From: Stappia albiluteola
Lineage (GTDB): Bacteria > Pseudomonadota > Alphaproteobacteria > Rhizobiales > Stappiaceae
Length of the DNA: 64,000 nucleotides
Direction of reading: 5' to 3'
Assembly: GCF_014050225.1 (NCBI RefSeq)
Contig: NZ_JACFXV010000065.1
Location: 1-64,000 of the forward strand
Below the pieces are notes generated by a model. That model saw nothing but the letters and a program-made list of their open reading frames with translations, made no database searches and had not been told where the DNA came from. Position numbers and translations under genes: made by a program. The stretch's first letter is position 1. Each line of letters starts with the position of its first letter. Shown here piece by piece: positions 1 through 64,000 of the stretch.

Positions 1-33
1 GTTACTGGATGCCCGGTCGAGCCGGGCATGACA
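1..33. repeat. Dispersed palindromic intergenic repeat, copy 1 (reaches window edge)
   Basis: The first 33 bases match the reverse complement of 2256-2288 at 31 of 33 positions by direct comparison. The unit contains an inverted repeat built on GCCCGGC/GCCGGGC and the GTCATGCC core that recurs at 2113 and 2393. Such short palindromic units are typical of extragenic repeats in rhizobial genomes; the family name is not assigned here. Confidence 0.7.
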
Positions 34-364
34 GGATATGCTGCGGCCTTCGGGTGGATCGCCGGATCTGGGCCCGGCGAAGACGAGCGGAGAGGCACTC
101 CCCCAACACATGCGCCCGAATGAATGTGACCACCAACCGGGAGTTGCGCTTTTCTCCGTATATTTCTCAGGATAGAATGCGCACAGGGTCGGCGAAAAAG
201 GCTGGCCCGGGGGCTTAGCAACCCCTACCACAACGGCTGGCATCAGCCGTATTGATGCCTCCTCGACCTCAGGGGTCCAAACCCTCATGGCCGGGGAGGC
301 GATGGCGCATGTCCAAGGGCTTGCCCTAAAGGCCATCGCGGCCGCCTTGTGGTCGGCTTGCTAA

Positions 365-425
365 CTCCCCGGTCGCCAGAGGTCTTCCTCTGGCGTTCAC
401 CGTTTCATTCGGGGAGGAAAGCCAT
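365..425 (+). promoter_or_regulatory. Candidate structured leader hiding a ribosome-binding site
   Basis: A perfect 9-bp stem with a TCTT loop occupies 374-395. Bases 365-370 (CTCCCC) can pair with 411-416 (GGGGAG), which is the core of the Shine-Dalgarno sequence for an ATG at 423. The upstream bases 239-259 form another perfect 7-bp stem, and 301-306 (GATGGC) can pair with 332-337 (GCCATC). The arrangement resembles a folded 5' leader, but the downstream frame is not recognised and no known riboswitch class is matched by eye. Confidence 0.3.
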
Positions 426-590
426 GGCCGTCACCGCCTTTGGCATCACCACCATTTCATTGGTCACCGCATGGCTCGACTACCGCCTGCGACGCTACCA
501 ACTCACCCTCGCCGACAAGCACCACGCACCGCCTGCTGAGGCGGCTGTCTCCTTTTCCCCTCACCCGGCGCATTCGCGCCGACCTCTCAC

Positions 591-651
591 CCAACCGGGG
601 TGTTCCCCGGTTGGTCGATTGAAAAACCGAAGTCGGAAACATCCGACTTCG
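591..651. repeat. Two adjacent perfect hairpins
   Basis: 591-600 and 605-614 form a perfect 10-bp stem (CCAACCGGGG) with a TGTT loop. 628-637 and 642-651 form a second perfect 10-bp stem (CGAAGTCGGA) with an AACA loop. They lie 13 bases apart with no gene on either side within 400 bases, which fits extragenic palindromic repeats better than a terminator because no T-run follows. Confidence 0.6.
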
Positions 652-751
652 AATGGGAGAGGTGAGGAGTGCGTGGGGACCGCCCTTACGGAAATAGTCG
701 GCCGCTCCGGTCTGGGAACTGCTGATTGAAGCCGGCCGTGCCTCCTGCGCC

Positions 752-773
752 CCCTCTCCCGATCGGGAGAGGG
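752..773. repeat. Perfect 22-bp palindrome, CCCTCTCCC-type repeat
   Basis: Bases 752-773 read the same on both strands and are followed by GGTTGGGGTGAGGGG. This text is a common intergenic repeat in proteobacterial genomes. No gene overlaps it. Confidence 0.6.
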
Positions 774-1176
774 TTGGGGTGAGGGGTTCCCTCTCCGCCA
801 ATTCACGAAACACGCCCTGACGGGCGAAGGAATCGTCATGTCCGGGTCTTGCCGGACACCCGCTCGCCCCATCGAACCACCCGCACCTCAACGGTGCACA
901 ACGAGCGGGTCGCCGGTCAATGGCCCGGCGATGACGACCCCGTCTTTTTTGCGGCGCACTGCTAATCCCTCGTATCCCTTCGATTCTTCATAGGTGGGCT
1001 CGACCCCCTGACCCTGTGGCCTGACCTCGGCCGGTAGGATCGCGGCGGGGCGGTGTGTGATGCCACGCCATCGCCGGTGAACACACCGTTCCCGTCCGTG
1101 CCACTGGAACGTCCTCCCGCCTTGCCCTACCTTTGCGCCAAGCTGCCCGCAGGGTGCCAAGAAGGAACCAAGGCCC

Positions 1177-2079
1177 ATGTCCATCCGTCCCGTCCGCCAG
1201 ATCTCGTCCGCTCAGGCCACCATGGAAGGCGCCGGCGTGCACCTGCATCGCGCCTTCGGCTTCCAGGATCCGACGATGGCCGATCCCTTCCTGCTGTTCG
1301 ACGATTTCCGCAACGAGCGGCCGGCCGACTATATGGCGGGCTTCCCATGGCATCCCCATCGCGGCATCGAGACGATCACCTATGTGCTGGCGGGAACCGT
1401 CGATCACGGCGACAGCCTCGGCAATGCCGGAACGCTCGGCGCGGGCGACGTGCAGTGGATGACGGCCGGGCGCGGCATCCTGCATCAGGAAATGCCGAAG
1501 GGGGACCAGCAGGGCCGCATGCACGGTTTCCAGCTCTGGGCGAACCTGCCCTCCTCGCTGAAGATGACCGAGCCGCGCTACCAGGACGTCAAGGGCGCGG
1601 ATATTCCGGTCATCGTCGACGATGACGGCACCATCGTGCGCGTCGTCTGCGGCGAGTTCTGGGGCAAGCGCGGGCCGGTCGACGGCATCGCCGCCGAGCC
1701 GCAATATCTCGACATCTTCGTGCCGGCCGGCAGGCGCAAGGCGTTTCCTGTAGACACGCGGCGGCAAGCCTTCGCCTATATTTTCGAGGGCTCCGGCAGC
1801 TTCCGCGATGCCTCCAATCCCTTCGGCGTGCTGACGGAAAAGGAATTCGCCGGCGAGGAACTGACGATCCGCGACGAGTCCGGCAACCGGACGCTCGTCC
1901 TCTTCGACGCCGGCGACGAGGTGGTCGTGCAGGCGGGCGAACAGGGCATCCGCTTCCTGCTCGTTTCCGGCGCGCCGATCCGCGAGCCGGTCGCCTGGCA
2001 CGGGCCCATCGTCATGAACACCCGCGAAGAGCTGATCCAGGCGGTGACGGAACTGCGCAACGGCACGTTCATAAGGTAG
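1177..2079 (+). CDS. Pirin family protein (quercetin 2,3-dioxygenase-like)
   Basis: A 300-residue bicupin of the usual pirin length. The N-terminal cupin has the metal ligands His59 and His61 (in WHPHRGIET), His103 and Glu105 (in GILHQEMP), which correspond in spacing to the iron ligands of human pirin. Pirins bind a non-haem metal; bacterial members can oxidise quercetin or act as redox-sensitive cofactors, and the natural substrate here is unknown. No signal peptide is present, so it should be cytoplasmic. A GAAGGAA ribosome-binding site sits 9 bases before the ATG. The gene stands alone between two repeat-rich intergenic regions. The family call is firm; the reaction is inferred. Confidence 0.93.
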   Translation: MSIRPVRQISSAQATMEGAGVHLHRAFGFQDPTMADPFLLFDDFRNERPADYMAGFPWHPHRGIETITYVLAGTVDHGDSLGNAGTLGAGDVQWMTAGRGILHQEMPKGDQQGRMHGFQLWANLPSSLKMTEPRYQDVKGADIPVIVDDDGTIVRVVCGEFWGKRGPVDGIAAEPQYLDIFVPAGRRKAFPVDTRRQAFAYIFEGSGSFRDASNPFGVLTEKEFAGEELTIRDESGNRTLVLFDAGDEVVVQAGEQGIRFLLVSGAPIREPVAWHGPIVMNTREELIQAVTELRNGTFIR

Positions 2080-2462
2080 GCGCCAGCCCTTCCGGTTTGC
2101 CTCACGTTCCCGTCATGCCGGACAAGCGAGGCGCAGCCGAGCGCCGATCCGGCGATCCACGGAAGGCTGCGGCTAGCCGAAGCGCTGCGTGGATACGCGG
2201 GTCAGGCCCGCGTATGACGACCCGGGAGGTTACGGCAAAAAGCGTCCGCAAACTCTGTCATGCCCGGCTCGGTCGGGCATCCAGTAACCGCCGTGGCCGG
2301 ATATCCAGCCGCCAACCCATGTGTCTACTGGTTCCCCGCCTGCGCGGGGATGACACCCGAGTATAGGGCAAGCACCCTGCCACAAACTCCCGTCATGCCG
2401 GACCGCGTGCGCGGCAACGCGCATCGCTCGCCCGGGATGACGGCCAGGCGTGAGATCGCCCC
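2080..2462. repeat. Intergenic stretch filled with GTCATGCC-type repeats
   Basis: The 383 bases between the convergent pirin and leuA genes hold no gene. Three repeat units are visible: one starting at about 2113 (CGTCATGCCGG, running into CGGCGATCC), one at 2256-2288 that is the inverted partner of bases 1-33, and one at about 2393-2443 that begins CGTCATGCCGG and ends GGGATGACGG. A further text near 2330-2352 (CCGCCTGCGCGGGGATGAC) is of the same style. No obvious T-rich terminator follows either gene. Confidence 0.6.
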
Positions 2463-4019
2463 TCAAATCGCCCTGAGTTCCTGATGGTCCGGGCGGTTCT
2501 GGCGGGCCAGCAGCTTGTTCAGCGCCGAGACATAGGCGCGGGCGGAAGCGACCAGCGTGTCGGTATCCGCGCCCTTGCCGGTGGTGATGCGGCCATTGGC
2601 TTCCAGCCGCACCGAAACCTCGGCCTGCGCGTCCGTGCCTTCGGTGACCGCGTGCACCTGATAGAGCGACAGCGTCGCCTGATGCGGCACGATCGCCTTG
2701 ATCGCGTTGAATGTCGCGTCCACCGGGCCGTCGCCGGTTGCCTCGCGGGTCTCGTGGCGACCGTCGATATCCATGGTCAGGATCGCCTTCTGCGGCCCGC
2801 CGGTGCCGGCGATGACGGTCAGCGCGATCACCTTGATATGCTCGCCCTGGGTCGCGATCTCGGTCTCGACCAGCGCCTCGATATCCTCGTCATAGACGTG
2901 CTTCTTGCGGTCGGCCAGATCCTTGAAGCGGCGGAAGGCGTCCTCGAAGGCATTGTCGCCGATCTCGTAGCCCAGCTCCTTCAGCTTGTCGCGGAAGGCG
3001 TGGCGGCCGGAATGCTTGCCCATGACCAGCGAGGTCGACTTCACGCCCACATCTTCCGGCTTCATGATCTCGTAGGTCTCGGCATTCTTCAGCATGCCGT
3101 CCTGGTGGATGCCGCTTTCATGCGCGAAGGCATTCTTGCCGACGATCGCCTTGTTGTACTGGACCGGGAAGCCGGAGACGGCGGAGACCAGCTTGGAGGC
3201 GCGCGTCAGGAACTTCGGATCGATGCTGGTCGCGTAGGGCAAGGCGTCGCCGCGCGTGCGGATCGCCATCACGATCTCCTCCAGCGCCGCGTTGCCGGCC
3301 CGTTCGCCGAGACCGTTGACGGTGCATTCGATCTGCCGCGCGCCGCCGGCGACACCGGCCAGCGAATTGGCGACCGCCAGGCCCAGGTCGTCATGGCAAT
3401 GCACGGAGAAGATCGCCTTGTCGGCATCCGGCACGCGGTTGCGGATCTCGACGAACATCGCCTTGTATTCGTCCGGCGTGGCGTAGCCGACCGTATCCGG
3501 CAGGTTGATCGTCGTGGCGCCCGCCCTGATCGCCGCTTCCACGCACTTGCACAGATAGTCGATCGGCGTGCGGGTGGCGTCCATGGCCGACCACTCGACG
3601 TCGTCGATCAGGTTGCGCGAGCGCGCCACCGTATCGGTGATGATGGCGAGCACCTGCTCTTCCGTCTTGTTCATCTGGTACTGCAGATGGATCGGCGAGG
3701 TGGAGACGAAGGTGTGGATGCGGCCGCGCTCGGCCAGGCGCACCGCCTCGCCGCAGCGGTCGATATCGGCGTGGATCGCGCGGGCCAAACCGGCCACGAC
3801 GGAGTTGCGGGTGCGCTTGGCGATCTCGCTGACCGCCTCGAAATCGCCGTTGGAGGCGATCGGAAAGCCGGCCTCGATGATATCGACGCCCATTTCGTCG
3901 AGGATCTCGGCGACCTGCAGCTTCTCCTCCAGTGTCATGGAGGCGCCCGGCGACTGCTCGCCGTCGCGCAGGGTGGTGTCGAAGATGCGTACGTGGTCCT
4001 TGGTGCTGTCAACGCTCAT
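2463..4019 (-). CDS. leuA: 2-isopropylmalate synthase
   Basis: Condenses acetyl-CoA with 2-oxoisovalerate in the first committed step of leucine biosynthesis. The 518-residue product has the DRE-TIM barrel signature [13 protein letters not shown] near the N-terminus, the metal-binding HCHDDLGLA segment, the [11 protein letters not shown] stretch typical of LeuA, and a C-terminal LeuA dimer domain that carries leucine feedback inhibition. I chose MSVDSTK as the start because it lies 13 residues before the conserved barrel; an in-frame ATG 15 codons upstream is less likely. A 38-codon leucine-rich leader lies upstream, so transcription is probably attenuated by leucyl-tRNA supply. No other leu gene is adjacent. 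Confidence 0.97.
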
Positions 4020-4084
4020 GGATCGGTGTCCCTGGCTCTGGCGCCCTCGCCGCTTGCCGGCCATTCAGGCGGAGGGGACGGGCG

Positions 4085-4167
4085 CGAAAAATCGTGTCGG
4101 ATGATTTCGGCTTCTCTCCCCTAAGTGCCCGCCTTCTCGAAACGAAGGCTGCCGACGCTCAGGGGCA
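4085..4167 (-). promoter_or_regulatory. Leucine attenuator of leuA
   Basis: Downstream of the leader stop codon, bases 4158-4165 can pair with 4118-4125 (8 bp including one wobble) and enclose a perfect 6-bp stem (4131-4136 with 4144-4149). A competing pairing joins 4126-4130 (TGCCC) with 4163-4167 (GGGCA). One arm overlaps the last leader codons, so a ribosome stalled on the Leu codons would change which helix forms. A short T-run (4087-4091 read on the minus strand) follows. The mechanism is inferred from this layout. Confidence 0.6.
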
Positions 4168-4275
4168 TCTAAGGAGAAGAAGGTCGCCGATAAGAAGAAG
4201 GCCGCGCGAAAGCCGCGCATCGATCGCGAAGGATGCGTCAATCGCAACAGCGGCAGAGCGGCCATCGGCGATCAT
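4159..4275 (-). CDS. leuA leader peptide
   Basis: A 38-codon frame on the leuA strand, 139 bases upstream of leuA. It starts MIADGRSAA and ends GLLLIGDLLLLRCP, with seven leucine codons among ten codons just before the stop (all CTT or CTC). Clustered codons for the end product directly before alternative hairpins are the hallmark of ribosome-mediated attenuation. The start is less certain: an in-frame ATG lies 24 codons further upstream, and the ribosome-binding site (GAGATCG) is weak. The peptide itself is not expected to have a function. Confidence 0.75.
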   Translation of the reverse strand: MIADGRSAAVAIDASFAIDARLSRGLLLIGDLLLLRCP

Positions 4276-4537
4276 CGTGCGATCTCGTTCCCTTCTCCGG
4301 CCTCGTCCGCCCGTCTTGAAATGGGGCACCGAGCCGTATCCATGCACTTGAACGGAGGCCGAAAGGCGCTGCCCGTTCCGGTTTCAACACTTCTGGTAAC
4401 CGATCCCCGGCCGTTTCGCAAGACCGCTGCCGGCGCATGGCGCACCGCGGAATTCAAAAGCGAAGCAAACCGACATGTCAGACATACGAAGGCTTGCGGA
4501 CGACTCGCGGGCATGCTGAACTCCGCGCAAATCACCA

Positions 4538-5857
4538 ATGCCTGCCCTCCCGAATCCTTTTCCTTACGCAGTTGACGAGATGCAGTTCTACAATCTTCTC
4601 CTTCTTATCGGCCAGGCGATCCTCTATTTCACCGTCATGGTCTGCCTGTTGCAGTCACGTCACCGGATCGGGCTCGGCGTCTTCCTCTGTGCGCTCGGCG
4701 TGATGCACTTCCTGGAGACCTACCTCGCCAGCGTCTTCTACATCGCACTGCCCTTCGGCGTGATTTCGCCAGGCTCCACCGTGCTTTTCTCCGGCAAGCT
4801 GATGATGATCCTGCTCCTCTACATCAAGGAGGATGCGGCCATCGTCCGCCAGCCGATCTACGGCCTGCTGGTCGGCAATTTCCTGCTTGTCGGCCTGGTG
4901 ATGATCCTGCGCAATCACCAGACGCTGCCGCTGATCGACGGCAAGGTGCCGGATATCGCCTTCATCGACGAGATCGGCTGGCTGATGATCTGGGGCACGA
5001 CGCTGCTGTTCGTCGATTCGATCGGCATCATCCTGCTTTACGAACGCATCGGCTCGTGGTTTCGCGCCTTCCCGGCCTTGCGCATCCTCATTTGCGCCAT
5101 GGCGGTGCTGACCTTCGACCAGCTCGGCTTCTACGTGGCGCTGCGGGTGATTTCCGGCGCGCCGATCGAAGTGCTCTATGGCGGCTGGATGGCCAAGATG
5201 GGCGCGGCAGCCGTCTATACCGTGCTCTTCGTGATTTTCCTGCGGCTGACGCGGCACCACGAGGCGCGCAGCGTCGTCAGCCTCGGCGTCGGCGACATCT
5301 TCCATGTGCTGACCTATCGCGAACGCTACGAGCAGTTGCTTGAGGCGGCGGGCCGCGACCACCTGACCGGGGCCTATGGCCGCAGCCGCTACGACGCCGA
5401 GGGCCCGCGCATCATCGAGGCCGCCGTCCGCCGGGGCCAGCCTCTCAGCATGCTGGTGATCGACATCGACAATTTCAAGCTGATCAACGACAGCCTCGGC
5501 CATACCGCCGGCGACCGTATCCTGAAGAAAGTGTCCGACGTGCTGATGGCCAATCTGCGCAGCGATGACCACCTGTTCCGCTACGGCGGCGAGGAATTCG
5601 TCGTGATCTGCGAGAGGCTGCCCAAGGAAGCGGCCCACTCCATGGCCGACCGGCTGCGGCGCACGATCAGCGACGCGATCCTGAAGGACGAAGGCAGCGA
5701 GGTCACGGTGAGCGTCGGCATCTCCGCCGCCCCCGCCGACGGCCGCAGCCTGCTGCAGCTCTTCGAGCATGCCGACCGCCGCCTCTACAGCGCCAAGCAG
5801 AGCGGCCGCGACCGCGTCTGCGCCGATGATGCCGCCTACGCGTCCGCCCCGGCGTGA
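4538..5857 (+). CDS. Membrane-anchored GGDEF diguanylate cyclase
   Basis: Up to 439 residues. The first half contains about six or seven hydrophobic helices with short loops (starting at MQFYNLLLLIGQA), and the second half is a GGDEF domain with the active-site motif GGEEF near residue 350 and the conserved DIDNFKLINDSLGH segment. It should make cyclic di-GMP from two GTP at the inner face of the membrane. The integral N-terminal domain presumably senses something in the membrane; its look recalls the VUT/7TM transporter-like domains, but that is only an impression. The start is uncertain: ATG at 4538 or, 14 codons later, ATG at 4580; neither has a strong ribosome-binding site. No inhibitory RxxD site was looked for beyond eye inspection. 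Confidence 0.88.
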   Translation: MPALPNPFPYAVDEMQFYNLLLLIGQAILYFTVMVCLLQSRHRIGLGVFLCALGVMHFLETYLASVFYIALPFGVISPGSTVLFSGKLMMILLLYIKEDAAIVRQPIYGLLVGNFLLVGLVMILRNHQTLPLIDGKVPDIAFIDEIGWLMIWGTTLLFVDSIGIILLYERIGSWFRAFPALRILICAMAVLTFDQLGFYVALRVISGAPIEVLYGGWMAKMGAAAVYTVLFVIFLRLTRHHEARSVVSLGVGDIFHVLTYRERYEQLLEAAGRDHLTGAYGRSRYDAEGPRIIEAAVRRGQPLSMLVIDIDNFKLINDSLGHTAGDRILKKVSDVLMANLRSDDHLFRYGGEEFVVICERLPKEAAHSMADRLRRTISDAILKDEGSEVTVSVGISAAPADGRSLLQLFEHADRRLYSAKQSGRDRVCADDAAYASAPA

Positions 5858-5886
5858 CGCCTGAAAATTGCAACACGATTGAATTG

Positions 5887-5901
5887 GACCATCTAATGGT
5901 C
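5887..5901. promoter_or_regulatory. Inverted repeat, likely operator of the toxin-antitoxin pair
   Basis: GACCAT-CTA-ATGGTC is a perfect 6-bp inverted repeat with a 3-base spacer, ending 41 bases before the antitoxin start codon. Phd/YefM antitoxins usually repress their own operon by binding such palindromes. The role is inferred from position. Confidence 0.5.
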
Positions 5902-5942
5902 TATTTTTCTGTTTTGGGAACGACTCCGGAACAGGGCGAGCA

Positions 5943-6200
5943 ATGCGCGTCTCCGTGACAGAGGCCAAAGGCCAACTGACCGAATTGGTGCGGCGCGCCG
6001 AAGCCGGGGATGAGGTCATCCTTACGCGGCATGGGCATGCAGCCGTGCGCCTTGTTCCGATGAAGGAGACGCCGGACCGCAAGTCACGCCGGGCCCTGCT
6101 TGAAGCGGTGAAGGCTGCGGGCGCTGCAAAGGCGGCGGCGGGGCCAAAGGCGGCCCGCAGCCAGGATTTCCTCTACGGCGACGACGGCATGCCCGAATGA
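5943..6200 (+). CDS. Phd/YefM-family antitoxin
   Basis: An 85-residue protein whose first 50 residues match the Phd/YefM DNA-binding fold (MRVSVTEAKGQLTELVRRAEAGDEVILTRHG begins and spans the typical helix-strand pattern). The C-terminal part is rich in Ala, Lys and Gly and would be the flexible toxin-neutralising tail. Its stop overlaps the toxin start by four bases (ATGA), so the two are translationally coupled. A palindrome upstream (5887-5901) is the likely operator for autoregulation. The pair is inserted between the diguanylate cyclase and ubiA. Confidence 0.85.
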   Translation: MRVSVTEAKGQLTELVRRAEAGDEVILTRHGHAAVRLVPMKETPDRKSRRALLEAVKAAGAAKAAAGPKAARSQDFLYGDDGMPE

Positions 6201-6592
6201 TTGCCGTCGACACGTCCGCGCTCATGGCGATCGTGCTCGGGGAAGCGGAAGCCGATGCCTGCATCGCCGCATTGGAAGCCGAGGACGAACTGCTGATTTC
6301 CGCCGGCACCGTCGCCGAAGCCCTGATCGTCGCCGCGCGGCGCAATGTCGGCGAGGAAATGCAGCGCCTGATCGATGGACTGGGCTTCGAAGTGGTGAGC
6401 GTGACGCCGGCCTCGGCCCGGCGCATCGCGCAGGCTTACGCCCGTTGGGGCAAGGGTGCCCATCCCGCCGCGCTGAATTTCGGCGACTGCTTTGCCTACG
6501 AAATTGCAAGCGAGCGCGCCTGCCCTCTCCTTTTCGTCGGCGGGGATTTCAGGGCCACGGATGTCAAAAGCGCTCTTTCGCCCGGCGCCTGA
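6197..6592 (+). CDS. PIN-domain toxin (VapC-type ribonuclease)
   Basis: A 131-residue PIN domain with all four acidic residues expected for a metal-dependent RNase: Asp5 (VDTSAL), Glu41 (VAEAL), Asp97 (FGDCFAY) and Asp118 (GGDF). VapC toxins cleave tRNA or rRNA when freed from their antitoxin. It is coupled to the upstream Phd-type antitoxin by an ATGA overlap, the usual order for such operons. The family assignment is firm; the RNA target cannot be read from sequence. Confidence 0.9.
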   Translation: MIAVDTSALMAIVLGEAEADACIAALEAEDELLISAGTVAEALIVAARRNVGEEMQRLIDGLGFEVVSVTPASARRIAQAYARWGKGAHPAALNFGDCFAYEIASERACPLLFVGGDFRATDVKSALSPGA

Positions 6593-6610
6593 AAGGCTTA
6601 TCACCGGAGC

Positions 6611-7561
6611 ATGACCAGACAGTACGACACGTTCGGCGGGCGCGTTGCCGATGCGGTGAAGGGCCACTGGGTCGACACCCATGCGCCCGAATGGCTGCGC
6701 CCCTATGCAAGGCTCGCCCGCTGGGAACGGCCGATCGGCTGGTGGCTGCTTTTGTGGCCCTGCTGGTGGTCGGCGGCCCTTGCGGCGATCGCTTCCGGCA
6801 GCGCCATCCCCAATCCGTGGCATCTCGCGCTCTTCATGATCGGCGCCATTGCCATGCGCGGCGCGGGGTGCACCTACAACGATCTGGTCGACCAGGATAT
6901 CGATGCGAAGGTCGCCCGCACCCGCTCGCGGCCGATCCCGTCCGGCCAGGTCACGCCCTTCATGGCCAAGGTGTTCCTCGTGGCGCAGGCGCTGGTCGGC
7001 CTCGCCGTGCTCCTGAGCTTCAACCGCTTCTCGATCATCCTGGGCTTCGCCTCGCTGCTGCCGGTCGCGATCTATCCCTTCATGAAGCGGGTGACGAACT
7101 GGCCGCAACTCTTTCTGGGTTTTGCCTTTTCCTGGGGCGCGCTGATGGGCTGGGCCGCCACGTTCGGCAGTCTCGGCCTTGCGCCCGTGCTGCTTTATGT
7201 GGGCGGCATCCTGTGGACGATCGGTTACGACACGATCTACGCGCATCAGGACAAGGAAGACGACGCGCTGGTCGGCGTCAGGTCCACCGCGCGCCTGTTC
7301 GGCGAGCGGACCAAACCCGCCCTCGTGCTGCTCTATGGCGGCGCGACCCTCCTCTTCACGCTCGCCGCTGCAGCCGCCGATGCGGGCCCGCTCGCCTTCG
7401 CGGGACTGGCTCTCGGCGCCTTGCATCTTGCCTACCAGGTCGTCCGGCTCGACATCGACGACGCGGACCAGTGCCTCGCCCTCTTCCGCTCCAACACCCG
7501 CTACGGCTGGATCGTCTTTGCGGGCTTCGTTCTGGACGCGATGGTCGCAAGGCTGCTTTAG
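6611..7561 (+). CDS. ubiA: 4-hydroxybenzoate polyprenyltransferase
   Basis: A 316-residue multi-helix membrane protein of the UbiA prenyltransferase family. The first Asp-rich motif (NDLVDQDID, starting at residue 90) binds the magnesium-diphosphate of the prenyl donor, and TARLFGERTK with the preceding YDTIYAHQDKEDD gives the second Asp-rich site. It attaches the polyprenyl chain to 4-hydroxybenzoate in ubiquinone synthesis at the inner membrane. It starts 18 bases after the toxin gene, so it may be partly co-transcribed with it. The length and the presence of both motifs fit UbiA better than the haem O (CtaB) branch. Confidence 0.95.
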   Translation: MTRQYDTFGGRVADAVKGHWVDTHAPEWLRPYARLARWERPIGWWLLLWPCWWSAALAAIASGSAIPNPWHLALFMIGAIAMRGAGCTYNDLVDQDIDAKVARTRSRPIPSGQVTPFMAKVFLVAQALVGLAVLLSFNRFSIILGFASLLPVAIYPFMKRVTNWPQLFLGFAFSWGALMGWAATFGSLGLAPVLLYVGGILWTIGYDTIYAHQDKEDDALVGVRSTARLFGERTKPALVLLYGGATLLFTLAAAAADAGPLAFAGLALGALHLAYQVVRLDIDDADQCLALFRSNTRYGWIVFAGFVLDAMVARLL

Positions 7562-7638
7562 GGTCCAAATTCCTTGCGCCCCGCCGACGCCGGTGTCACG
7601 CTTGGCTCCTCGCAAGTCAGCGATGAAGGCCAGCCCAG

Positions 7639-8511
7639 ATGACCCAGCCACGGATTGGACTTGCCCTTGGCGGCGGCGGTGCGCGCGGCCTTGCCCATAT
7701 CCCGGTGCTCGAGGCCTTCGACGACCTGGGCATCAGGCCGCACGCCATGGCGGGCACCTCCATCGGCGCGCTGCTGGGGGCGGCCTATGCGGGCGGAATG
7801 GCGGGCGAAGCGATGCGCAGCTTCGCGGAGGACACTTTCCGCGACCGCAATGCGGTGCTCGCCAAGCTGTGGAAGCTTCGGCCCAAGCGCTTCGCCGATC
7901 TATTCGGCGGCGGCGGGCTGATGCAGTTCGAGGCCCTCAAGGTGCTTGAGGTCTTCATCGGCGACGCCATCCCGGCGACCTTCGCCGACCTCAGGCTCCC
8001 GCTTGCCGTCATCGCCACCGATTTCTACGGCTGCAAGGAACTGGACCTGCGGACGGGCAACCTGCATGCGGCCGTCGCCGCGTCCATCGCCATACCCGCC
8101 CTTTTCCGCCCGGTCACCATCGACGGGCGCATCGTCATCGACGGGGGGGTGGTCAATCCCCTTCCCTTCGACGCCCTGCCGAAAACCTGCGACATTATCG
8201 TCGCCGTCGACGTGGTCGGCTCGCCGAGCCCGCGCCGCAAGCGCCAGAACCCGAGCGCCACGGATGCGCTTTTCGGCGCCACGCAGATCCTGATGCAGAC
8301 CATCACCTCGCAAAAGCTCAGAAGCCGCAGGCCGGACATCCTGGTAAAGCCGGATATCGATTCCTTCCGCGTCCTCGACTTCCTCAAGGCCGACAAGGTG
8401 CTGGAAGCCGCCGAGCCGATCCGCGAAACGGTGAAGCGCCAGGTCGCCGACGCGATCGAGGCACACGACAAGGCCGCCGCCAAAGGCGAACGCCACCGCC
8501 TGCAGGCTTGA
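7639..8511 (+). CDS. Patatin-like phospholipase (RssA/NTE family)
   Basis: A 290-residue patatin domain. It has the oxyanion-hole glycines (LGGGGARGLAH), the nucleophile elbow GTSIG at residues 40-44 and the catalytic aspartate in DGG near residue 168, so the Ser-Asp dyad is intact. The family hydrolyses acyl esters, mostly of phospholipids; the substrate here is unknown. There is no signal peptide or membrane helix. It begins 78 bases after ubiA on the same strand and is followed 52 bases later by a secreted hydrolase-like protein. Confidence 0.93.
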   Translation: MTQPRIGLALGGGGARGLAHIPVLEAFDDLGIRPHAMAGTSIGALLGAAYAGGMAGEAMRSFAEDTFRDRNAVLAKLWKLRPKRFADLFGGGGLMQFEALKVLEVFIGDAIPATFADLRLPLAVIATDFYGCKELDLRTGNLHAAVAASIAIPALFRPVTIDGRIVIDGGVVNPLPFDALPKTCDIIVAVDVVGSPSPRRKRQNPSATDALFGATQILMQTITSQKLRSRRPDILVKPDIDSFRVLDFLKADKVLEAAEPIRETVKRQVADAIEAHDKAAAKGERHRLQA

Positions 8512-8562
8512 AGGCGGGCAGCGCGCTCCTATCCTTCGGAGAGGATCTCGGGAGAACCGCTC

Positions 8563-9366
8563 ATGCTTCAGCGTCTTGCCTGCGCAATCCGGCTAATCCT
8601 CGCGGCGCTTTTGATGTCGCTCCTCGGCGCCGGTCCTTCCCTCGCGATCTGCCAGCTCGTTTCGCAGAACGGCTTCGAGGGTCTGGTGCCCCTGAAGACC
8701 GCTCTTGCGCCCAACCAGCTCCAGATCCGCTACATCGGGCACTCGACCTTCGAGATCGAGACGCCGACAGGCCTCAGGATCGCCACCGACTACAACGGCA
8801 CCATGAAGCCAGACCGCATCCCGAATGTCGTCACCATGAACGGCGCGCACGGCACCCATTTCACCTTCAATCCGGAACCGGAAATCGAGCATGTGCTGCT
8901 CGGCTGGAACCCGGAAGGCGGGCCGATGGACCACGACCTGACAATCCGGGACGTGCGCATCCGCAATATCCAGACCAACACGCGCGGCTGGGACGGCGAG
9001 ACGCGGAGGCTGGGCAACTCGATCTTCATCTTCGAGACCGCCGAGCTTTGCATCGCCCATCTCGGCCACCTGCATCAACGGCTGACGGACGAGGACCTGA
9101 CCCGGCTCGGACGCATCGACATCGTCTTCGTGCCGGTGGACGGCTCGGTGACGCTCGGCCACGACAGCATGGCCGAAGTGCTGCAGGCGATCGGCCCGCG
9201 CGTGGTGATCCCCATGCACGCCTTCACCTACGGCTCGCTGCAGTCCTTCAGCGCCAGGCTGGCGCTGGCCGGCTATCAGGTCGAACTGTCCGACAGCCCG
9301 GTCTATATCGCCAGCCGGGCGACCCTGCCGGCGGCCCCGACGCTGCTTGTCCTGCCGGGCAGATAG
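8563..9366 (+). CDS. Exported UlaG-like metallo-beta-lactamase-fold protein with altered metal motif
   Basis: A 267-residue protein with an N-terminal signal peptide (hydrophobic core LILAALLMSLLGAG, probable cut after PSLA). The start of the mature part, IRYIGHSTFEIETPTG, and the later DIVFVPVDGS and VIPMHAFTYGS segments match UlaG-like members of the metallo-beta-lactamase superfamily. Where those enzymes have HxHxDH, this protein has VTMNGAHGTHF: one early His and the Asp are replaced. It may therefore bind metal differently or not at all. A GGGAGA ribosome-binding site supports the start. It is downstream of the patatin gene and could share its transcript. Function unknown. Confidence 0.7.
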   Translation: MLQRLACAIRLILAALLMSLLGAGPSLAICQLVSQNGFEGLVPLKTALAPNQLQIRYIGHSTFEIETPTGLRIATDYNGTMKPDRIPNVVTMNGAHGTHFTFNPEPEIEHVLLGWNPEGGPMDHDLTIRDVRIRNIQTNTRGWDGETRRLGNSIFIFETAELCIAHLGHLHQRLTDEDLTRLGRIDIVFVPVDGSVTLGHDSMAEVLQAIGPRVVIPMHAFTYGSLQSFSARLALAGYQVELSDSPVYIASRATLPAAPTLLVLPGR

Positions 9367-9388
9367 CCTGGGGATCAGGATTTACCGC

Positions 9389-9733
9389 TCAGCCGTGGAT
9401 GGCGAGGCTGTCCTCGGGCGTCGCCTCGCGCTCCTCCAGGCCATAGTCGCGCAGCACCTGCGTCACGCGCAGCCGGTAGGCGGAAAAGATCTTGTTGCGG
9501 CCCATGGCCTGCGCCTTGCGGTGCTCGGCCGTGTTGCGCCAGGCTTTCACCGCTTCCTCGTCGCGCCAGACGGAGAGCGACAGGATCTTGCCCGGATTGG
9601 TGAGGCTCTGGAATCGCTCCACCGAGATGAAGCCATCGATCGTTTCAAGAATGGGCTTCAGGTCGGCGGCAATATCCAGATATTCCGCGCGGTGTTCGTC
9701 CCTGGGTTCCACTTCGAAAATCACGGCAATCAT
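9389..9733 (-). CDS. Antibiotic biosynthesis monooxygenase (ABM) domain protein
   Basis: A 114-residue ferredoxin-like ABM-domain protein, starting MIAVIFEVEPRDEH and containing the typical FISVERFQS and ILSLSVWRDEEAVKAWR stretches. Members range from small haem-degrading or quinone-modifying monooxygenases to proteins without a known reaction. I placed the start at 9733, where AAGGACAA gives a good ribosome-binding site, rather than at an upstream ATG. It lies 73 bases downstream of tadA on the same strand. The specific role is not known. Confidence 0.85.
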   Translation of the reverse strand: MIAVIFEVEPRDEHRAEYLDIAADLKPILETIDGFISVERFQSLTNPGKILSLSVWRDEEAVKAWRNTAEHRKAQAMGRNKIFSAYRLRVTQVLRDYGLEEREATPEDSLAIHG

Positions 9734-9806
9734 CGTTATTGTCCTTGATGGGGTGCATTCGCTGCAGTGGATGCGGGGGCGGCGGGATTTGCAAGCCAAT
9801 CCCGCG

Positions 9807-10280
9807 TTATCGCCGCTCCTTGAAGAAGGTCTTCAACAGCTCCGCCGCATCCTTCTCGCCGATGCCGGAATAGACGTCGGGCGCGTGGTGACAGGTCGGG
9901 CTCGCGTAGAAGCGCACGCCATGCTCCACCGCGCCGCCCTTTTCGTCCGCCGCGCCGAAATAGAGCCGGCGGATACGGGCGAAGGAAATCGCCGCCGCGC
10001 ACATCGGACAGGGTTCGAGCGTCACATAGAGATCGCAATCGACGAGGCGCTGCGAGGAAAGGCGTTTGCCCGCCGCACGGATCACCTGGATCTCCGCATG
10101 GGCGGTCGGGTCGTCGAGTTCGAGCGTCCGGTTGCCGTCGGCCGCGATCACCTCGCCCTTGCAGACGAGGACGGCGCCGATCGGCACCTCGCCGCGGGCG
10201 GCCGCCTTTCGCGCTTCATCCAGCGCCAGATCCATGAAGCCCGGCGATGTCTTCGCAGGTTTTTCGAATGCATTCGACAT
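9807..10280 (-). CDS. tadA: tRNA adenosine(34) deaminase
   Basis: A 157-residue cytidine-deaminase-fold enzyme that converts adenosine to inosine at the wobble position of tRNA-Arg(ACG). The zinc site is complete: His61-Ala-Glu63 (HAEIQVI) and Pro90-Cys91-x2-Cys94 (PCPMC). The N-terminal AL-DEARKAAARGEVPIGAV pattern is characteristic of TadA. It is divergently placed to the pseudouridine synthase gene with about 110 bases between the starts. The assignment is secure because the length and motifs differ from guanine or cytosine deaminases. Confidence 0.95.
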   Translation of the reverse strand: MSNAFEKPAKTSPGFMDLALDEARKAAARGEVPIGAVLVCKGEVIAADGNRTLELDDPTAHAEIQVIRAAGKRLSSQRLVDCDLYVTLEPCPMCAAAISFARIRRLYFGAADEKGGAVEHGVRFYASPTCHHAPDVYSGIGEKDAAELLKTFFKERR

Positions 10281-10389
10281 GGCGAGCGAAAATAGGGGGG
10301 TCCAGGTCGCTTGTCACGATATGGCCGCAGAGCTGTCTCCCGCATTTCTCGCGTTCCGTTTCCCTCGCCGCTCTGGTATGACGCGCGCC

Positions 10390-11988
10390 ATGACGAAAGA
10401 TGACACTCCCAAGGGACCGAGAGGCGGCAAGCGCCCCTCTCATTCTTCCCGCAATTCGGCGCCCCGCAAGCCGGGCCCCGGCCGTCCGCAACGCACCTGG
10501 AGCCGCGACGGCGCTCCGGAGCGCGAACCGGGGCGTTCGGATGAGCGCGGCGGCAAGCCCGCCTTCGCCAAGCACCCCCGGCCCGAGCGTGCCCGGCCCG
10601 AGCGTGAGGGCGGCCGGTTCGCCGACAGGCCGCGCGACGAGCGCAAGCCCTTTGTGAAGCGCGAGCGGCCGGACCGTGCCAAGCCCGCGCGCCCGAGGCC
10701 CGCTGTGGCGGAGGTCGCCCAAGCGGTGGAAAAAACCTCCGCCTATGAGGGCGAGCGTATCGCCAAGGTGATGGCGCGCGCCGGCCTCTGCTCGCGCCGC
10801 GATGCCGAGGAATGGATCCGCGCCGGACGGGTGAGCATCAACGGCAAGGTGCTGGAAACCCCGGCGATGACGGTCGCCGAAGGCGACACGGTGCTGGTCG
10901 ACGGCGAGCCGCTGCCCCTTCGCGAACGCACCAGGCTCTGGCTCTTCCACAAGCCGCGCGGCGTGGTGACCACCAGCCACGATCCGGAAGGCCGCACCAC
11001 GGTGTTCGACCGCCTGCCGGACGACCTGCCGCGCGTGATCGCGGTCGGCCGGCTCGACATCAACACCGAGGGTCTGCTGCTGCTCACCAATGACGGCGGT
11101 CTTGCCCGCGTGCTGGAACTGCCGGCGACCGGCTGGCTGCGCCGCTACCGCGTGCGCGCCTTCGGCAAGGTCACCCAGGCCGACCTCGACAAGCTTGCCG
11201 ACGGCATCGCCATCGACGGCGTGCTCTATGGCGCGATCGAGGCATCGCTCGACAAGGAACAGGGCGACAATGTCTGGCTGACACTCGGCCTGCGCGAGGG
11301 CAAGAACCGTGAGGTCAAGCGGGTGCTGGAGCATCTGGGCCTTGCGGTGAACCGCCTGATCCGCGTCTCCTTCGGTCCTTTCCAGCTCGCCGACCTCGAG
11401 GAAGGCGAAGTGCGGGAGATCCGTGGTCGCGTGCTGCGCGACCAGCTTGGCGAGCGGCTGGCCCAGGAAGCGGGCACGGATTTCGAGGCACCGATCGTGA
11501 ACGAACCCGTGCAGGCTGCGCCTGCGCGCGGCCGGGCGAAGGATACCCGCGACCGGAAGCCGAAGCCCGATGCCGGCTGGCTGAGCGCCAAGGAAGGCCG
11601 CGCCGCCGTCGCAGGCGGCAGGAAGAAGGCCGCCTATCGGTCCGACGACACGCGCGGACCGCGCCCGCGCCGCGACACTCGCGACGGCGATGATGGCGCA
11701 CGCAGCGAACGACCCCGCCGCGAGGGCCCGAAGCGAGAGGGCAGCCGCGAGGATCGGCCTCAGAAGGTCTCGCCGCGCAGCCGTTTCCGCCTGACGAAGG
11801 AGCCGAAACCAAGGTCCAAGCCCGATTTCGACCGGGGCCCGCGAACCAGCCGCCGCCGCATCTGGGACGAGGACGGCAATCTCGTCGAGGTCCAGACCAC
11901 CGAAGCCCCCAAGGGAAAGTTCCCCGGCAAGCGCGGTGGCCCGGATCGGGGCGGGCCTGATCGGGGTGGTCGGGGCGGCAAGCGATGA
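10390..11988 (+). CDS. rluB: RluB/RsuA-family rRNA pseudouridine synthase with long basic tails
   Basis: About 532 residues, roughly twice the catalytic core. The middle third holds an S4 RNA-binding domain (KVMARAGLCSRRDAEEWI) and the RsuA/RluB catalytic domain with GRLDINTEGLLLLTNDG, where the Asp is the catalytic residue. It isomerises uridine in 23S (RluB) or 16S (RsuA) rRNA. The first ~110 and last ~170 residues are Arg-, Pro-, Lys- and Gly-rich, ending in GGPDRGG repeats, and are probably disordered RNA-binding extensions. The start is uncertain: ATG at 10378 is also possible, and neither has a clear ribosome-binding site. It overlaps rsmD by four bases (ATGA), which pairs two rRNA-modification genes. 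Confidence 0.88.
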   Translation: MTKDDTPKGPRGGKRPSHSSRNSAPRKPGPGRPQRTWSRDGAPEREPGRSDERGGKPAFAKHPRPERARPEREGGRFADRPRDERKPFVKRERPDRAKPARPRPAVAEVAQAVEKTSAYEGERIAKVMARAGLCSRRDAEEWIRAGRVSINGKVLETPAMTVAEGDTVLVDGEPLPLRERTRLWLFHKPRGVVTTSHDPEGRTTVFDRLPDDLPRVIAVGRLDINTEGLLLLTNDGGLARVLELPATGWLRRYRVRAFGKVTQADLDKLADGIAIDGVLYGAIEASLDKEQGDNVWLTLGLREGKNREVKRVLEHLGLAVNRLIRVSFGPFQLADLEEGEVREIRGRVLRDQLGERLAQEAGTDFEAPIVNEPVQAAPARGRAKDTRDRKPKPDAGWLSAKEGRAAVAGGRKKAAYRSDDTRGPRPRRDTRDGDDGARSERPRREGPKREGSREDRPQKVSPRSRFRLTKEPKPRSKPDFDRGPRTSRRRIWDEDGNLVEVQTTEAPKGKFPGKRGGPDRGGPDRGGRGGKR

Positions 11989-12545
11989 GGATCATCGCCG
12001 GCCGCTTCAAGGGGGCAGCCCTTGCCACGCCGAAAGGCCAGGGCACGCGTCCGACCAGCGACCGCCTGCGCGAAACGATCTTCAACATCCTCGCCCACGG
12101 CCTTGGCGAAGCGAGCGACTGCGTCGAGAACGCCCGCGTCATCGACCTCTTTGCCGGTACCGGCGCGCTCGGCATCGAGGCGCTGAGCCGCGGCGCCCGT
12201 TCCTGTCTCTTCGTGGAAGAGGCCGTGGAGCCGCGCGGCGTGATCCGCCGCAATGTCGAGACGCTGGGCCTCAACGGCGTGACCAAGATCTTCCGCCGCG
12301 ACGCCACCCGTCTTGGCGAGGTGGGCACTATCGAGCCCTTCACGCTGCTTTTTGCCGATCCGCCCTACAACAAGGGTTTCGGCGATAAGGCGCTCGCCTC
12401 CGCACTCGCCGGCGGCTGGCTGAAACCCGGCGCGATCTGCGTGCTGGAGGAAGACGCAAGGGCGGCAATCGACATCCCGGCGGGCTTGGCCGAACTCGAC
12501 CGCCGCACGGTCGGCGACAGCCAGATCCTGTTCCTGAAAGCGTGA
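11985..12545 (+). CDS. rsmD: 16S rRNA (guanine(966)-N2)-methyltransferase
   Basis: A 186-residue SAM-dependent methyltransferase. It has the N-terminal RIIAGRFKG and RPTSDRLRETIFNIL motifs of RsmD, motif I LFAGTGALGIEALSRGA and the catalytic DPPY near residue 125. It methylates G966 of 16S rRNA in the assembled small subunit. The gene starts inside the stop region of the pseudouridine synthase gene (ATGA), so the two are translationally coupled. All expected family features are present at the usual length. Confidence 0.96.
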   Translation: MRIIAGRFKGAALATPKGQGTRPTSDRLRETIFNILAHGLGEASDCVENARVIDLFAGTGALGIEALSRGARSCLFVEEAVEPRGVIRRNVETLGLNGVTKIFRRDATRLGEVGTIEPFTLLFADPPYNKGFGDKALASALAGGWLKPGAICVLEEDARAAIDIPAGLAELDRRTVGDSQILFLKA

Positions 12546-12594
12546 CGCCGGCACCGACCGGTTTCCGCGATTTGCGCTGGGTTGTACGCTGAAG

Positions 12595-12613
12595 CAACAG
12601 ACAACTCTTGTTG
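12595..12613. promoter_or_regulatory. Possible lux-box-like dyad upstream of the LuxR gene
   Basis: CAACA at 12595-12599 is inverted as TGTTG at 12609-12613, nine bases apart, ending 58 bases before the LuxR start codon. The spacing is of lux-box size but the arms are short and the match to known boxes is loose. Confidence 0.25.
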
Positions 12614-12671
12614 GCACGCGAAAAACGCCACCTACTTCAGGCAGGTCTCGAACTTGCGAGAGGGGGAGCCG

Positions 12672-13409
12672 GTGGCGTCGACATTGGACCAGACACTCGA
12701 AATCATTGCCAGGATCGACCGGGCGGTGACGCCCGAGGAAATCTGCGACGGTCTCACATCCTTTACCGCCCGCTTCGGCCTCGGCTCGATGATCGCCGGG
12801 ACAATGCCGTCGCCAACGGATCGAAGGCGGCAACAGGAGCAACACCTGTTGCTGTCAGGATTTCCGGACGGCTGGATGGATCGCTACCTGAGCCAGAACT
12901 ACGTCCACATCGATCCGGTGATACGGCGTATCCAGAGCGACCTTGCCCCCTTCGAATGGTCGCAAGCGTTGCCGTATATCAGCAGCCGGACCGCATCGGT
13001 TGCCCATCGCATGTTCGGCGAGGCGCGAGAACACAGGCTTGCAACGGGGTTTGCCGTTCCCTTGATCACGCCGGACGGCGCGATTGCGGCGATTTCCTTT
13101 GGCGGCGAACGCCTGGAACTGCCGCCCGAGGCGCCGGGCATGATCAGCATGATCGGCTCCTACGCCATAGGTCGCGCCATCGAACTCCGCAGCCGTGAAG
13201 CCAGACGGCGCGATGCCGGGCTGACACCACGGGAAATCGAGTGCCTGAAATGGGCTGCCGACGGCAAGACGGAGTGGGAAATCAGCGTCATTCTGACCAT
13301 CTCCGAGCACACGGCCGACAAGCATCTGGCCAACGCGCAACGCAAGCTGCGCGCGGCAAACCGAGCGCAGGCGATCGCCAACGCCATGCGCCTCGGGCTC
13401 ATCCTGTAA
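12672..13409 (+). CDS. LuxR-family quorum-sensing regulator without a partner luxI (LuxR solo)
   Basis: A 245-residue protein if begun at the GTG preceded by GAGAGGGGGAG; a TTG 30 codons upstream is less likely. The N-terminal autoinducer-binding domain keeps Trp68, Tyr72, Asp81, Pro82, Trp96 and Gly126, the six residues conserved in TraR/LuxR at nearly the same spacing. The C-terminal LuxR helix-turn-helix (LTPREIECLKWAADGKTEWEI) keeps the conserved Glu187, Leu191 and Gly197. It should bind an N-acyl-homoserine lactone and then DNA. No acyl-homoserine-lactone synthase gene lies in the window, so it may answer to a synthase elsewhere or to foreign signals. Confidence 0.92.
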   Translation: MASTLDQTLEIIARIDRAVTPEEICDGLTSFTARFGLGSMIAGTMPSPTDRRRQQEQHLLLSGFPDGWMDRYLSQNYVHIDPVIRRIQSDLAPFEWSQALPYISSRTASVAHRMFGEAREHRLATGFAVPLITPDGAIAAISFGGERLELPPEAPGMISMIGSYAIGRAIELRSREARRRDAGLTPREIECLKWAADGKTEWEISVILTISEHTADKHLANAQRKLRAANRAQAIANAMRLGLIL

Positions 13410-13567
13410 CGGCCGAATCTACTGCGATCGCGGTATCGCTTCCGCCTGCAAGCCGTGATCCAACTTCGCTGCAAGGCCGCGTGAGCCAGCGCCGGTTTCT
13501 CCGGCGGCCAGAAGCGCGGTGCGTCAGGCAGGGAGTTGAAGGCGGATTGAAAACGAGAAGCAGGAGC

Positions 13568-13966
13568 ATGCCCGATCCTGTCGACGTTCACGTCGGTGCG
13601 CGCATTCGACGGAGGCGGACCGCTCTCGGATTGTCACAGGCAAGCCTTGGACAAAGCATCGGCATCTCGTCGCAACAAATCCAGAAATACGAACGAGGCA
13701 GCAATCGCGTCGGCGCGGGCGCACTCTATGCCCTGGCGCGTGTGCTGAACGTACCCATCCCCTATTTCTTCGGGAACGCAGCGCAATCGGCGGAGCCTGA
13801 GCCGGGTTCTCAAGAAACTCCCCAGCCCTCGGTCGCACCGTTGGTGATGTCGAAGGACCACATGGTCCTCAACACCGCATTTCAAAAAATCCGCAATCCG
13901 CAAACACGCCACAAGATAATCGAACTGGTCGAGCAGCTTGCGAGAGAGTCGGACGAGAGCGAGTAG
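13568..13966 (+). CDS. Small XRE-family helix-turn-helix regulator
   Basis: A 132-residue protein with an N-terminal Cro/C1-type helix-turn-helix (GARIRRRRTALGLSQASL, then SSQQIQKYERGSNRVGAGALYALA), followed by a linker rich in Pro, Glu and Gln and a helical tail. The start has a CAGGAG ribosome-binding site six bases before the ATG. Proteins of this size and layout are common in Rhizobiales and usually unstudied. It follows the LuxR gene by 158 bases on the same strand and is convergent with mutL. Target genes are unknown. Confidence 0.88.
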   Translation: MPDPVDVHVGARIRRRRTALGLSQASLGQSIGISSQQIQKYERGSNRVGAGALYALARVLNVPIPYFFGNAAQSAEPEPGSQETPQPSVAPLVMSKDHMVLNTAFQKIRNPQTRHKIIELVEQLARESDESE

Positions 13967-13995
13967 TCGGCGGCCGTCGTAAGCGGGGCCGCCCT

Positions 13996-15843
13996 TTACT
14001 TCCGCCCGAACAGCCGTTCGATGTCGGAAAGCTTCAGTTCGATCCAGGTCGGGCGGCCGTGATTGCACTGGCCGGAGTGGGGCGTTGCCTCCATGTCGCG
14101 CAGGAGCGCGTTCATCTCCTGCGGGCGAAGCCTGCGGCCCGCGCGCACCGAACCGTGGCAGGCCATGGTCGCCGCCACATGGTCGAGCCGCTCCCTCAGC
14201 CGCGTGGCGCTGTCCCATTCGGCGATATCGTCGGCAAGGTCCGTCACGAGACCCTGGATATCGATGTCGCCAAGAAGCGAGGGCACCTCGCGCACCACGA
14301 TCGCGCCGGGGCCGAACGGTTCCAGAACCAGGCCAACAGCTTCGAGTTCGTCCGCCCGTTCGCCAAGGCGGGCGACATCGTCCTCGGCGAGTTCCACGAC
14401 TTCCGGGATAAGCAGGATCTGGCGGGAAACGCCCTTGGCGGCGAGGGCTTCCTTCAGCCGCTCATAGACCAGACGTTCATGCGCCGCATGCTGGTCGACA
14501 ATGACGATACCCTTGTCCGTCTGCGCGATGATGTAGGTCTCGTGCACCTGCGCGCGCGCCGCGCCGAGCGGCAGCCGCTGGAGGTCGTCGCCGGGCGCGG
14601 CCTCGTGCGCCCGTGCGTCCGCCGAGGGGGCGGCGATATCGAGGAGCGCGTGCTGTTCCTCGGCGAATGCCGGCGCGGCTGCCTCGGCGACACCGACTGC
14701 CGATGATACTTGCGGACGATAGGCCGAGGCGCGCCAGTCATAGGACCCGGACGGTCGCGATTGCGTCGCATGGGACGGTTGGCGGGGCGCCTCGCCGGAA
14801 CGCGCGAGGATATCGATCGCCGATGCCGCATTGCTGGTCGACGAGCGGTGGCCGGCCTCCGTCAGAGCCTGCTTCAGGGCGCCGACGACGAGCCCGCGCA
14901 CCAGTTGTCCGTCGCGAAAGCGGACGTCGGCCTTGGTCGGATGCACGTTGACGTCGACCTGACGGGGATCGAGGTCAATGAAAAGCACGACGACGGGATG
15001 GCGGTCGCGGGCCAGCACGTCGGCATAGGCGCCACGCAGCGCCGAAAGCAGCAGCTTGTCGCGCACCGGGCGGCCGTTGACGAAGAAGAACTGCGACAGC
15101 GAGTTGGCCCGGTGGAAGGTCGGCAAACCCGCCAGCCCTTCGAGCCTCACGCCTTCCCGCTCGGCCGAAAGCCGCATGGCGTTCTCGACGAAGGAACCGC
15201 CGAGCACCTGGGCGATACGGGCCTCGAGCGCGCCGCTTCCTGCGGCGGCCGGGAAGTCGCTTGCCTGACGGTCCGCGCCGGAGAGCTGGAAGCGGATATC
15301 GGGATGCGCGAGCGCGAGCCGCTTCACCACATCCGTGATGGCGGCGGCTTCCGCCCGGTCGGATTTCAGGAACTTCAGGCGCGCCGGCGTGGAGAAGAAC
15401 AGGTCCCGCACCTCGATGCGCGTGCCTTTTGTCTGTGCGACCGGCTGCAAGGCGGATTTCGCGCCGCCATCGACGGTGATCTGCCAGCCGTGGTCTTCCA
15501 CCGCATGACGGCTCGCGATCGACAGGCGCGAGACGGAACCGATCGACGGCAGCGCCTCGCCGCGAAAACCGAGCGTGCGGATATCGAAGAGGTCGTCTTC
15601 GGAAAGCTTGGACGTGCAGTGCCGCTCGACCGCCAGCGCCAGGTCGTCGCGCTGCATGCCTTCGCCGTCGTCGGTAACGCGGATCAGGGATTTGCCGCCG
15701 CCCGCGGTCACCACCTCGACGCGCGAGGCGCCCGCATCGATTGCGTTCTCGACCAGTTCCTTGACGACGCTCGCCGGGCGCTCGATTACTTCACCCGCCG
15801 CAATGCGGTTGACCGCTCCCTCGCTGAGTTGCCGGATCTTCAT
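13996..15843 (-). CDS. mutL: DNA mismatch repair protein MutL
   Basis: A 615-residue MutL. The N-terminal GHKL ATPase has motif I ([11 protein letters not shown]), motif II (VTDDGEGM) and motif III ([12 protein letters not shown]). The C-terminal dimerisation domain carries [12 protein letters not shown], which fits the DQHA(x)2E(x)4E endonuclease motif, so this MutL is expected to nick DNA itself, consistent with the absence of MutH in alphaproteobacteria. I chose MKIRQLSEG as the start (GGAAG upstream); an ATG five codons earlier is possible. It is divergent from the HAD phosphatase gene. Confidence 0.97.
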
Positions 15844-15994
15844 GACAGCTTCCGCCAATGGCCTGTTCGCAATGTCCGTATGGGCGTGAATTCCAATGCC
15901 CGCCCCGATCAGTTAATGTCGCGCCCGCATCCGCGAATCTCATTCGTTTGCCCCTGACACTATCAGAGTTGGCCGCACAGGAAGAACCCGCATC

Positions 15995-16867
15995 ATGAAC
16001 GCCAACACCCCGTTGCTGATTCCCGGTCTCGAGGCCATTGCCGGCGACTATCGCGGCCTGATCTGCGACGTGTGGGGCGTGCTGCACAATGGCGTGACGG
16101 GGTTCAGGCCGGCGCGCGACGCTCTCGCCCGCTACCGCCAGGAAACCGACGGCGCCGTGGTTCTGGTAACCAATGCGCCCCGTCCCGCAGGGCCGATACG
16201 CGAGCAGTTGGGCAACCTCGGCATCGACCGCGAGGCCTATGACGATGTCGTCACCTCCGGAGACGTGACGCGCCTGCACATCAAGAAATATGCCGGCCGC
16301 CCCGTGCTTCACATCGGCCCGGAGCGCGATCTTCCCCTGTTCGACGAGACCGGCGTAACCCTCGGACGGGAAGACGATGCCGCGGCCATCGTCTGTACGG
16401 GACTTGTCGACGACACGCGCGAGGTGCCGGACGATTACCGCGAGCAGCTGAAGCGGCTCGCGGCGGCGCGCCTGCCGATGATCTGCGCCAATCCGGATAT
16501 CGTGGTGGAGCGCGGCAACAGCCTCATCTGGTGCGCCGGAGCGCTCGCCCGCCTCTACGAGGATCTCGGCGGCAGCGTCATGATCCTCGGCAAACCGCAC
16601 GCACCCATTTATGACGCAGCACTCGACCGCCTGTCGGCCATTACTGGCGCGCCGATCACCCGATGGGACGTGCTTGCCATCGGCGACGGCCTGCCGACCG
16701 ACATCCGCGGCGCAGTCTCCCAGGATATCGACGTTCTCTTTATCACCGGCGGCATCCATGCCTCCGATTTCGGACCGACGGACACCCCCGACGAAGCGCT
16801 GATCCGCCGCCGCCTCGCGGAAGAAGGCCTGAGGGCCCGCGCCGCCCTGCCCAAACTTGCCTGGTGA
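15995..16867 (+). CDS. HAD-superfamily hydrolase (class IIA, TIGR01459-like)
   Basis: A 290-residue NagD-like HAD phosphatase. Motif I is in LICDVWGVLHNGV (Asp nucleophile and Asp two residues on are partly changed to DVW, as in this subfamily), motif II is VLVTNAPRP, and the C-terminal LAIGDGLPTDIRGA gives motif IV. The subfamily is widespread in alphaproteobacteria, often beside ribF and ileS as it is here within 5 kb, but its substrate is not established. AGGAAG precedes the ATG. The HAD motifs support a phosphatase; the physiological role is open. Confidence 0.88.
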   Translation: MNANTPLLIPGLEAIAGDYRGLICDVWGVLHNGVTGFRPARDALARYRQETDGAVVLVTNAPRPAGPIREQLGNLGIDREAYDDVVTSGDVTRLHIKKYAGRPVLHIGPERDLPLFDETGVTLGREDDAAAIVCTGLVDDTREVPDDYREQLKRLAAARLPMICANPDIVVERGNSLIWCAGALARLYEDLGGSVMILGKPHAPIYDAALDRLSAITGAPITRWDVLAIGDGLPTDIRGAVSQDIDVLFITGGIHASDFGPTDTPDEALIRRRLAEEGLRARAALPKLAW

Positions 16868-17004
16868 AGGTCGCCGCGACCGGCGACGTTGAGGTGGTGC
16901 GAGGGCGGAAATCCACAACTCACTTGCATTCCGTCGCGTGACGCAACTTAGCGTTCGAAAAAGTTGATTACTTAATTCCGATAATTTCCAGGGGGTTGGG
17001 CAGC

Positions 17005-18735
17005 ATGGCAAAAGACAAGCGCGTTCTGGTTATCGGCCTGGACGGTTTCGAGATCAGCCTCGCGGAAGCGATGATGCGCCGGGGCGACCTGCCGAACCTG
17101 CAGGCGCTCAAGGAGCGCAGTGCCCGGTTTCTCCTCGATCATGGCGAGGCGAAATACTCGGGCCTCGCCTGGGAGCATGTAAGCACCGGACTGACCCCGG
17201 AAGCAATCGACCGTCATGCGGCAGTGAGCTTCGACAGCCAGACCTACACCATGCGCCAGGATCCGACTTCGAATGCGCCGTTTTTTTCGGCGGTAAAGTC
17301 GAAGGCCGTCGTCTTCGACCTGCCCTATTGCGACCTGGACAAGGCCGAGGGATTGAAAGGCGTGACCGCATGGGGCGCGCATGACCCCGGCGTAAAGCCG
17401 CACTCGCGTCCCGCCGGCCTGCATGAGGAACTGGCGCAGAGGTTCGGGCCCTATCCGGCTCCCGAATTCATCTACGGCTTCACATGGCCCTCGGCGAGAA
17501 AGACCGAAGAAGCCGGCGCCGCCCTTTGCCGGGCGGTGCTGAAGCGGCGCGACTGCGCGATCTGGCTGCTGAAGGAGCGACTGCCGGACTGGAACCTTGC
17601 GATGGTCGTCGTCAGCGAGGCCCATTCGGGCCTGGAAATCCTGTGGCATGGTGTGGACCGCGATCATCCGCTGCACGAGATTCCGTCGGCCGAGCCCGCG
17701 CGCAAGGCCGTCTGCGACCTCTATCATGCGATCGATATTCTGGTCGGCGATCTCGCGGCCGCCTTTTCCGACGCCGAAATCGTAACATTCTCCATGCACG
17801 GCATGGGGACGAACGATGCCGATGTTCCCAGTATGGTGCTGCTGCCGGAGCTCATGTACCGCCGCAGCTTCGGCAAGCCTTACATGCGCGCCGGCAGATG
17901 GCGGCTGGAGGCCGGCGGCAAGCTCGCCATGCTGGACGACAAGCAGAACTGGGGCGGCGAGATGTATCGCACCATCCCCAAGCTTGCCGAGTTCAAAGAC
18001 GTTCAAGGCGTGCTCGACGAGCCATTCGCCTACGACCCGGCCCGAGCGGAGCGGCTGGAATGGATGCCGACGCTGCGCTACCGGCCGTTCTGGCCGAAGA
18101 TGGACGCCTTCGCCATACCCGCCTTCTATGACGGGCAGATCCGCCTGAACATGGCCGGCCGCGAAGCGGCGGGCATGGTGCCGCACGACAGATACCGGGC
18201 AAAGCTTGACGAAATAGAGAGGTTCCTCGCGGATTGCCGCGACATCGCAACAGGCAAGCCGGCGATAGCCGACATCGTGCGTACGACCAGCAATCCTTCT
18301 GCCATCGGCCCCACGCAGGCCGATATTCGCATCCGCTGGAGCGGTTGCCCGCTGGGATTGCAGCACCCGCAAGCAGGCACAATCGGCCCGGTGCCGATGC
18401 GGCGCACCGGCGGCCATTCAGGGCCATATGGATTCGTTTATTTTGCCGGGGACCGCTGGCAAAAAGGCGATGGCGGCATCCGCAACTCTTTCGATGTCGT
18501 GCCGACCGTGCTTGCCGGCCTCGGGGAGGCGGAAGCTTTGAAGATCGTATCGGGATCGCCTGTCGACGCCAAGCTGGGCCCGGAGGGCGAACGCCGTGGA
18601 TTGCCCGGCGAAGGAGACGAGGTTCTGACGGCTGCAACCAGATATGCGCTCGAAACGCCGGACATCTCGCGCGCCGACATGCGGCCTCGTCCGTCGCTCG
18701 TAAGCCGGTTGTTCGGACGCAGGCTGTCCGCCTGA
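17005..18735 (+). CDS. Alkaline-phosphatase-superfamily protein (type I phosphodiesterase-like)
   Basis: A 576-residue protein beginning MAKDKRVLVIGLDGFE, the first metal-binding strand of type I phosphodiesterase/nucleotide pyrophosphatases. The segment MRRGDLPNLQALKERS and the late STFSMHGMGTNDAD-like stretch near residue 260 fit the alkaline phosphatase fold. Near the C-terminus GGHSGPYGFVYFAG and DVVPTVLAGLG resemble the sulfatase/phosphodiesterase end. There is no signal peptide, so it should be cytoplasmic, unusual for many superfamily members. CAGGGGG is the ribosome-binding site. Substrate unknown; nearby chemotaxis and HAD genes do not explain it. Confidence 0.75.
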   Translation: MAKDKRVLVIGLDGFEISLAEAMMRRGDLPNLQALKERSARFLLDHGEAKYSGLAWEHVSTGLTPEAIDRHAAVSFDSQTYTMRQDPTSNAPFFSAVKSKAVVFDLPYCDLDKAEGLKGVTAWGAHDPGVKPHSRPAGLHEELAQRFGPYPAPEFIYGFTWPSARKTEEAGAALCRAVLKRRDCAIWLLKERLPDWNLAMVVVSEAHSGLEILWHGVDRDHPLHEIPSAEPARKAVCDLYHAIDILVGDLAAAFSDAEIVTFSMHGMGTNDADVPSMVLLPELMYRRSFGKPYMRAGRWRLEAGGKLAMLDDKQNWGGEMYRTIPKLAEFKDVQGVLDEPFAYDPARAERLEWMPTLRYRPFWPKMDAFAIPAFYDGQIRLNMAGREAAGMVPHDRYRAKLDEIERFLADCRDIATGKPAIADIVRTTSNPSAIGPTQADIRIRWSGCPLGLQHPQAGTIGPVPMRRTGGHSGPYGFVYFAGDRWQKGDGGIRNSFDVVPTVLAGLGEAEALKIVSGSPVDAKLGPEGERRGLPGEGDEVLTAATRYALETPDISRADMRPRPSLVSRLFGRRLSA

Positions 18736-18751
18736 AACCGGACCGTCTATT

Positions 18752-19432
18752 CTAGCCGAACAGGCGGTCGATCTCCGCCTGGGCATCGTCTCCCAGCATG
18801 GCATCGACCTGATCCTGGGAGACGCCTTCGCCGGCGTGTTGCGGGCCATAGAGGATCAACTCGCGCTGGCGGCGCTCGGCCTCCGTCTCTTCCCGGTCAC
18901 CTTCATCGTCTTCATCGGCGACACGCAACCGCTTCATGAAGGCGCTGACCCGCTCGTCGATGTAATTGAGAGTATTCACCACCTTGGAAATGCGTTGGCC
19001 GGTGATATCCTGGAACGCGCAAGCCTCGAAGATCTCGACAATCTTGTCGTTCACGGTGGCCTGGTAGGCATCGATGTCGCTCGCGTCGGCCGACATGATG
19101 GTCTCGGCGGCTTCCATGATCGTGTGGGTGGCCGATTCCGTCGCTTCGACGATGGCGTCAAGCTCACGACCGGCCTCGGGAATACGATTGTCCTTGATGT
19201 CGACGGCGCGAAGCTGGGAAATCTCGCCTTTCATGCGGCTGATTTCTTCACCTATGGCCATCAGTTCCTCGGTCACAGCCGGTTTGACTGAACCGAGAAC
19301 CTCGCGCATAGACCCCGTCATGACCTGGGCCAGAAGCATCACGTCGTTCAACGTAACATCGCCGCGCCGCGTCCGGTTTTCCTCGAGAAAAGCGATCAGC
19401 TTTGCGACATCCGCCTGCTTTCTGGCCGCCAT
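18752..19432 (-). CDS. cheZ: CheZ-family chemotaxis phosphatase
   Basis: A 226-residue, almost entirely helical protein. Residues 137-149 read ACAFQDITGQRIS, which contains the AxxFQ motif; Gln141 would be the catalytic residue that speeds CheY-phosphate hydrolysis. The extreme C-terminus (SQDQVDAMLGDD...IDRLFG) looks like the CheY-binding tail of CheZ. A cheY gene lies 207 bases upstream on the same strand, which supports the role. I chose the ATG at 19432, with AGGGGGTGG upstream; GTG at 19441 is also possible. Identification rests on the motif, the tail and the neighbour. Confidence 0.8.
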   Translation of the reverse strand: MAARKQADVAKLIAFLEENRTRRGDVTLNDVMLLAQVMTGSMREVLGSVKPAVTEELMAIGEEISRMKGEISQLRAVDIKDNRIPEAGRELDAIVEATESATHTIMEAAETIMSADASDIDAYQATVNDKIVEIFEACAFQDITGQRISKVVNTLNYIDERVSAFMKRLRVADEDDEGDREETEAERRQRELILYGPQHAGEGVSQDQVDAMLGDDAQAEIDRLFG

Positions 19433-19639
19433 GTATTCCACCCCCTACTCGATACTGCGTGGAACCGCGAATGAAGGGCTGTCTGTTCGGAACCTCTTCG
19501 CTCCGCCTCCCCTTCTACAATCCGCCAGTCTGCGGGAATCAGACCCCGTGCGACGATCCGGCGGATGTTCGTTCCCCGTCTGGCGTCAGCCTGCCCCGGT
19601 CGGGTCGCTCTCCGGCGATCCGGCACCAGGAGCGGCGGC

Positions 19640-20023
19640 TTAATCCGAGAATACGGCCTCGATCTTGCCTTTCAGCGTCTGTGCGTTGAACGGCTTGACG
19701 ATGTAGTTGTTCACGCCCGCCTTTTTTGCGGCGATGACGTTCTCGGTCTTCGATTCGGCCGTCACCATGATGAACGGCGTCTTGCAGAGCCCGGCATCGG
19801 AACGCACCTGCTTGAGCAGCTCGTACCCGGTCATCGGCTCCATGTTCCAGTCGGAAATCACCAGACCGTATTTGCGCTGCTTCATCTTTTCCAGCGCTTC
19901 GGTCCCGTCCGCCGCATCGTCGATATCCTCGAAACCAAGCTGCTTCAAAAGATTCCGGATGATGCGGATCATCGTCTTGTAGTCGTCCACAACGAGGACC
20001 GGCATCTGAAGATCAAGGGCCAT
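19640..20023 (-). CDS. cheY: CheY-type single-domain response regulator
   Basis: A 127-residue stand-alone receiver domain. The acidic pair Asp13-Asp14, the phosphoacceptor Asp58 (ISDWNM), Thr88 and Lys110 (IVKPF) are all present. Its small size and the MVTAESKTENVIAAKKAGV switch region are typical of flagellar CheY proteins. It probably carries signals from a CheA kinase encoded elsewhere to the flagellar motor. The gene directly precedes the CheZ-like gene on the same strand, so kinase target and phosphatase may be co-expressed. Confidence 0.93.
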   Translation of the reverse strand: MALDLQMPVLVVDDYKTMIRIIRNLLKQLGFEDIDDAADGTEALEKMKQRKYGLVISDWNMEPMTGYELLKQVRSDAGLCKTPFIMVTAESKTENVIAAKKAGVNNYIVKPFNAQTLKGKIEAVFSD

Positions 20024-20370
20024 CGTTTACTCCATACAGCCTTTGGTGCGCGCCCCGTAGCCGAAGCGCACTTTGACGCGATCTTGCCGAACAGGAGGGT
20101 GAAACTGCATCTGTCCCCGCCTCCCCACACATTCCGCAATTTAGACAGAGCCCCTGAAAGTTCGGTTAATTTCACCAACGCCAATCGCGGCCCTATCCTT
20201 TTGCCGGATTTTTCGCAGCGCACAAAAATCTGTATGATCAACCTGTCGATTGGCGCGGCAATGGGCGTATCCGTCAAATTGACGGAAGGGACTCAACAGA
20301 TTGCGTTACAGCGCAGCCGAAAAACGCACGCGTGTCTTTCAAAGGGCCGGTCGACATGGGAGGGCCAACA
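20024..20370. promoter_or_regulatory. Divergent intergenic region between cheY and maoC-like gene
   Basis: This 347-base gap holds the promoters of two divergent genes. A perfect palindrome CCGTCAA-A-TTGACGG lies at 20271-20285, about 85 bases before the maoC-like start; it could be an operator or a hairpin. The stretch 20150-20240 is noticeably more AT-rich than its surroundings. I see no gene in it. Confidence 0.4.
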
Positions 20371-20811
20371 ATGCTGGAATTGCGGACGCTTTATTATGAG
20401 GATCTTTCCGTCGGGATGCGCGAAAGCCTCACCAAGACGGTCCAATCTTCCGACGTGGTGGGCTTCGCCGAGGTCTCCGGCGACCGCAATCCGATCCATC
20501 TTTCGGAGCATTTCGCGGCCAAGACCCCCTTTCGCACACGCATAGCGCACGGCCTTTATACCGCGAGCCTGATTTCCGCCGTTCTGGGCACGAGGCTTCC
20601 CGGCCCCGGCGCGATCTATCTGTCGCAGACGCTCAACTTCAAGGCGCCGGTGAAGATCGACGACGTGGTGACGGTCACCGTCACTGTCACGGAACTGATC
20701 GAGAGGGGCAACCGCGCGAAGCTCGCCTGTATCTGCGAGGTGGACGGCACGGTGGTGCTGGAAGGCGAAGCGATGGTCAAGGTACCCACACGCGGCTCTT
20801 CCAGGCCTTGA
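20371..20811 (+). CDS. MaoC-family hydratase (first of two)
   Basis: A 146-residue single hotdog domain. The hydratase-2 catalytic pair is present in SGDRNPIHLSEHFA (Asp and His), followed by RIAHGLYTA. Such enzymes add water to short enoyl-CoA esters, usually giving the R-3-hydroxyacyl-CoA (PhaJ-like). I chose the ATG at 20371 because GGGAGGG precedes it by five bases. A paralogue with the same length and motifs lies 2.1 kb downstream, separated by ribF and a DMT transporter. The true acyl substrate is unknown. Confidence 0.88.
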   Translation: MLELRTLYYEDLSVGMRESLTKTVQSSDVVGFAEVSGDRNPIHLSEHFAAKTPFRTRIAHGLYTASLISAVLGTRLPGPGAIYLSQTLNFKAPVKIDDVVTVTVTVTELIERGNRAKLACICEVDGTVVLEGEAMVKVPTRGSSRP

Positions 20812-20925
20812 TCCAAGGCGGCAAGACGGCTTGACCTTTGCCGTTGGAATGGGCAGGGTCCGCGCGCCTTTTCCTTGCTTCCGCGCCTTCTGCGGAGGCA
20901 CCTTTGCCAGAAGGTCCGCCTGCCG

Positions 20926-21927
20926 ATGCTCGCCTCGCCGAAGTCTGAATTCGTGACCGTCACGGACATCGCGACCTTTCCCGAAAGGCTGAAGGGCGGT
21001 GTCGTGGCGATCGGCAATTTCGACGGCGTGCATCGCGGCCACCAGGCGGTGCTGGAGGCCGCGCGCGAGGAAGCCGCGCGTCGCAATTGCCCGGCTTTCG
21101 CCATGACGTTCGAGCCGCATCCGCGCACCGTCTTCAATCCGGACAAGCCCGTGTTCCGTCTGACTCCGCCCGCGGCCAAGGCGCGGCTGATGCGGGCGCT
21201 CGGCCTCGACGGGCTGATTTCGGTGCCGTTCACCCGGGATTTCGCGGCGATCGAAGCGCAGGATTTCGTCGATCATATCCTGCAGGAAAACCTGCACATC
21301 ACCCATGCGGTGACGGGCTACGATTTCCACTTCGGCAGGGCACGCAGGGGCACGCCGGATTTCCTTAGAGCGGCGGGTCTGAGCGACGACTTCGGCGTCA
21401 CCATCGTCGAAGCGGAAAAGAACGAAGGCGGCGAGACGATTTCCTCAAGCCGCATCCGCGCAGCACTCGCCGAGGGCGACATCGCGCTCGCCAACGCCCT
21501 GCTTGGATATCGGTGGTTCTTCAGCGCGACCGTGCAGCACGGCGACAAGCGCGGCCGCGACCTCGGCTACCCCACCGCCAACCTGCAGCTTGCACCGGAA
21601 GCGGATCTGGCTCACGGCATCTACGCCGTGCGCGTCAATATCGACGGCCAGACGCATGACGGCGTGGCAAGCCATGGACGCCGACCGACCTTCGACAATG
21701 GCAGGCCGCTATTCGAGGTGCATGTCTTCGATTTCTCCGGCGACCTCTACGACCGCGAGGTCGAGGTGACGGTCGCCGCCTATCTGCGCGAGGAGCGTCG
21801 CTTCGAGAGCGCCGAGGCGCTGATCGAGCAGATGGATCGCGACAGCGGGGAAGCGCGCGCCGCCTTCGCCTCCCTGCAGCCGCTAAGCCCGCTCGACCTG
21901 GCGCTCACTGCGGCCGGCACCCCATGA
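20926..21927 (+). CDS. ribF: Bifunctional riboflavin kinase / FAD synthetase
   Basis: A 333-residue RibF. The N-terminal FAD synthetase domain has VAIGNFDGVHRGHQ, a nucleotidyl-transferase motif, and SSSRIRAALAEGD. The C-terminal riboflavin kinase domain has RDLGYPTANL and FEVHVFDFSGDLY. Together they phosphorylate riboflavin to FMN and adenylate FMN to FAD. The start at 20926 follows an AAGGTC box. It overlaps the next gene by four bases (ATGA). Clustering with ileS and lspA within 5 kb is a common bacterial arrangement. Confidence 0.96.
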   Translation: MLASPKSEFVTVTDIATFPERLKGGVVAIGNFDGVHRGHQAVLEAAREEAARRNCPAFAMTFEPHPRTVFNPDKPVFRLTPPAAKARLMRALGLDGLISVPFTRDFAAIEAQDFVDHILQENLHITHAVTGYDFHFGRARRGTPDFLRAAGLSDDFGVTIVEAEKNEGGETISSSRIRAALAEGDIALANALLGYRWFFSATVQHGDKRGRDLGYPTANLQLAPEADLAHGIYAVRVNIDGQTHDGVASHGRRPTFDNGRPLFEVHVFDFSGDLYDREVEVTVAAYLREERRFESAEALIEQMDRDSGEARAAFASLQPLSPLDLALTAAGTP

Positions 21928-22898
21928 GCGGCAGCTTCCAGCCAACGGCAATCGAGCAGAACACCCTGCGCGGCATCTCCCTGATGACCGTGGCGATGCT
22001 GATCATCCCGCTGATGGACATCGTCGCCAAATATCTGACGGCATCGCTGCCCGCGCTCGAAATCGCGTTCGGACGCTTCTTCTTCCAGTCGATCTTCGCC
22101 TTCTTCACGGCCGCCATAGGCCCAGGCATCGCCCAACTTCGTCCGCCGCGCATGTGGCCGCATCTGTTGCGCGGCGTCTTTCTCGCCGGCGCCACGGTGC
22201 TCTTCTTCACGGCGCTCAAATACATGCCGGTCGCCGATGCCATCGCCATCTTCTTCATCGAGCCGATGATCCTGACGGTGTTGTCCGCATTTCTTTTGAA
22301 GGAGCAGGTGGGAATGCGGCGGTGGATTGCGGTCGCGATCGGTCTGTGCGGCGCGCTGGTCATCATCCGCCCGGGCCTGACGGCCTTCGGGTTGCCGGCG
22401 CTGTTGCCGCTCGGCACCGCCTTCCTCTTCGCGCTCTATCTGGTCATCACGCGCAAGCTTTCCGGCGAAGGCTCGATGTTCGCCATCCAGTTCACCACCG
22501 GCATCGGCGGCGCCGCGCTGCTCGGCATTTGCGCCATCGCCGCCGCGCTGTTCGGCGTGGAGGAAGCAACCTTCATCCTGCCCGACCTGCCGGGCTTTGC
22601 CCTGCTTGCCGTCATCGGCGCCATATCCTTTTTCGCGCATGGTCTGATCGTGCGCGCCTTTGCGGTCGCCCCAGCCTCAGTGCTTGCACCTTTCAATTAT
22701 CTGGAGATCGTCAGCGCGACGCTGTTCGGTTATCTGGTTTTCGGCGATTTCCCCGACCTCACCACCTGGGTCGGCATTGCCATCATCGTGTCATGCGGCC
22801 TCTATATCGCTCATCGCGAGCGGATACATCAGCGCGAGGTGACGGCCGTGCGCGGCAGCCGCAGCGGTGCGGCCGCCGACCCCGTTCCGGAACAATGA
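21924..22898 (+). CDS. DMT-superfamily transporter (two EamA domains)
   Basis: A 324-residue integral membrane protein with about ten hydrophobic helices arranged as two EamA repeats. The helices start at MTVAMLIIPLMDIVAKYL and continue through the second repeat (GFALLAVIGAISFFAHGLIV). EamA proteins export metabolites or small hydrophobic compounds, but substrates differ widely and cannot be read here. It is translationally coupled to ribF by an ATGA overlap. The link to flavin synthesis could be real but may only reflect operon packing. Confidence 0.9.
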   Translation: MSGSFQPTAIEQNTLRGISLMTVAMLIIPLMDIVAKYLTASLPALEIAFGRFFFQSIFAFFTAAIGPGIAQLRPPRMWPHLLRGVFLAGATVLFFTALKYMPVADAIAIFFIEPMILTVLSAFLLKEQVGMRRWIAVAIGLCGALVIIRPGLTAFGLPALLPLGTAFLFALYLVITRKLSGEGSMFAIQFTTGIGGAALLGICAIAAALFGVEEATFILPDLPGFALLAVIGAISFFAHGLIVRAFAVAPASVLAPFNYLEIVSATLFGYLVFGDFPDLTTWVGIAIIVSCGLYIAHRERIHQREVTAVRGSRSGAAADPVPEQ

Positions 22899-22936
22899 AG
22901 GCCGCATTCCGTTGAATAGTCCCAGAGCGAGATGAC

Positions 22937-23380
22937 ATGACCGTTCAAAAGCCCCTCAGCACCGGTTACGCCTTCGAAGACCTCAAGCCAGGCATGAGCG
23001 CCAGCACCAGCGACCTGGTCAGCGAGGACTCCATCCGCCTTTTCGGAGAGGCGAGCGGCGACTTCAATCCGGTCCATTTCGACGAAGACTACGCCGCGAC
23101 GACCCGCTTCAAGCGGCCGATCGCGCATGGCCTGCTGACAGCCGCCCATCTGACCCGCGTCATGGGCATGCAACTGCCCGGCCCCGGCTCGATCTATGTG
23201 GGCCAGACGCTGAATTTCCGCGCGCCCGTCTATCCCGGCGACACTGTCGTTTCCACGGTGACCGTGAAGGCAAAGGATGAAGAGCGCGGATTCGTCACGC
23301 TCTCCGTCAAGGCGGAGGTCGACGGCAAGGTCGTACTGGACGGCGAGGCGGTGGTGATGCCGCGCCGCCGCACATCCTGA
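22937..23380 (+). CDS. MaoC-family hydratase (second of two)
   Basis: A 147-residue single hotdog protein with the catalytic segment SGDFNPVHFDEDYA and PIAHGLLTA. It shares the LPGPGSIYVGQTLNFRAPV stretch with the protein at 20371-20811, which has LPGPGAIYLSQTLNFKAPV in the same place, so the two are clear paralogues. It should hydrate an enoyl-CoA. The gene begins 38 bases after the DMT transporter and is probably the last of the ribF operon; a 270-base gap follows before ileS. Confidence 0.88.
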   Translation: MTVQKPLSTGYAFEDLKPGMSASTSDLVSEDSIRLFGEASGDFNPVHFDEDYAATTRFKRPIAHGLLTAAHLTRVMGMQLPGPGSIYVGQTLNFRAPVYPGDTVVSTVTVKAKDEERGFVTLSVKAEVDGKVVLDGEAVVMPRRRTS

Positions 23381-23651
23381 CCTGTCCAATCCGGACTTTA
23401 TTCCGCATCGCCACACTGCTAAAACGCCGTGCCATGATCTTCGATTTTCCGATCCGCGGCCCCGCGGCAACGCGAATTATCGGCCCGGCCTTCGCCTGAT
23501 GCGCCCAGTCTGGCGCGTCGCCGAGGGACCGGGCAGCTCGGCTTGACCAGCCAGGACCAATTGCGTGCGGGCTTGAAGGTACAGCTCACCCGGGTTCCGC
23601 GCGCCCCCGAACGACACCGCCGCCAAATGGCGCCCCCAGCGGAAACGCACG

Positions 23652-26639
23652 ATGACCGAAACGACTGCCCGCGACTATTCCGAAACGCTTTACCTGCCCA
23701 AGACCGATTTTCCGATGCGCGCCGGCCTGCCGAAGAAGGAGCCGGAAATCATCGCCCGCTGGAAGGCGATGGACCTTTATCGCCGCCTGCGCGAAGCCGC
23801 GAAGGACCGCGACAAGTACATCCTTCATGACGGCCCGCCATATGCCAACGGCAACATCCATATCGGCCACGCGCTGAACAAGACGCTGAAGGACATCGTC
23901 ACCCGCTCCATGCAGATGCAGGGCTGGGATTCCAACTACGTGCCTGGCTGGGACTGCCACGGTCTGCCGATCGAATGGAAGATCGAGGAACAGTACCGCG
24001 CGAGAGGAAAGAACAAGGACGAGGTGCCGATCAACGAATTCCGCAAGGAATGCCGCGATTTCGCGAACCACTGGATCGGCGTGCAGCGCGAGGAGTTCCG
24101 CCGTCTCGGCATCGAGGGCGACTGGGAGAACCCCTACCTGACGATGAATTTCGAGGCGGAGGCGTTCATCGCCGGCGAGATCATGAAATTCGCTACCTCC
24201 GGCCAGCTCTATCGCGGCTCCAAGCCGGTGATGTGGTCGGTGGTGGAAAAGACCGCGCTCGCCGAGGCCGAGATCGAGTATCACGACTACCAGTCCGACC
24301 AGATCTGGGTGAAGTTCCCGGTGGTCGAGGCCGGCGGGCTTGACGAAAAGGTAACCGAGGAACTGCTCGATGCCGCCGTCGTCATCTGGACGACGACACC
24401 CTGGACGATCCCCGGCAACCGGGCGATCTCGTATTCCTCCAAGATCGCTTACGCGCTCTACGAGGTCACCCAGGACGATCTGCCGGAAGACAACTGGGTG
24501 CAGAAGGGCGACCGGCTGATCCTGGCCGAGGCGCTTGCCGCCGGCGTCTTCGAACAGTCGCGCGTGCAGCGCTACGAACACCTGCGCCAGGTCGCGGCGG
24601 ATGAACTGGCCGCACTCACCTGCGCCCATCCGCTGCGCGAGGCGGGCCTTGGCGGCTACGACTTCGACGTACCGCTACTCGACGGCGATCACGTGACCGA
24701 TGACACGGGTACGGGCTTCGTGCACACCGCGCCCGGCCACGGCACGGACGACTTCGAGATCTGGATGGCGAGCCGCCAGGCGCTGGAAGCGCGCGGGATC
24801 TCGGCCGCCATCCCCTTCACCGTCGCCGATGACGGTTTCTACACCAAGGAAGCGCCGGGCTTCGAAGGCGCGCAGGTCATCACCCACAAGGGCGAGAAGG
24901 GCGACGCCAACAGGCGCGTCATCGAGGCGCTGAAGGCGAGCGGCAACCTGATCGGCCTCGGTCGGCTGAAACACCAGTATCCCCATTCCTGGCGCTCCAA
25001 GAAGCCGATCATCTTCCGCAACACGCCGCAATGGTTCGTCCATATGGACAAGCCGCTGGAGGGTGGCGCCACCGATACACTGCGCTCCCGCGCCCTGCAG
25101 GCGATCGCCGATACCCGTTTCGTGCCGGACAGCGGGCAGAACCGCCTGCGCTCGATGATCGAGAACCGGCCGGACTGGGTGCTGTCGCGCCAGCGCGCCT
25201 GGGGCGTGCCGATCGCCGTGTTCCGCAACGAGGAAGACGGACGGCTGGCGCCGGGGCCGGATTTTTCCGCCAATGAAGAGCTGATCGCGCGCATCAAGGC
25301 CGCGTTCGCCGAGGAAGGCGCGGATGCCTGGTTCGCCGACGGCGCGAAGGAGCGTTTCCTCGACGGCCTCGTCAATGACCCGGAAAACTGGACCCAGGTG
25401 CGCGACATTCTCGACGTCTGGTTCGATTCAGGCTCGACGCATGCCTTCTGCCTGGAGCAGCGCGACGACCTCAAGCCGCACCGCCAGGGCCGCGGCGGCA
25501 AGGACTATGTGCTCTACCTCGAAGGCTCCGACCAGCATCGCGGCTGGTTCCAGTCCTCGCTGCTGGAAAGCTGCGGCACGCGCGGCGTCGCCCCCTACGA
25601 TGCGGTACTGACCCATGGTTTCACCATGGACGAGGAAGGCCGCAAGATGTCGAAGTCGTTGGGCAACCAGACGTTCCCGCAGGATGTCATCAAGGACTAT
25701 GGCGCCGATATCCTGCGCCTGTGGACGGCCTCGGTCGAATATTGGGAAGACCAGCGCATCGGGCCGGAGATCCTGAAGACCACGGTCGATTCCTACCGCA
25801 AGCTGCGCAATACCATCCGCTGGATGCTGGGCTCGCTGACCCATTTCACCGGCGAGGAGGTGGCCCTTGCCGACATGCCCGAGCTGGAGCGGCTGATGCT
25901 GCATAGGCTTGCCGAGCTCGACGAGCTCGTACGCAAGGCCTATTGGGAGTTCGACTACAAGAAGATCATCCACCACCTGGGCACCTTCCTGACGGTAGAG
26001 CTTTCCGCCTTCTATTTCGACGTGCGCAAGGACGCGCTTTACTGCGATCCGGCCTCGTCGGTTCGCCGCAAGGCCGCGCTTTACGTCATCGACAAGCTGT
26101 TCAACTGCGTCGTCGTCTGGCTGGCGCCCATCCTGCCCTTCACCACGGAAGAGGCGTGGCTGGAGCGCAAGGGCAGTCAGGAGATCACCATCCACCTGGA
26201 GCAGTTCCCGGCGGTGCCGCAGTCCTGGCGCGACGACAAGCTGGCCGAGCGCTGGGCGAAGGTGCGCACCGTGCGCCGCGTGGTGACCGGCGCGCTGGAG
26301 ATCGAGCGGCGCGAAAAGCGGATCGGCTCCTCGCTGGAGGCGCATCCGACCGTGCACGTGACCGATCCGCAGCTTCTCGCCGCGCTCGAAGGCATCGATG
26401 CCGCGGAGATCTTCATCACAAGCCAGGCAACGATAACGGCTGCAGAAGCGCCAGAGGGCGCCTTCACCCTGCCCGAGGTCAAGGGCGTCGCTGTGGTGCC
26501 GGGTCTGGCGGAAGGGCGAAAATGCGCACGCTCGTGGAAGATCCTTCCAGAAGTCGGCGCCGATCCGGAATACCCGGATGTCACACCGCGCGACGCCGAG
26601 GCGCTGCGCGAATGGGACGCAGCCCGCAACGCCGCCTGA
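23652..26639 (+). CDS. ileS: Isoleucyl-tRNA synthetase
   Basis: A 995-residue class I aminoacyl-tRNA synthetase. HIGH is at residues 70-73 ([10 protein letters not shown]) and the KMSKS loop near residue 665 ([10 protein letters not shown]). The editing CP1 domain ([13 protein letters not shown]) and the late anticodon-binding domain are complete. The C-terminal region that carries a zinc-binding cysteine cluster in many bacteria is reduced to [15 protein letters not shown] with only one cysteine, so no such zinc site is expected. It is followed 23 bases later by lspA, the common gene order in bacteria. Confidence 0.97.
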
Positions 26640-26662
26640 GGCGCTTGCGAGCCTGAGGATCC

Positions 26663-27328
26663 ATGACGGATACGACGCCGAAACCGCGAATCACTGCACG
26701 GCCTCTCTTGTGGGGGCCGCGCAGTGCGCTTGTGCTGTCGATTGCGGCAATCGGCCTCGCTCTGGATCAGGCAACAAAACTCTGGCTGCTCTTCGTCACC
26801 GACCTGCCTTCCATAGGCCGGATCGAACTGCTGCCGTTTCTCGACCTGACGATGGTCTGGAATTACGGCATATCCTACGGCCTCTTCCAGCAGGGCTCGC
26901 CTGTCGGGCGGATCGCGCTCATCGTCCTGACGCTTGCTGCGACAGTGTTTTTATGGATCTGGGGCGCGCGGGCGAAGGACCGGCTCTCGGCCGTCTCTCT
27001 CGGCCTCATCGTCGGCGGCGCGATCGGCAACGGCATCGACCGCATCGCCTATGGGGCGGTGGCCGACTTCTTCCATTTCCACGTCGGCACCTTCTCCTGG
27101 TACGTGTTCAATCCGGCGGATGCCTGGATCGTTGCCGGTGTGGCCGGTCTCATGTATGACAGTTTCGTCGCCGGCCCTAAAGAAGCCGCATTGCAGCCTC
27201 ATGCAGAGCCTGACGAAAAACGTCCGGTCAATGAGGAGGTTGCCGGCGGAAACGGGAGCCGAAGGACAGCCCGCGACGGCGGGATGCCGGTTTCGGAACG
27301 AGGGATTGAGAATGACGAAGATCGTTGA
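26663..27328 (+). CDS. lspA: Lipoprotein signal peptidase
   Basis: A 221-residue four-helix inner-membrane aspartyl protease that cleaves prolipoproteins before the lipidated cysteine. The two catalytic aspartates lie in [10 protein letters not shown] and FNPADAWIV. It has a C-terminal tail of about 45 hydrophilic residues beyond the last helix, longer than in E. coli. The last 17 bases overlap the start of the next gene, which itself encodes a lipoprotein precursor. Position directly after ileS is the classical arrangement. Confidence 0.96.
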
Positions 27329-28028
27329 GACCCTGGCTCGCGAGACCGCCGTGCCAAAAAGGCGGCGGACGATCGCGTTGGCCAACGCGCCTCTCGTTGC
27401 GGTCCTCGCCGGATTCCTCGGCGCATGCTCGACCGGCTCCGACGGCTATAATGACGGCACCGTCGTGGAGGCGCCGGACAAGGCTCTCGTTCGCAGCATT
27501 TTGGGCGGGCTCGGCGCTGTCGACCCCTCCGAAAAGCCGATCGAATATGCTCCGCGCGCACCACTCGCCATGCCGACGAACCTGCATGCCGACCTGCCAC
27601 CGCCCGAAAAGGCGGAGACCGCCGCCAATTGGCCCCAGGCGAGCGACGCCGAATTGCAGAAGCTTCGGGAAGCCTATGCTACAAGCCCGCTGACGGGCAA
27701 TCGCCTGACGCCGGAGCAGTTGCGCGGCCTGCCGCAACTTGCCTCCAGCAACGAGCGCGATCTGGTGGCCGAACGCAAAGCCCAGGACGAGATCGACGGC
27801 AAGCGCCTCTCGCCGGACGAACTGACCAAGAAGCGGACCTTGACCAAGGTCGACACCTCGAAGCTGCTTGACGCGAACGGCCAGCCGATTCGCCGCTACC
27901 TCATCGAGCCGCCGGTTGAATATTCGACGCCGGCCGGAGATGCGCCGCTTGTCGCACCGGAAAAGAATGAGAAGCCGGTCGACCTCAATGAATGGGAACG
28001 GACCGCGCGGCCGATTCCGCTCAACTGA
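27312..28028 (+). CDS. Lipoprotein of unknown function (DUF3035-like)
   Basis: A 238-residue exported lipoprotein. The N-terminus is long and basic ([10 protein letters not shown]), followed by a hydrophobic stretch and the lipobox LGAC with Cys near residue 38. The mature part is rich in Pro, Glu and Lys and has no recognisable catalytic domain; its look and location after lspA resemble the DUF3035 family, which has been tied to outer-membrane beta-barrel assembly in alphaproteobacteria, but this is an inference. The ATG overlaps lspA by 17 bases and follows GAGGGATTGAGA. A strong terminator (28056-28077) ends the operon. Confidence 0.75.
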
Positions 28029-28055
28029 CAATCGGCTGCCAGCGGCATAGATACC

Positions 28056-28077
28056 AAGGCCCCTTCGCGGGGCCTTT
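28056..28077 (+). terminator. Rho-independent terminator after the ileS-lspA-lipoprotein genes
   Basis: AAGGCCCC at 28056-28063 pairs with GGGGCCTT at 28069-28076 around a TTCGC loop, and a T-rich tail follows. It stands 28 bases after the lipoprotein stop codon. Confidence 0.85.
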
Positions 28078-28194
28078 GTCGTTTCAGGAGCGGAATTTCC
28101 GCCACCTTACGAAAAGTTCACGCGCCTTCGCCTCGTTCCGGCCTATATCTAGAGGCTGTTAGGGTCCTGTGACGACTGTTTTTGGAGAATTTTC

Positions 28195-29652
28195 GTGGCA
28201 CCGATTTCCGGCCGGCCGCAGCGCCGTACGTCTCTCGTCCGGGCGCTGGCCCTTGCAGTCCTTCTTGCTTCGCAGGCCGCACCTTCCGTTGCCAACGCGG
28301 AAACGCAGGCGGCCGCCACGTCGAGCGATTTCGCGGACATTCGCGTCGGCGGGGATGTCTCCTCCTTCACTCTTGAAAACGGCCTCCAGGTGGTGGTCAT
28401 CCCGGATCACCGCGCGCCGGTCGTCACCCACATGATCTGGTACAAGGTGGGGTCGGCCGACGAATTGCCGGGCAAGTCCGGCATCGCGCATTTCCTCGAA
28501 CACCTGATGTTCAAGGGCACGAAGAACCATCCCGAAGGTGCGTTCTCGAAGCGCGTCGCCGAGATCGGCGGCAGCGAAAACGCTTTCACCAGCAACGACT
28601 ACACCGCCTATTTCCAGAAGATCTCCAAGGATTACCTGCCCGAAATGATGGCCTTCGAGGCCGACCGGATGCAGAACCTGGTGCTGACCGACGAGGTGGT
28701 TGCGCCCGAGCGCGAAGTGGTGCTGGAGGAGCGGCGTCAGCGTATCGACAATGACCCCTCCTCGAAGCTGAGCGAGACGCTCGATTCCATTCTCTACGTA
28801 AACCACCCTTATTCCGTGCCGGTTATCGGCTGGAAGGACGAGATCCGGGCGCTCAACAAGGAAGACGCCTTCGCCTTCTACGACCGCTACTACACGCCGA
28901 ACAATGCGGTGCTGGTCGTGGCCGGGGACGTGACGCCCGAAGAGGTCAGGGCCAACGCCGAAGCAACCTACGGCAAGCTGCAGCGCCGCGCGGAACCGGG
29001 CGAACGCACGCGCCCCAAGACGCAGACGCCTCCGGGGGCACGGGAAGTCACTCTCGTCGACGAACAGGTGAACCAGCCGATCCTCCGCCAGGCCTGGCTC
29101 GTGCCAAGCTATACGGTGGCCGAAGGCAATGAGGGGGCAAGCCTCGACGTTCTGGCGCAAATCCTCGGTGGCGGCGCGACGAGCAGACTCTACCGGGAGC
29201 TTGTGGTCGAAGGCGGCATCGCGTCGTCTGCCGGCAGCTGGTATCAGTCCACCGCGCTCGACGACACCCGCTTCATGATCTACGGCGTGCCGCGCGACGG
29301 CAAGGACCTGAACGACGTCTCGGCGGCCATCCGCGCGACTGTCGACGACATCATCGAAAACGGTGTCGGCGAGGAGGAACTGGAACGCGCCAAGAAAGGC
29401 ATGCTGGCGGAAGCGGTCTACGCGCAGGACAGCCAGTCGACCCTGGCGCGCATCTTTGGCGCCGCGCTGACGACCGGCGGGACGATCGAGAGCGTGCAGC
29501 AATGGCCGCGCCAGATCGCCTCGGTAACAGCCCGGGATGTGCAGGAGGTTGCGCGCAAGTACCTCTCCGACGCACCGGTAACCGCCAATCTGCTTGGCTC
29601 GCCGCCTCCAGCCGCTTCGGAAGCCGCCGGCAAGTCCGGCAAGAAGTCCTGA
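28195..29652 (+). CDS. M16 zinc metallopeptidase, catalytic subunit
   Basis: A 485-residue exported protein: signal peptide with core LVRALALAVLLASQAA and a likely cut after SVANA. The inverted zinc motif HxxEH is present as His99-Phe-Leu-Glu102-His103 (AHFLEHLMFKGT), with the distal Glu in a later helix (VVLEERRQRIDND). The C-terminal M16 domain has GGGATSRLYRELV. The start is a GTG at 28195 behind GGAGAA. It works in the periplasm as a peptidase, most likely together with the non-catalytic M16 protein encoded 32 bases downstream. Confidence 0.94.
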   Translation: MAPISGRPQRRTSLVRALALAVLLASQAAPSVANAETQAAATSSDFADIRVGGDVSSFTLENGLQVVVIPDHRAPVVTHMIWYKVGSADELPGKSGIAHFLEHLMFKGTKNHPEGAFSKRVAEIGGSENAFTSNDYTAYFQKISKDYLPEMMAFEADRMQNLVLTDEVVAPEREVVLEERRQRIDNDPSSKLSETLDSILYVNHPYSVPVIGWKDEIRALNKEDAFAFYDRYYTPNNAVLVVAGDVTPEEVRANAEATYGKLQRRAEPGERTRPKTQTPPGAREVTLVDEQVNQPILRQAWLVPSYTVAEGNEGASLDVLAQILGGGATSRLYRELVVEGGIASSAGSWYQSTALDDTRFMIYGVPRDGKDLNDVSAAIRATVDDIIENGVGEEELERAKKGMLAEAVYAQDSQSTLARIFGAALTTGGTIESVQQWPRQIASVTARDVQEVARKYLSDAPVTANLLGSPPPAASEAAGKSGKKS

Positions 29653-29684
29653 GCCCGTTCGCAATCGCCCGAAGGAAGCAGTCC

Positions 29685-31049
29685 ATGCGCCTATTTGCTC
29701 GCGCCGACATGGCCGCCGAAGGCCGCCACTCCCTCTTCCGCCAACTGGGCAACGGGATCGCCGGCCTCGCCGGACTGATGCTGGTTGCCCTTTACCCCTT
29801 CTCGGCCAACGCCACTGAAATTCAGGAAGTGACGACCCCGGCGGGCATCAATGCCTGGCTGGTCGAGGATCACACCGTGCCGATCGTTGCAATCGACTTC
29901 GCCTTCCAGGGCGGTTCCGCTCAGGATCCGGAGGGCAAGGAAGGATTGGTGAACCTGTTGTCGCGCTCGCTCGATGAAGGCGCAGGCGACCTCGATTCCC
30001 AGGCATTCCAGGCGCGAATGGAAGACCTGGTGATGCAGCTTTCCTTCGACGAGGGACGAGATGCCTTCTACGGCTCGATGCGCACCCTGACGCCGAACGC
30101 GACGGATGCCTTCGAAATGCTCCGTCTTGCGGTGACCGAGCCGCGATTCGACGACGAGGCGATCAATCGTATGAAGACCCAGACGATTTCCGGCCTCAGG
30201 CAGGACCTGAAGGACCCGGATGCGATCGCGGCGCGCCGCTGGTCGGAACTGGCCTTTCCAGGACACCCCTACGGCAGGCCTTCCAAAGGCACCGAAGAGA
30301 CCGTTTCCAAGCTGGCGCCGGCCGACCTGAAGATGATGCACGAGCGCCTGTTCGCCCGCGGCAATCTGAAAGTCGCCGTCGTCGGCGACATTGACGCGGC
30401 AACCCTCATTCCGCTTCTCGACAAGGTCTTCGGCGCCCTGCCGGCTGCGCCGGATCTCACGCCGGTCCCGGAAGTCGAGCCGAAGAGCGGCATCGTCGAG
30501 GCCGTCGCCTTCAACGTGCCGCAGACCTCGATCCGCTTCGGCCTGCCGGCGTTGAAGCGCAGCGATCCGGATTTCATTCCCGCCTTCGTCATGAATCATA
30601 TCCTGGGCGGCGGCTCCTTCTCCTCATGGCTCTATGAGGAAGTGCGGGAAAAGCGCGGGCTCGCCTATTCCGTCGGCTCCTATCTCGTCCCGTTCGACCA
30701 TGCCGGCCTTTTGATGGGTGCGACGGGAACCCGGGCTGAAAAGGCTGGCGAGACGCTGAAGATCATCGATGAGCAGCTGACCCGGATGGCGAGCGACGGT
30801 CCCTCCGAGGAAGAACTGGCCAAGGCGAAAAGCTACCTGACAGGTTCCTATGCGCTGCGCTTCGACACGTCGGGCAAGATCGCCAACCAGCTTGTCGGCC
30901 TTCAGCTGGAAGGTTTCGGCCCCGACTATATCGAAAATCGCAACGCGACGATCGAGGCAGTGACGCTGGATCAGGTAAAGGCAGTCGCCAAACGCATTCT
31001 GGACGGCAAGAAACCGACCGTCGTTACGGTTGGCCCGAAAGGAGCGTAA
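29685..31049 (+). CDS. M16 peptidase-like protein, non-catalytic partner
   Basis: A 454-residue exported M16-fold protein. At the place of HxxEH (after GSAQDPEGKEGL) it has VNLLSRSLDEG, so the zinc ligands are missing. The second M16 domain is well preserved (GGGSFSSWLYEEVREKRGLAYS). Two-gene M16B systems commonly pair an active with an inactive subunit that together form the substrate chamber, and this layout fits. GAAGGA lies 8-13 bases before the ATG. It probably shares a transcript with the upstream catalytic gene. Confidence 0.92.
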   Translation: MRLFARADMAAEGRHSLFRQLGNGIAGLAGLMLVALYPFSANATEIQEVTTPAGINAWLVEDHTVPIVAIDFAFQGGSAQDPEGKEGLVNLLSRSLDEGAGDLDSQAFQARMEDLVMQLSFDEGRDAFYGSMRTLTPNATDAFEMLRLAVTEPRFDDEAINRMKTQTISGLRQDLKDPDAIAARRWSELAFPGHPYGRPSKGTEETVSKLAPADLKMMHERLFARGNLKVAVVGDIDAATLIPLLDKVFGALPAAPDLTPVPEVEPKSGIVEAVAFNVPQTSIRFGLPALKRSDPDFIPAFVMNHILGGGSFSSWLYEEVREKRGLAYSVGSYLVPFDHAGLLMGATGTRAEKAGETLKIIDEQLTRMASDGPSEEELAKAKSYLTGSYALRFDTSGKIANQLVGLQLEGFGPDYIENRNATIEAVTLDQVKAVAKRILDGKKPTVVTVGPKGA

Positions 31050-31064
31050 GCTCCAATTGGCTTA

Positions 31065-31091
31065 GCGCGCCGCCCTTATTCGGCGGCGCGC
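31065..31091. terminator. GC-rich hairpin between convergent genes
   Basis: GCGCGCCGCC at 31065-31074 pairs perfectly with GGCGGCGCGC at 31082-31091 around a 7-base loop. The right arm overlaps the end of the EAL gene. It lies between two convergent genes, but no T-run follows on either side, so a terminator role is only likely. Confidence 0.4.
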
Positions 31092-32509
31092 CGGGCTGCC
31101 CGCGGAGGATTTCCCTGCAGCACTTCAGGGCGAACCGGTCGGGGCGGCGAGAAGAGATAGCCCTGCGCCATCTTCACCTCCAGATCGAGGATATCGAGCA
31201 CCTGGGCTTCGCTTTCCACGTGGTCAACGATCAACTCGATGCCGTAGCGCTGTAGCAGATCGCCGAAATCCTCCGGATGGATATCGCCGGCCATCGCCGC
31301 GCCTTCGCCAAGAATTCGTTCGGCCCGGAACTTCGCATAGCGGAATCCCCGATCGGCCAGGCGGCGGAAATCCATCTTGAGATCGGAGATCCGGTCGACC
31401 GAGAACCGAAAGCCCAGATCGGACAGCGCCGCGAGGCTTTCGAGCTCCAGCACGCCCATTTCAGCAACATCGGCTTGCGAGAATTCGAAGACGAGAAGAT
31501 CGGCATAGCCGTGGTGCGTGCGCACGAATTCCAGGAAACCGGGGAAGAACGTTTCGTCCACCAGCGTTGCCGCTGAAATATTCACGAAAAGCCCTGCCTC
31601 ACGGTTGCGGCTCGACAGGCGCCTCAGCACCTGGATTGCGCGAAACAGCAGCAGGTTGTCGATCCTCGGCAGAAGATGCGCCCTCGCCGCCTCATCCAGA
31701 AAGTCGACGGGTTCGATGATCGTCTCATTGACGTCACGAATGCGGCTGAGCGCCTCGTAAAAACGGACACGACGTTGCGGGAGCGTAACGATCGGCTGCA
31801 GATAGAGATCGACGCGATTGGACTCCAGCGCATCGAGGATCGTCTGGCGCAGGCCCGGATCGGAGCGGCCTTTGCGCGATACGCGGCTGGAGCGGAACGG
31901 GGCTTCCTCCGCCCGCCTGTCGAGCCCTTCTTCCCGAGATGAAATGCGGTCGTCCGGCCCCGGGGTGCGAACCGTGCCGGCGCCACGGTTCCGCGCCTCC
32001 GGCACCTGCGGCGCGCCTTCGCCGCCCTGATAGGACAGGCTGCGCGGCGGTTCGGCATAGTGGGCAACCCGGGTCACTTCGGGCGGCGGCGGCAGATATT
32101 GGCGCCCCTCCTGCTCCTCGATCCGCGTTTCCATGTCGGCCATCGTCTCGGCCATTTGCTTGACGAGCGAGCCCAGGATCTCGATTTCCGCAAACAGCGG
32201 ATCAATCTCTTCCTGCGTGCGGCGCGGGATCGTCGTCTCCACACCCGTCAGGCGGCCCTCGAGATTGCCGACATCCTCATCGATTTCCTGCAACCGCCCT
32301 TCGATGCGGTCCACGACCTCCGCGACCTGACCCCTCTCGCGCGAGCGCGCGAAGACGAGATGGGCGACGGCCATGGTGCACAGCAGCGCCAGTGTCAGGG
32401 AGACCGCTTCCGCGAGGGGCCTGCCGAACTGAAAGACAAGAACGGCGCCCACCGACACGGCGATGACCGCCATGCAGAGAAAGACGAAGAATGTAGCTAT
32501 GCGCGCCAT
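31076..32509 (-). CDS. Membrane protein with a degenerate EAL domain (TipF-like)
   Basis: About 477 residues: two N-terminal membrane helices (IATFFVFLCMAVIAVSVGAV and the next), a coiled coil (about residues 60-140), a low-complexity linker and a C-terminal EAL domain. The EAL motif is intact (YEALSRI), as are the Asn in NISA, the Lys in YAKF and the Gln in AQGYLFS, but the DDFGTG loop reads VDRISD, so one metal-binding Asp is lost and phosphodiesterase activity is doubtful. This layout resembles TipF, a flagellar-pole protein of Caulobacter that binds cyclic di-GMP; the match is by architecture only. The start at 32509 is a choice; ATG at 32536 is possible. Confidence 0.8.
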   Translation of the reverse strand: MARIATFFVFLCMAVIAVSVGAVLVFQFGRPLAEAVSLTLALLCTMAVAHLVFARSRERGQVAEVVDRIEGRLQEIDEDVGNLEGRLTGVETTIPRRTQEEIDPLFAEIEILGSLVKQMAETMADMETRIEEQEGRQYLPPPPEVTRVAHYAEPPRSLSYQGGEGAPQVPEARNRGAGTVRTPGPDDRISSREEGLDRRAEEAPFRSSRVSRKGRSDPGLRQTILDALESNRVDLYLQPIVTLPQRRVRFYEALSRIRDVNETIIEPVDFLDEAARAHLLPRIDNLLLFRAIQVLRRLSSRNREAGLFVNISAATLVDETFFPGFLEFVRTHHGYADLLVFEFSQADVAEMGVLELESLAALSDLGFRFSVDRISDLKMDFRRLADRGFRYAKFRAERILGEGAAMAGDIHPEDFGDLLQRYGIELIVDHVESEAQVLDILDLEVKMAQGYLFSPPRPVRPEVLQGNPPRAARRAAE

Positions 32510-32755
32510 GTCACACTGTGGCCCCAGCCGAATCATGAACGGCTTTCGAATTGTGCATGATTAAGGTGATTCTTCCGAATCTTCACCGTTTACCGTCTTT
32601 GATTGACGAAGACCGTCACCCGGCTGCGACATTCTTGCCGCGCATGCGTCGATGATGTCCTTGACCTTCCAGTGGCGGGAAGCCCTATTCATTTGATGGT
32701 CCGCCGCCATATTGCCGGGCGGCCGGCGCTCAAGCGACGCCACAGGAGGAAAGCT

Positions 32756-32962
32756 ATGGAGAAACATGAAATCCGGATCGATGGCATGACCTGCGGTGGC
32801 TGCGTGCGGGCCGTCGAGAAAGCAATCGCCACCGCGGATCCCTCGGCAGACGCCAAGGTCGACTTGAACGCCGCGCTGGCCGTCATCCAATCCGATTTAC
32901 CCAAGGCCATCTTCGTCGAAGCCATCGAAGGCGCCGGATATGACGTTGCGTCAGGGTCTTAG
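32756..32962 (+). CDS. Copper-chaperone-like heavy-metal-associated (HMA) protein
   Basis: A 68-residue protein consisting of one HMA domain with the metal motif GMTCGGCVRAV (MxCxxC). It is similar in size to CopZ, which carries Cu(I) to P-type ATPases. GGAGGAAAG sits before the ATG, a strong ribosome-binding site. No copper ATPase gene is in the window, so the partner is elsewhere. The start is well supported; the metal (copper versus zinc) cannot be told by sequence alone. Confidence 0.88.
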   Translation: MEKHEIRIDGMTCGGCVRAVEKAIATADPSADAKVDLNAALAVIQSDLPKAIFVEAIEGAGYDVASGS

Positions 32963-33084
32963 GCAGACCCAGAGACGGAAAATTTCAACCTTTTGTTTAC
33001 CATAACCGGGCCAGATTCTCCCATGACATCAATCCGGTATCTCCCTGAACGGTGATACGAGGAGCCTTGGGGGGAAGCGCGGGC

Positions 33085-34512
33085 ATGGATCCCATGCATG
33101 GCAGGGGGCTGCCGATCCGTCTGGCCGTACTGGATGCCGGCGGCACCACGGTCGATCTGGCAAGTCGGGTCGTCGCAAAACTTGGGCGACCGAGCGAAGA
33201 TGCACTGGTCTTTCGCGACAAGGCCTCCCTCTTCATTACCTGTCTGCAGGCCCGTCCCGATCTCTTCTTCATCGATATCGACTGCCTTGGCGACGAAGGC
33301 GAGCTCGCCCGCCTCGCAGCTCAGCATCCCGACGCATTTCTTGTCGCGACGGCGTCCAGAGGCGGCGTATCCCGCATGTTCGCCGTGCTGGAGGCCGGCG
33401 CGCACGAGTTCCTGACGCCCCCATTCGATACCGCACAGATTGCAGCAACGATCGAACTTCGCCTCGCTCAGCGGATGCGCGGCACCAGGAGACCGGCATC
33501 GACCAGCGCCGGCGGCGACCTTCATGAAACCCGAGCCGAACTCCCCGCTCTTCAGGCCGAACCCGCGTTCGATGCCTTCGTGGGCAATTCCGCGCGCATG
33601 AAAGCAGTCTATGCGCAGATTGAGCGGATATCGGCTTCAAACGCGCCCGTTTTCATTACAGGCGAGACCGGCAGCGGAAAGGAAATGTGCGCCCGCGCTA
33701 TTCATAGCCGTTCGAACCGCGCCGGACAGCCGTTCGTCGTTTTCGACGGCTCGGCCGATGCGGACGATCAGGCGAATTGCAGTCTGTTTGGCGGGCCGCA
33801 TGGTGCGAGAGGTGCTTTCGAACTGGCGGACGGCGGCACACTCTTCCTCGACGAGGTCAGCGAGTTGGAGCTTTCGACGCAGTCGAGGCTCCTGCAGTTT
33901 CTCCAGACCGGCGAAGCCGGCGCAGCAGAGAGCAACGTCCGGCTCATCTGCTCGACCAGCCGCAATCCGGCCGAGGAAATTGCGCAGGGCCGGCTTCGTG
34001 AGGACCTCTTCTATCGGCTTCATGTGCTGACGGTCAAAATGCCCCCGCTGCGCGAGCGCCGTGATGATATCCTGTCCCTTGCCGCCTTTTTTCTGCGGCA
34101 GGCAAGTGCGCAAGAAGGCCGCGCCTTCACCCGGCTCGACGCCGCCGCTCAGGAGTGCCTCGTCACCTATGAGTGGCCCGGCAATGTCAGGCAGCTCGAA
34201 AATACCATTCGCCAGGCGGTCGTGATGAACGAAGGCAGCATTCTTCGCCCGACGATGCTGCCGGCACTTCTCGGCGCCGGCGAAGGCGCGTCAAGCCAGC
34301 TTCGCGGCCCCGTTCTGCATCGCACATGGTCGCGCCAGCTGCCCCAGCCGATTCCCACCGTCGAACCTCTTTGGATGCAGGAACGACGCATCATCGAGGA
34401 TGCACTCAACGCTTTCGACGGCAATATCTCGCAAGCTGCGGCGGCGCTGGAGATCAGCCCGTCGACGATCTACCGCAAAAAACAGTCCTGGGCGGAGCGC
34501 CTCGTCGGATAG
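33085..34512 (+). CDS. NtrC-family AAA+ regulator lacking the GAFTGA loop
   Basis: A 475-residue regulator. The N-terminal ~130 residues resemble a receiver domain (FFIDIDCLGDEGELARLA, then EAGAHEFLTPPFD) but lack some acidic-pocket residues. The AAA+ domain has Walker A GETGSGKE (starting at residue 193) and Walker B LFLDEVSE (near 253). Between them, where sigma-54 activators have GAFTGA, it reads SLFGGPHGARGAFELADGG: the loop is deleted. The C-terminal Fis-type helix-turn-helix (GNISQAAAALEISPSTIYRK) is intact. It therefore probably regulates sigma-70 promoters, as known for GAFTGA-less relatives. Start chosen at ATG 33085 behind GGGGGGAAG. Confidence 0.88.
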   Translation: MDPMHGRGLPIRLAVLDAGGTTVDLASRVVAKLGRPSEDALVFRDKASLFITCLQARPDLFFIDIDCLGDEGELARLAAQHPDAFLVATASRGGVSRMFAVLEAGAHEFLTPPFDTAQIAATIELRLAQRMRGTRRPASTSAGGDLHETRAELPALQAEPAFDAFVGNSARMKAVYAQIERISASNAPVFITGETGSGKEMCARAIHSRSNRAGQPFVVFDGSADADDQANCSLFGGPHGARGAFELADGGTLFLDEVSELELSTQSRLLQFLQTGEAGAAESNVRLICSTSRNPAEEIAQGRLREDLFYRLHVLTVKMPPLRERRDDILSLAAFFLRQASAQEGRAFTRLDAAAQECLVTYEWPGNVRQLENTIRQAVVMNEGSILRPTMLPALLGAGEGASSQLRGPVLHRTWSRQLPQPIPTVEPLWMQERRIIEDALNAFDGNISQAAAALEISPSTIYRKKQSWAERLVG

Positions 34513-34792
34513 CGCGTTGTAAGGACTAAGCAAATCTTGCGACCTCCGACAACGACCGCCATATGACGGCCGGCAGGAATGACCGCCGCCGTCGATGGAT
34601 CGACCGAGTGAGGCCGGCACGCATTTCTTCGAGAAACTTGTGACGTTTACCGCGCAAAGCCATGGATATTGTGGTTTTCCCGCACTCGGTCTATATGGAC
34701 CGCCGCAGCATGATCAATCCGCCTTCGTCCTGAATGCGGTTTCGGGTCGCTAAAAACATCAACAACGCTTGCGGGCTACGGGGCGTCCTTAG

Positions 34793-35365
34793 ATGACCAT
34801 TTGGAAGAACTCCTGGCGGCGAGGCCTTCTCGTCGGCGCCAGCGTCAGTGCGATTTGCCTGATAGCGGCTACAGCCGGCCATGCCAATGCCTCGGTACCG
34901 GCGCCATCCGGCGAACTGACCGCCGCGCTCTCGGAGCTGGACGCCGCCTGGCAGGCAGCCCCGCTGGGCTTCACCAAGGCGCTTTTCGTTGAGGCTCCCG
35001 CAACCGGGTACGGTTCCTACGAACCGCGCCGGAACACCAGCTTCCATCCCGGCGAAACGATCGTGGTTTATGCCGAGCCGGTCGGATACGACTATCGGCA
35101 CGGCGATGACGGCTACCGCTTCGAACTGGCCGTCGATTTCGAGATCCTGACGCCGACGGGCCAGGTGCTGGCGTCGCAGGCTGATTTCGCCAAGGTCGGC
35201 AGCGCATCGCGCGAGAAGCTTCGCGAGTTCCAGACCAGCCTTAGCTTCCGCTTCGAAGGTCTTCAGGCAGGCGACTACATCCTGCTTGCCCGCTTCCGTG
35301 ATACGCTCGGCACCAAGGCGGGCGAATTGCGCATGCCGTTCTCGGTCGTGCCCGCGGCGCAATAA
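34793..35365 (+). CDS. Exported protein of unknown function
   Basis: A 190-residue protein with a signal peptide: basic start (WKNSWRRG), hydrophobic core LLVGASVSAICLIAA and a likely cut after HANA. The mature part is beta-rich and ends without a membrane helix, so it should be periplasmic. It has no recognised domain; the C-terminal FEGLQAGDYILLARFRDTLG pattern resembles an Ig-like or carbohydrate-binding sandwich but this is only a guess. It is followed by a strong terminator and stands alone between the AAA+ regulator and the convergent VWA gene. Confidence 0.75.
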   Translation: MTIWKNSWRRGLLVGASVSAICLIAATAGHANASVPAPSGELTAALSELDAAWQAAPLGFTKALFVEAPATGYGSYEPRRNTSFHPGETIVVYAEPVGYDYRHGDDGYRFELAVDFEILTPTGQVLASQADFAKVGSASREKLREFQTSLSFRFEGLQAGDYILLARFRDTLGTKAGELRMPFSVVPAAQ

Positions 35366-35392
35366 GCTTCCGATGCGCACAAGCGAAGCAAC

Positions 35393-35419
35393 GCCCCCGG
35401 CATTTGCCGGGGGCTTTTT
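35393..35419 (+). terminator. Rho-independent terminator
   Basis: GCCCCCGGC at 35393-35401 pairs perfectly with GCCGGGGGC at 35406-35414, loop ATTT, then five T. It ends the exported-protein gene and lies 13 bases before the convergent VWA gene's stop. Confidence 0.92.
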
Positions 35420-35432
35420 GTTTGCGAGCTGA

Positions 35433-37052
35433 TCAGCGGTTCAGCCTGAGCTTGGTGATTTCTTCTGCGATACGCTCGAAGGCTTCCTTCAGGGCGGCAT
35501 TAGAAGAAGCGGTATAGGCCATGTCCGGGCGCGTCGCGCAATTGCGCATCATGTTGACGGTCGCCGTGTCGCTGATCTGGAAAGCAATGGTGAAGATGTC
35601 GACCTCGCCTTGCGATTTGGCATTGGCGCAGGCAAGCGACGTGCGCTGATCCATCGTCGCTTCAATTTCATTCGCTCGATCGATACCCGGACCAAGTCTC
35701 TGTTCGGCGCCATAGCCATAGGCGTGTATCCTGGTGCGATTGAACGAATTCTGATTTTCATAGGTATTCGCACCATCGGTCATCACGATCATGATGCGTT
35801 TGTGGTCTTCGTCGCGATACTCACCTTCTGGGATTTCACGCCCGCCGGTGAAAGGTTCCTGCGGAGAGAGCACGCGCCAGCCCCAAACGACACCCTGATG
35901 GATATTCGTGTAGCCATTTGCCACCATACTATTGATCGCATTGAGAATATCGTTTTTTGTCGTCGTCAGCGGAATGATCGGCTGCGTCGTGCACAGATAA
36001 TTCGGCCCACGACTAGTCCCCGTGTAGTAATACTTCTGATTATTATATTTGCAAATACGTTTTTGGGCGTACTCGTATCGCGGAAGTCCAGAAGATTTGT
36101 AAGCCTTATTTACGGACTCACTGCATACGCCTCGGTCGTCATCTAAATAGTTGTTATAATAACGATCATAATCCTTCTCATAGTTTTCGCTTGGTTCATC
36201 CGGCGCGAATTCCGGTACAAACATAGTCGCCGGATTGCTGGCGTTTGCCGGATCATCCGTCACGTCATAGGGCGAAGGGCGGGCTTCCACGCACCCTCTC
36301 CAGGGAGTTCCAGCCAATTGCTTGTAAAGAGAGAAGCGGCTTGGCTGGCCATTGTGGAGATAGGCCGGATTGAACATTCCCGGATCCGGTTTGCCGTTGG
36401 CCTCGGTCTCGAAATTCGTCCAGTGGATCGGGGAGCGTCCCTCCCGGTCCATCCAGCTCGCATCGTCCTTGTCCGTTCCCACGTTCACGAAGGCGGTGAA
36501 CGGCACGAGACCGATTTTCACCCGGTCCTTCTTCTCGCTCACATCATTGATCTTGAACAGCGTCTCGGAAAGATCCTTTGCAGCCTGTTTCAACGTGTAG
36601 ATCTTGCTACCCCCCATCGAACCGGAATTATCGAGCACCATCACAACGTCAAACGAGACCTTGCCGATCACCGTTTCGGATACGACGTCGATATCCAGCC
36701 TGTCGATACCGGCCAGGCTGCCGAAATAGGTCGGCATATTGATATGGGCCTTGACCTCGATCTTGCCCTGATTGACGCTGACCTCGGGCTCGATGCTGTA
36801 ACCGGCAGGCACATCCATCGTCGCCTCGAAATAGGCTTCCGCCTTTTCGATGACCTTGTCGTTCGACAACCCGTTGGAATCGTAATTTGCCGCCAGGGCG
36901 GTTGCGTCAACAACCGTCTGCACCTTTGATTTTATATGTATTGCTCGCGTAAGGTCTATACCGAAGCCGACTGCTGCCACGAGTACTATAGCAAGCATGC
37001 CGAACAATATTGCTATGCTTCCCTGGCGGTCAGATAAAAATTTTTCAAACAT
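35433..37052 (-). CDS. TadG-like protein with a von Willebrand factor A domain
   Basis: A 539-residue protein. The N-terminus is TadE/TadG-like: short basic start and one hydrophobic helix (SIAILFGMLAIVLVAAVGFGIDL). A von Willebrand A domain follows, with the MIDAS motif DNSGSM (Asp141, Ser143, Ser145) and the later MTDGANT. Such proteins belong to Flp/Tad pilus-related secretion or surface attachment. Residues about 284-357 form a Tyr- and Asn-rich, cysteine-containing insert (for example YYNNYLDDDR and KYNNQKYYYTG) whose DNA (about 35980-36200) is clearly more AT-rich than the rest of the gene. No tad operon is nearby. Confidence 0.88.
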   Translation of the reverse strand: MFEKFLSDRQGSIAILFGMLAIVLVAAVGFGIDLTRAIHIKSKVQTVVDATALAANYDSNGLSNDKVIEKAEAYFEATMDVPAGYSIEPEVSVNQGKIEVKAHINMPTYFGSLAGIDRLDIDVVSETVIGKVSFDVVMVLDNSGSMGGSKIYTLKQAAKDLSETLFKINDVSEKKDRVKIGLVPFTAFVNVGTDKDDASWMDREGRSPIHWTNFETEANGKPDPGMFNPAYLHNGQPSRFSLYKQLAGTPWRGCVEARPSPYDVTDDPANASNPATMFVPEFAPDEPSENYEKDYDRYYNNYLDDDRGVCSESVNKAYKSSGLPRYEYAQKRICKYNNQKYYYTGTSRGPNYLCTTQPIIPLTTTKNDILNAINSMVANGYTNIHQGVVWGWRVLSPQEPFTGGREIPEGEYRDEDHKRIMIVMTDGANTYENQNSFNRTRIHAYGYGAEQRLGPGIDRANEIEATMDQRTSLACANAKSQGEVDIFTIAFQISDTATVNMMRNCATRPDMAYTASSNAALKEAFERIAEEITKLRLNR

Positions 37053-37262
37053 CGCGCACCTACCCTGGTTTCTGGCGCACGATAGCCGCTATATATTTCG
37101 AAAATCTTTAATCAATTGGATAGTGAACAGTATATAAGGTTACCGATTGGCAAAGATTGCGGGACAAAATCGGCCAGGACGTGGCACCCCCTTGCGTCGA
37201 TCGGCTTCAGGCCTTCAAACCGGACGAGAAAAAATTCTGCGCCTGCCGGCATTGTCAAACCA

Positions 37263-37291
37263 TTGACACCATCAGCCTCTCATCCTACATC
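37263..37291 (+). promoter_or_regulatory. groESL promoter (-35/-10)
   Basis: TTGACA (37263-37268) and TACATC (37286-37291) are separated by exactly 17 bases, a strong housekeeping-type promoter. The CIRCE operator starts 11 bases after the -10 box, over the expected start of transcription, so HrcA bound there would block it. Confidence 0.75.
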
Positions 37292-37301
37292 GGCAGCGTC
37301 G

Positions 37302-37328
37302 TTGGCACTCGGCAACACTGAGTGCTAA
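37302..37328. promoter_or_regulatory. CIRCE operator (HrcA site)
   Basis: TTGGCACTC at 37302-37310 and GAGTGCTAA at 37320-37328, nine bases apart, match the CIRCE consensus TTAGCACTC-N9-GAGTGCTAA with one change. HrcA represses groESL at this element until heat shock. Confidence 0.95.
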
Positions 37329-37420
37329 CACATGCGGAACCACCTGCATTGGTCATTCAATCACTATTGCAACGCCCGTGACGCCAAGGGGCGCACGGCT
37401 TTGAGAGGAAACAACACGTC

Positions 37421-37708
37421 ATGACGTTTCGTCCGCTGCATGACCGCGTCGTCGTCCGCCGCGTCGGATCGGAGGAGAAGACCGCCGGTGGCATCATTAT
37501 TCCGGATACCGCCAAGGAAAAGCCGCAGGAAGGTGAAGTCGTCGCAGTCGGCCCCGGCGGCCGCAAGGATAGCGGCGAGCTGATCGCCCTCGACGTCAAG
37601 GTCGGCGACCGGGTCCTGTTCGGCAAGTGGTCCGGCACCGAGGTGAAGATCGATGGCGAAGACCTTCTGATCATGAAGGAAAGCGACATCATGGGTGTGA
37701 TCGGCTGA
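37421..37708 (+). CDS. groES: Co-chaperonin GroES
   Basis: A 95-residue Cpn10 with the usual start [13 protein letters not shown], the mobile loop [13 protein letters not shown]-like segment and the C-terminal [12 protein letters not shown]. It forms the heptameric lid that caps GroEL during ATP-driven protein folding in the cytoplasm. The gene is under CIRCE control and is followed 240 bases later by groEL, so the two are co-expressed on heat shock. Confidence 0.97.
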
Positions 37709-37876
37709 TGACGCCTGTTTCGGCTCTTCCGGCCGAACCAGTGGCGCAGGCCGACATCATGTAACGCAAGCCGGGGGCGGCGGCGAGGTTCGTACCTTCG
37801 CCCGCGATATCTGCACCCGGTTTTCATACCGGCCTTGATACCCGACTTTCTCCGCGTGCCCGGCGCCACTGTTTGA

Positions 37877-39583
<1,707 letters not shown>

Positions 39584-39642
39584 GAAGTCTATAAAGCCGC
39601 CCATCAGCGGGTATGCCAAAGTCGGCAACAGCAGACTTCGGT

Positions 39643-39659
39643 GGCGGCATGGACTTCTA
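39643..39659 (+). pseudogene. Duplicate of the groEL 3' end
   Basis: The 17 bases GGCGGCATGGACTTCTA, coding the last residues GGMDF and most of the stop, occur at the true groEL end (39566-39582) and again at 39643-39659, there followed by a G that makes TAG. The bases after both copies (GAAGT) also match, with one offset. The 60 bases between the copies are unrelated. This looks like a leftover of duplication or recombination with another groEL copy. Confidence 0.6.
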
Positions 39660-39684
39660 GGAAGTTCGAATCCGTTGCAAAACA

Positions 39685-39710
39685 AAGGGCGGCCCTCGGG
39701 TCGCCCTTTT
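39685..39710 (+). terminator. Rho-independent terminator of groESL
   Basis: AAGGGCG at 39685-39691 pairs with CGCCCTT at 39702-39708, extended by CC/GG pairs around a small loop, with a T-run at the end. It lies 100 bases after the groEL stop and just before slyX. Confidence 0.85.
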
Positions 39711-39738
39711 CATTTCACCGCAACGCCCGGAGGCATGA

Positions 39739-39951
39739 ATGTCGGCGGAGATCGAATCGCGCATCACCGATCTGGAAACCCAGATCGCCCATCAGTCCCG
39801 CACCGTGGAGGAATTGAACGAGGTCGTCATCGCCCAGGCCGAGCTGATCGACCGCATGCAGCGCCGCCTCGATGCGCTGGAAGAGGAATTCCAGGATCTC
39901 GCCGACCTCGCCAACCCTGGCCATCCGGTTACGCGCCCGCCGCATTATTGA
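39739..39951 (+). CDS. slyX: SlyX-family protein
   Basis: A 70-residue protein that is a near-continuous coiled coil (heptads from ESRITDLETQIAHQ through RRLDALEEEFQDL) ending in a Pro-rich tail (GHPVTRPPHY). These are the defining features of SlyX, a small conserved protein without an established function. It sits just after the groESL terminator and 174 bases before the MFS gene. Confidence 0.88.
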   Translation: MSAEIESRITDLETQIAHQSRTVEELNEVVIAQAELIDRMQRRLDALEEEFQDLADLANPGHPVTRPPHY

Positions 39952-40125
39952 GGCGAAAGGGACTGCCGAAAAAATCTACGCGGCCCGCCTTCAAATTGCC
40001 AAGGATGGCGAGTGGAAAGGCGATGCCGCTGCGGCATATGGTTCGCGATGCGGCGCGTCTTTTGTTATGTTACCGTTGTGATTTGCACGCAGCGGTTTCA
40101 TTTCCGGATTGTCCAAGCCTCCTAG

Positions 40126-41397
40126 ATGACTCACCTGATCCCGATCGCCGCCCTCCTGCTCGGTTCCGGCCTGCTGCTGCTCGCGGGCGGCCTGCACGGA
40201 CTTCTATTGCCGCTGCGCGGCTCCATAGAAGGGTTTTCCGACACCGCCCTCGGCCTGCTCGGAACCGGATGGGCAATTGGCTATGTCACAGGTTGCCTGT
40301 TGACGCCGGTGATCGTGCGCCGCGTCGGCCATATCCGCACCTTCGGCGTTCTGTGTTCGCTCGCGGCGATCGTGATGCTGCTGAACCTGCTTTTCATGCT
40401 GCCGGCTGCATGGATCCCGCTTCGCGCCCTGTCCGGTTTCTGCTTCGCGGGTGCGGCGATGGTGGTCGAAAGCTGGCTGAACGAGCGGGCGACGCCGGAA
40501 AACCGGGGACGCATCTTCGGCTTCTACACAATGATCAATCTGGGAGCGACAACCGCCGGCCAGATGCTGCTGACAACCGGCGATCCCGCCGGCTTCCTCT
40601 TCTTTGTTCTCGGCTCGATCATCTACTCGACGGCGCTGCTGCCGACCGCCCTTTCCACGGCAGCCGCGCCGATGCCGCTTGCCAAGGCGCGACTTGACAT
40701 CAGGGCGCTGTGGCGGAATTCGCCGGTCGCCGTCGTGGCTGTCCTGCTCGTCGGCATCTCGAACAGCGCCTTTGGAACGCTTGGCGCCGTCTATGGCCGC
40801 AAGATCGGCCTGTCGGTCACCAACATCGCCGGCATGATGTCGCTTGCGCTGCTGGCCGGCTCGCTGATCCAGATCCCGGTCGGCATTCTATCGGACAGGA
40901 TGGACCGCCGCGTCGTTCTGATCATCATCGCGGCGATCGGCTGTGCGTGCGGTACCGCCCTGAGCCTCGACGGCATGCTGACGCCACTCATGGTCACGCT
41001 GCTCGTGACCAGCTTCGGCGGGATGATCTATTCCATGTATCCGGTCATCGTGGCCCATGCGAACGACTACACGCCGGCAGGCGAATTCCTGAAGACCAGC
41101 GGCGGCCTGCTTCTGCTTTATGGCATCGGCTGCATTATCGGCCCGCTGGCGGCAGCGCTGATAATGAGCGCCACGGTACCCAGCGGCCTCTTCATGGTAA
41201 CTGCAAGCGCCCACGCCTTGATTATCCTCTTTGCAGTCTGGCGGATTACCCGCCGCAGGGCCATTGCGCCGGAGCTGCGCGAAGATTTCGTCATCATGCC
41301 GTCGGTCACGCGTTTCGCCACCCCGGAAACGATGGCGCTGGATCCCCGGGCGGAAGAAAACTTCGCCGACCTGGACGATCTGGCCAGGGCAACCTGA
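40126..41397 (+). CDS. MFS transporter (YcaD-like)
   Basis: A 423-residue membrane protein with 12 predicted helices, beginning MTHLIPIAALLLGSGLLLLAG. The loop after helix two contains TPVIVRRVGHIRTFG and later SWLNERATPENRGRIFGFY, both typical of the YcaD-type sugar/drug MFS group. The substrate is unknown. It reads into a 240-base leader that precedes the next gene. The ribosome-binding site is weak. Confidence 0.9.
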   Translation: MTHLIPIAALLLGSGLLLLAGGLHGLLLPLRGSIEGFSDTALGLLGTGWAIGYVTGCLLTPVIVRRVGHIRTFGVLCSLAAIVMLLNLLFMLPAAWIPLRALSGFCFAGAAMVVESWLNERATPENRGRIFGFYTMINLGATTAGQMLLTTGDPAGFLFFVLGSIIYSTALLPTALSTAAAPMPLAKARLDIRALWRNSPVAVVAVLLVGISNSAFGTLGAVYGRKIGLSVTNIAGMMSLALLAGSLIQIPVGILSDRMDRRVVLIIIAAIGCACGTALSLDGMLTPLMVTLLVTSFGGMIYSMYPVIVAHANDYTPAGEFLKTSGGLLLLYGIGCIIGPLAAALIMSATVPSGLFMVTASAHALIILFAVWRITRRRAIAPELREDFVIMPSVTRFATPETMALDPRAEENFADLDDLARAT

Positions 41398-41495
41398 AAT
41401 CCCGGCCTCTCTCTTCGGTGAACGATCTGCCTGCCGATCCCCCTTGTTCCCGCCGGGCTCTTGTGGCATATCGGCGCCTTCATCAAGAGAAGGGC

Positions 41496-41637
41496 TGGCG
41501 CCCTCGCCAACCTGCCTGACCGGGCAAGGTGGTTTCCGCAATAGGGATGTGGCCGGGAAACCGGCAACCAAGCGGTTCTTTGCTCCAAGAGAGCTTTTTG
41601 CGCCAGTCCTCCTCGGGAAACCGAAGGAGGATTTTTT
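41496..41637 (+). promoter_or_regulatory. Structured leader with a hairpin that holds the ribosome-binding site
   Basis: Three hairpins in series: 41496-41509 (TGGCG/CGCCA), 41552-41565 (GCCGG-GAAA-CCGGC, a GNRA loop) and 41607-41631 (TCCTCCTCGG-GAAA-CCGAAGGAGGA with one bulged A). The last contains the whole Shine-Dalgarno sequence AAGGAGGA and is followed by six T and then the ATG at 41638. The hairpin-plus-T-run also looks like a terminator for the upstream MFS gene. An RNA switch (thermometer, riboswitch or attenuator) is therefore plausible; no known class is recognised. Confidence 0.5.
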
Positions 41638-41970
41638 ATGTCTGTCGAACCATTTCCGCGCGATGTGCTGTCAGGCGCAGGGGGTCAGGCCGCTCCGGCA
41701 AGTGCAGGCGGCGAGCCGTCGCGAGACTTCGAACTCTATGCGCTTGCACGCCTGCTTTCGCACCGGCTGATCGGCGGCTGGCGTGCGAAGGCGGCTCCAC
41801 TCTCCGACGAGCTACTCCAGGAGCGTCTGACAGGGATACTGGCCTTGTGGAATTCCGGTTGCCCGCATGCCATCGACGAAGGGCTGCTCGCCGACCTGGC
41901 CAGACGCCATCCGGCGGAGACCGAAGCCTTTCGCCGCACAAGGCGCAGGAATCCTGCCGGTATCAGTTAA
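41638..41970 (+). CDS. Small protein of unknown function
   Basis: A 110-residue soluble protein starting MSVEPFPRDVLSG. Apart from a Gly/Ala-rich N-terminal 30 residues it is mainly helical (FELYALARLLSHRLIGGW, then ERLTGILALWNSG). No domain is recognised, and I cannot name a family. Expression is likely to be controlled by the hairpin leader that hides its ribosome-binding site (41607-41631). Its last 8 bases overlap the 3' end of the convergent thioesterase gene. Confidence 0.7.
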   Translation: MSVEPFPRDVLSGAGGQAAPASAGGEPSRDFELYALARLLSHRLIGGWRAKAAPLSDELLQERLTGILALWNSGCPHAIDEGLLADLARRHPAETEAFRRTRRRNPAGIS

Positions 41971-42355
41971 CCCCTGGGACCGGACGCGGCCGGCCGTCGT
42001 CATCGACTGCGACGAAGGTAAACATCGCCTCGGTCACCTTTTCGCGGTGGCCGAAACGGTGCCGCCGCGCCCAGGCTTCGATCTTGATTTTCATCGAGCT
42101 TCGTCCGATCGCGCCGATATCGCAATAGACGCAGAGAACGTCACCCACGTGGACGGGACGGATGAATTTCATCGTATCGACGGAAATGGTGACGACGCGC
42201 CCGGACGCCCTCTCGCCGGCCGCGATACCTCCCGCCAGATCCATCTGCGACAGCACCCAGCCGCCGAAAATGTCGCCCGCCGCATTGGTGTCCGCCGGCA
42301 TCGCCATGGTTCGGAGCGTCAGTTCGCCCAGGGGCTGTTCTTCATCTCCTGCCAT
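41963..42355 (-). CDS. Acyl-CoA thioesterase (YciA-like)
   Basis: A 130-residue hotdog thioesterase with the conserved PADTNAAGDIFGGWVLSQMDLAGG motif region, where the Asn and Asp next to DIFGGW form the active site, and the later KFIRPVHVGDVLCVY. YciA-type enzymes hydrolyse a broad range of acyl-CoA esters. I chose MAGDEEQPL as the start; nine codons further upstream there is another ATG. It is convergent with the small unknown gene. Confidence 0.9.
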   Translation of the reverse strand: MAGDEEQPLGELTLRTMAMPADTNAAGDIFGGWVLSQMDLAGGIAAGERASGRVVTISVDTMKFIRPVHVGDVLCVYCDIGAIGRSSMKIKIEAWARRHRFGHREKVTEAMFTFVAVDDDGRPRPVPGVN

Positions 42356-42440
42356 CGGCGATTTTTCCCTTTTCCCGCTCACCTGCCTTCGCCTCCCCGA
42401 CCGCGCCTCGCCGAGGCGAATCCCTTTCAGGCAGGGTGAT

Positions 42441-42887
42441 CTATCCGCCGGACGATTTCAACGCGCCCGGAACATCCGAACCGGCAAAGCCGAAAGTCGC
42501 CAGCCACAGACTCTGGGCAATGCGCTCGGCGACTTCGATGACCGCTTCCGCCGCTTCGGCCTCGAAGACCTCGTGCGCCACCGGGCGGAACACCGCCAGC
42601 CATTCGCCGTAGTCGCTGGACACGATCGATTTCAGCGCGAGATGCGTTGGTACAGGCCGTCCCTTGTAGGCTCCGCTTTTCAGCAACACGGAGTGCCAGA
42701 AGAGTTTCATCTTCTGCAGATGCGGGGTCCAGTTTCCCTCCAGCTTCGCCTCGAAGATCGGCCCAAGACGGGGATGTTCCCTGATCCGACCATAGAATGT
42801 GTCGACCAGACGCGAGATGCCGTCGGCGTCGATAGACGGGTGAACCGCATTCCTGGCACCTGCCGGACGAATATCGATCTCTGTCAT
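42441..42887 (-). CDS. Group III truncated haemoglobin
   Basis: A 148-residue truncated haemoglobin. His82 (VPTHLALKS) is the candidate proximal haem ligand, His56 (WTPHLQKMK) the distal-side residue, and Tyr32 lies at the B10 position; the spacing resembles the Campylobacter Ctb protein. These proteins bind oxygen and nitric oxide and help in NO detoxification. The gene is divergent from an NsrR-like Rrf2 regulator, and a candidate NsrR box (42906-42926) is 19-39 bases upstream of its start. No other nitric oxide genes are in the window. Confidence 0.85.
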   Translation of the reverse strand: MTEIDIRPAGARNAVHPSIDADGISRLVDTFYGRIREHPRLGPIFEAKLEGNWTPHLQKMKLFWHSVLLKSGAYKGRPVPTHLALKSIVSSDYGEWLAVFRPVAHEVFEAEAAEAVIEVAERIAQSLWLATFGFAGSDVPGALKSSGG

Positions 42888-42905
42888 GAAGCCTCGGCAA
42901 CGAAT

Positions 42906-42926
42906 TTATGCATTTAAGATGCATCT
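42906..42926. promoter_or_regulatory. Candidate NsrR binding site
   Basis: On the minus strand the sequence reads AGATGCATCTTAAATGCATA, with ATGCAT half-sites at 42908-42913 and 42919-42924. It resembles the known NsrR palindrome (GATGyATTT-AAATACATC style). It lies 19-39 bases before the truncated haemoglobin start, over its likely promoter. Confidence 0.5.
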
Positions 42927-42989
42927 TTCATTTGCCATTACCGCACCGTAAATTCAATATCGTATATGAATGTTTTATGGATAGCGGCA

Positions 42990-43427
42990 ATGCGTCTCAG
43001 CCAGGCTAGCGATTTTTCGCTGCGAGTTCTCCTTTTACTGGGCCAATCGGAGACAGCCCAGACGGTTGAGTCCGTCAGCCGCCGGCTTGGCCTTGCTCGC
43101 TCCCATGTCATGAAGATAGTGGCGAAACTCGGCCGTCTGGGTCTTGTCGAGACGAACCGCGGACGCGGCGGTGGTATCAGGCTCGGTCGGCCAGCGGACC
43201 AGATCCGCGTCGGCGACGTGGTACGCAAGATGGAGCCCGATCTTGGCGTGGTCGATTGCCTGCGCGAGGGAGGCTCCTGCGCCTTCCTGCCCGCGTGTGC
43301 GCTCAGGCCCGCCATGCGCAAGGCGTCTGAAGCTTTCCTGGAAAGCCTCAATGAACAAACGCTGGCGGCGCTGCTGAGCAAAACACAAGTGCTCGGGGAA
43401 ATTCCCCCGGAAATCCGGCGGCAGTGA
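42990..43427 (+). CDS. nsrR: Rrf2-family transcriptional regulator, NsrR-like
   Basis: A 145-residue winged-helix regulator starting MRLSQASDFSLRVLLLLG. The three cysteines Cys90, Cys97 and Cys103 (in DCLREGGSCAFLPACAL) correspond to the iron-sulfur ligands of NsrR, where they lie at similar positions. NsrR binds an Fe-S cluster that nitric oxide destroys, relieving repression. The divergent truncated haemoglobin gene and the ATGCAT palindrome in between support an NO-sensing role over IscR or RirA. I chose this start because an ATG eight codons upstream lacks a good ribosome-binding site. Confidence 0.82.
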   Translation: MRLSQASDFSLRVLLLLGQSETAQTVESVSRRLGLARSHVMKIVAKLGRLGLVETNRGRGGGIRLGRPADQIRVGDVVRKMEPDLGVVDCLREGGSCAFLPACALRPAMRKASEAFLESLNEQTLAALLSKTQVLGEIPPEIRRQ

Positions 43428-43448
43428 CAATGCCGGCCCGGCGGATGC

Positions 43449-44138
43449 TCAAAGCGTAGCCGCCTGCTCCAGCAATTTGGGCTGTTCAAGGCAATAGTAG
43501 CCGGAAATGCGGCTGATCGTGCCGGAGCGTTTCCAGTCGTTCAGTACCCGGCTGACATTCTCACGCGCTGCACCGGCCATATTCGCAATGTCGGCTTGCG
43601 ACAGCTTGTAGTGGATCAGGATACGCCCGTTGTCGATCGGCTTGCCGAAACTGTCGGCAAGCTGAAGCAGCGTCTGCGCGACCCTGCCCGGCAGCGGCAG
43701 GAAGGAACGTGCGGCCAGCACGTCGTTGGCCTGCCTGAGCCGCTTGCCGACGATGGAGAGCATGTGCCGGTAAACCGCCGGATTCTCGTCCGCGAAGCGC
43801 TCGAAGGCGTGCTTCTCGATGAAGGCGAGCCGCGTCGGCTTCAGCGCGGTAACCGTTGCCGAGCGGGCGCGTCCGTCGAGAAGCGCCAATTCTCCGACGA
43901 TATTGCCGGGGCCCATCACGGCCAGAAGCTGTTCATCCCCCTCCACGCTCATGATCGACACCTTCAGAGATCCTTCCAGGATCGCATAGCAGCCGTTTCC
44001 CGGATCGCCTGCCTCGAAGAGGATCGCACCCCCCTTTGCCGTAATTGGACGGGCAAGCGCCGCAAGACGCTCGGCCAGATCCATCGAAAGGCCTTCGAGC
44101 GAAAAGCTGTTTTCCAGGAAATGCTGCAGTTCGACCAT
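43449..44138 (-). CDS. Crp/Fnr-family transcriptional regulator
   Basis: A 229-residue regulator. The cyclic-nucleotide-type beta roll (LFEAGDPGNGCYAILEGSLKV, GNIVGELALLDG) is followed by a dimer helix and a C-terminal winged helix (KLSQADIANMAGAARENVSRVLNDW) with the usual recognition helix. The N-terminal cysteine cluster of oxygen-sensing FNR is absent, so oxygen sensing through iron-sulfur is unlikely. The GELALLDG segment keeps the cyclic-nucleotide-pocket look, but the ligand is unknown. It is convergent with the nsrR-like gene. Confidence 0.88.
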   Translation of the reverse strand: MVELQHFLENSFSLEGLSMDLAERLAALARPITAKGGAILFEAGDPGNGCYAILEGSLKVSIMSVEGDEQLLAVMGPGNIVGELALLDGRARSATVTALKPTRLAFIEKHAFERFADENPAVYRHMLSIVGKRLRQANDVLAARSFLPLPGRVAQTLLQLADSFGKPIDNGRILIHYKLSQADIANMAGAARENVSRVLNDWKRSGTISRISGYYCLEQPKLLEQAATL

Positions 44139-44386
44139 CGGCGTGATCCCCGTGAGGATTAGAGCCCATCCTACACGGCACGCGACGCATTACCACGCGT
44201 CTTCTGTGGTTTTGGCCACATGCCGCTGCGCAACATTGCCGAATGGACCGCTTTCGGGAAAGAGGCGAAACTGTGATTGTCGTCACTTAAGAAAAATGAG
44301 CAGGATGCTAGCTTAGTTCATGTCGGCAGCGCGTCCCGCAATCTTCCTCCCGATTGCGAATTGCCGACGGCCTCCCTGATCCAGAC

Positions 44387-44420
44387 GACGAAAGCCCCTG
44401 TCCCCGCGGGGGCTTTTGTC
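44387..44420 (-). terminator. Terminator hairpin downstream of the ChbG-like gene
   Basis: GACGAAAGCCCC (44387-44398) pairs with GGGGCTTTTGTC (44409-44420), 12 bp including one wobble pair. On the minus strand it follows the ChbG-like stop by four bases. Confidence 0.7.
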
Positions 44421-44424
44421 GTTG

Positions 44425-45213
44425 TCAAAACAGGAACAGGTCCTTGTTGAGCAACAGGATATTGAAGCGATCGCTGGCAAGGAACTCGCTCTGGCGCCTG
44501 CGTGCCTCGACCCTCGCAACCGGCTCCAACCGGCGCAGCCGGTCGTCCGCTTCTGCCGGAAAGCAGAAGGAAACCGCCTGATCGGGCAGGCCGTCGAAGC
44601 CGTTCCAGACATGGGCCTCGAGCTTGTCCCGCTCGGAAGCCATTGGCAGATCCCGGCCGCGCGGCAGATGCTCGAGACCCGCTTTCTCTACCCTGCGGCG
44701 GAAGCGGCGCGCCGGGCCGTCTTCCGTGAACGGCGACACGATCATCGGCGGTTTGCGGCGGCTTGCCGCCACTTCCATCACGATTCTCGCCAGCCGCGAA
44801 TACGCCATCAGTTCGTCGGCGAGCAGCAGGAAATCCGGCGCCTTGCCGTAATAGTCCTCGAACCGGTCGATCTGGGCCGCAATCTCGGCAGCGAGCGCAT
44901 CTTCCGGCAGGAGGTGCAGCCGGCTGCGCCAGCCGTACCAGCGGCGCGAGGGAAAGCCCTTCTCGAAGTAGCGCGCGGCCTCGTCGGATACCGGAGCCCA
45001 TGGCTGGGTAAGCGCCAGCGTGACACCTATCAGCGTGGCGTGCCCGGCCTTGTCGATCGTCTGGCGCAGCGGCAGATACTCGCGCGACCACAGGTCGGAC
45101 GCGGCAATACAGCCCACTGCCGACAGCAAACCGGCGGCCGCCAGGTCGCGGATCGAGCGGTCGACGCCGAAGGCCAGGCCGTATTCTGCCGAGGTCAGGG
45201 TGATGCGTTTCAT
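44425..45213 (-). CDS. ChbG/HpnK (YdjC)-family protein with lost metal ligands
   Basis: A 262-residue protein whose overall pattern matches the ChbG/HpnK carbohydrate deacetylases: KRITLTSAEYGLAFGVDRSIRDLAAAGLLSA at the start corresponds to the family's ADDYGL...VNRAI...LSAT. The metal ligands are gone: the Asp-Asp pair is Ala-Glu (TSAEYG), the Leu-His of the second motif reads GVTLALT, and the His-x3-His motif is replaced by LADELMAYS. It is therefore probably not an active deacetylase. It is the third gene of an operon with a GtrA-linked GT2 and a GT39 transferase, the arrangement of Francisella FlmF2/NaxD/FlmK. Confidence 0.75.
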   Translation of the reverse strand: MKRITLTSAEYGLAFGVDRSIRDLAAAGLLSAVGCIAASDLWSREYLPLRQTIDKAGHATLIGVTLALTQPWAPVSDEAARYFEKGFPSRRWYGWRSRLHLLPEDALAAEIAAQIDRFEDYYGKAPDFLLLADELMAYSRLARIVMEVAASRRKPPMIVSPFTEDGPARRFRRRVEKAGLEHLPRGRDLPMASERDKLEAHVWNGFDGLPDQAVSFCFPAEADDRLRRLEPVARVEARRRQSEFLASDRFNILLLNKDLFLF

Positions 45214-45262
45214 GTCGCAGGACTTTCCGTCAAAAGGCTTTCGGCCGCAACTGCAACATCGC

Positions 45263-46786
45263 TCAGCCTTCGGCGGGAAACACCGGATCGCGCGGATCGC
45301 CGACCGGATCGGCTACCCGATAGACCACGAGATCCTCGATCGGGGTACCAAGAGATTGCCGCGTCAGGTCAGGAAGCCGCTCCACGCTGCCGAAGCGCTG
45401 CCTCAGGTAGTCCGCCCCCGGATCGTTGCGCGCCCGGGTGATGAAAAGAGCTGGCTTGGCTACGATGTCCTCATCCAGCGGAGCCTGCATCACATAGCGG
45501 ATGCGCTCGTTGAGCTGCTCGACGGGAAGCCTGCCACGCAAAGCGAAGGCGAGCTGCGAAGCCGGAGCATAGTTATTGGACGCGACCCATGCGGCCCCCT
45601 GATCGGCGGCGATCCTCTCGACGCCGGCCGCGATTTCCTCCCAGCCCCGGGTCTGATGCGTTGGATCGCGGCGGGCGAAGGCACCGGTGAAAGGCATCGC
45701 CGCATGCAGCATCACCAGCAGCGACACGACGATCCCGAGCGGCACTGCCGCCTGCCTCACGCCCCGCCAGAAACGCGGCAGGGCTTTCGGCAAATTGGCG
45801 GCCGCGACACCGGCCATCATCGCAAAGGCGGGAAAGAGCGGCGCCGGCCAGTTGCCCTGCACGCGCGCGTGGAAGGAATGAAAGACCAGATAGGCGATGA
45901 AGGGCAGGACGCCGAGCACGATCAGCCCGGCCTTCTCGTCGCCCTGCCGCATTTGCCCGACGAGCTGCACAAAGCCGGCAACCGCGAGAAGGGCCACCAG
46001 AGGATTGAGCAGGCCGGCGAGAGCGCCGACAAATTCCGCGAGATATTTCAGCGTGAAGCCTTCCGGCACCGCACGGCCGAACTGCTTGGCGAAGGACGCC
46101 CATTCATGCCCGGCATTCCACAGCAGCACGGGCAGGAAAACGAGGACCGCCAGCGCACCGCCCACCCAGAGCTGCCACGCGGTCAGCCAGCGCCGCCCCT
46201 TCGCCATGAAAAGCAGCCAGAGCACCAGCCCGGCACCGAAGAAAAGCACCGAGTATTTCGACACGAGGCCGAGGCCCGCGAACAGCCCGACCGCCAGCCA
46301 CCAATAGGGATTTTGCGAGCGGATCAGTTCGGCAACCGCCCACAGGCCCAGCCCCCAGAAGAAGACCGACGGGGCATCGGGCGTCGCGATCAGGCTGCCG
46401 ACGCCGATCAGGACGGTGGCGTTGAACAACAGCACCGACCACCCAGCGACCGTACGTCCAAAGAGGATGTCGGCCGTCCGCCACAGCACCAGCGAGCCGA
46501 GCGCCGCGGCGAGGATGCCGGTGATCCTCACGGCAAGGGCGGTATCGCCGAGGAAGGTCTGACCGAGCGCGATCCACCAGCCAACCATCGGCGGATGATC
46601 CAGATAGCCGAAGGCAGGCGACAGGCCCCAAAGCCGATAATAAGCCTCGTCCTCGGCAAGACCGGCCTGCGACCCGACCCATAGCCGGACAAGCGTCAGC
46701 GCCAGAACGATAGCGACAAGGGCGGCGGGACGAAGATAGGCCGGCAGGGCGATATCCCTTTGCGTGGTTTTCAAGCCCGGCGCCAC
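45263..46786 (-). CDS. GT39-family glycosyltransferase (ArnT-like)
   Basis: About 507 residues, with some 11 to 12 hydrophobic helices. The first luminal loop has GLAEDEAYYRLWG and GYLDHPPMVGWW, the Asp-Glu and His-Pro motifs of GT39 enzymes that move a sugar from undecaprenyl phosphate onto lipid A or another periplasmic acceptor. The start is uncertain: a GTG at 46786 or a TTG at 46774, both overlapping the end of the upstream GT2 gene. In the operon GT2 would load the lipid carrier and this protein would use it. Confidence 0.88.
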   Translation of the reverse strand: MAPGLKTTQRDIALPAYLRPAALVAIVLALTLVRLWVGSQAGLAEDEAYYRLWGLSPAFGYLDHPPMVGWWIALGQTFLGDTALAVRITGILAAALGSLVLWRTADILFGRTVAGWSVLLFNATVLIGVGSLIATPDAPSVFFWGLGLWAVAELIRSQNPYWWLAVGLFAGLGLVSKYSVLFFGAGLVLWLLFMAKGRRWLTAWQLWVGGALAVLVFLPVLLWNAGHEWASFAKQFGRAVPEGFTLKYLAEFVGALAGLLNPLVALLAVAGFVQLVGQMRQGDEKAGLIVLGVLPFIAYLVFHSFHARVQGNWPAPLFPAFAMMAGVAAANLPKALPRFWRGVRQAAVPLGIVVSLLVMLHAAMPFTGAFARRDPTHQTRGWEEIAAGVERIAADQGAAWVASNNYAPASQLAFALRGRLPVEQLNERIRYVMQAPLDEDIVAKPALFITRARNDPGADYLRQRFGSVERLPDLTRQSLGTPIEDLVVYRVADPVGDPRDPVFPAEG

Positions 46787-47919
46787 GTGAGAACCGAGCT
46801 CGCCGCGTAGTTCCAAACCGCGCCCATGGCGGCACCCGCCGCACCGGCAAACCACCAGACGGGCTGGTTTTCATAGATCAGGTTCGCCACGCCGACATTG
46901 GCCAGCACGCCGACGCTGCAGACGGCATAGAAGGTCAGAAGCCCGCGCAGCGCCGCCATGCCCGTCAGTCGCCGGTCGCGGTAGGTCAGCCGGTTGTTGA
47001 GGAAGAAGTTCCACGTCATCGCCACGAAGGTCGCGATCGTCTGCGCGGCGTTGAACGGGGCACCCAGAAGATCGAGCGTGAATTTCAGCGCCGCCAGATG
47101 CACGACGACGCCCGAGGCGCCGACCATGCTGAACATCAGGAAACGGATGGAAACGAAATCGCCGAAAAGCTTGGACACGAGAAGCCCCAGATAGTCGAGC
47201 GTCACCAGCGTGTCGAGCTTGCTCTCGCCGTGAATGCGCTCGCGGAAAACGAAGGGAAGTTCGACGATGCGCAGGCTTCCCCTGGCGCTCGCCACGATGT
47301 CGAGAAGGATCTTGAAGCCCTGCGTCGAAAGCGAGGGCGCAAGCCGCTCCGCCTCGCTGCGGGAAATCATGAAGAAACCGCTCATCGGATCGGACAGCGT
47401 CACGCCGAGCAGCTTGCGGGCAAGGCCATTGGCAAGGTTCGAGCCGGCGGCGCGTATCTTCGTCAAGCCATGGCCGATATTGCCGCCTTCGACATGCCGG
47501 CTGGCGACCGCGAGGTCCGCCTCGCCGCTTTCCAGATGCGCAAGCATCTTCGGCAACAGCGTCTCGTCATGCTGCAGGTCGGCATCCATCACCGCGACGA
47601 AGCGCGCCGAGGATGCCAGCATGCCCTCGATGCAGGCGCCGGAGAGCCCGCGCCGGCCGATCCTGCGGATGACGCGGACGCGCGGATCGTGCCGCGCCAC
47701 CTTGCGGGCGACGTCCGAGGTGCCGTCCGGCGAATTGTCGTCGACGACGATCACCTCCCAGTCGACGCCCTTCAGCACCGCGTCGAGCCGGGCGATCATC
47801 ACCGGCACATTGTCGCGCTCGTTGTAGGTCGGCAGCACGACGGTGAGCGTGGGCGCGGCCCCGCTCCTGTTTTCTGTCAGCGTCGCGACGTCGCCGCTTG
47901 CGCCCGTGCCTGCCAGCAT
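46771..47919 (-). CDS. GT2 glycosyltransferase fused to a GtrA-like membrane domain
   Basis: A 382-residue protein. The N-terminal 230 residues are a GT2 domain like dolichol-phosphate mannose synthase: VVLPTYNERDNVPVMI, VVDDNSPDGTSDVA and the DxD segment MDADLQHD. The C-terminal part has four hydrophobic helices of GtrA type. Enzymes with this layout place a sugar on undecaprenyl phosphate and may help flip it. The start was set at ATG 47919 because ACAGGAG lies six bases upstream. It is the first gene of the operon with GT39 and the ChbG-like protein, and is divergent from hisS. Confidence 0.92.
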   Translation of the reverse strand: MLAGTGASGDVATLTENRSGAAPTLTVVLPTYNERDNVPVMIARLDAVLKGVDWEVIVVDDNSPDGTSDVARKVARHDPRVRVIRRIGRRGLSGACIEGMLASSARFVAVMDADLQHDETLLPKMLAHLESGEADLAVASRHVEGGNIGHGLTKIRAAGSNLANGLARKLLGVTLSDPMSGFFMISRSEAERLAPSLSTQGFKILLDIVASARGSLRIVELPFVFRERIHGESKLDTLVTLDYLGLLVSKLFGDFVSIRFLMFSMVGASGVVVHLAALKFTLDLLGAPFNAAQTIATFVAMTWNFFLNNRLTYRDRRLTGMAALRGLLTFYAVCSVGVLANVGVANLIYENQPVWWFAGAAGAAMGAVWNYAASSVLTWRRA

Positions 47920-48112
47920 GAATGCTCCTGTCGCGGCCCTGCCCGCCCGGGCATTTCTGGCCGATTTCGCGGCGGACCATATTCGGAACGCCGGGCAATG
48001 CAAGTCCCCTCGCCGCCTTGCCCCTCAAACCGCAATCGTCTAGAGCATGTTCGCAATGAAAATACGGTCTTTATGAGCCGGAATTGAACTTATCGACGGA
48101 CCCTATCGAGAC

Positions 48113-49717
48113 ATGGCGAAAGTAAAGCAAGACAAGCTCAGGGCGCGCCTGCCGCGCGGCTTCGTGGACCGGTCGGCGGCCGATATCCGCGCGACCGACG
48201 CGATGGTCGCCCGCATTCGCCAGGTCTACGAGCGATACGGCTTCGACCCGGTCGAAACGCCGGCTTTCGAATATACCGACTGCCTCGGCAAGTTCCTGCC
48301 CGATACCGACCGTCCGAATGCCGGCGTCTTCTCCGTGCAGGACGACGACGAGCAGTGGATGAGCCTGCGCTACGACCTCACCGCGCCGCTTGCCCGCCAT
48401 GTCGCGGAAAACATCAACGAGATCCAGCTTCCCTATCGCACCTATCGCGCCGGCTGGGTGTTCCGCAACGAGAAGCCGGGGCCGGGCCGCTTCCGCCAGT
48501 TCATGCAGTTCGACGCCGACACGGTGGGCGCCGCCGGCGTCCAGGCGGATGCCGAAATGTGCATGATGATGGCCGACACGATGGAAGCGCTTGGTATTGC
48601 GCGCGGCGACTACGTCATCCGCGTCAACAACCGCAAGGTGCTCGATGGCGTGATGGAGGCAATCGGTCTGGGCGGCGACGAGAATGCCGAGCGCCGGCTG
48701 ACCGTGCTGCGCGCCATCGACAAACTCGACAAGTTCGGTCCGGAGGGTGTCGCGCTGCTGCTCGGCGAGGGCCGCAAGGACGAGAGCGGGGATTTTACGA
48801 AGGGGGCGGGGTTGAATTCCGATGCAATTGAGAAGGTGATAACCCTTCTCGACGTCGGCAATATTAGCGAGGAGGTCATCAAAGAACATCCGGCAGCCCA
48901 AGCTCGCCGCGCTCAAGGTGGAATGGCAGGCTCTGAGTATGAAGCACATCGTGCAGACTTGGTTTTTGGCGGCTATTCGCGACTTCTCTATAGCAGCTCG
49001 ACTGGCCTGTCTGGGCAGGCAGAGCTTCGAACAATTTGGGATCTGGTGAAAGCTGCTGGATACGGAGATGGCCGCATCCGCATCGACCCTTCCGTCGTGC
49101 GTGGCCTCGAATATTACACCGGCCCGGTCTACGAAGCGGAGCTGCTGTTCGACGTCACCAACGAGAAGGGCGAAGTCGTCCAGTTCGGCTCGGTCGGCGG
49201 CGGCGGGCGCTATGACGGCCTGATCAAGCGCTTCACCGGCCGCGACGTTCCGGCAACAGGCTTTTCCATCGGCGTGTCGCGCCTGATGACGGCGCTGAAG
49301 AACCTCGGCAAGCTCGGCGACGAAGACGTGCTCGCGCCTGTGCTCGTCACCGTGATGGACGGCGATACCGGAGCGCTTGGCCGCTACCAGCAAATGACGC
49401 AGACTTTGCGCGCCGCAGGCATCCGCGCCGAGATGTATCAGGGCAACTGGAAGAAATTCGGCAACCAGCTGAAATATGCCGACCGGCGCGGCTGCCCGCT
49501 CGCCATCATCCAGGGCTCGGACGAGCGCGCCGCCGGCGAGATCCAGATCAAGGACCTGATCGAGGGCAAGCGGCTTTCCGGCGAAATCACCGACAACGTC
49601 ACCTGGCGCGAGAGCCGGCCGGCGCAGGTCACCGCGCGCGAGGCGGATCTCGTGGAGACCGTGCGCGCCATGCTGGCCGCCCAGGCCGAAGACCGCCGCG
49701 CGGCGAAAGGAAACTGA
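48113..49717 (+). CDS. hisS: Histidyl-tRNA synthetase
   Basis: A 534-residue class II synthetase. Motif 2 ([20 protein letters not shown]) and motif 3 with [10 protein letters not shown] are present, plus the histidine-specific [14 protein letters not shown]. The C-terminal anticodon-binding domain ends near VRAMLAAQ. Between about residues 225 and 320 the sequence and DNA change character: bases about 48780-49075 are less GC-rich and use other codons than the flanks. This is the variable insertion domain, so the enzyme is probably intact. The next gene, hisZ, starts one base after the stop. Confidence 0.94.
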
Positions 49718-49718
49718 C

Positions 49719-50837
49719 ATGGCGACGATGGAGGAGCGGCTTTCCGGGCTTGCCGGGCTCTTTCAGGAGCGGGGTTACGCACGCATTTCCCCGCCGATCC
49801 TCCAGCCCGCCGACGTGTTCCTCGACCTCACCGGCGAGGATATCCGCCGCCGGCTCTATCTCAGCGCCGATCAGGACGGGCGCGACCTGTGCCTGCGTCC
49901 GGACTTCACCATTCCCGTCTGCCGCCAGCACCTTGAGGACGGCAAAGCGGCACGGCTTGCCAATTACAGCTATGGCGGTCCGGTCTTCCGCCAGCGGCCC
50001 GGCGAAACCGGCGAATTCCTGCAGGCGGGTGCCGAAAGCATCGGCCGGACGGATTGCGAGCAGGCCGACGCAGATATTCTAGCGCTTGCCCTCGATGCCC
50101 TGTCGAAGCTTGGCGCGAAAAACGTTGAGGTGCGGATCGGCGACGAGGCCCTCTTCACCGCCGTCATCGACGGGCTGTCCATCCCGGCGGTGTGGAAACG
50201 ACGGCTGAAGGATCTATTCGGCGAGCGTGCGCAGCTTGATCAGGCCATCGCCCGCATGGGCGGCAATGTTGACGGCAACGGCGACGCGGTAAAGGCCGAG
50301 CGCATAGGCTTCCTCGCCGCGCTGGAGGGCTCCGACCCGGAAGCCGCGCAAGCTATCGTCGAGGATCTCCTTTCGATTGCCGGTATCGAAACGGTCGGCG
50401 GACGCACCGCCGGCGAGATCGCCGAACGGTTCCTGGAGCAGGCCGCCCTTTCCAGCAGCGCCGGCGTCGCCGACGAGGCTGCCAGCCTCCTCACCCGCTT
50501 CCTCGATATCTCCGGCAAGCCGGTAGAAGCGCTGGCAAGGCTTGAAGTCTTCGCTTCGGAAACCTCGATTGACCTTGCCGAACCGATCGCCCATTTCCGC
50601 GCCCGTCTCGCGGCGATCGAGGCGAACGGCACCGATCTCGACACGATCCGCTTCGCCGCCGATTTTGGCCGCCGGCTCGACTATTACACCGGCTTCGTCT
50701 TCGAGGTGCACGACGCGAAGCGCCGTCAGGCCGGCCAGATCGTCGGCGGCGGCCGCTACGACCGTCTGCTGCAGCTTCTTGGCGCCAGCGCGCCGGTACC
50801 GGCCGTCGGCTTTTCGATCTGGCTCGACCGTATCTGA
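49719..50837 (+). CDS. hisZ: ATP phosphoribosyltransferase regulatory subunit
   Basis: A 372-residue class II synthetase paralogue without tRNA charging activity. It keeps the core fold ([38 protein letters not shown]) but lacks the histidine-specific residues of HisS. It binds short-form HisG and is needed for its activity and feedback by histidine. It sits between hisS and hisG with spacings of one and seven bases, so all three are one operon. Position next to hisG makes the assignment firm. Confidence 0.95.
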
Positions 50838-50844
50838 GGGTGAC

Positions 50845-51819
50845 ATGACGAAACTCACCATCGCCATCCCCTCCAAGGGTCGCCTGCAGGACAATACCCA
50901 CGCCTTCTTCGCGCGAGCCGGGCTCACCATCGAGCGCCCGGGCGGCGACCGCAACTATCGCGGCACGATCAAGGGCTTCGACGGCGTCGAGATCGCCTTC
51001 CTCTCGGCCTCCGAGATCGCACGCGAGATCGCCGACGGCTCCGTCCACATGGGCATTACCGGCATCGATCTGGTCGAGGAGAACATCGCCGAACCCGAGG
51101 CGAAAACCCATCTCGTGACCGCGCTCGGCTTCGGCCATGCCGATGTGGTGGTGGCGCTGCCCTCCGCATGGATCGACGTTTCGACGATGGCAGACCTTTC
51201 CGATGTTGCTTCGGATTTCCGCGCCCGCCACGGCCGGCGCATGCGCGTCGCCACCAAATATGTGAACCTGACGCGGGCCTTCTTCGCCGCGAACGGCATT
51301 GCCGACTACCGCATCGTGGAAAGCGCGGGCGCCACGGAAGGCGCGCCGGCCGCTGGCAGCGCGGAGCTGATCGTCGACATCACCTCGACCGGCTCCACCT
51401 TGAAGGCAAACAATCTCAAGGTGCCGGAGGATGGCGTCATCCTGCACTCACAGGCCCACCTTGTCGCCTCGCTCACCGCAACCTGGTGCGAGGAGGCGCT
51501 TGCCGCCGCCCGCTCCATCCTCGATCAGGTCGCGGCCGAAGAAAACGCCCGCACCTGCAAGGAAATCAAGGCATTGCTGCCTGATCCGGAAGCGGCGGCC
51601 AAGCTCGCCGTCGCCGAACACGGCTGCACCACGCCCTTCGGCGCGCGGGCGGAAGAAATCCTGCTGCTGCACTGCCCCGCCTCCCGCGTGCCTGCCTGCG
51701 CCGCCATGCTCAGGGCGCAAGGGGCGGGACATGTCGCCGTGTCGACGCTCGACTATGTATTCGGCACCACCAATCCGCTTTACGACCCGCTGCATGCGCG
51801 CGTTTCGGCCTTGGGCTGA
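50845..51819 (+). CDS. hisG: ATP phosphoribosyltransferase, extended short form
   Basis: Catalyses the first step of histidine biosynthesis, joining ATP and PRPP. The first ~215 residues match the short HisG of HisZ-dependent systems ([26 protein letters not shown]-like and [12 protein letters not shown] motifs). The protein is 324 residues, about 100 longer than typical short HisG: after [13 protein letters not shown] there is an extra C-terminal domain ending in [20 protein letters not shown]. The usual long HisG would not need HisZ, yet hisZ is adjacent. The role of the added domain is unclear. Confidence 0.92.
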
Positions 51820-51846
51820 GGCATCGCCGACAGAAAGGAATTCCTC

Positions 51847-53274
51847 ATGGAATTGACGTCGCTTTCGGCTCTGGAGCTTTCGCAAGGCATCAGGGAGCGG
51901 CGCCTTTCCTGCCGGGAGGTGATGCAGGCCTATCTCTCGCGGATCGCCGGGTTCAATCCGAAGATCAACGCGATCGTCAGCCTGCGCGACGAGGACCGCC
52001 TCCTAGCCGAAGCAGACGAGCGCGACCGGGAATTGGCAGCAGGGATGTATCGCGGCTGGCTGCACGGTATTCCGCAAGCGGTGAAGGACCTCGCCGCAAC
52101 GAAGGACATTGTGACCACCTTCGGCTCGCCGATCCTGAAGGATTTCCTGCCGCCGGAAGACGCCATCCACGTGGAACGGCTGCGCTCTGCCGGGGCGATC
52201 CTGATCGGCAAGACCAACACGCCGGAATTCGGCCTCGGCTCCCATACCTTCAACCCGGTGTTCGGGCCGACCCGCAATCCCTGGGATTCGGCGAAATCGG
52301 CCGGCGGGTCCAGCGGCGGCGCGGCTGCCGCCCTTGTCGCCCGCCTCCTGCCGGTAGCCGATGGCAGCGACATGATGGGTTCGCTCAGGAACCCCGCCGC
52401 CTATAACAACGTCATCGGCCTGCGCCCCAGCTACGGCCGGGTGCCGTCCGGCCCGTCGCCGGAAGTCTTCTTCGACGGCATGGCGACGGATGGTCCGATG
52501 GGGCGCTCGGTCGCCGATGTCGCGATGCTGCTTTCCACCCAGGCCGGCTACGATCCGCGCGCGCCGCAGTCGTTTGAAGGCGACGGCTCGGAATTCGCCG
52601 GCCCGCTCGCGGCCGACATGTCCGGCAAACGCATCGGCTGGCTCGGCGATCTCGGCGGACACATTCCCTTCGAGCCCGGCGTCCTGGATCTCTGCGGCAA
52701 TGCCCTGAAAGTCTTCGAGGATCTGGGCTGCACGGTCGAACTCGCATCGACCGGTTTCGACATGGAACGGGTGTGGACCTCCTGGCTGACGCTTCGCCAC
52801 TGGCGCGTGCTCGCCCGTCTTGCGCCGCTCTACAACGATCCTGCGAAACGCGCCCTGCTCAAGCCGGAGGCGATCTGGGAAGTCGAGGGCGGCCTTGCCT
52901 TATCGCTTGCCGACATCCAGGCGGCCTCGGAGGTGCGCAGCCAATGGCACCGTGCGGTGCTTCGCGTCTTCGCCAGTTACGATTACCTGATCCTTCCCGC
53001 CGCCCAACTCTTCCCCTTTGACGTCGATCTGCACTGGCCGAAGGAAATTGGCGGCAAGACAATGGACACCTATCACCGCTGGATGGAGGTCGTGGTGCCG
53101 GCAAGCCTTCTCGGCCTGCCCGTCCTCGCCGTGCCGGCCGGCTTTTCGGACAACGGCTTGCCCATGGGCTTCCAGATCATCGGCCGCCCGCGCGCCGATC
53201 TAGACGTGCTGAAACTCGGCCACGCCTACGAACAGGCTACGGACTGGCTGGGCCGCACTCCGCCGGGATTCTAG
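51847..53274 (+). CDS. Amidase signature family protein
   Basis: A 475-residue amidase. The Ser-cisSer-Lys triad is visible: Lys80 (PQAVKDLA), the cis-serine in AGGSSGG (residues 152-158) and the nucleophile Ser179 in GSDMMGSLR. The family hydrolyses many amides and also includes the GatA subunit; there is no gatB or gatC here, and the sequence lacks GatA-specific text. It begins 27 bases after hisG, so it may share the his transcript by chance. It ends with a stop that overlaps the stop of the convergent PEP-mutase gene at 53271-53274. Confidence 0.9.
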   Translation: MELTSLSALELSQGIRERRLSCREVMQAYLSRIAGFNPKINAIVSLRDEDRLLAEADERDRELAAGMYRGWLHGIPQAVKDLAATKDIVTTFGSPILKDFLPPEDAIHVERLRSAGAILIGKTNTPEFGLGSHTFNPVFGPTRNPWDSAKSAGGSSGGAAAALVARLLPVADGSDMMGSLRNPAAYNNVIGLRPSYGRVPSGPSPEVFFDGMATDGPMGRSVADVAMLLSTQAGYDPRAPQSFEGDGSEFAGPLAADMSGKRIGWLGDLGGHIPFEPGVLDLCGNALKVFEDLGCTVELASTGFDMERVWTSWLTLRHWRVLARLAPLYNDPAKRALLKPEAIWEVEGGLALSLADIQAASEVRSQWHRAVLRVFASYDYLILPAAQLFPFDVDLHWPKEIGGKTMDTYHRWMEVVVPASLLGLPVLAVPAGFSDNGLPMGFQIIGRPRADLDVLKLGHAYEQATDWLGRTPPGF

Positions 53275-54140
53275 TCCCGCCGGTCGGCGTAGCGCTGTTC
53301 GGCCTCGTAATAGGCGTTGAAGCCAACACGGTCGCGCAATTCGGCGAAATCGAGCAGCAATTCATCCGGGTGGCGCCCTTCCGCCATGGCGGCCAGCGCA
53401 TCGCGCATTGCCTTCATCGCGGCCGATAGCAGCGTCAACGGATAGGCAGCGAGCCGGTAGCCGATCGCCGCCAGTTCGTCCCGCGGCAGGATCGGCGTTT
53501 CGCCGCCTTCCACCATGTTCGCCATATGCCAGCCTGGCACCTCGCGGCAGATCGTTTCCATTTCCGCGCGCGACTTCGGCGCTTCCACGAACAGGATATC
53601 CGCGCCCGCCTCCTTGAACAGCCGCGCGCGCTCCAGCGCCTCGTCCAGCCCAAGGCCGTGTCTTGCGTCGGTTCTGGCCAGGATCAGGATATCGGCCCCC
53701 TCCTCGCGTGCGTCCACGGCCGCCTTGATGTGATCGACCGCATGCGCCCGATCGACGACGAGCTTGCCCTTGGTATGGCCACAACGTTTCGGCGCCACCT
53801 GATCCTCGATCATCACAGCGGCGAAACCCGCCTGCGCGTAGCCCTTGACCGTGCGCTTGACGTTCAGCGCGTTGCCGTAGCCCGTATCGCCGTCGCCGAT
53901 CACCAAAGCCCTTGTTGCGGCACAGACGTTGCGGCCCGTGTCGACCATCTCGCCGTAGGAGATCAATCCCGTATCCGGCGCGCCGATGCGCGTCGCCGAG
54001 ACCGCGAAGCCCGACATGAAAGTCACCGGAAATCCGGCATCGCCGATCATCTTGGCCGACAGGCCGTCGAAGCAGCAGGGCATGACGGTGAAATCGGTCG
54101 CCGCGAGATGGGCGCGCAGGCGTTCGGCGGGGCTGGGCAT
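53271..54140 (-). CDS. Isocitrate lyase/PEP mutase superfamily protein (oxaloacetate decarboxylase-like)
   Basis: A 289-residue TIM-barrel lyase. The metal-binding stretch GDGDTGYGNALNV and the later KRCGH motif, equivalent to the catalytic KKCGH of the family, are intact. The family includes methylisocitrate lyase, PEP mutase and oxaloacetate decarboxylase; the AAVMIEDQVAPKRCGHTKGK text is seen in the last group, but the reaction is not proven. It is the last gene of a TRAP operon, suggesting it processes the imported C4-type acid. Its TAG stop and the amidase TAG stop share the four bases CTAG on opposite strands. Confidence 0.85.
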   Translation of the reverse strand: MPSPAERLRAHLAATDFTVMPCCFDGLSAKMIGDAGFPVTFMSGFAVSATRIGAPDTGLISYGEMVDTGRNVCAATRALVIGDGDTGYGNALNVKRTVKGYAQAGFAAVMIEDQVAPKRCGHTKGKLVVDRAHAVDHIKAAVDAREEGADILILARTDARHGLGLDEALERARLFKEAGADILFVEAPKSRAEMETICREVPGWHMANMVEGGETPILPRDELAAIGYRLAAYPLTLLSAAMKAMRDALAAMAEGRHPDELLLDFAELRDRVGFNAYYEAEQRYADRRD

Positions 54141-54160
54141 TGTGGACCTCAAAACAGATT

Positions 54161-55435
54161 TCAGAGCTTGAAGGGGATGTAGAGCGCCACGTCCGGCCAG
54201 GCGAAAATGACGGCAACACTGACCAGCATCATGGCGAGGAAGGGCCAGACGCCACTCGCCACTTCCGTCATGGATGCCCGCCCGACTGCCTGAATTACAT
54301 AGAGGTTCAGCCCCACCGGCGGCGTGATCAGTGCGCATTCCACCATGATGACGAAGAAGACGCCGAACCAGATCGGGTCGAGCCCTAGCGCGAAGAGCGC
54401 GCCCGACAGCACCGGCACCATGATCAGCATCATCGACAGCGCTTCCAGCACCAGCCCCATCACCAGCAAGACCACGCCGACGACGAGCACGAACATACCG
54501 GCCGTCGAGACGTGCTCGGTCAGGAATACGGAGATGTCCTGCGGGATGCGGTAGAGCGTGATCGCCTTGCCGAAGACCTTTGCCCCGGCGATGATCAGCA
54601 GGATCGCCACCGTCGTCGTCATCGCCTCCAGCACCGCATCGCGCAGCTTCGCCCAGTCCAGCGTCCGCAGGATGACGCCGACCACGACGAGAGCGCCGAG
54701 AAATCCGATTGCAGCGGCCTCCGTCGGCGTGAAGACGCCGCCATAGATGCCGGCAATGACAAGCGCGGCCAGCAGGATGGTCGGTGAGGCGCGCCCGAGC
54801 GTCGACCACCGCTCGCCCCAGGAAGCTTTCGGGCTCGGCCGATAGTCCACCGCGAACCGCGCGAAAAGCATCGAGTAGACGATGAAGAAGGCGATCAGCA
54901 GCAGTCCAGGTCCGATCCCGGCGAGAAACAGCGAGATGATCGATTCCTCGGTGATGACGCCGTAGACGATCATCGGGATCGACGGGGGAATCAGAATGCC
55001 GAGCGTGCCTCCCGCCGCTAGCAGACCCAGCACAAAACGGCGGGGATAGCCGCGCTCGGTCATTTCCGGGATCGCCACCGTACCGATCGTGGCGGCAGTA
55101 GCGACGGACGAGCCGGAAATGGCGGCAAAGATACCGCAGGACAGGATCGTGGCGACAGCCAGCCCGCCCGGCCAATGACCGACCCACGACTGCACGGCGG
55201 CAAAGAGGTCGCGTCCGACGCCCCCCTTCAGCAGCACGTTGGACATCAGCAGGAACAGCGGCACTGCGATGAGCACGAAGCTGTCCGTCGACGAAAGCAG
55301 CCCTTGCGGCAGCATCAGCGGCGAGAAGCCTCCCAGCGCCAGCATGCCAAAGCCGAGGCCCGCGAGCGCGAATGCCACCGGAACCCCGACGAGGAGCAGA
55401 CCAAAAAGCGCAGTCAGGATGAGGATTGTCGTCAA
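54161..55435 (-). CDS. dctM: TRAP transporter large permease DctM
   Basis: A 424-residue membrane protein with about 12 helices, the translocation subunit of tripartite ATP-independent periplasmic transporters. Typical segments are LFLLMSNVLLKGG, SGSSVATAATIGTVAIPEM and PPVGLNLYVIQA. It works with DctQ (next upstream) and the binding protein DctP, driven by a sodium or proton gradient. The ligand is unknown; genes around suggest an organic acid that the PEP-mutase-family protein could act on. Confidence 0.96.
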   Translation of the reverse strand: MTTILILTALFGLLLVGVPVAFALAGLGFGMLALGGFSPLMLPQGLLSSTDSFVLIAVPLFLLMSNVLLKGGVGRDLFAAVQSWVGHWPGGLAVATILSCGIFAAISGSSVATAATIGTVAIPEMTERGYPRRFVLGLLAAGGTLGILIPPSIPMIVYGVITEESIISLFLAGIGPGLLLIAFFIVYSMLFARFAVDYRPSPKASWGERWSTLGRASPTILLAALVIAGIYGGVFTPTEAAAIGFLGALVVVGVILRTLDWAKLRDAVLEAMTTTVAILLIIAGAKVFGKAITLYRIPQDISVFLTEHVSTAGMFVLVVGVVLLVMGLVLEALSMMLIMVPVLSGALFALGLDPIWFGVFFVIMVECALITPPVGLNLYVIQAVGRASMTEVASGVWPFLAMMLVSVAVIFAWPDVALYIPFKL

Positions 55436-55450
55436 GGGACGCTCGCGGTC

Positions 55451-55957
55451 TTAGTGGACGTTGTTTTCGGGCAGGGTATCGCGCGGGCCTTGCATTGCCG
55501 TGCGGATCGCTTCGACAAGCGACTGCACGCACAAAAGGCTGAAACAGATCGGCAGCGCCGCCTCGTTCCACCAGGCCGGCACATCGAGCATTGACCCGGT
55601 GGTGCGGCCCCGCTCGAAGGAGTCGAGGGCAATCTCGCCCGCGTACCAGACGACCACCGCTGCAAGAGCGGCGATGAAGAGCAGCACGACCGTCTGCTGA
55701 AGATGGCGCACCGAGGCCGGCAGCATGTCTGTCAGCACGGTGATCGCGATATGCTGGCGGCGATGCACAAGGATAGCAGCCCCGGCAAAGGTCCCCCAGA
55801 CCAGAAAAAGCCTTGAAAGCTCTTCGGCCCAGATGGTCGGTGCAATGAAGACGTAGCGCATGAAGACCTCGTAGCCGAGCATCAGGGCCGTGGCGAAATA
55901 AGCCCAGGCAGCGAATTGCCCCAGCAGCGAGGAAAGCCGGTCGATCAATCGAAACAT
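55451..55957 (-). CDS. dctQ: TRAP transporter small permease DctQ
   Basis: A 168-residue four-helix protein with WAEELSRLFLVWGTFAGAAILVHRRQHIAI, the conserved central helix of DctQ. It holds the binding protein and DctM together. It lies 15 bases before dctM and 51 bases after dctP on the same strand, in the usual order for this family. Confidence 0.94.
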   Translation of the reverse strand: MFRLIDRLSSLLGQFAAWAYFATALMLGYEVFMRYVFIAPTIWAEELSRLFLVWGTFAGAAILVHRRQHIAITVLTDMLPASVRHLQQTVVLLFIAALAAVVVWYAGEIALDSFERGRTTGSMLDVPAWWNEAALPICFSLLCVQSLVEAIRTAMQGPRDTLPENNVH

Positions 55958-56008
55958 GGAGGCTCCGGGAAGCGGCGGGCCGCATCTGACCGCGGCCCGC
56001 GCGTCTCG

Positions 56009-57007
56009 TCAGTTCTGCAGGGCCTTTGCGGCGTCGAGAACCTTGGCGCCGAGTTCCCCGGACGCTGCCAGGAACTGATCGTAAACCGGCTGGGCGGCGG
56101 CCTGCCAGGCGGCGATCTCCTGCTCGGTCGGTTCGTAGACAGTCATGCCGTTTTCCTTGGCAGCACGGTAGGATTCCGCCTCGATCGCCGCCATCGCATT
56201 GCGAACGTCGGCTTCTGCCGTCAACGCGGCTTCCTCGATGATCTTGCGATGGTCTTCCGGAAGGCCGTCCCAGAATTTCTGGTTTACCACCACGATGAAC
56301 TCGATATCCGCGTTGTTGGTAACGGTAATCGTGTCCATCACTTCCCACAGTTTGCGGCTGTCGACGCCGGAAACACCGGTCATGCCGATGTCGACGGTGC
56401 CCCGCTGATAGGCGATATACTGCTCGGAGCCGGAAATCAGCGTCGGAGCGCCGCCTGCCGCCTCGATCCATGTGCCCAGGGTCTTGCCGAAGACCCGGAC
56501 CTTCTTGCCCTTGATGTCGTCGGGCGTCTTGATCGGGCCGCCCTTGGAAAGGAGGATCGAGCCGCCATAGGCCTGCCACCAAAGAACCTTGGCGCCGGTT
56601 CCGGCGATAGCCTCGTCCAGCGGCGTGCGAACGGGGCTGCCGGGAGCCGTCGCCTTGCGCACCAGTTCTTCCGTATTGAAGAGGAACGGAAGATAGAAAA
56701 CGTCGACGGCAGGTATATCACCAACGTAGCGCGTCAAGGAGGCGACGCCCATCTCGATCGATCCCGATCCGACAGCCTGAGGTACTTCGTTATCCTTGTA
56801 TAGCTGGGCTGAATCGTAGATCTCGACGGTAATATCGCCATTGGAATTCTTCTCGACCAGATCCTTGAACAGGACGAGATTTTGGCCGAGATGGCTCTTG
56901 AGCGGTAATTGCAGGGTTATACGAAGGGTCGACTTCTCAGCCAAGGCTGCAGTCATCGACAGGGCTAGGCCGGCGGCGGCGCCGACCAGAAGACGTGCGA
57001 TCCTCAT
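56009..57007 (-). CDS. dctP: TRAP transporter substrate-binding protein DctP
   Basis: A 332-residue periplasmic binding protein: signal peptide MRIARLLVGAAAGLALSMT with a likely cut after ALA. The DctP core includes LQLPLKSHLGQNLVLFKDLV, and the GKKVRVFGKTLGTWIEAAGG stretch, whose Arg often contacts the ligand carboxylate. The start was set at 57007, five bases after AGGGAGGG; an ATG five codons upstream is less likely. First gene of the dctP-dctQ-dctM-lyase operon. Confidence 0.94.
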   Translation of the reverse strand: MRIARLLVGAAAGLALSMTAALAEKSTLRITLQLPLKSHLGQNLVLFKDLVEKNSNGDITVEIYDSAQLYKDNEVPQAVGSGSIEMGVASLTRYVGDIPAVDVFYLPFLFNTEELVRKATAPGSPVRTPLDEAIAGTGAKVLWWQAYGGSILLSKGGPIKTPDDIKGKKVRVFGKTLGTWIEAAGGAPTLISGSEQYIAYQRGTVDIGMTGVSGVDSRKLWEVMDTITVTNNADIEFIVVVNQKFWDGLPEDHRKIIEEAALTAEADVRNAMAAIEAESYRAAKENGMTVYEPTEQEIAAWQAAAQPVYDQFLAASGELGAKVLDAAKALQN

Positions 57008-57312
57008 GTATTCCCTCCCTTTCACGCCGCGCGTTACTCGCCGCTGGCAGTGTTTTTCGTGACTTATCCTGTCTTTTTTGTCGCGTTTCGTCCCTTTATT
57101 ATTTGCGGGATTCTCGTTGCCGGCCTTGCCGGCGGAAGCCGGACGACAAGGCCCGACCGATCAGGATTCGCGATGGGGAATCGCAAAGCTCCATTTAGGT
57201 CAGCGGAGATTAAATACGACGAATGCCCCTTGCCGCAACCACTGTCATGACGCGGGGATCAAATGCCGGGTGTTCGTCGTCGGCGGCGGGCGGCAGGCTC
57301 GGCTCCGACGGA
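57008..57312. other. Intergenic stretch with TRAP operon promoter
   Basis: The 305 bases between the dctP start and the 3' end of the PAS-GGDEF gene must hold the TRAP operon promoter on the minus strand. The part next to dctP (57040-57120) is T-rich, including several TTTT runs, which would suit a promoter. I see no gene or clear terminator in it. Confidence 0.4.
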
Positions 57313-59526
57313 TCAGTCGCCCCAGAGCCTGTGCTTGTTGCCGATCGGCTTGAGCAGCGTATCGACTTTCGCGGCATCGGCGACCACGACCTGATTGCGG
57401 CCCCGGTCCTTGGCCTTGTAGAGCGCTGTGTCGGCACGGCTGAGCACAGCGGTCACGCCTGCATCGGACTCAAGGACCACGGCAACGCCGACGCTGATCG
57501 TCACGCTGGTGCACATGTCGCCATCGAGCTGATGGCAGGCCGTGACGGCTTCGCGAAGCCGTTCGGCGGCGGCTGTCGCCTCTTCAATGGAGGTGGAAGG
57601 CAGCGCGACGCAGAACTCCTCGCCGCCGATCCGTCCGAAAATGTCGTAGGGACGCAAGACCTGCCGGATCTGGTTCGCGACTTCCTGCAGAACCCGGTCG
57701 CCGGCGAGATGACCCAGCGTATCGTTGATTTCCTTGAAGTGGTCGATATCCATGATGGCGAGGGCGAAAGGCATACCCGTCCGCTTGGCCCGCGCCATTT
57801 CCTGCTCGGTGCGACGGATGAATTCGCGCCGGTTGAGGACGCCGGTCAGATCGTCGGTCGTGGCGAGCCGGCGCAACTCCGCCTGAGCTTCCTGCAGCTG
57901 GCGGATGTCTCGCTCGCGGCCGATTTCATGAGCGATCCAGTCGGAGAAAAGCCGGAGGATCTCCTTGTCCGTGTCACCGAAGGGCTTGCTGCGCGGCAGG
58001 GAGCTGCAGAAGCAAACCGTGCCGTAGGTCTCGCCGTCGACGACAAGCGGCGCGCCGATATAGGCCTCCAGAGCCATTTCCTCGTAGCTCGGGAGCATCG
58101 AAAAGTCGGACAGGCCGGCGAATTCCACCGCCAGCGGCGCGTCGGCGGCAAGCACCTTTCCGCAATACGTCCTGTCGGCAGGCCGCTTCTGGCCCGCCTT
58201 GAAGGCCCCGTCCTGACTTACTGCGAACTCCACCTCGTGCTCGTCGCCTTCGACCCTCGCGACGAGACCGTTGGCAAGTCCGAAAGCCTCCGAACCCAGC
58301 CTCAGCACCGCCTCGATCTTCTGTTGCGCGTCGAGTTGGCGGCTGGAGGTGATGGTATAGAGCCCCTGCAATACCCGCTCGATGGTCTTCAGGTGCGAGA
58401 TGTCGGTTGCGTAGACGAAGACCGCTTCCACCTGACCCTTGTCGTTGAAATCAGGAGTGTAACAGACGTCGACGTCGCGGGTGATGCCGTCGGGATAGTC
58501 GAGTGTGGCGATAAAGCGCTGTACCTCTCCCGCGCAGGCGGCATCGAAATAGGGCCGGACCGTGCGCATGAAATCGGCGGCGACGAAATCGCCCATCTTG
58601 CGGCCGATGAGATCGTGGCTGGTGCGGCCATACCACAAGGCGCCGAATTCATTGACCGAACGGATCGTCTGGTCCTTGGCAAGTTCGCCGATGAAGCAGG
58701 GCAGGCTATCATTGAGTACGCGAAGCCGCAGCTCCGCCTGCCGCGCCCTCGCCTCGGCCTGCTTGAGCGCCGTGATGTCTGTGCGCACGCCGGCAACGCC
58801 GCCGTCGCGGGTCCGTCTCTCGTTGACCAGAAGCCAGCGACCGTCGGCAAGCTGCTGCTCGACGGGCGCGGGGCTGGGGCTTCTGTGGGCAGCCAGCCTA
58901 TCCTCCAGCCAGGCCTTGCGTGAGCGGCCGCCAGTCGACACCTCCCCGGCTTCCAGACCTTGCATCAGGATGTCGCGGAAAGGCGTGCCGGGCACACACA
59001 AGCCCGACGACCTTGGATAGAACTGCCGGTAGCGTTCGTTGCACAGCACCAGCCTGTCATCTGCGTCGAAATAGGCGAAGCCTTCATTCAGGGATTCAAG
59101 GGCCTCCTCCAGGCGATTGAGCGCGGAGGACTTCTCGGCCTCGAGTTTCAGTTGCCAGGTCATGTCGCGCGCGATGACCACATAGGCCCGAACCTCGCCC
59201 TTGTCGTCGCGCAGGGCCCCGCTGGTCACGTCGACCCTAAAGACATCGCCGGACTTGCGGCGGCGCGCGGCGAGTCTCAGGCGATCGCCGCCGACCGCCC
59301 CCTCTGCGGCATCGCGCCACGCCGCAAAGCGTTGGTACTCGTCCTGCGAAGCATAGAGAAACGCGGGATCGCGGCCCACCATCTCGTCGGCGCCATAGCC
59401 GAACATCTTCTCGGCCGCATGGTTGACATAGATGATGCGGCGATCCGCACCGGTCACGAAGACCGCATCGTCGAACTCCGCAAAAAGCGCAACGAGCGTG
59501 GCCGTCGAAACCTCGAGGTCCTGCAT
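57313..59526 (-). CDS. PAS-GAF-GGDEF diguanylate cyclase
   Basis: A 737-residue soluble signalling protein. Three PAS domains (starting about residues 10, 135 and 265) are followed by a GAF domain (about 405-550) and a GGDEF domain with an active GGEEF motif near residue 632 and DIDHFKEINDTLGHLAGD. It should make cyclic di-GMP in response to signals sensed by PAS or GAF. The first PAS starts with DAVFVTGADRRIIYVNHAAEKMFGYG. No membrane helix is present. It stands alone on the minus strand; its ligands are unknown. Confidence 0.92.
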   Translation of the reverse strand: MQDLEVSTATLVALFAEFDDAVFVTGADRRIIYVNHAAEKMFGYGADEMVGRDPAFLYASQDEYQRFAAWRDAAEGAVGGDRLRLAARRRKSGDVFRVDVTSGALRDDKGEVRAYVVIARDMTWQLKLEAEKSSALNRLEEALESLNEGFAYFDADDRLVLCNERYRQFYPRSSGLCVPGTPFRDILMQGLEAGEVSTGGRSRKAWLEDRLAAHRSPSPAPVEQQLADGRWLLVNERRTRDGGVAGVRTDITALKQAEARARQAELRLRVLNDSLPCFIGELAKDQTIRSVNEFGALWYGRTSHDLIGRKMGDFVAADFMRTVRPYFDAACAGEVQRFIATLDYPDGITRDVDVCYTPDFNDKGQVEAVFVYATDISHLKTIERVLQGLYTITSSRQLDAQQKIEAVLRLGSEAFGLANGLVARVEGDEHEVEFAVSQDGAFKAGQKRPADRTYCGKVLAADAPLAVEFAGLSDFSMLPSYEEMALEAYIGAPLVVDGETYGTVCFCSSLPRSKPFGDTDKEILRLFSDWIAHEIGRERDIRQLQEAQAELRRLATTDDLTGVLNRREFIRRTEQEMARAKRTGMPFALAIMDIDHFKEINDTLGHLAGDRVLQEVANQIRQVLRPYDIFGRIGGEEFCVALPSTSIEEATAAAERLREAVTACHQLDGDMCTSVTISVGVAVVLESDAGVTAVLSRADTALYKAKDRGRNQVVVADAAKVDTLLKPIGNKHRLWGD

Positions 59527-59761
59527 GAAAACCCAACACCTTCGAATATTGTTCGAATCGACAATAGACCGCAGGTTAGGTCACGGTCCATTCACAGCCT
59601 GTTCGCGAAAAAAGCCCGGAACACACTCCCCACGAACGATATCGCCGCAGGATTGGAAAAGCGCTTCAATGTCAACGTATTAAGCGCTTATCTGCTTTCC
59701 GGTTCGGCGCGTCCCGATCGGGAAATGCCCCAGGCAGGACATGCGAAACCGATAATGGGAT

Positions 59762-60241
59762 TTACTTAAAAGAGTCTTCGTTCACCCATGTGATCACGAA
59801 TTCTTCATATTCCTCGACCGGAATGTCATCTTCCGGCACGGTTCTTCCCCGTACCGAGACTCCGGCCTCATGCACCGTACCGGGGTCCTTCGAAACAAGC
59901 GGATGCCACCAGTAAAGATCCTCGCCTTCCGCCACCAGGCGATAGGCGCAGGTGGGCGGCAGCCATGTCAGGCTGCGCACGCTTTCGGGCGTCAGCGGCA
60001 GGCAATCCGGCACCTTGGCGATGCGGTTCGAATAGTCGCGACAGCGGCAGGTATGCGGGTCGAACAGGGTACAGGCGATGTTCGTCCATACGATCTCGCC
60101 GGTGTCCCAGTCTTCCAGCTTGTTGAGGCAGCAGCGGCCGCAGCCGTCGCATAGCGATTCCCACTCCTCCGTATTCATTTGCTCAAGCGTCTTCGTCTTC
60201 CAGAAGGGCTCGACCCGTGACGCTGTTTCGTTGCTGTCCAT
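59762..60241 (-). CDS. YcgN-family (UPF0260) protein
   Basis: A 159-residue protein with the characteristic cysteine cluster near the N-terminus: CDGCGRCC with a further cysteine-rich [11 protein letters not shown] and CAYR downstream. The family is widespread but its function is not known; the cysteines suggest a metal or iron-sulfur site. The start was put at MDSNETASR; an ATG 24 codons earlier falls in text unlike the family. It is divergent from the PBP operon and stands 235 bases after the PAS-GGDEF start. Confidence 0.85.
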
Positions 60242-60510
60242 TCCCGTTTCCCGATCGAAGCCTGCTGCCCGCTTGCGGCTTGCCTGTCCTTGCGCGGCCC
60301 CGCCGTGCCGCACCTGCCTGCATCAATTCCGCATTGCAAGCGCAATGTTAAACTTTTGCAGTGTCTCATGGATGCGAATAAGGCGAACTTGTGATGATGC
60401 GTACGACACACATTTCGACTATCATTTTATCTTCATTGTGAATTCGAGAAAATGGCGGCCCTTGAAAGGCGGCGGCCCATGGCAGTCAGTGGCAGGCAGG
60501 CGGGCGTAAG

Positions 60511-62724
60511 GTGAGTGTAGACGGAGTACCCCCGAAGCAGAATGCGGGCCCGGATTGGCCGCGAGGCGAACGCCCGTCGTTTCCCGTTCGGGTGCTGCGC
60601 GCCATACGCCGCACCATGCTGGGCTTCGACGCATGGCTCGACACCACGCTCTGGCGGGTACTGACGGCGCTCAGGCGAGGCGTCGAGGGCTATTCCACCT
60701 TCCTGAAAAAGTTCCGCGCGCGCGGCTTCGGACGGGTGGCTGCGGAACTTGGTTCCGACGCGTTCACCTTTGGCCTCGGCGGCCTGGTCGTGCTGCTGAC
60801 TTTCGCCTTGCCCGCGTTCGAGGAGACCGCGCGGGCCGACTGGCGCACCACCGAGGACTTTTCCGTCACCTTTCTCGACCGTTTCGGCAACGAGGTGGGC
60901 CATCGCGGCATCTTGCTGAACGACACGGTACCGCTGGAGGATCTGCCGGACCATCTGATCAAGGCGACGCTGGCGACCGAGGATCGCCGATTCTTCTATC
61001 ATTTCGGCATCGACGTGATCGGCACGTTCCGCGCCATGGCGGAGAACCTGCGTGCCCGGACGGTGGTGCAGGGCGGCTCGTCGCTGACCCAGCAGCTTGC
61101 CAAGAACCTGTTCCTGTCCAACGAGCGAACGCTCGAGCGCAAGATCAAGGAAGCCTTCCTGGCGCTGTGGCTGGAAGCGAACCTCACCAAGCGCGAGATC
61201 CTGAAGCTGTACCTCGACCGCGCCTATATGGGCGGCGGCACCTTCGGCGTTGCGGCTGCGGCAAAATTCTATTTCAACAAGAACGTCCGCGACCTGTCGC
61301 TGGCCGAATCCGCGATGCTGGCGGGCCTCTACAAGGCCCCGACGAAATACGCCCCGCATGTCGACCTTCCGGCGGCGCGCGCCCGCGCCAACGAAGTGCT
61401 GACCAACATGGTGCAGGCCGGCTTCATGACCGAGGGCCAGGTGATTGGCGCAAGGCGCAATCCGGCGCTTGCCGTCGACCGCAGCCAGGAGACGGCTCCG
61501 GACCACTTCCTGGACTACGCCTTCGAAAAGCTCAAGGAACTGTCGCGCACGCGGCCCGAGCTTGCCAGCGACCGGATCGTGACGGTACGCACCACCCTCG
61601 ATCCCGGCCTGCAGCGGCAGGCTGAGCGGGCGATCCTTTCGACGCTGCGCCAATATTCGGACCAATATGACGTCGAAGAGGCCGCCGTTGCGGTGATTGT
61701 CCCGGGGTCGGGTGCCGTGCGCGCCATGGTTGGCGGCAAGAACTACGGCGCCAGCCAGTTCAACCGCGCCGTCGACGCGTTGCGCCAGCCCGGCTCGTCC
61801 TTCAAGCCCTTCGTCTACATCACCGCCTTCATGAACGGCTACACCGCCGCGTCCGTGGTGCCCGACGCACCGATCACCATCGCCGGCTGGAGCCCGCGCA
61901 ACTATACCCGCCGCTATGCCGGCCCGGTAACGCTGAAGACGGCGCTCACCAAGTCGTTCAACACGGTGCCGGTGCGCCTTGCCCAGGCGATCGGCCGGGA
62001 AAAAATCGTCGAGAACGCCTACAATATGGGCCTCACCCATGAGCTGAAGATCGGCAAGGCCTTGCCGCTCGGCGTTTCGGAAGTCCGCGTGATCGACATG
62101 GCGGCGTCCTACGCGAGCTTCGCCACCGGCGGCTTCAAGACCACACCCAATCCGATACTTGAGGTGAAGAACTCTGCCGGAACCGTCATCTACGATGCCG
62201 AGCGCGACGCAACGCCGCCCCGCAGGGTTCTGGATGAAATGGCGGCAAGGGAAATGAACGACGTGCTCCACAACGTGGTGGAGAACGGCACCGGCCGGCG
62301 TGCCCAGGTGAAGGGCGTCATCGCCGCCGGCAAGACCGGTACCACGCAGGCCTATCGCGATGCCTGGTTCGTCGGCTACACAGGCAATTTCGCCGCAGCC
62401 GTCTGGTTCGGCAATGACGACTTTTCGGCCACCAACCGCATGACCGGCGGCTCCCTGCCGGCGATGACATGGCAATCGATCATGGAATATGCCCATCAGG
62501 GCATCGAGTTGAAACCGCTGCCGGGCGTCGACGAAGGACCGGCGTTCGCGACTGCCGAAGTGGCCAGCGCGGATGGCGTTGCCGCGGGCAGCCGGCCGCG
62601 CCTGCTGCGCGAGCAATCCATGGCCGTGCTGAAGGAGATGGGTGACAGGCTGAGCCGGATCGAACAGGCCGAGCAGGCAGACAGGCGCGCCGAGGTTCCA
62701 GCAACAACGACGGTGACCCGGTGA
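60511..62724 (+). CDS. Class A penicillin-binding protein (transglycosylase/transpeptidase)
   Basis: A 737-residue bifunctional PBP of class A. Residues 1-100 carry a basic cytoplasmic part and one membrane helix. The glycosyltransferase domain has ATEDRRFFYHFGID (catalytic Glu) and GGSSLTQQLAKNLFL. The transpeptidase domain has the SxxK motif in GSSFKPFVY (about residue 430) and KTGTTQ (about residue 607). It polymerises and crosslinks peptidoglycan in the periplasm. The start codon is GTG. The gene is coupled to the next one by a GTGA overlap. Confidence 0.94.
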   Translation: MSVDGVPPKQNAGPDWPRGERPSFPVRVLRAIRRTMLGFDAWLDTTLWRVLTALRRGVEGYSTFLKKFRARGFGRVAAELGSDAFTFGLGGLVVLLTFALPAFEETARADWRTTEDFSVTFLDRFGNEVGHRGILLNDTVPLEDLPDHLIKATLATEDRRFFYHFGIDVIGTFRAMAENLRARTVVQGGSSLTQQLAKNLFLSNERTLERKIKEAFLALWLEANLTKREILKLYLDRAYMGGGTFGVAAAAKFYFNKNVRDLSLAESAMLAGLYKAPTKYAPHVDLPAARARANEVLTNMVQAGFMTEGQVIGARRNPALAVDRSQETAPDHFLDYAFEKLKELSRTRPELASDRIVTVRTTLDPGLQRQAERAILSTLRQYSDQYDVEEAAVAVIVPGSGAVRAMVGGKNYGASQFNRAVDALRQPGSSFKPFVYITAFMNGYTAASVVPDAPITIAGWSPRNYTRRYAGPVTLKTALTKSFNTVPVRLAQAIGREKIVENAYNMGLTHELKIGKALPLGVSEVRVIDMAASYASFATGGFKTTPNPILEVKNSAGTVIYDAERDATPPRRVLDEMAAREMNDVLHNVVENGTGRRAQVKGVIAAGKTGTTQAYRDAWFVGYTGNFAAAVWFGNDDFSATNRMTGGSLPAMTWQSIMEYAHQGIELKPLPGVDEGPAFATAEVASADGVAAGSRPRLLREQSMAVLKEMGDRLSRIEQAEQADRRAEVPATTTVTR

Positions 62725-63437
62725 TCGCAGCACTTGCTTCAAGACTGGGCGGTGCCGAGCGTGGAAGGCGCGGGGCAATCCTCCGGGCCCGCAGGTTCGA
62801 TCCCGAAGCGAGTTGGGCGCGTCCCGACCGCAAGCCGGCGATCCTGCGGACGCGAAAGCCATCGCTGACCGCGAACCTGTTCTTGCTCGTCGTGGCCGCA
62901 CTCATATTCGGCTTCGGCGCAAGCTATCTGGCGGTGGAGACCGACGCGCAGTTCGGTGCCATGCAACTGGGTGTCTGGCGCGCCTATCCGGCAAGCGGCA
63001 CGCCCGAGGCCGATCCCTATTCGGCGGCCGTCTACGCACGCACCGGCCGCATTCCTCTGGCCGGCGGCGAAGGTCTTGCCTTTACCGCCGAGCGCGACAG
63101 TTCGGACGAATTGCTGAATCCGGCCTGCGACTACACGATCGAGGGCAATACGGCGCCTGCAAGGCTATGGAGCCTGGTGGCGCTTGACCGCGCCCACCAT
63201 CTCGTGCCGACGACTGCGGGCCGCACAGTGCTGACCAGCCAGCATCTGCTGCGCCGGCCCGATGGCAGCTTCGCCATCACCTCTTCCCCTTTCGCGCGCT
63301 CCGGCAACTGGCTGCCGACCGCGCCGCTGGCCAGCGGCCTCGTCTTCGTGCTGCGCCTCTACGACACGCCTCTTTCCACCGGTACGGGCGTGGCGGAAGT
63401 CGACATGCCGGCGATCATCCGCGGACGCTGCAGATGA
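62721..63437 (+). CDS. DUF1214-domain membrane-anchored protein
   Basis: A 238-residue protein with one hydrophobic helix (LFLLVVAALIFGFGASYLAV, about residues 53-72) and a large extracytoplasmic domain that matches DUF1214: DPYSAAVYARTG, LNPACDYTIEG, PARLWSLVALD and FVLRLYDTPLS. It starts with a GTG inside the PBP stop codon (GTGA), so it is translated after the PBP. The first 50 residues are basic and low in order, so the true start may be later. It overlaps the next gene by four bases. Function unknown; co-expression points to the cell envelope. Confidence 0.82.
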   Translation: MIAALASRLGGAERGRRGAILRARRFDPEASWARPDRKPAILRTRKPSLTANLFLLVVAALIFGFGASYLAVETDAQFGAMQLGVWRAYPASGTPEADPYSAAVYARTGRIPLAGGEGLAFTAERDSSDELLNPACDYTIEGNTAPARLWSLVALDRAHHLVPTTAGRTVLTSQHLLRRPDGSFAITSSPFARSGNWLPTAPLASGLVFVLRLYDTPLSTGTGVAEVDMPAIIRGRCR

Positions 63438-63991
63438 AATCGCCCCTCCTTGCCCGCCTGACCCTGATTGGCCTTGCCGGCTTCTTTGCCGGCGGCATCA
63501 TCCATATCTTCGTCATCTTCAGCATTCCCTCCTTCGTGCCGGACGTTGCCTATGAGCGCATCGGCAGGCTCGGTGCGACGGAAGGCTTCGTGCGCCTCGC
63601 ATCCGTCACCGCAGGCGCGGAACCGCTGCCCATGCTGGATCCGGCCATGGCCCATGCCGCCTGCCGCTATGAGCTCGCCGACGGGCCGGTGCGGCTCGAC
63701 GCGGAAATCGACGCGCCCTTCTGGTCCTTCGCACTGTTCAACCGGCGGGGTGAAACGATCTACAGCTTCAACGACCGCACCTCCGGCACGGGCAAGCTGG
63801 GCATGCTGGTGCTCACCCCCGAACAGCTCAGCGTCTTGCGCGAGCAGCCGCCGGCCGATCTGGAAGACCTGATCGTCATTGAAACCGATGAGGAGGATGG
63901 GTTCGCGCTGTTGCGCGCCTTCGTTCCGAACGACTTGCGCCGGCAGACGATCGAAGCCTCGCTCGACGCCGCACGCTGCGCCCCATTGTAG
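63434..63991 (+). CDS. DUF1254-domain membrane-anchored protein
   Basis: A 185-residue protein with one N-terminal hydrophobic helix (LTLIGLAGFFAGGIIHIFVIF) and an extracytoplasmic domain of the DUF1254 type (CRYELADGPVRLDAEIDAPFWSFALFNRRG). DUF1254 and DUF1214 proteins are often adjacent, as here, with an ATGA overlap. They probably work as a pair in the cell envelope. The gene ends nine bases before the window edge, and what follows is not seen. Confidence 0.82.
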   Translation: MKSPLLARLTLIGLAGFFAGGIIHIFVIFSIPSFVPDVAYERIGRLGATEGFVRLASVTAGAEPLPMLDPAMAHAACRYELADGPVRLDAEIDAPFWSFALFNRRGETIYSFNDRTSGTGKLGMLVLTPEQLSVLREQPPADLEDLIVIETDEEDGFALLRAFVPNDLRRQTIEASLDAARCAPL

Positions 63992-64000
63992 GGGCGCCTA

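Follow-up and report, generated by a model that had tools for sequence, protein, structure and literature searches.

In ChbG of K. pneumoniae (7VI8), the zinc is held by D11, H61 and H125, while D10 has been proposed as the base and H206 as the acid, and R223 touches the acetate (PMC9402603). A second member of the YdjC superfamily, the N-acetylhexosamine deacetylase NaxD of Francisella and Acinetobacter, deacetylates undecaprenyl-P-GalNAc (review PMC11279074), and its gene lies beside those of lipid-linked-sugar transferases, as in the FlmF2-NaxD-FlmK cassette. A 64,000-nucleotide stretch of Stappia albiluteola DNA (the window) holds genes for a GT2-GtrA protein, a GT39 protein and a ChbG/YdjC-family protein (Table 1), and the original prediction had read them as such a cassette, in which the deacetylase-like protein has lost all usual metal ligands. 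We here compare this protein and its neighbors with their relatives and with the described systems.

The YdjC-family protein and its active site

The protein belongs to the ChbG/YdjC family, since it scores 63.1 bits against the Pfam YdjC profile (PF04794), with a cut-off of 29.7. Its AlphaFold2 model (mean pLDDT 95) was compared with YdjC crystal structures, as had been proposed, and a full-length ChbG-like fold was found, matching ChbG 7VI8 with a Z-score of 26.6 and an rmsd of 2.3 Å over 239 residues. The best PDB fold was EF3048 (2I5I, Z 26.9), with 7VI8 next, and the top five structural matches were all YdjC-family proteins (Z 20.6-26.9). A phmmer search of the PDB sequences with the single window sequence matched no YdjC chain and was thus insufficient, so that the alignment to 7VI8 was made with the family profile. 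The window genome was also searched for further YdjC proteins, and none was found besides this one.

Table 1. Positions of the genes, active-site codons and candidate terminator discussed in the text (window numbering)
Feature	Position	Strand	Basis
Crp/Fnr-type regulator, downstream neighbor conserved in Stappiaceae	43449..44138	-	Pfam, locus comparison
Terminator-like hairpin just past the YdjC stop, candidate end of the GT2-GT39-YdjC unit	44400..44413	+	Consensus match only; T-run scored on + strand
Catalytically degenerate ChbG/YdjC-fold protein, 262 aa	44425..45213	-	Pfam YdjC, AF2 model, active-site substitutions, purifying selection in relatives
Codon R238 (ChbG R223, acetate contact)	44500..44502	-	Invariant in 114/114 aligned YdjC proteins
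Codon F218 (ChbG H206, acid)	44560..44562	-	Alignment to 7VI8 and relatives
Codons A132-M136, ADELM (ChbG H125-H129)	44806..44820	-	Alignment to 7VI8 and relatives
Codon T65 (ChbG H61, metal ligand)	45019..45021	-	Alignment to 7VI8 and relatives
Codons A9-E10 (ChbG D10 base, D11 metal ligand)	45184..45189	-	Profile alignment to 7VI8
GT39/PMT_2 transferase for lipid-linked sugars; exact start codon uncertain	45263 to about 46804	-	PMT_2 110 bits
GT2 carrying a GtrA/DPMS membrane domain at its C terminus; listed start maybe too early, later one likely	46771..48003	-	Glycos_transf_2 118 bits, GtrA 69 bits
hisS, conserved divergent neighbor, then hisZ and hisG	48113..49717	+	Locus comparison; hisG, hisZ by Pfam in relatives

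In the profile alignment, the metal ligands D11, H61 and H125 of ChbG are replaced by E10, T65 and A132, and the base D10 and the acid H206 by A9 and F218. The change from D11 to E10 is conservative, and this carboxylate is the only metal-ligand position that is kept, while the acetate-contacting arginine is retained as R238. Metal ligands relocated elsewhere in the protein were sought along the sequence, but none had moved, and the columns conserved in the canonical enzymes (DGHxHxH, HPG and R160) were all lost. The window protein is very unlikely to use the known zinc mechanism, and we hold with high confidence that it is a non-deacetylase pseudoenzyme.

Spread, origin and maintenance of the degenerate protein

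The relatives of the window belong to Stappia, Hongsoonwoonella, Roseibium/Labrenzia, Pseudovibrio, Pannonibacter and Breoghania (Stappiaceae), and a PF04794 match was present in all 87 Stappiaceae genomes. A scan of genome contigs returned 0 loci with the single sequence and 56 loci with the alignment as query. As a result of aligning 114 distinct YdjC proteins, 44 were found to be canonical (DDH-H.H-H) and 70 degenerate, the latter comprising 65 Stappiaceae proteins and five of f44, another family in the order. Single retained histidines aside, there were no intermediates. D10 was lost in 70/70 degenerate proteins and H206 in 68 (His kept in L098 and L107), and the H61 position was still His in one of the 70 (L076). 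The claim that all metal ligands are lost accordingly holds for H61 and H125 of the window protein, but goes slightly too far in including D11, whose position is acidic (D or E) in all 70. Additional YdjC proteins found in the order's other families were canonical wherever the motifs were readable, which they were not fully in L215, L225, L234 and L235.

A branch with an SH-aLRT support of 99 placed the canonical proteins on one side, and those of Stappiaceae and f44 on the other. Since the tree was a quick one and its f44 branch is long, the common synteny was taken as independent support for orthology: the f44 locus has hisS-hisZ-hisG on one side and Rrf2 on the other, together with a globin-like gene in three of the five genomes. 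For the same reason, a single and old origin of the pseudoenzyme of both families is likely rather than proven. The ligand loss itself is ancestral, being neither recent nor local to the window, and both families are predicted to lack metal-dependent deacetylation by this protein. The f44 proteins (L154, L155, L190, L191 and L192) are far more divergent, without the C-terminal EKDIFL strand, yet their frames are open and apparently constrained.

We then considered whether the gene is still maintained. A decaying gene without function would explain the lost catalytic residues. However, the dN/dS of YdjC was 0.02-0.24 in close Stappiaceae pairs, with GT2 and GT39 in the same range (two GT39 values above 1, resembling frame-shifted tblastn fragments, were set aside), and about 0.1 in the f44 pair of lowest dS. 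The fetched Stappiaceae copies were furthermore open and full length, and the family match occurs in every Stappiaceae genome, so that decay is contradicted by the selection data and scarcely credible. The low dN/dS values indicate that the degenerate YdjC is a functioning protein kept by purifying selection, and not debris. The original description of a full-length, in-frame YdjC pseudoenzyme was thus borne out by its Pfam score, the confident model, the clade-wide loss and the purifying selection. The PF04794 match means that the clade is likely annotated as deacetylases by family alone, which would be wrong across Stappiaceae.

W42, G63, E110, Q114 and R238 were conserved across both pseudoenzyme groups and in the canonical enzymes, W42 and R238 at 100% in both groups. 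Residues conserved specifically in the pseudoenzyme clade were T65, R19, P190 and Q241, the last replacing E226 of ChbG in most members. Different chemistry at the altered site is possible, and a metal-independent reaction at a site rebuilt around D/E10, R238, Q241 and T65 would agree with these clade-specific residues and with the constantly acidic position 10. Nevertheless, positions 132, 134, 136 and 218 vary freely inside the clade, unlike a catalytic site, and the two families share no conserved pair of general base and acid; we therefore regard an enzyme with changed chemistry as improbable.

The GT2-GtrA and GT39 genes with and without the YdjC gene

Both glycosyltransferase genes of the window are intact by Pfam; GT39 overlaps or abuts GT2, and the YdjC gene starts 49 nt downstream of GT39 (gap at 45214-45262). 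The three genes were adjacent and on the same strand in all 20 fetched Stappiaceae loci, and the coupling was found in 54/55 named Stappiaceae loci with both GT genes on the contig, one further locus being left out because its contig ends before these genes. The distance from the GT39 stop to YdjC was nearly constant, with 51-140 nt in 52/55 loci, gaps of 873 and 1707 nt being disregarded. The predicted adjacency of the gene set thus held within Stappiaceae, where the near-invariant order could reflect an obligate partnership. Indeed, these figures favor a non-catalytic subunit or scaffold dedicated to the GT2-GT39 lipid-linked sugar pathway, which would bind GT2 or its product and control the supply to GT39. 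However, the unrelated hisS and Crp genes are nearly as constant beside the Stappiaceae YdjC as the GT genes, so that conserved order alone is weak evidence for partnership. This main rival is further weakened by f44, where the protein occurs but GT39 and an orthologous GT2-GtrA are missing, and by other families, which have GT2-GT39 without the protein, and we consider it rather unlikely.

Other features of the neighborhood were also recorded. At 42441-43427 of the window, a small globin-like gene, with no Pfam match at an E-value of 0.001, is divergent from an Rrf2-type regulator gene; several Stappiaceae have conserved the two, and in f44 they are likewise found close to the pseudoenzyme gene. 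Comparison with anti-phage defense families gave no match for GT2, GT39 or YdjC.

Outside Stappiaceae, 31 genomes sampled from the order carried an orthologous GT2-GtrA protein with 48-65% identity. At the 21 non-Stappiaceae GT2 loci fetched, GT39 adjoined GT2 in most and YdjC in none; in L202 (family f45), the Crp gene directly follows GT39. When YdjC was sought in 19 non-Stappiaceae genomes with GT2-GT39 orthologues, eight had none at all. Conversely, the five f44 genomes lacked an orthologous GT2-GtrA and gave no more than a weak GT39-like match, while keeping the pseudoenzyme at the same his/Rrf2 chromosomal position. The pseudoenzyme can therefore be separated from the GT2-GT39 cassette, and the cassette from the pseudoenzyme. 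In the proposed survey of relatives, the same ligand loss next to GT2 and GT39 was thus seen across Stappiaceae, but the f44 orthologues proved to be uncoupled, an outcome that had been named beforehand as refuting the prediction. As a separate observation, GT2-GtrA and GT39 form a cassette that is old within the order, since 35 others of the 150 genomes sampled had a GT2 of 48-78% identity, and the pair adjoins hisS in one other family as well.

This separability means that the window set is not a decayed FlmF2-NaxD-FlmK set, and the Francisella-like part of the original prediction was not supported. According to that reading, the protein is the leftover, with a new role, of a NaxD/Lgm-type deacetylase, in a cassette that once moved a deacetylated amino sugar and now moves the acetylated one. 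The three protein classes do match the known cassette, and NaxD acts on undecaprenyl-P-GalNAc (PMC11279074). In addition to the loci and genomes without YdjC described above, two observations argue against it. First, canonical YdjC in other Alphaproteobacteria usually adjoins a different GT2, which is GtrA-less in the cases checked, and this is the arrangement to set against NaxD. Second, the closest solved protein to the window GT2 is the dolichol-P-mannose synthase of P. furiosus (2e-50), far ahead of ArnC; although the likeness does not fix the sugar specificity, nothing in it appears to point to an amino sugar. A decayed NaxD-type deacetylase is thus, in our judgment, very improbable. Among the canonical class-level loci (including L159 and L161), one carries a MurJ-like flippase and one a PMT_2-like protein.

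Possible role and comparison with known systems

The best reading of the Stappiaceae locus is the recruitment of a non-catalytic YdjC beside a GT2-GT39 cassette. As its most probable role, we propose that the protein would be a cytosolic one that binds a ligand, probably an acylated sugar or a sugar-lipid or sugar-nucleotide intermediate, by the retained pocket (W42, R238 and the acid in place of D11), and that the ligand-bound protein would contact or regulate another protein, thereby tuning cell-envelope glycan synthesis. W42 and R238 may be kept for folding only, which would count against the pocket. In Stappiaceae, co-expression of the protein with the cassette is probable, and the protein may have a modulating effect on it, but elsewhere the cassette does not need the pseudoenzyme, nor is the cassette needed for the pseudoenzyme to be kept. 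The ligand-binding regulator mechanism in itself is tentative. Equally tentative is its extension to a dedicated family of sugar receptors that have the YdjC fold but no catalytic activity, converted once from a deacetylase before the split of Stappiaceae and f44, which would sense an acylated sugar or sugar-lipid intermediate and regulate envelope glycan assembly. As a whole, a conserved pseudoenzyme of single origin, acting as a cytosolic ligand-binding regulator and separable from GT2-GT39, is the best explanation, to which we give an even chance. The clade is a clear-cut natural example of a pseudoenzyme conserved with a genomic partner in one family and without it in another, which makes the dependence of its role on the glycosyltransferases testable.

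Compared with the ChbG/YdjC deacetylases (PF04794; 7VI8; EF3048, 2I5I; TTHB029, 2E67), the window protein is of the same family by sequence and has the same whole fold (Z 20-27) with the acetate-contacting arginine, but it lacks the base, the acid and both histidine ligands of ChbG, and has E for D11 and Q for E226. As with NaxD, a YdjC-family gene lies beside lipid-linked-sugar transferases, but the catalytic residues are missing, and window-type GT2-GT39 and the pseudoenzyme are each found elsewhere without the other. In relation to the FlmF2-NaxD-FlmK or Lgm-type cassette, GT2, YdjC and GT39 occur together within Stappiaceae only, and a functional deacetylase is missing, since the active site is lost and the window genome has no other YdjC. 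Finally, as in the present case, a deacetylase fold has been described as a pseudoenzyme among the CE4/NodB proteins (BA3943, 7BKF and 6HPA; the protein of 4M1B), whereas the window protein belongs to the ChbG/YdjC branch and has lost different residues. No description of a ChbG/YdjC pseudoenzyme lineage was found in the models or the open-access literature searched and, as far as that literature shows, the clade of Stappiaceae and f44 would be the first to be described.
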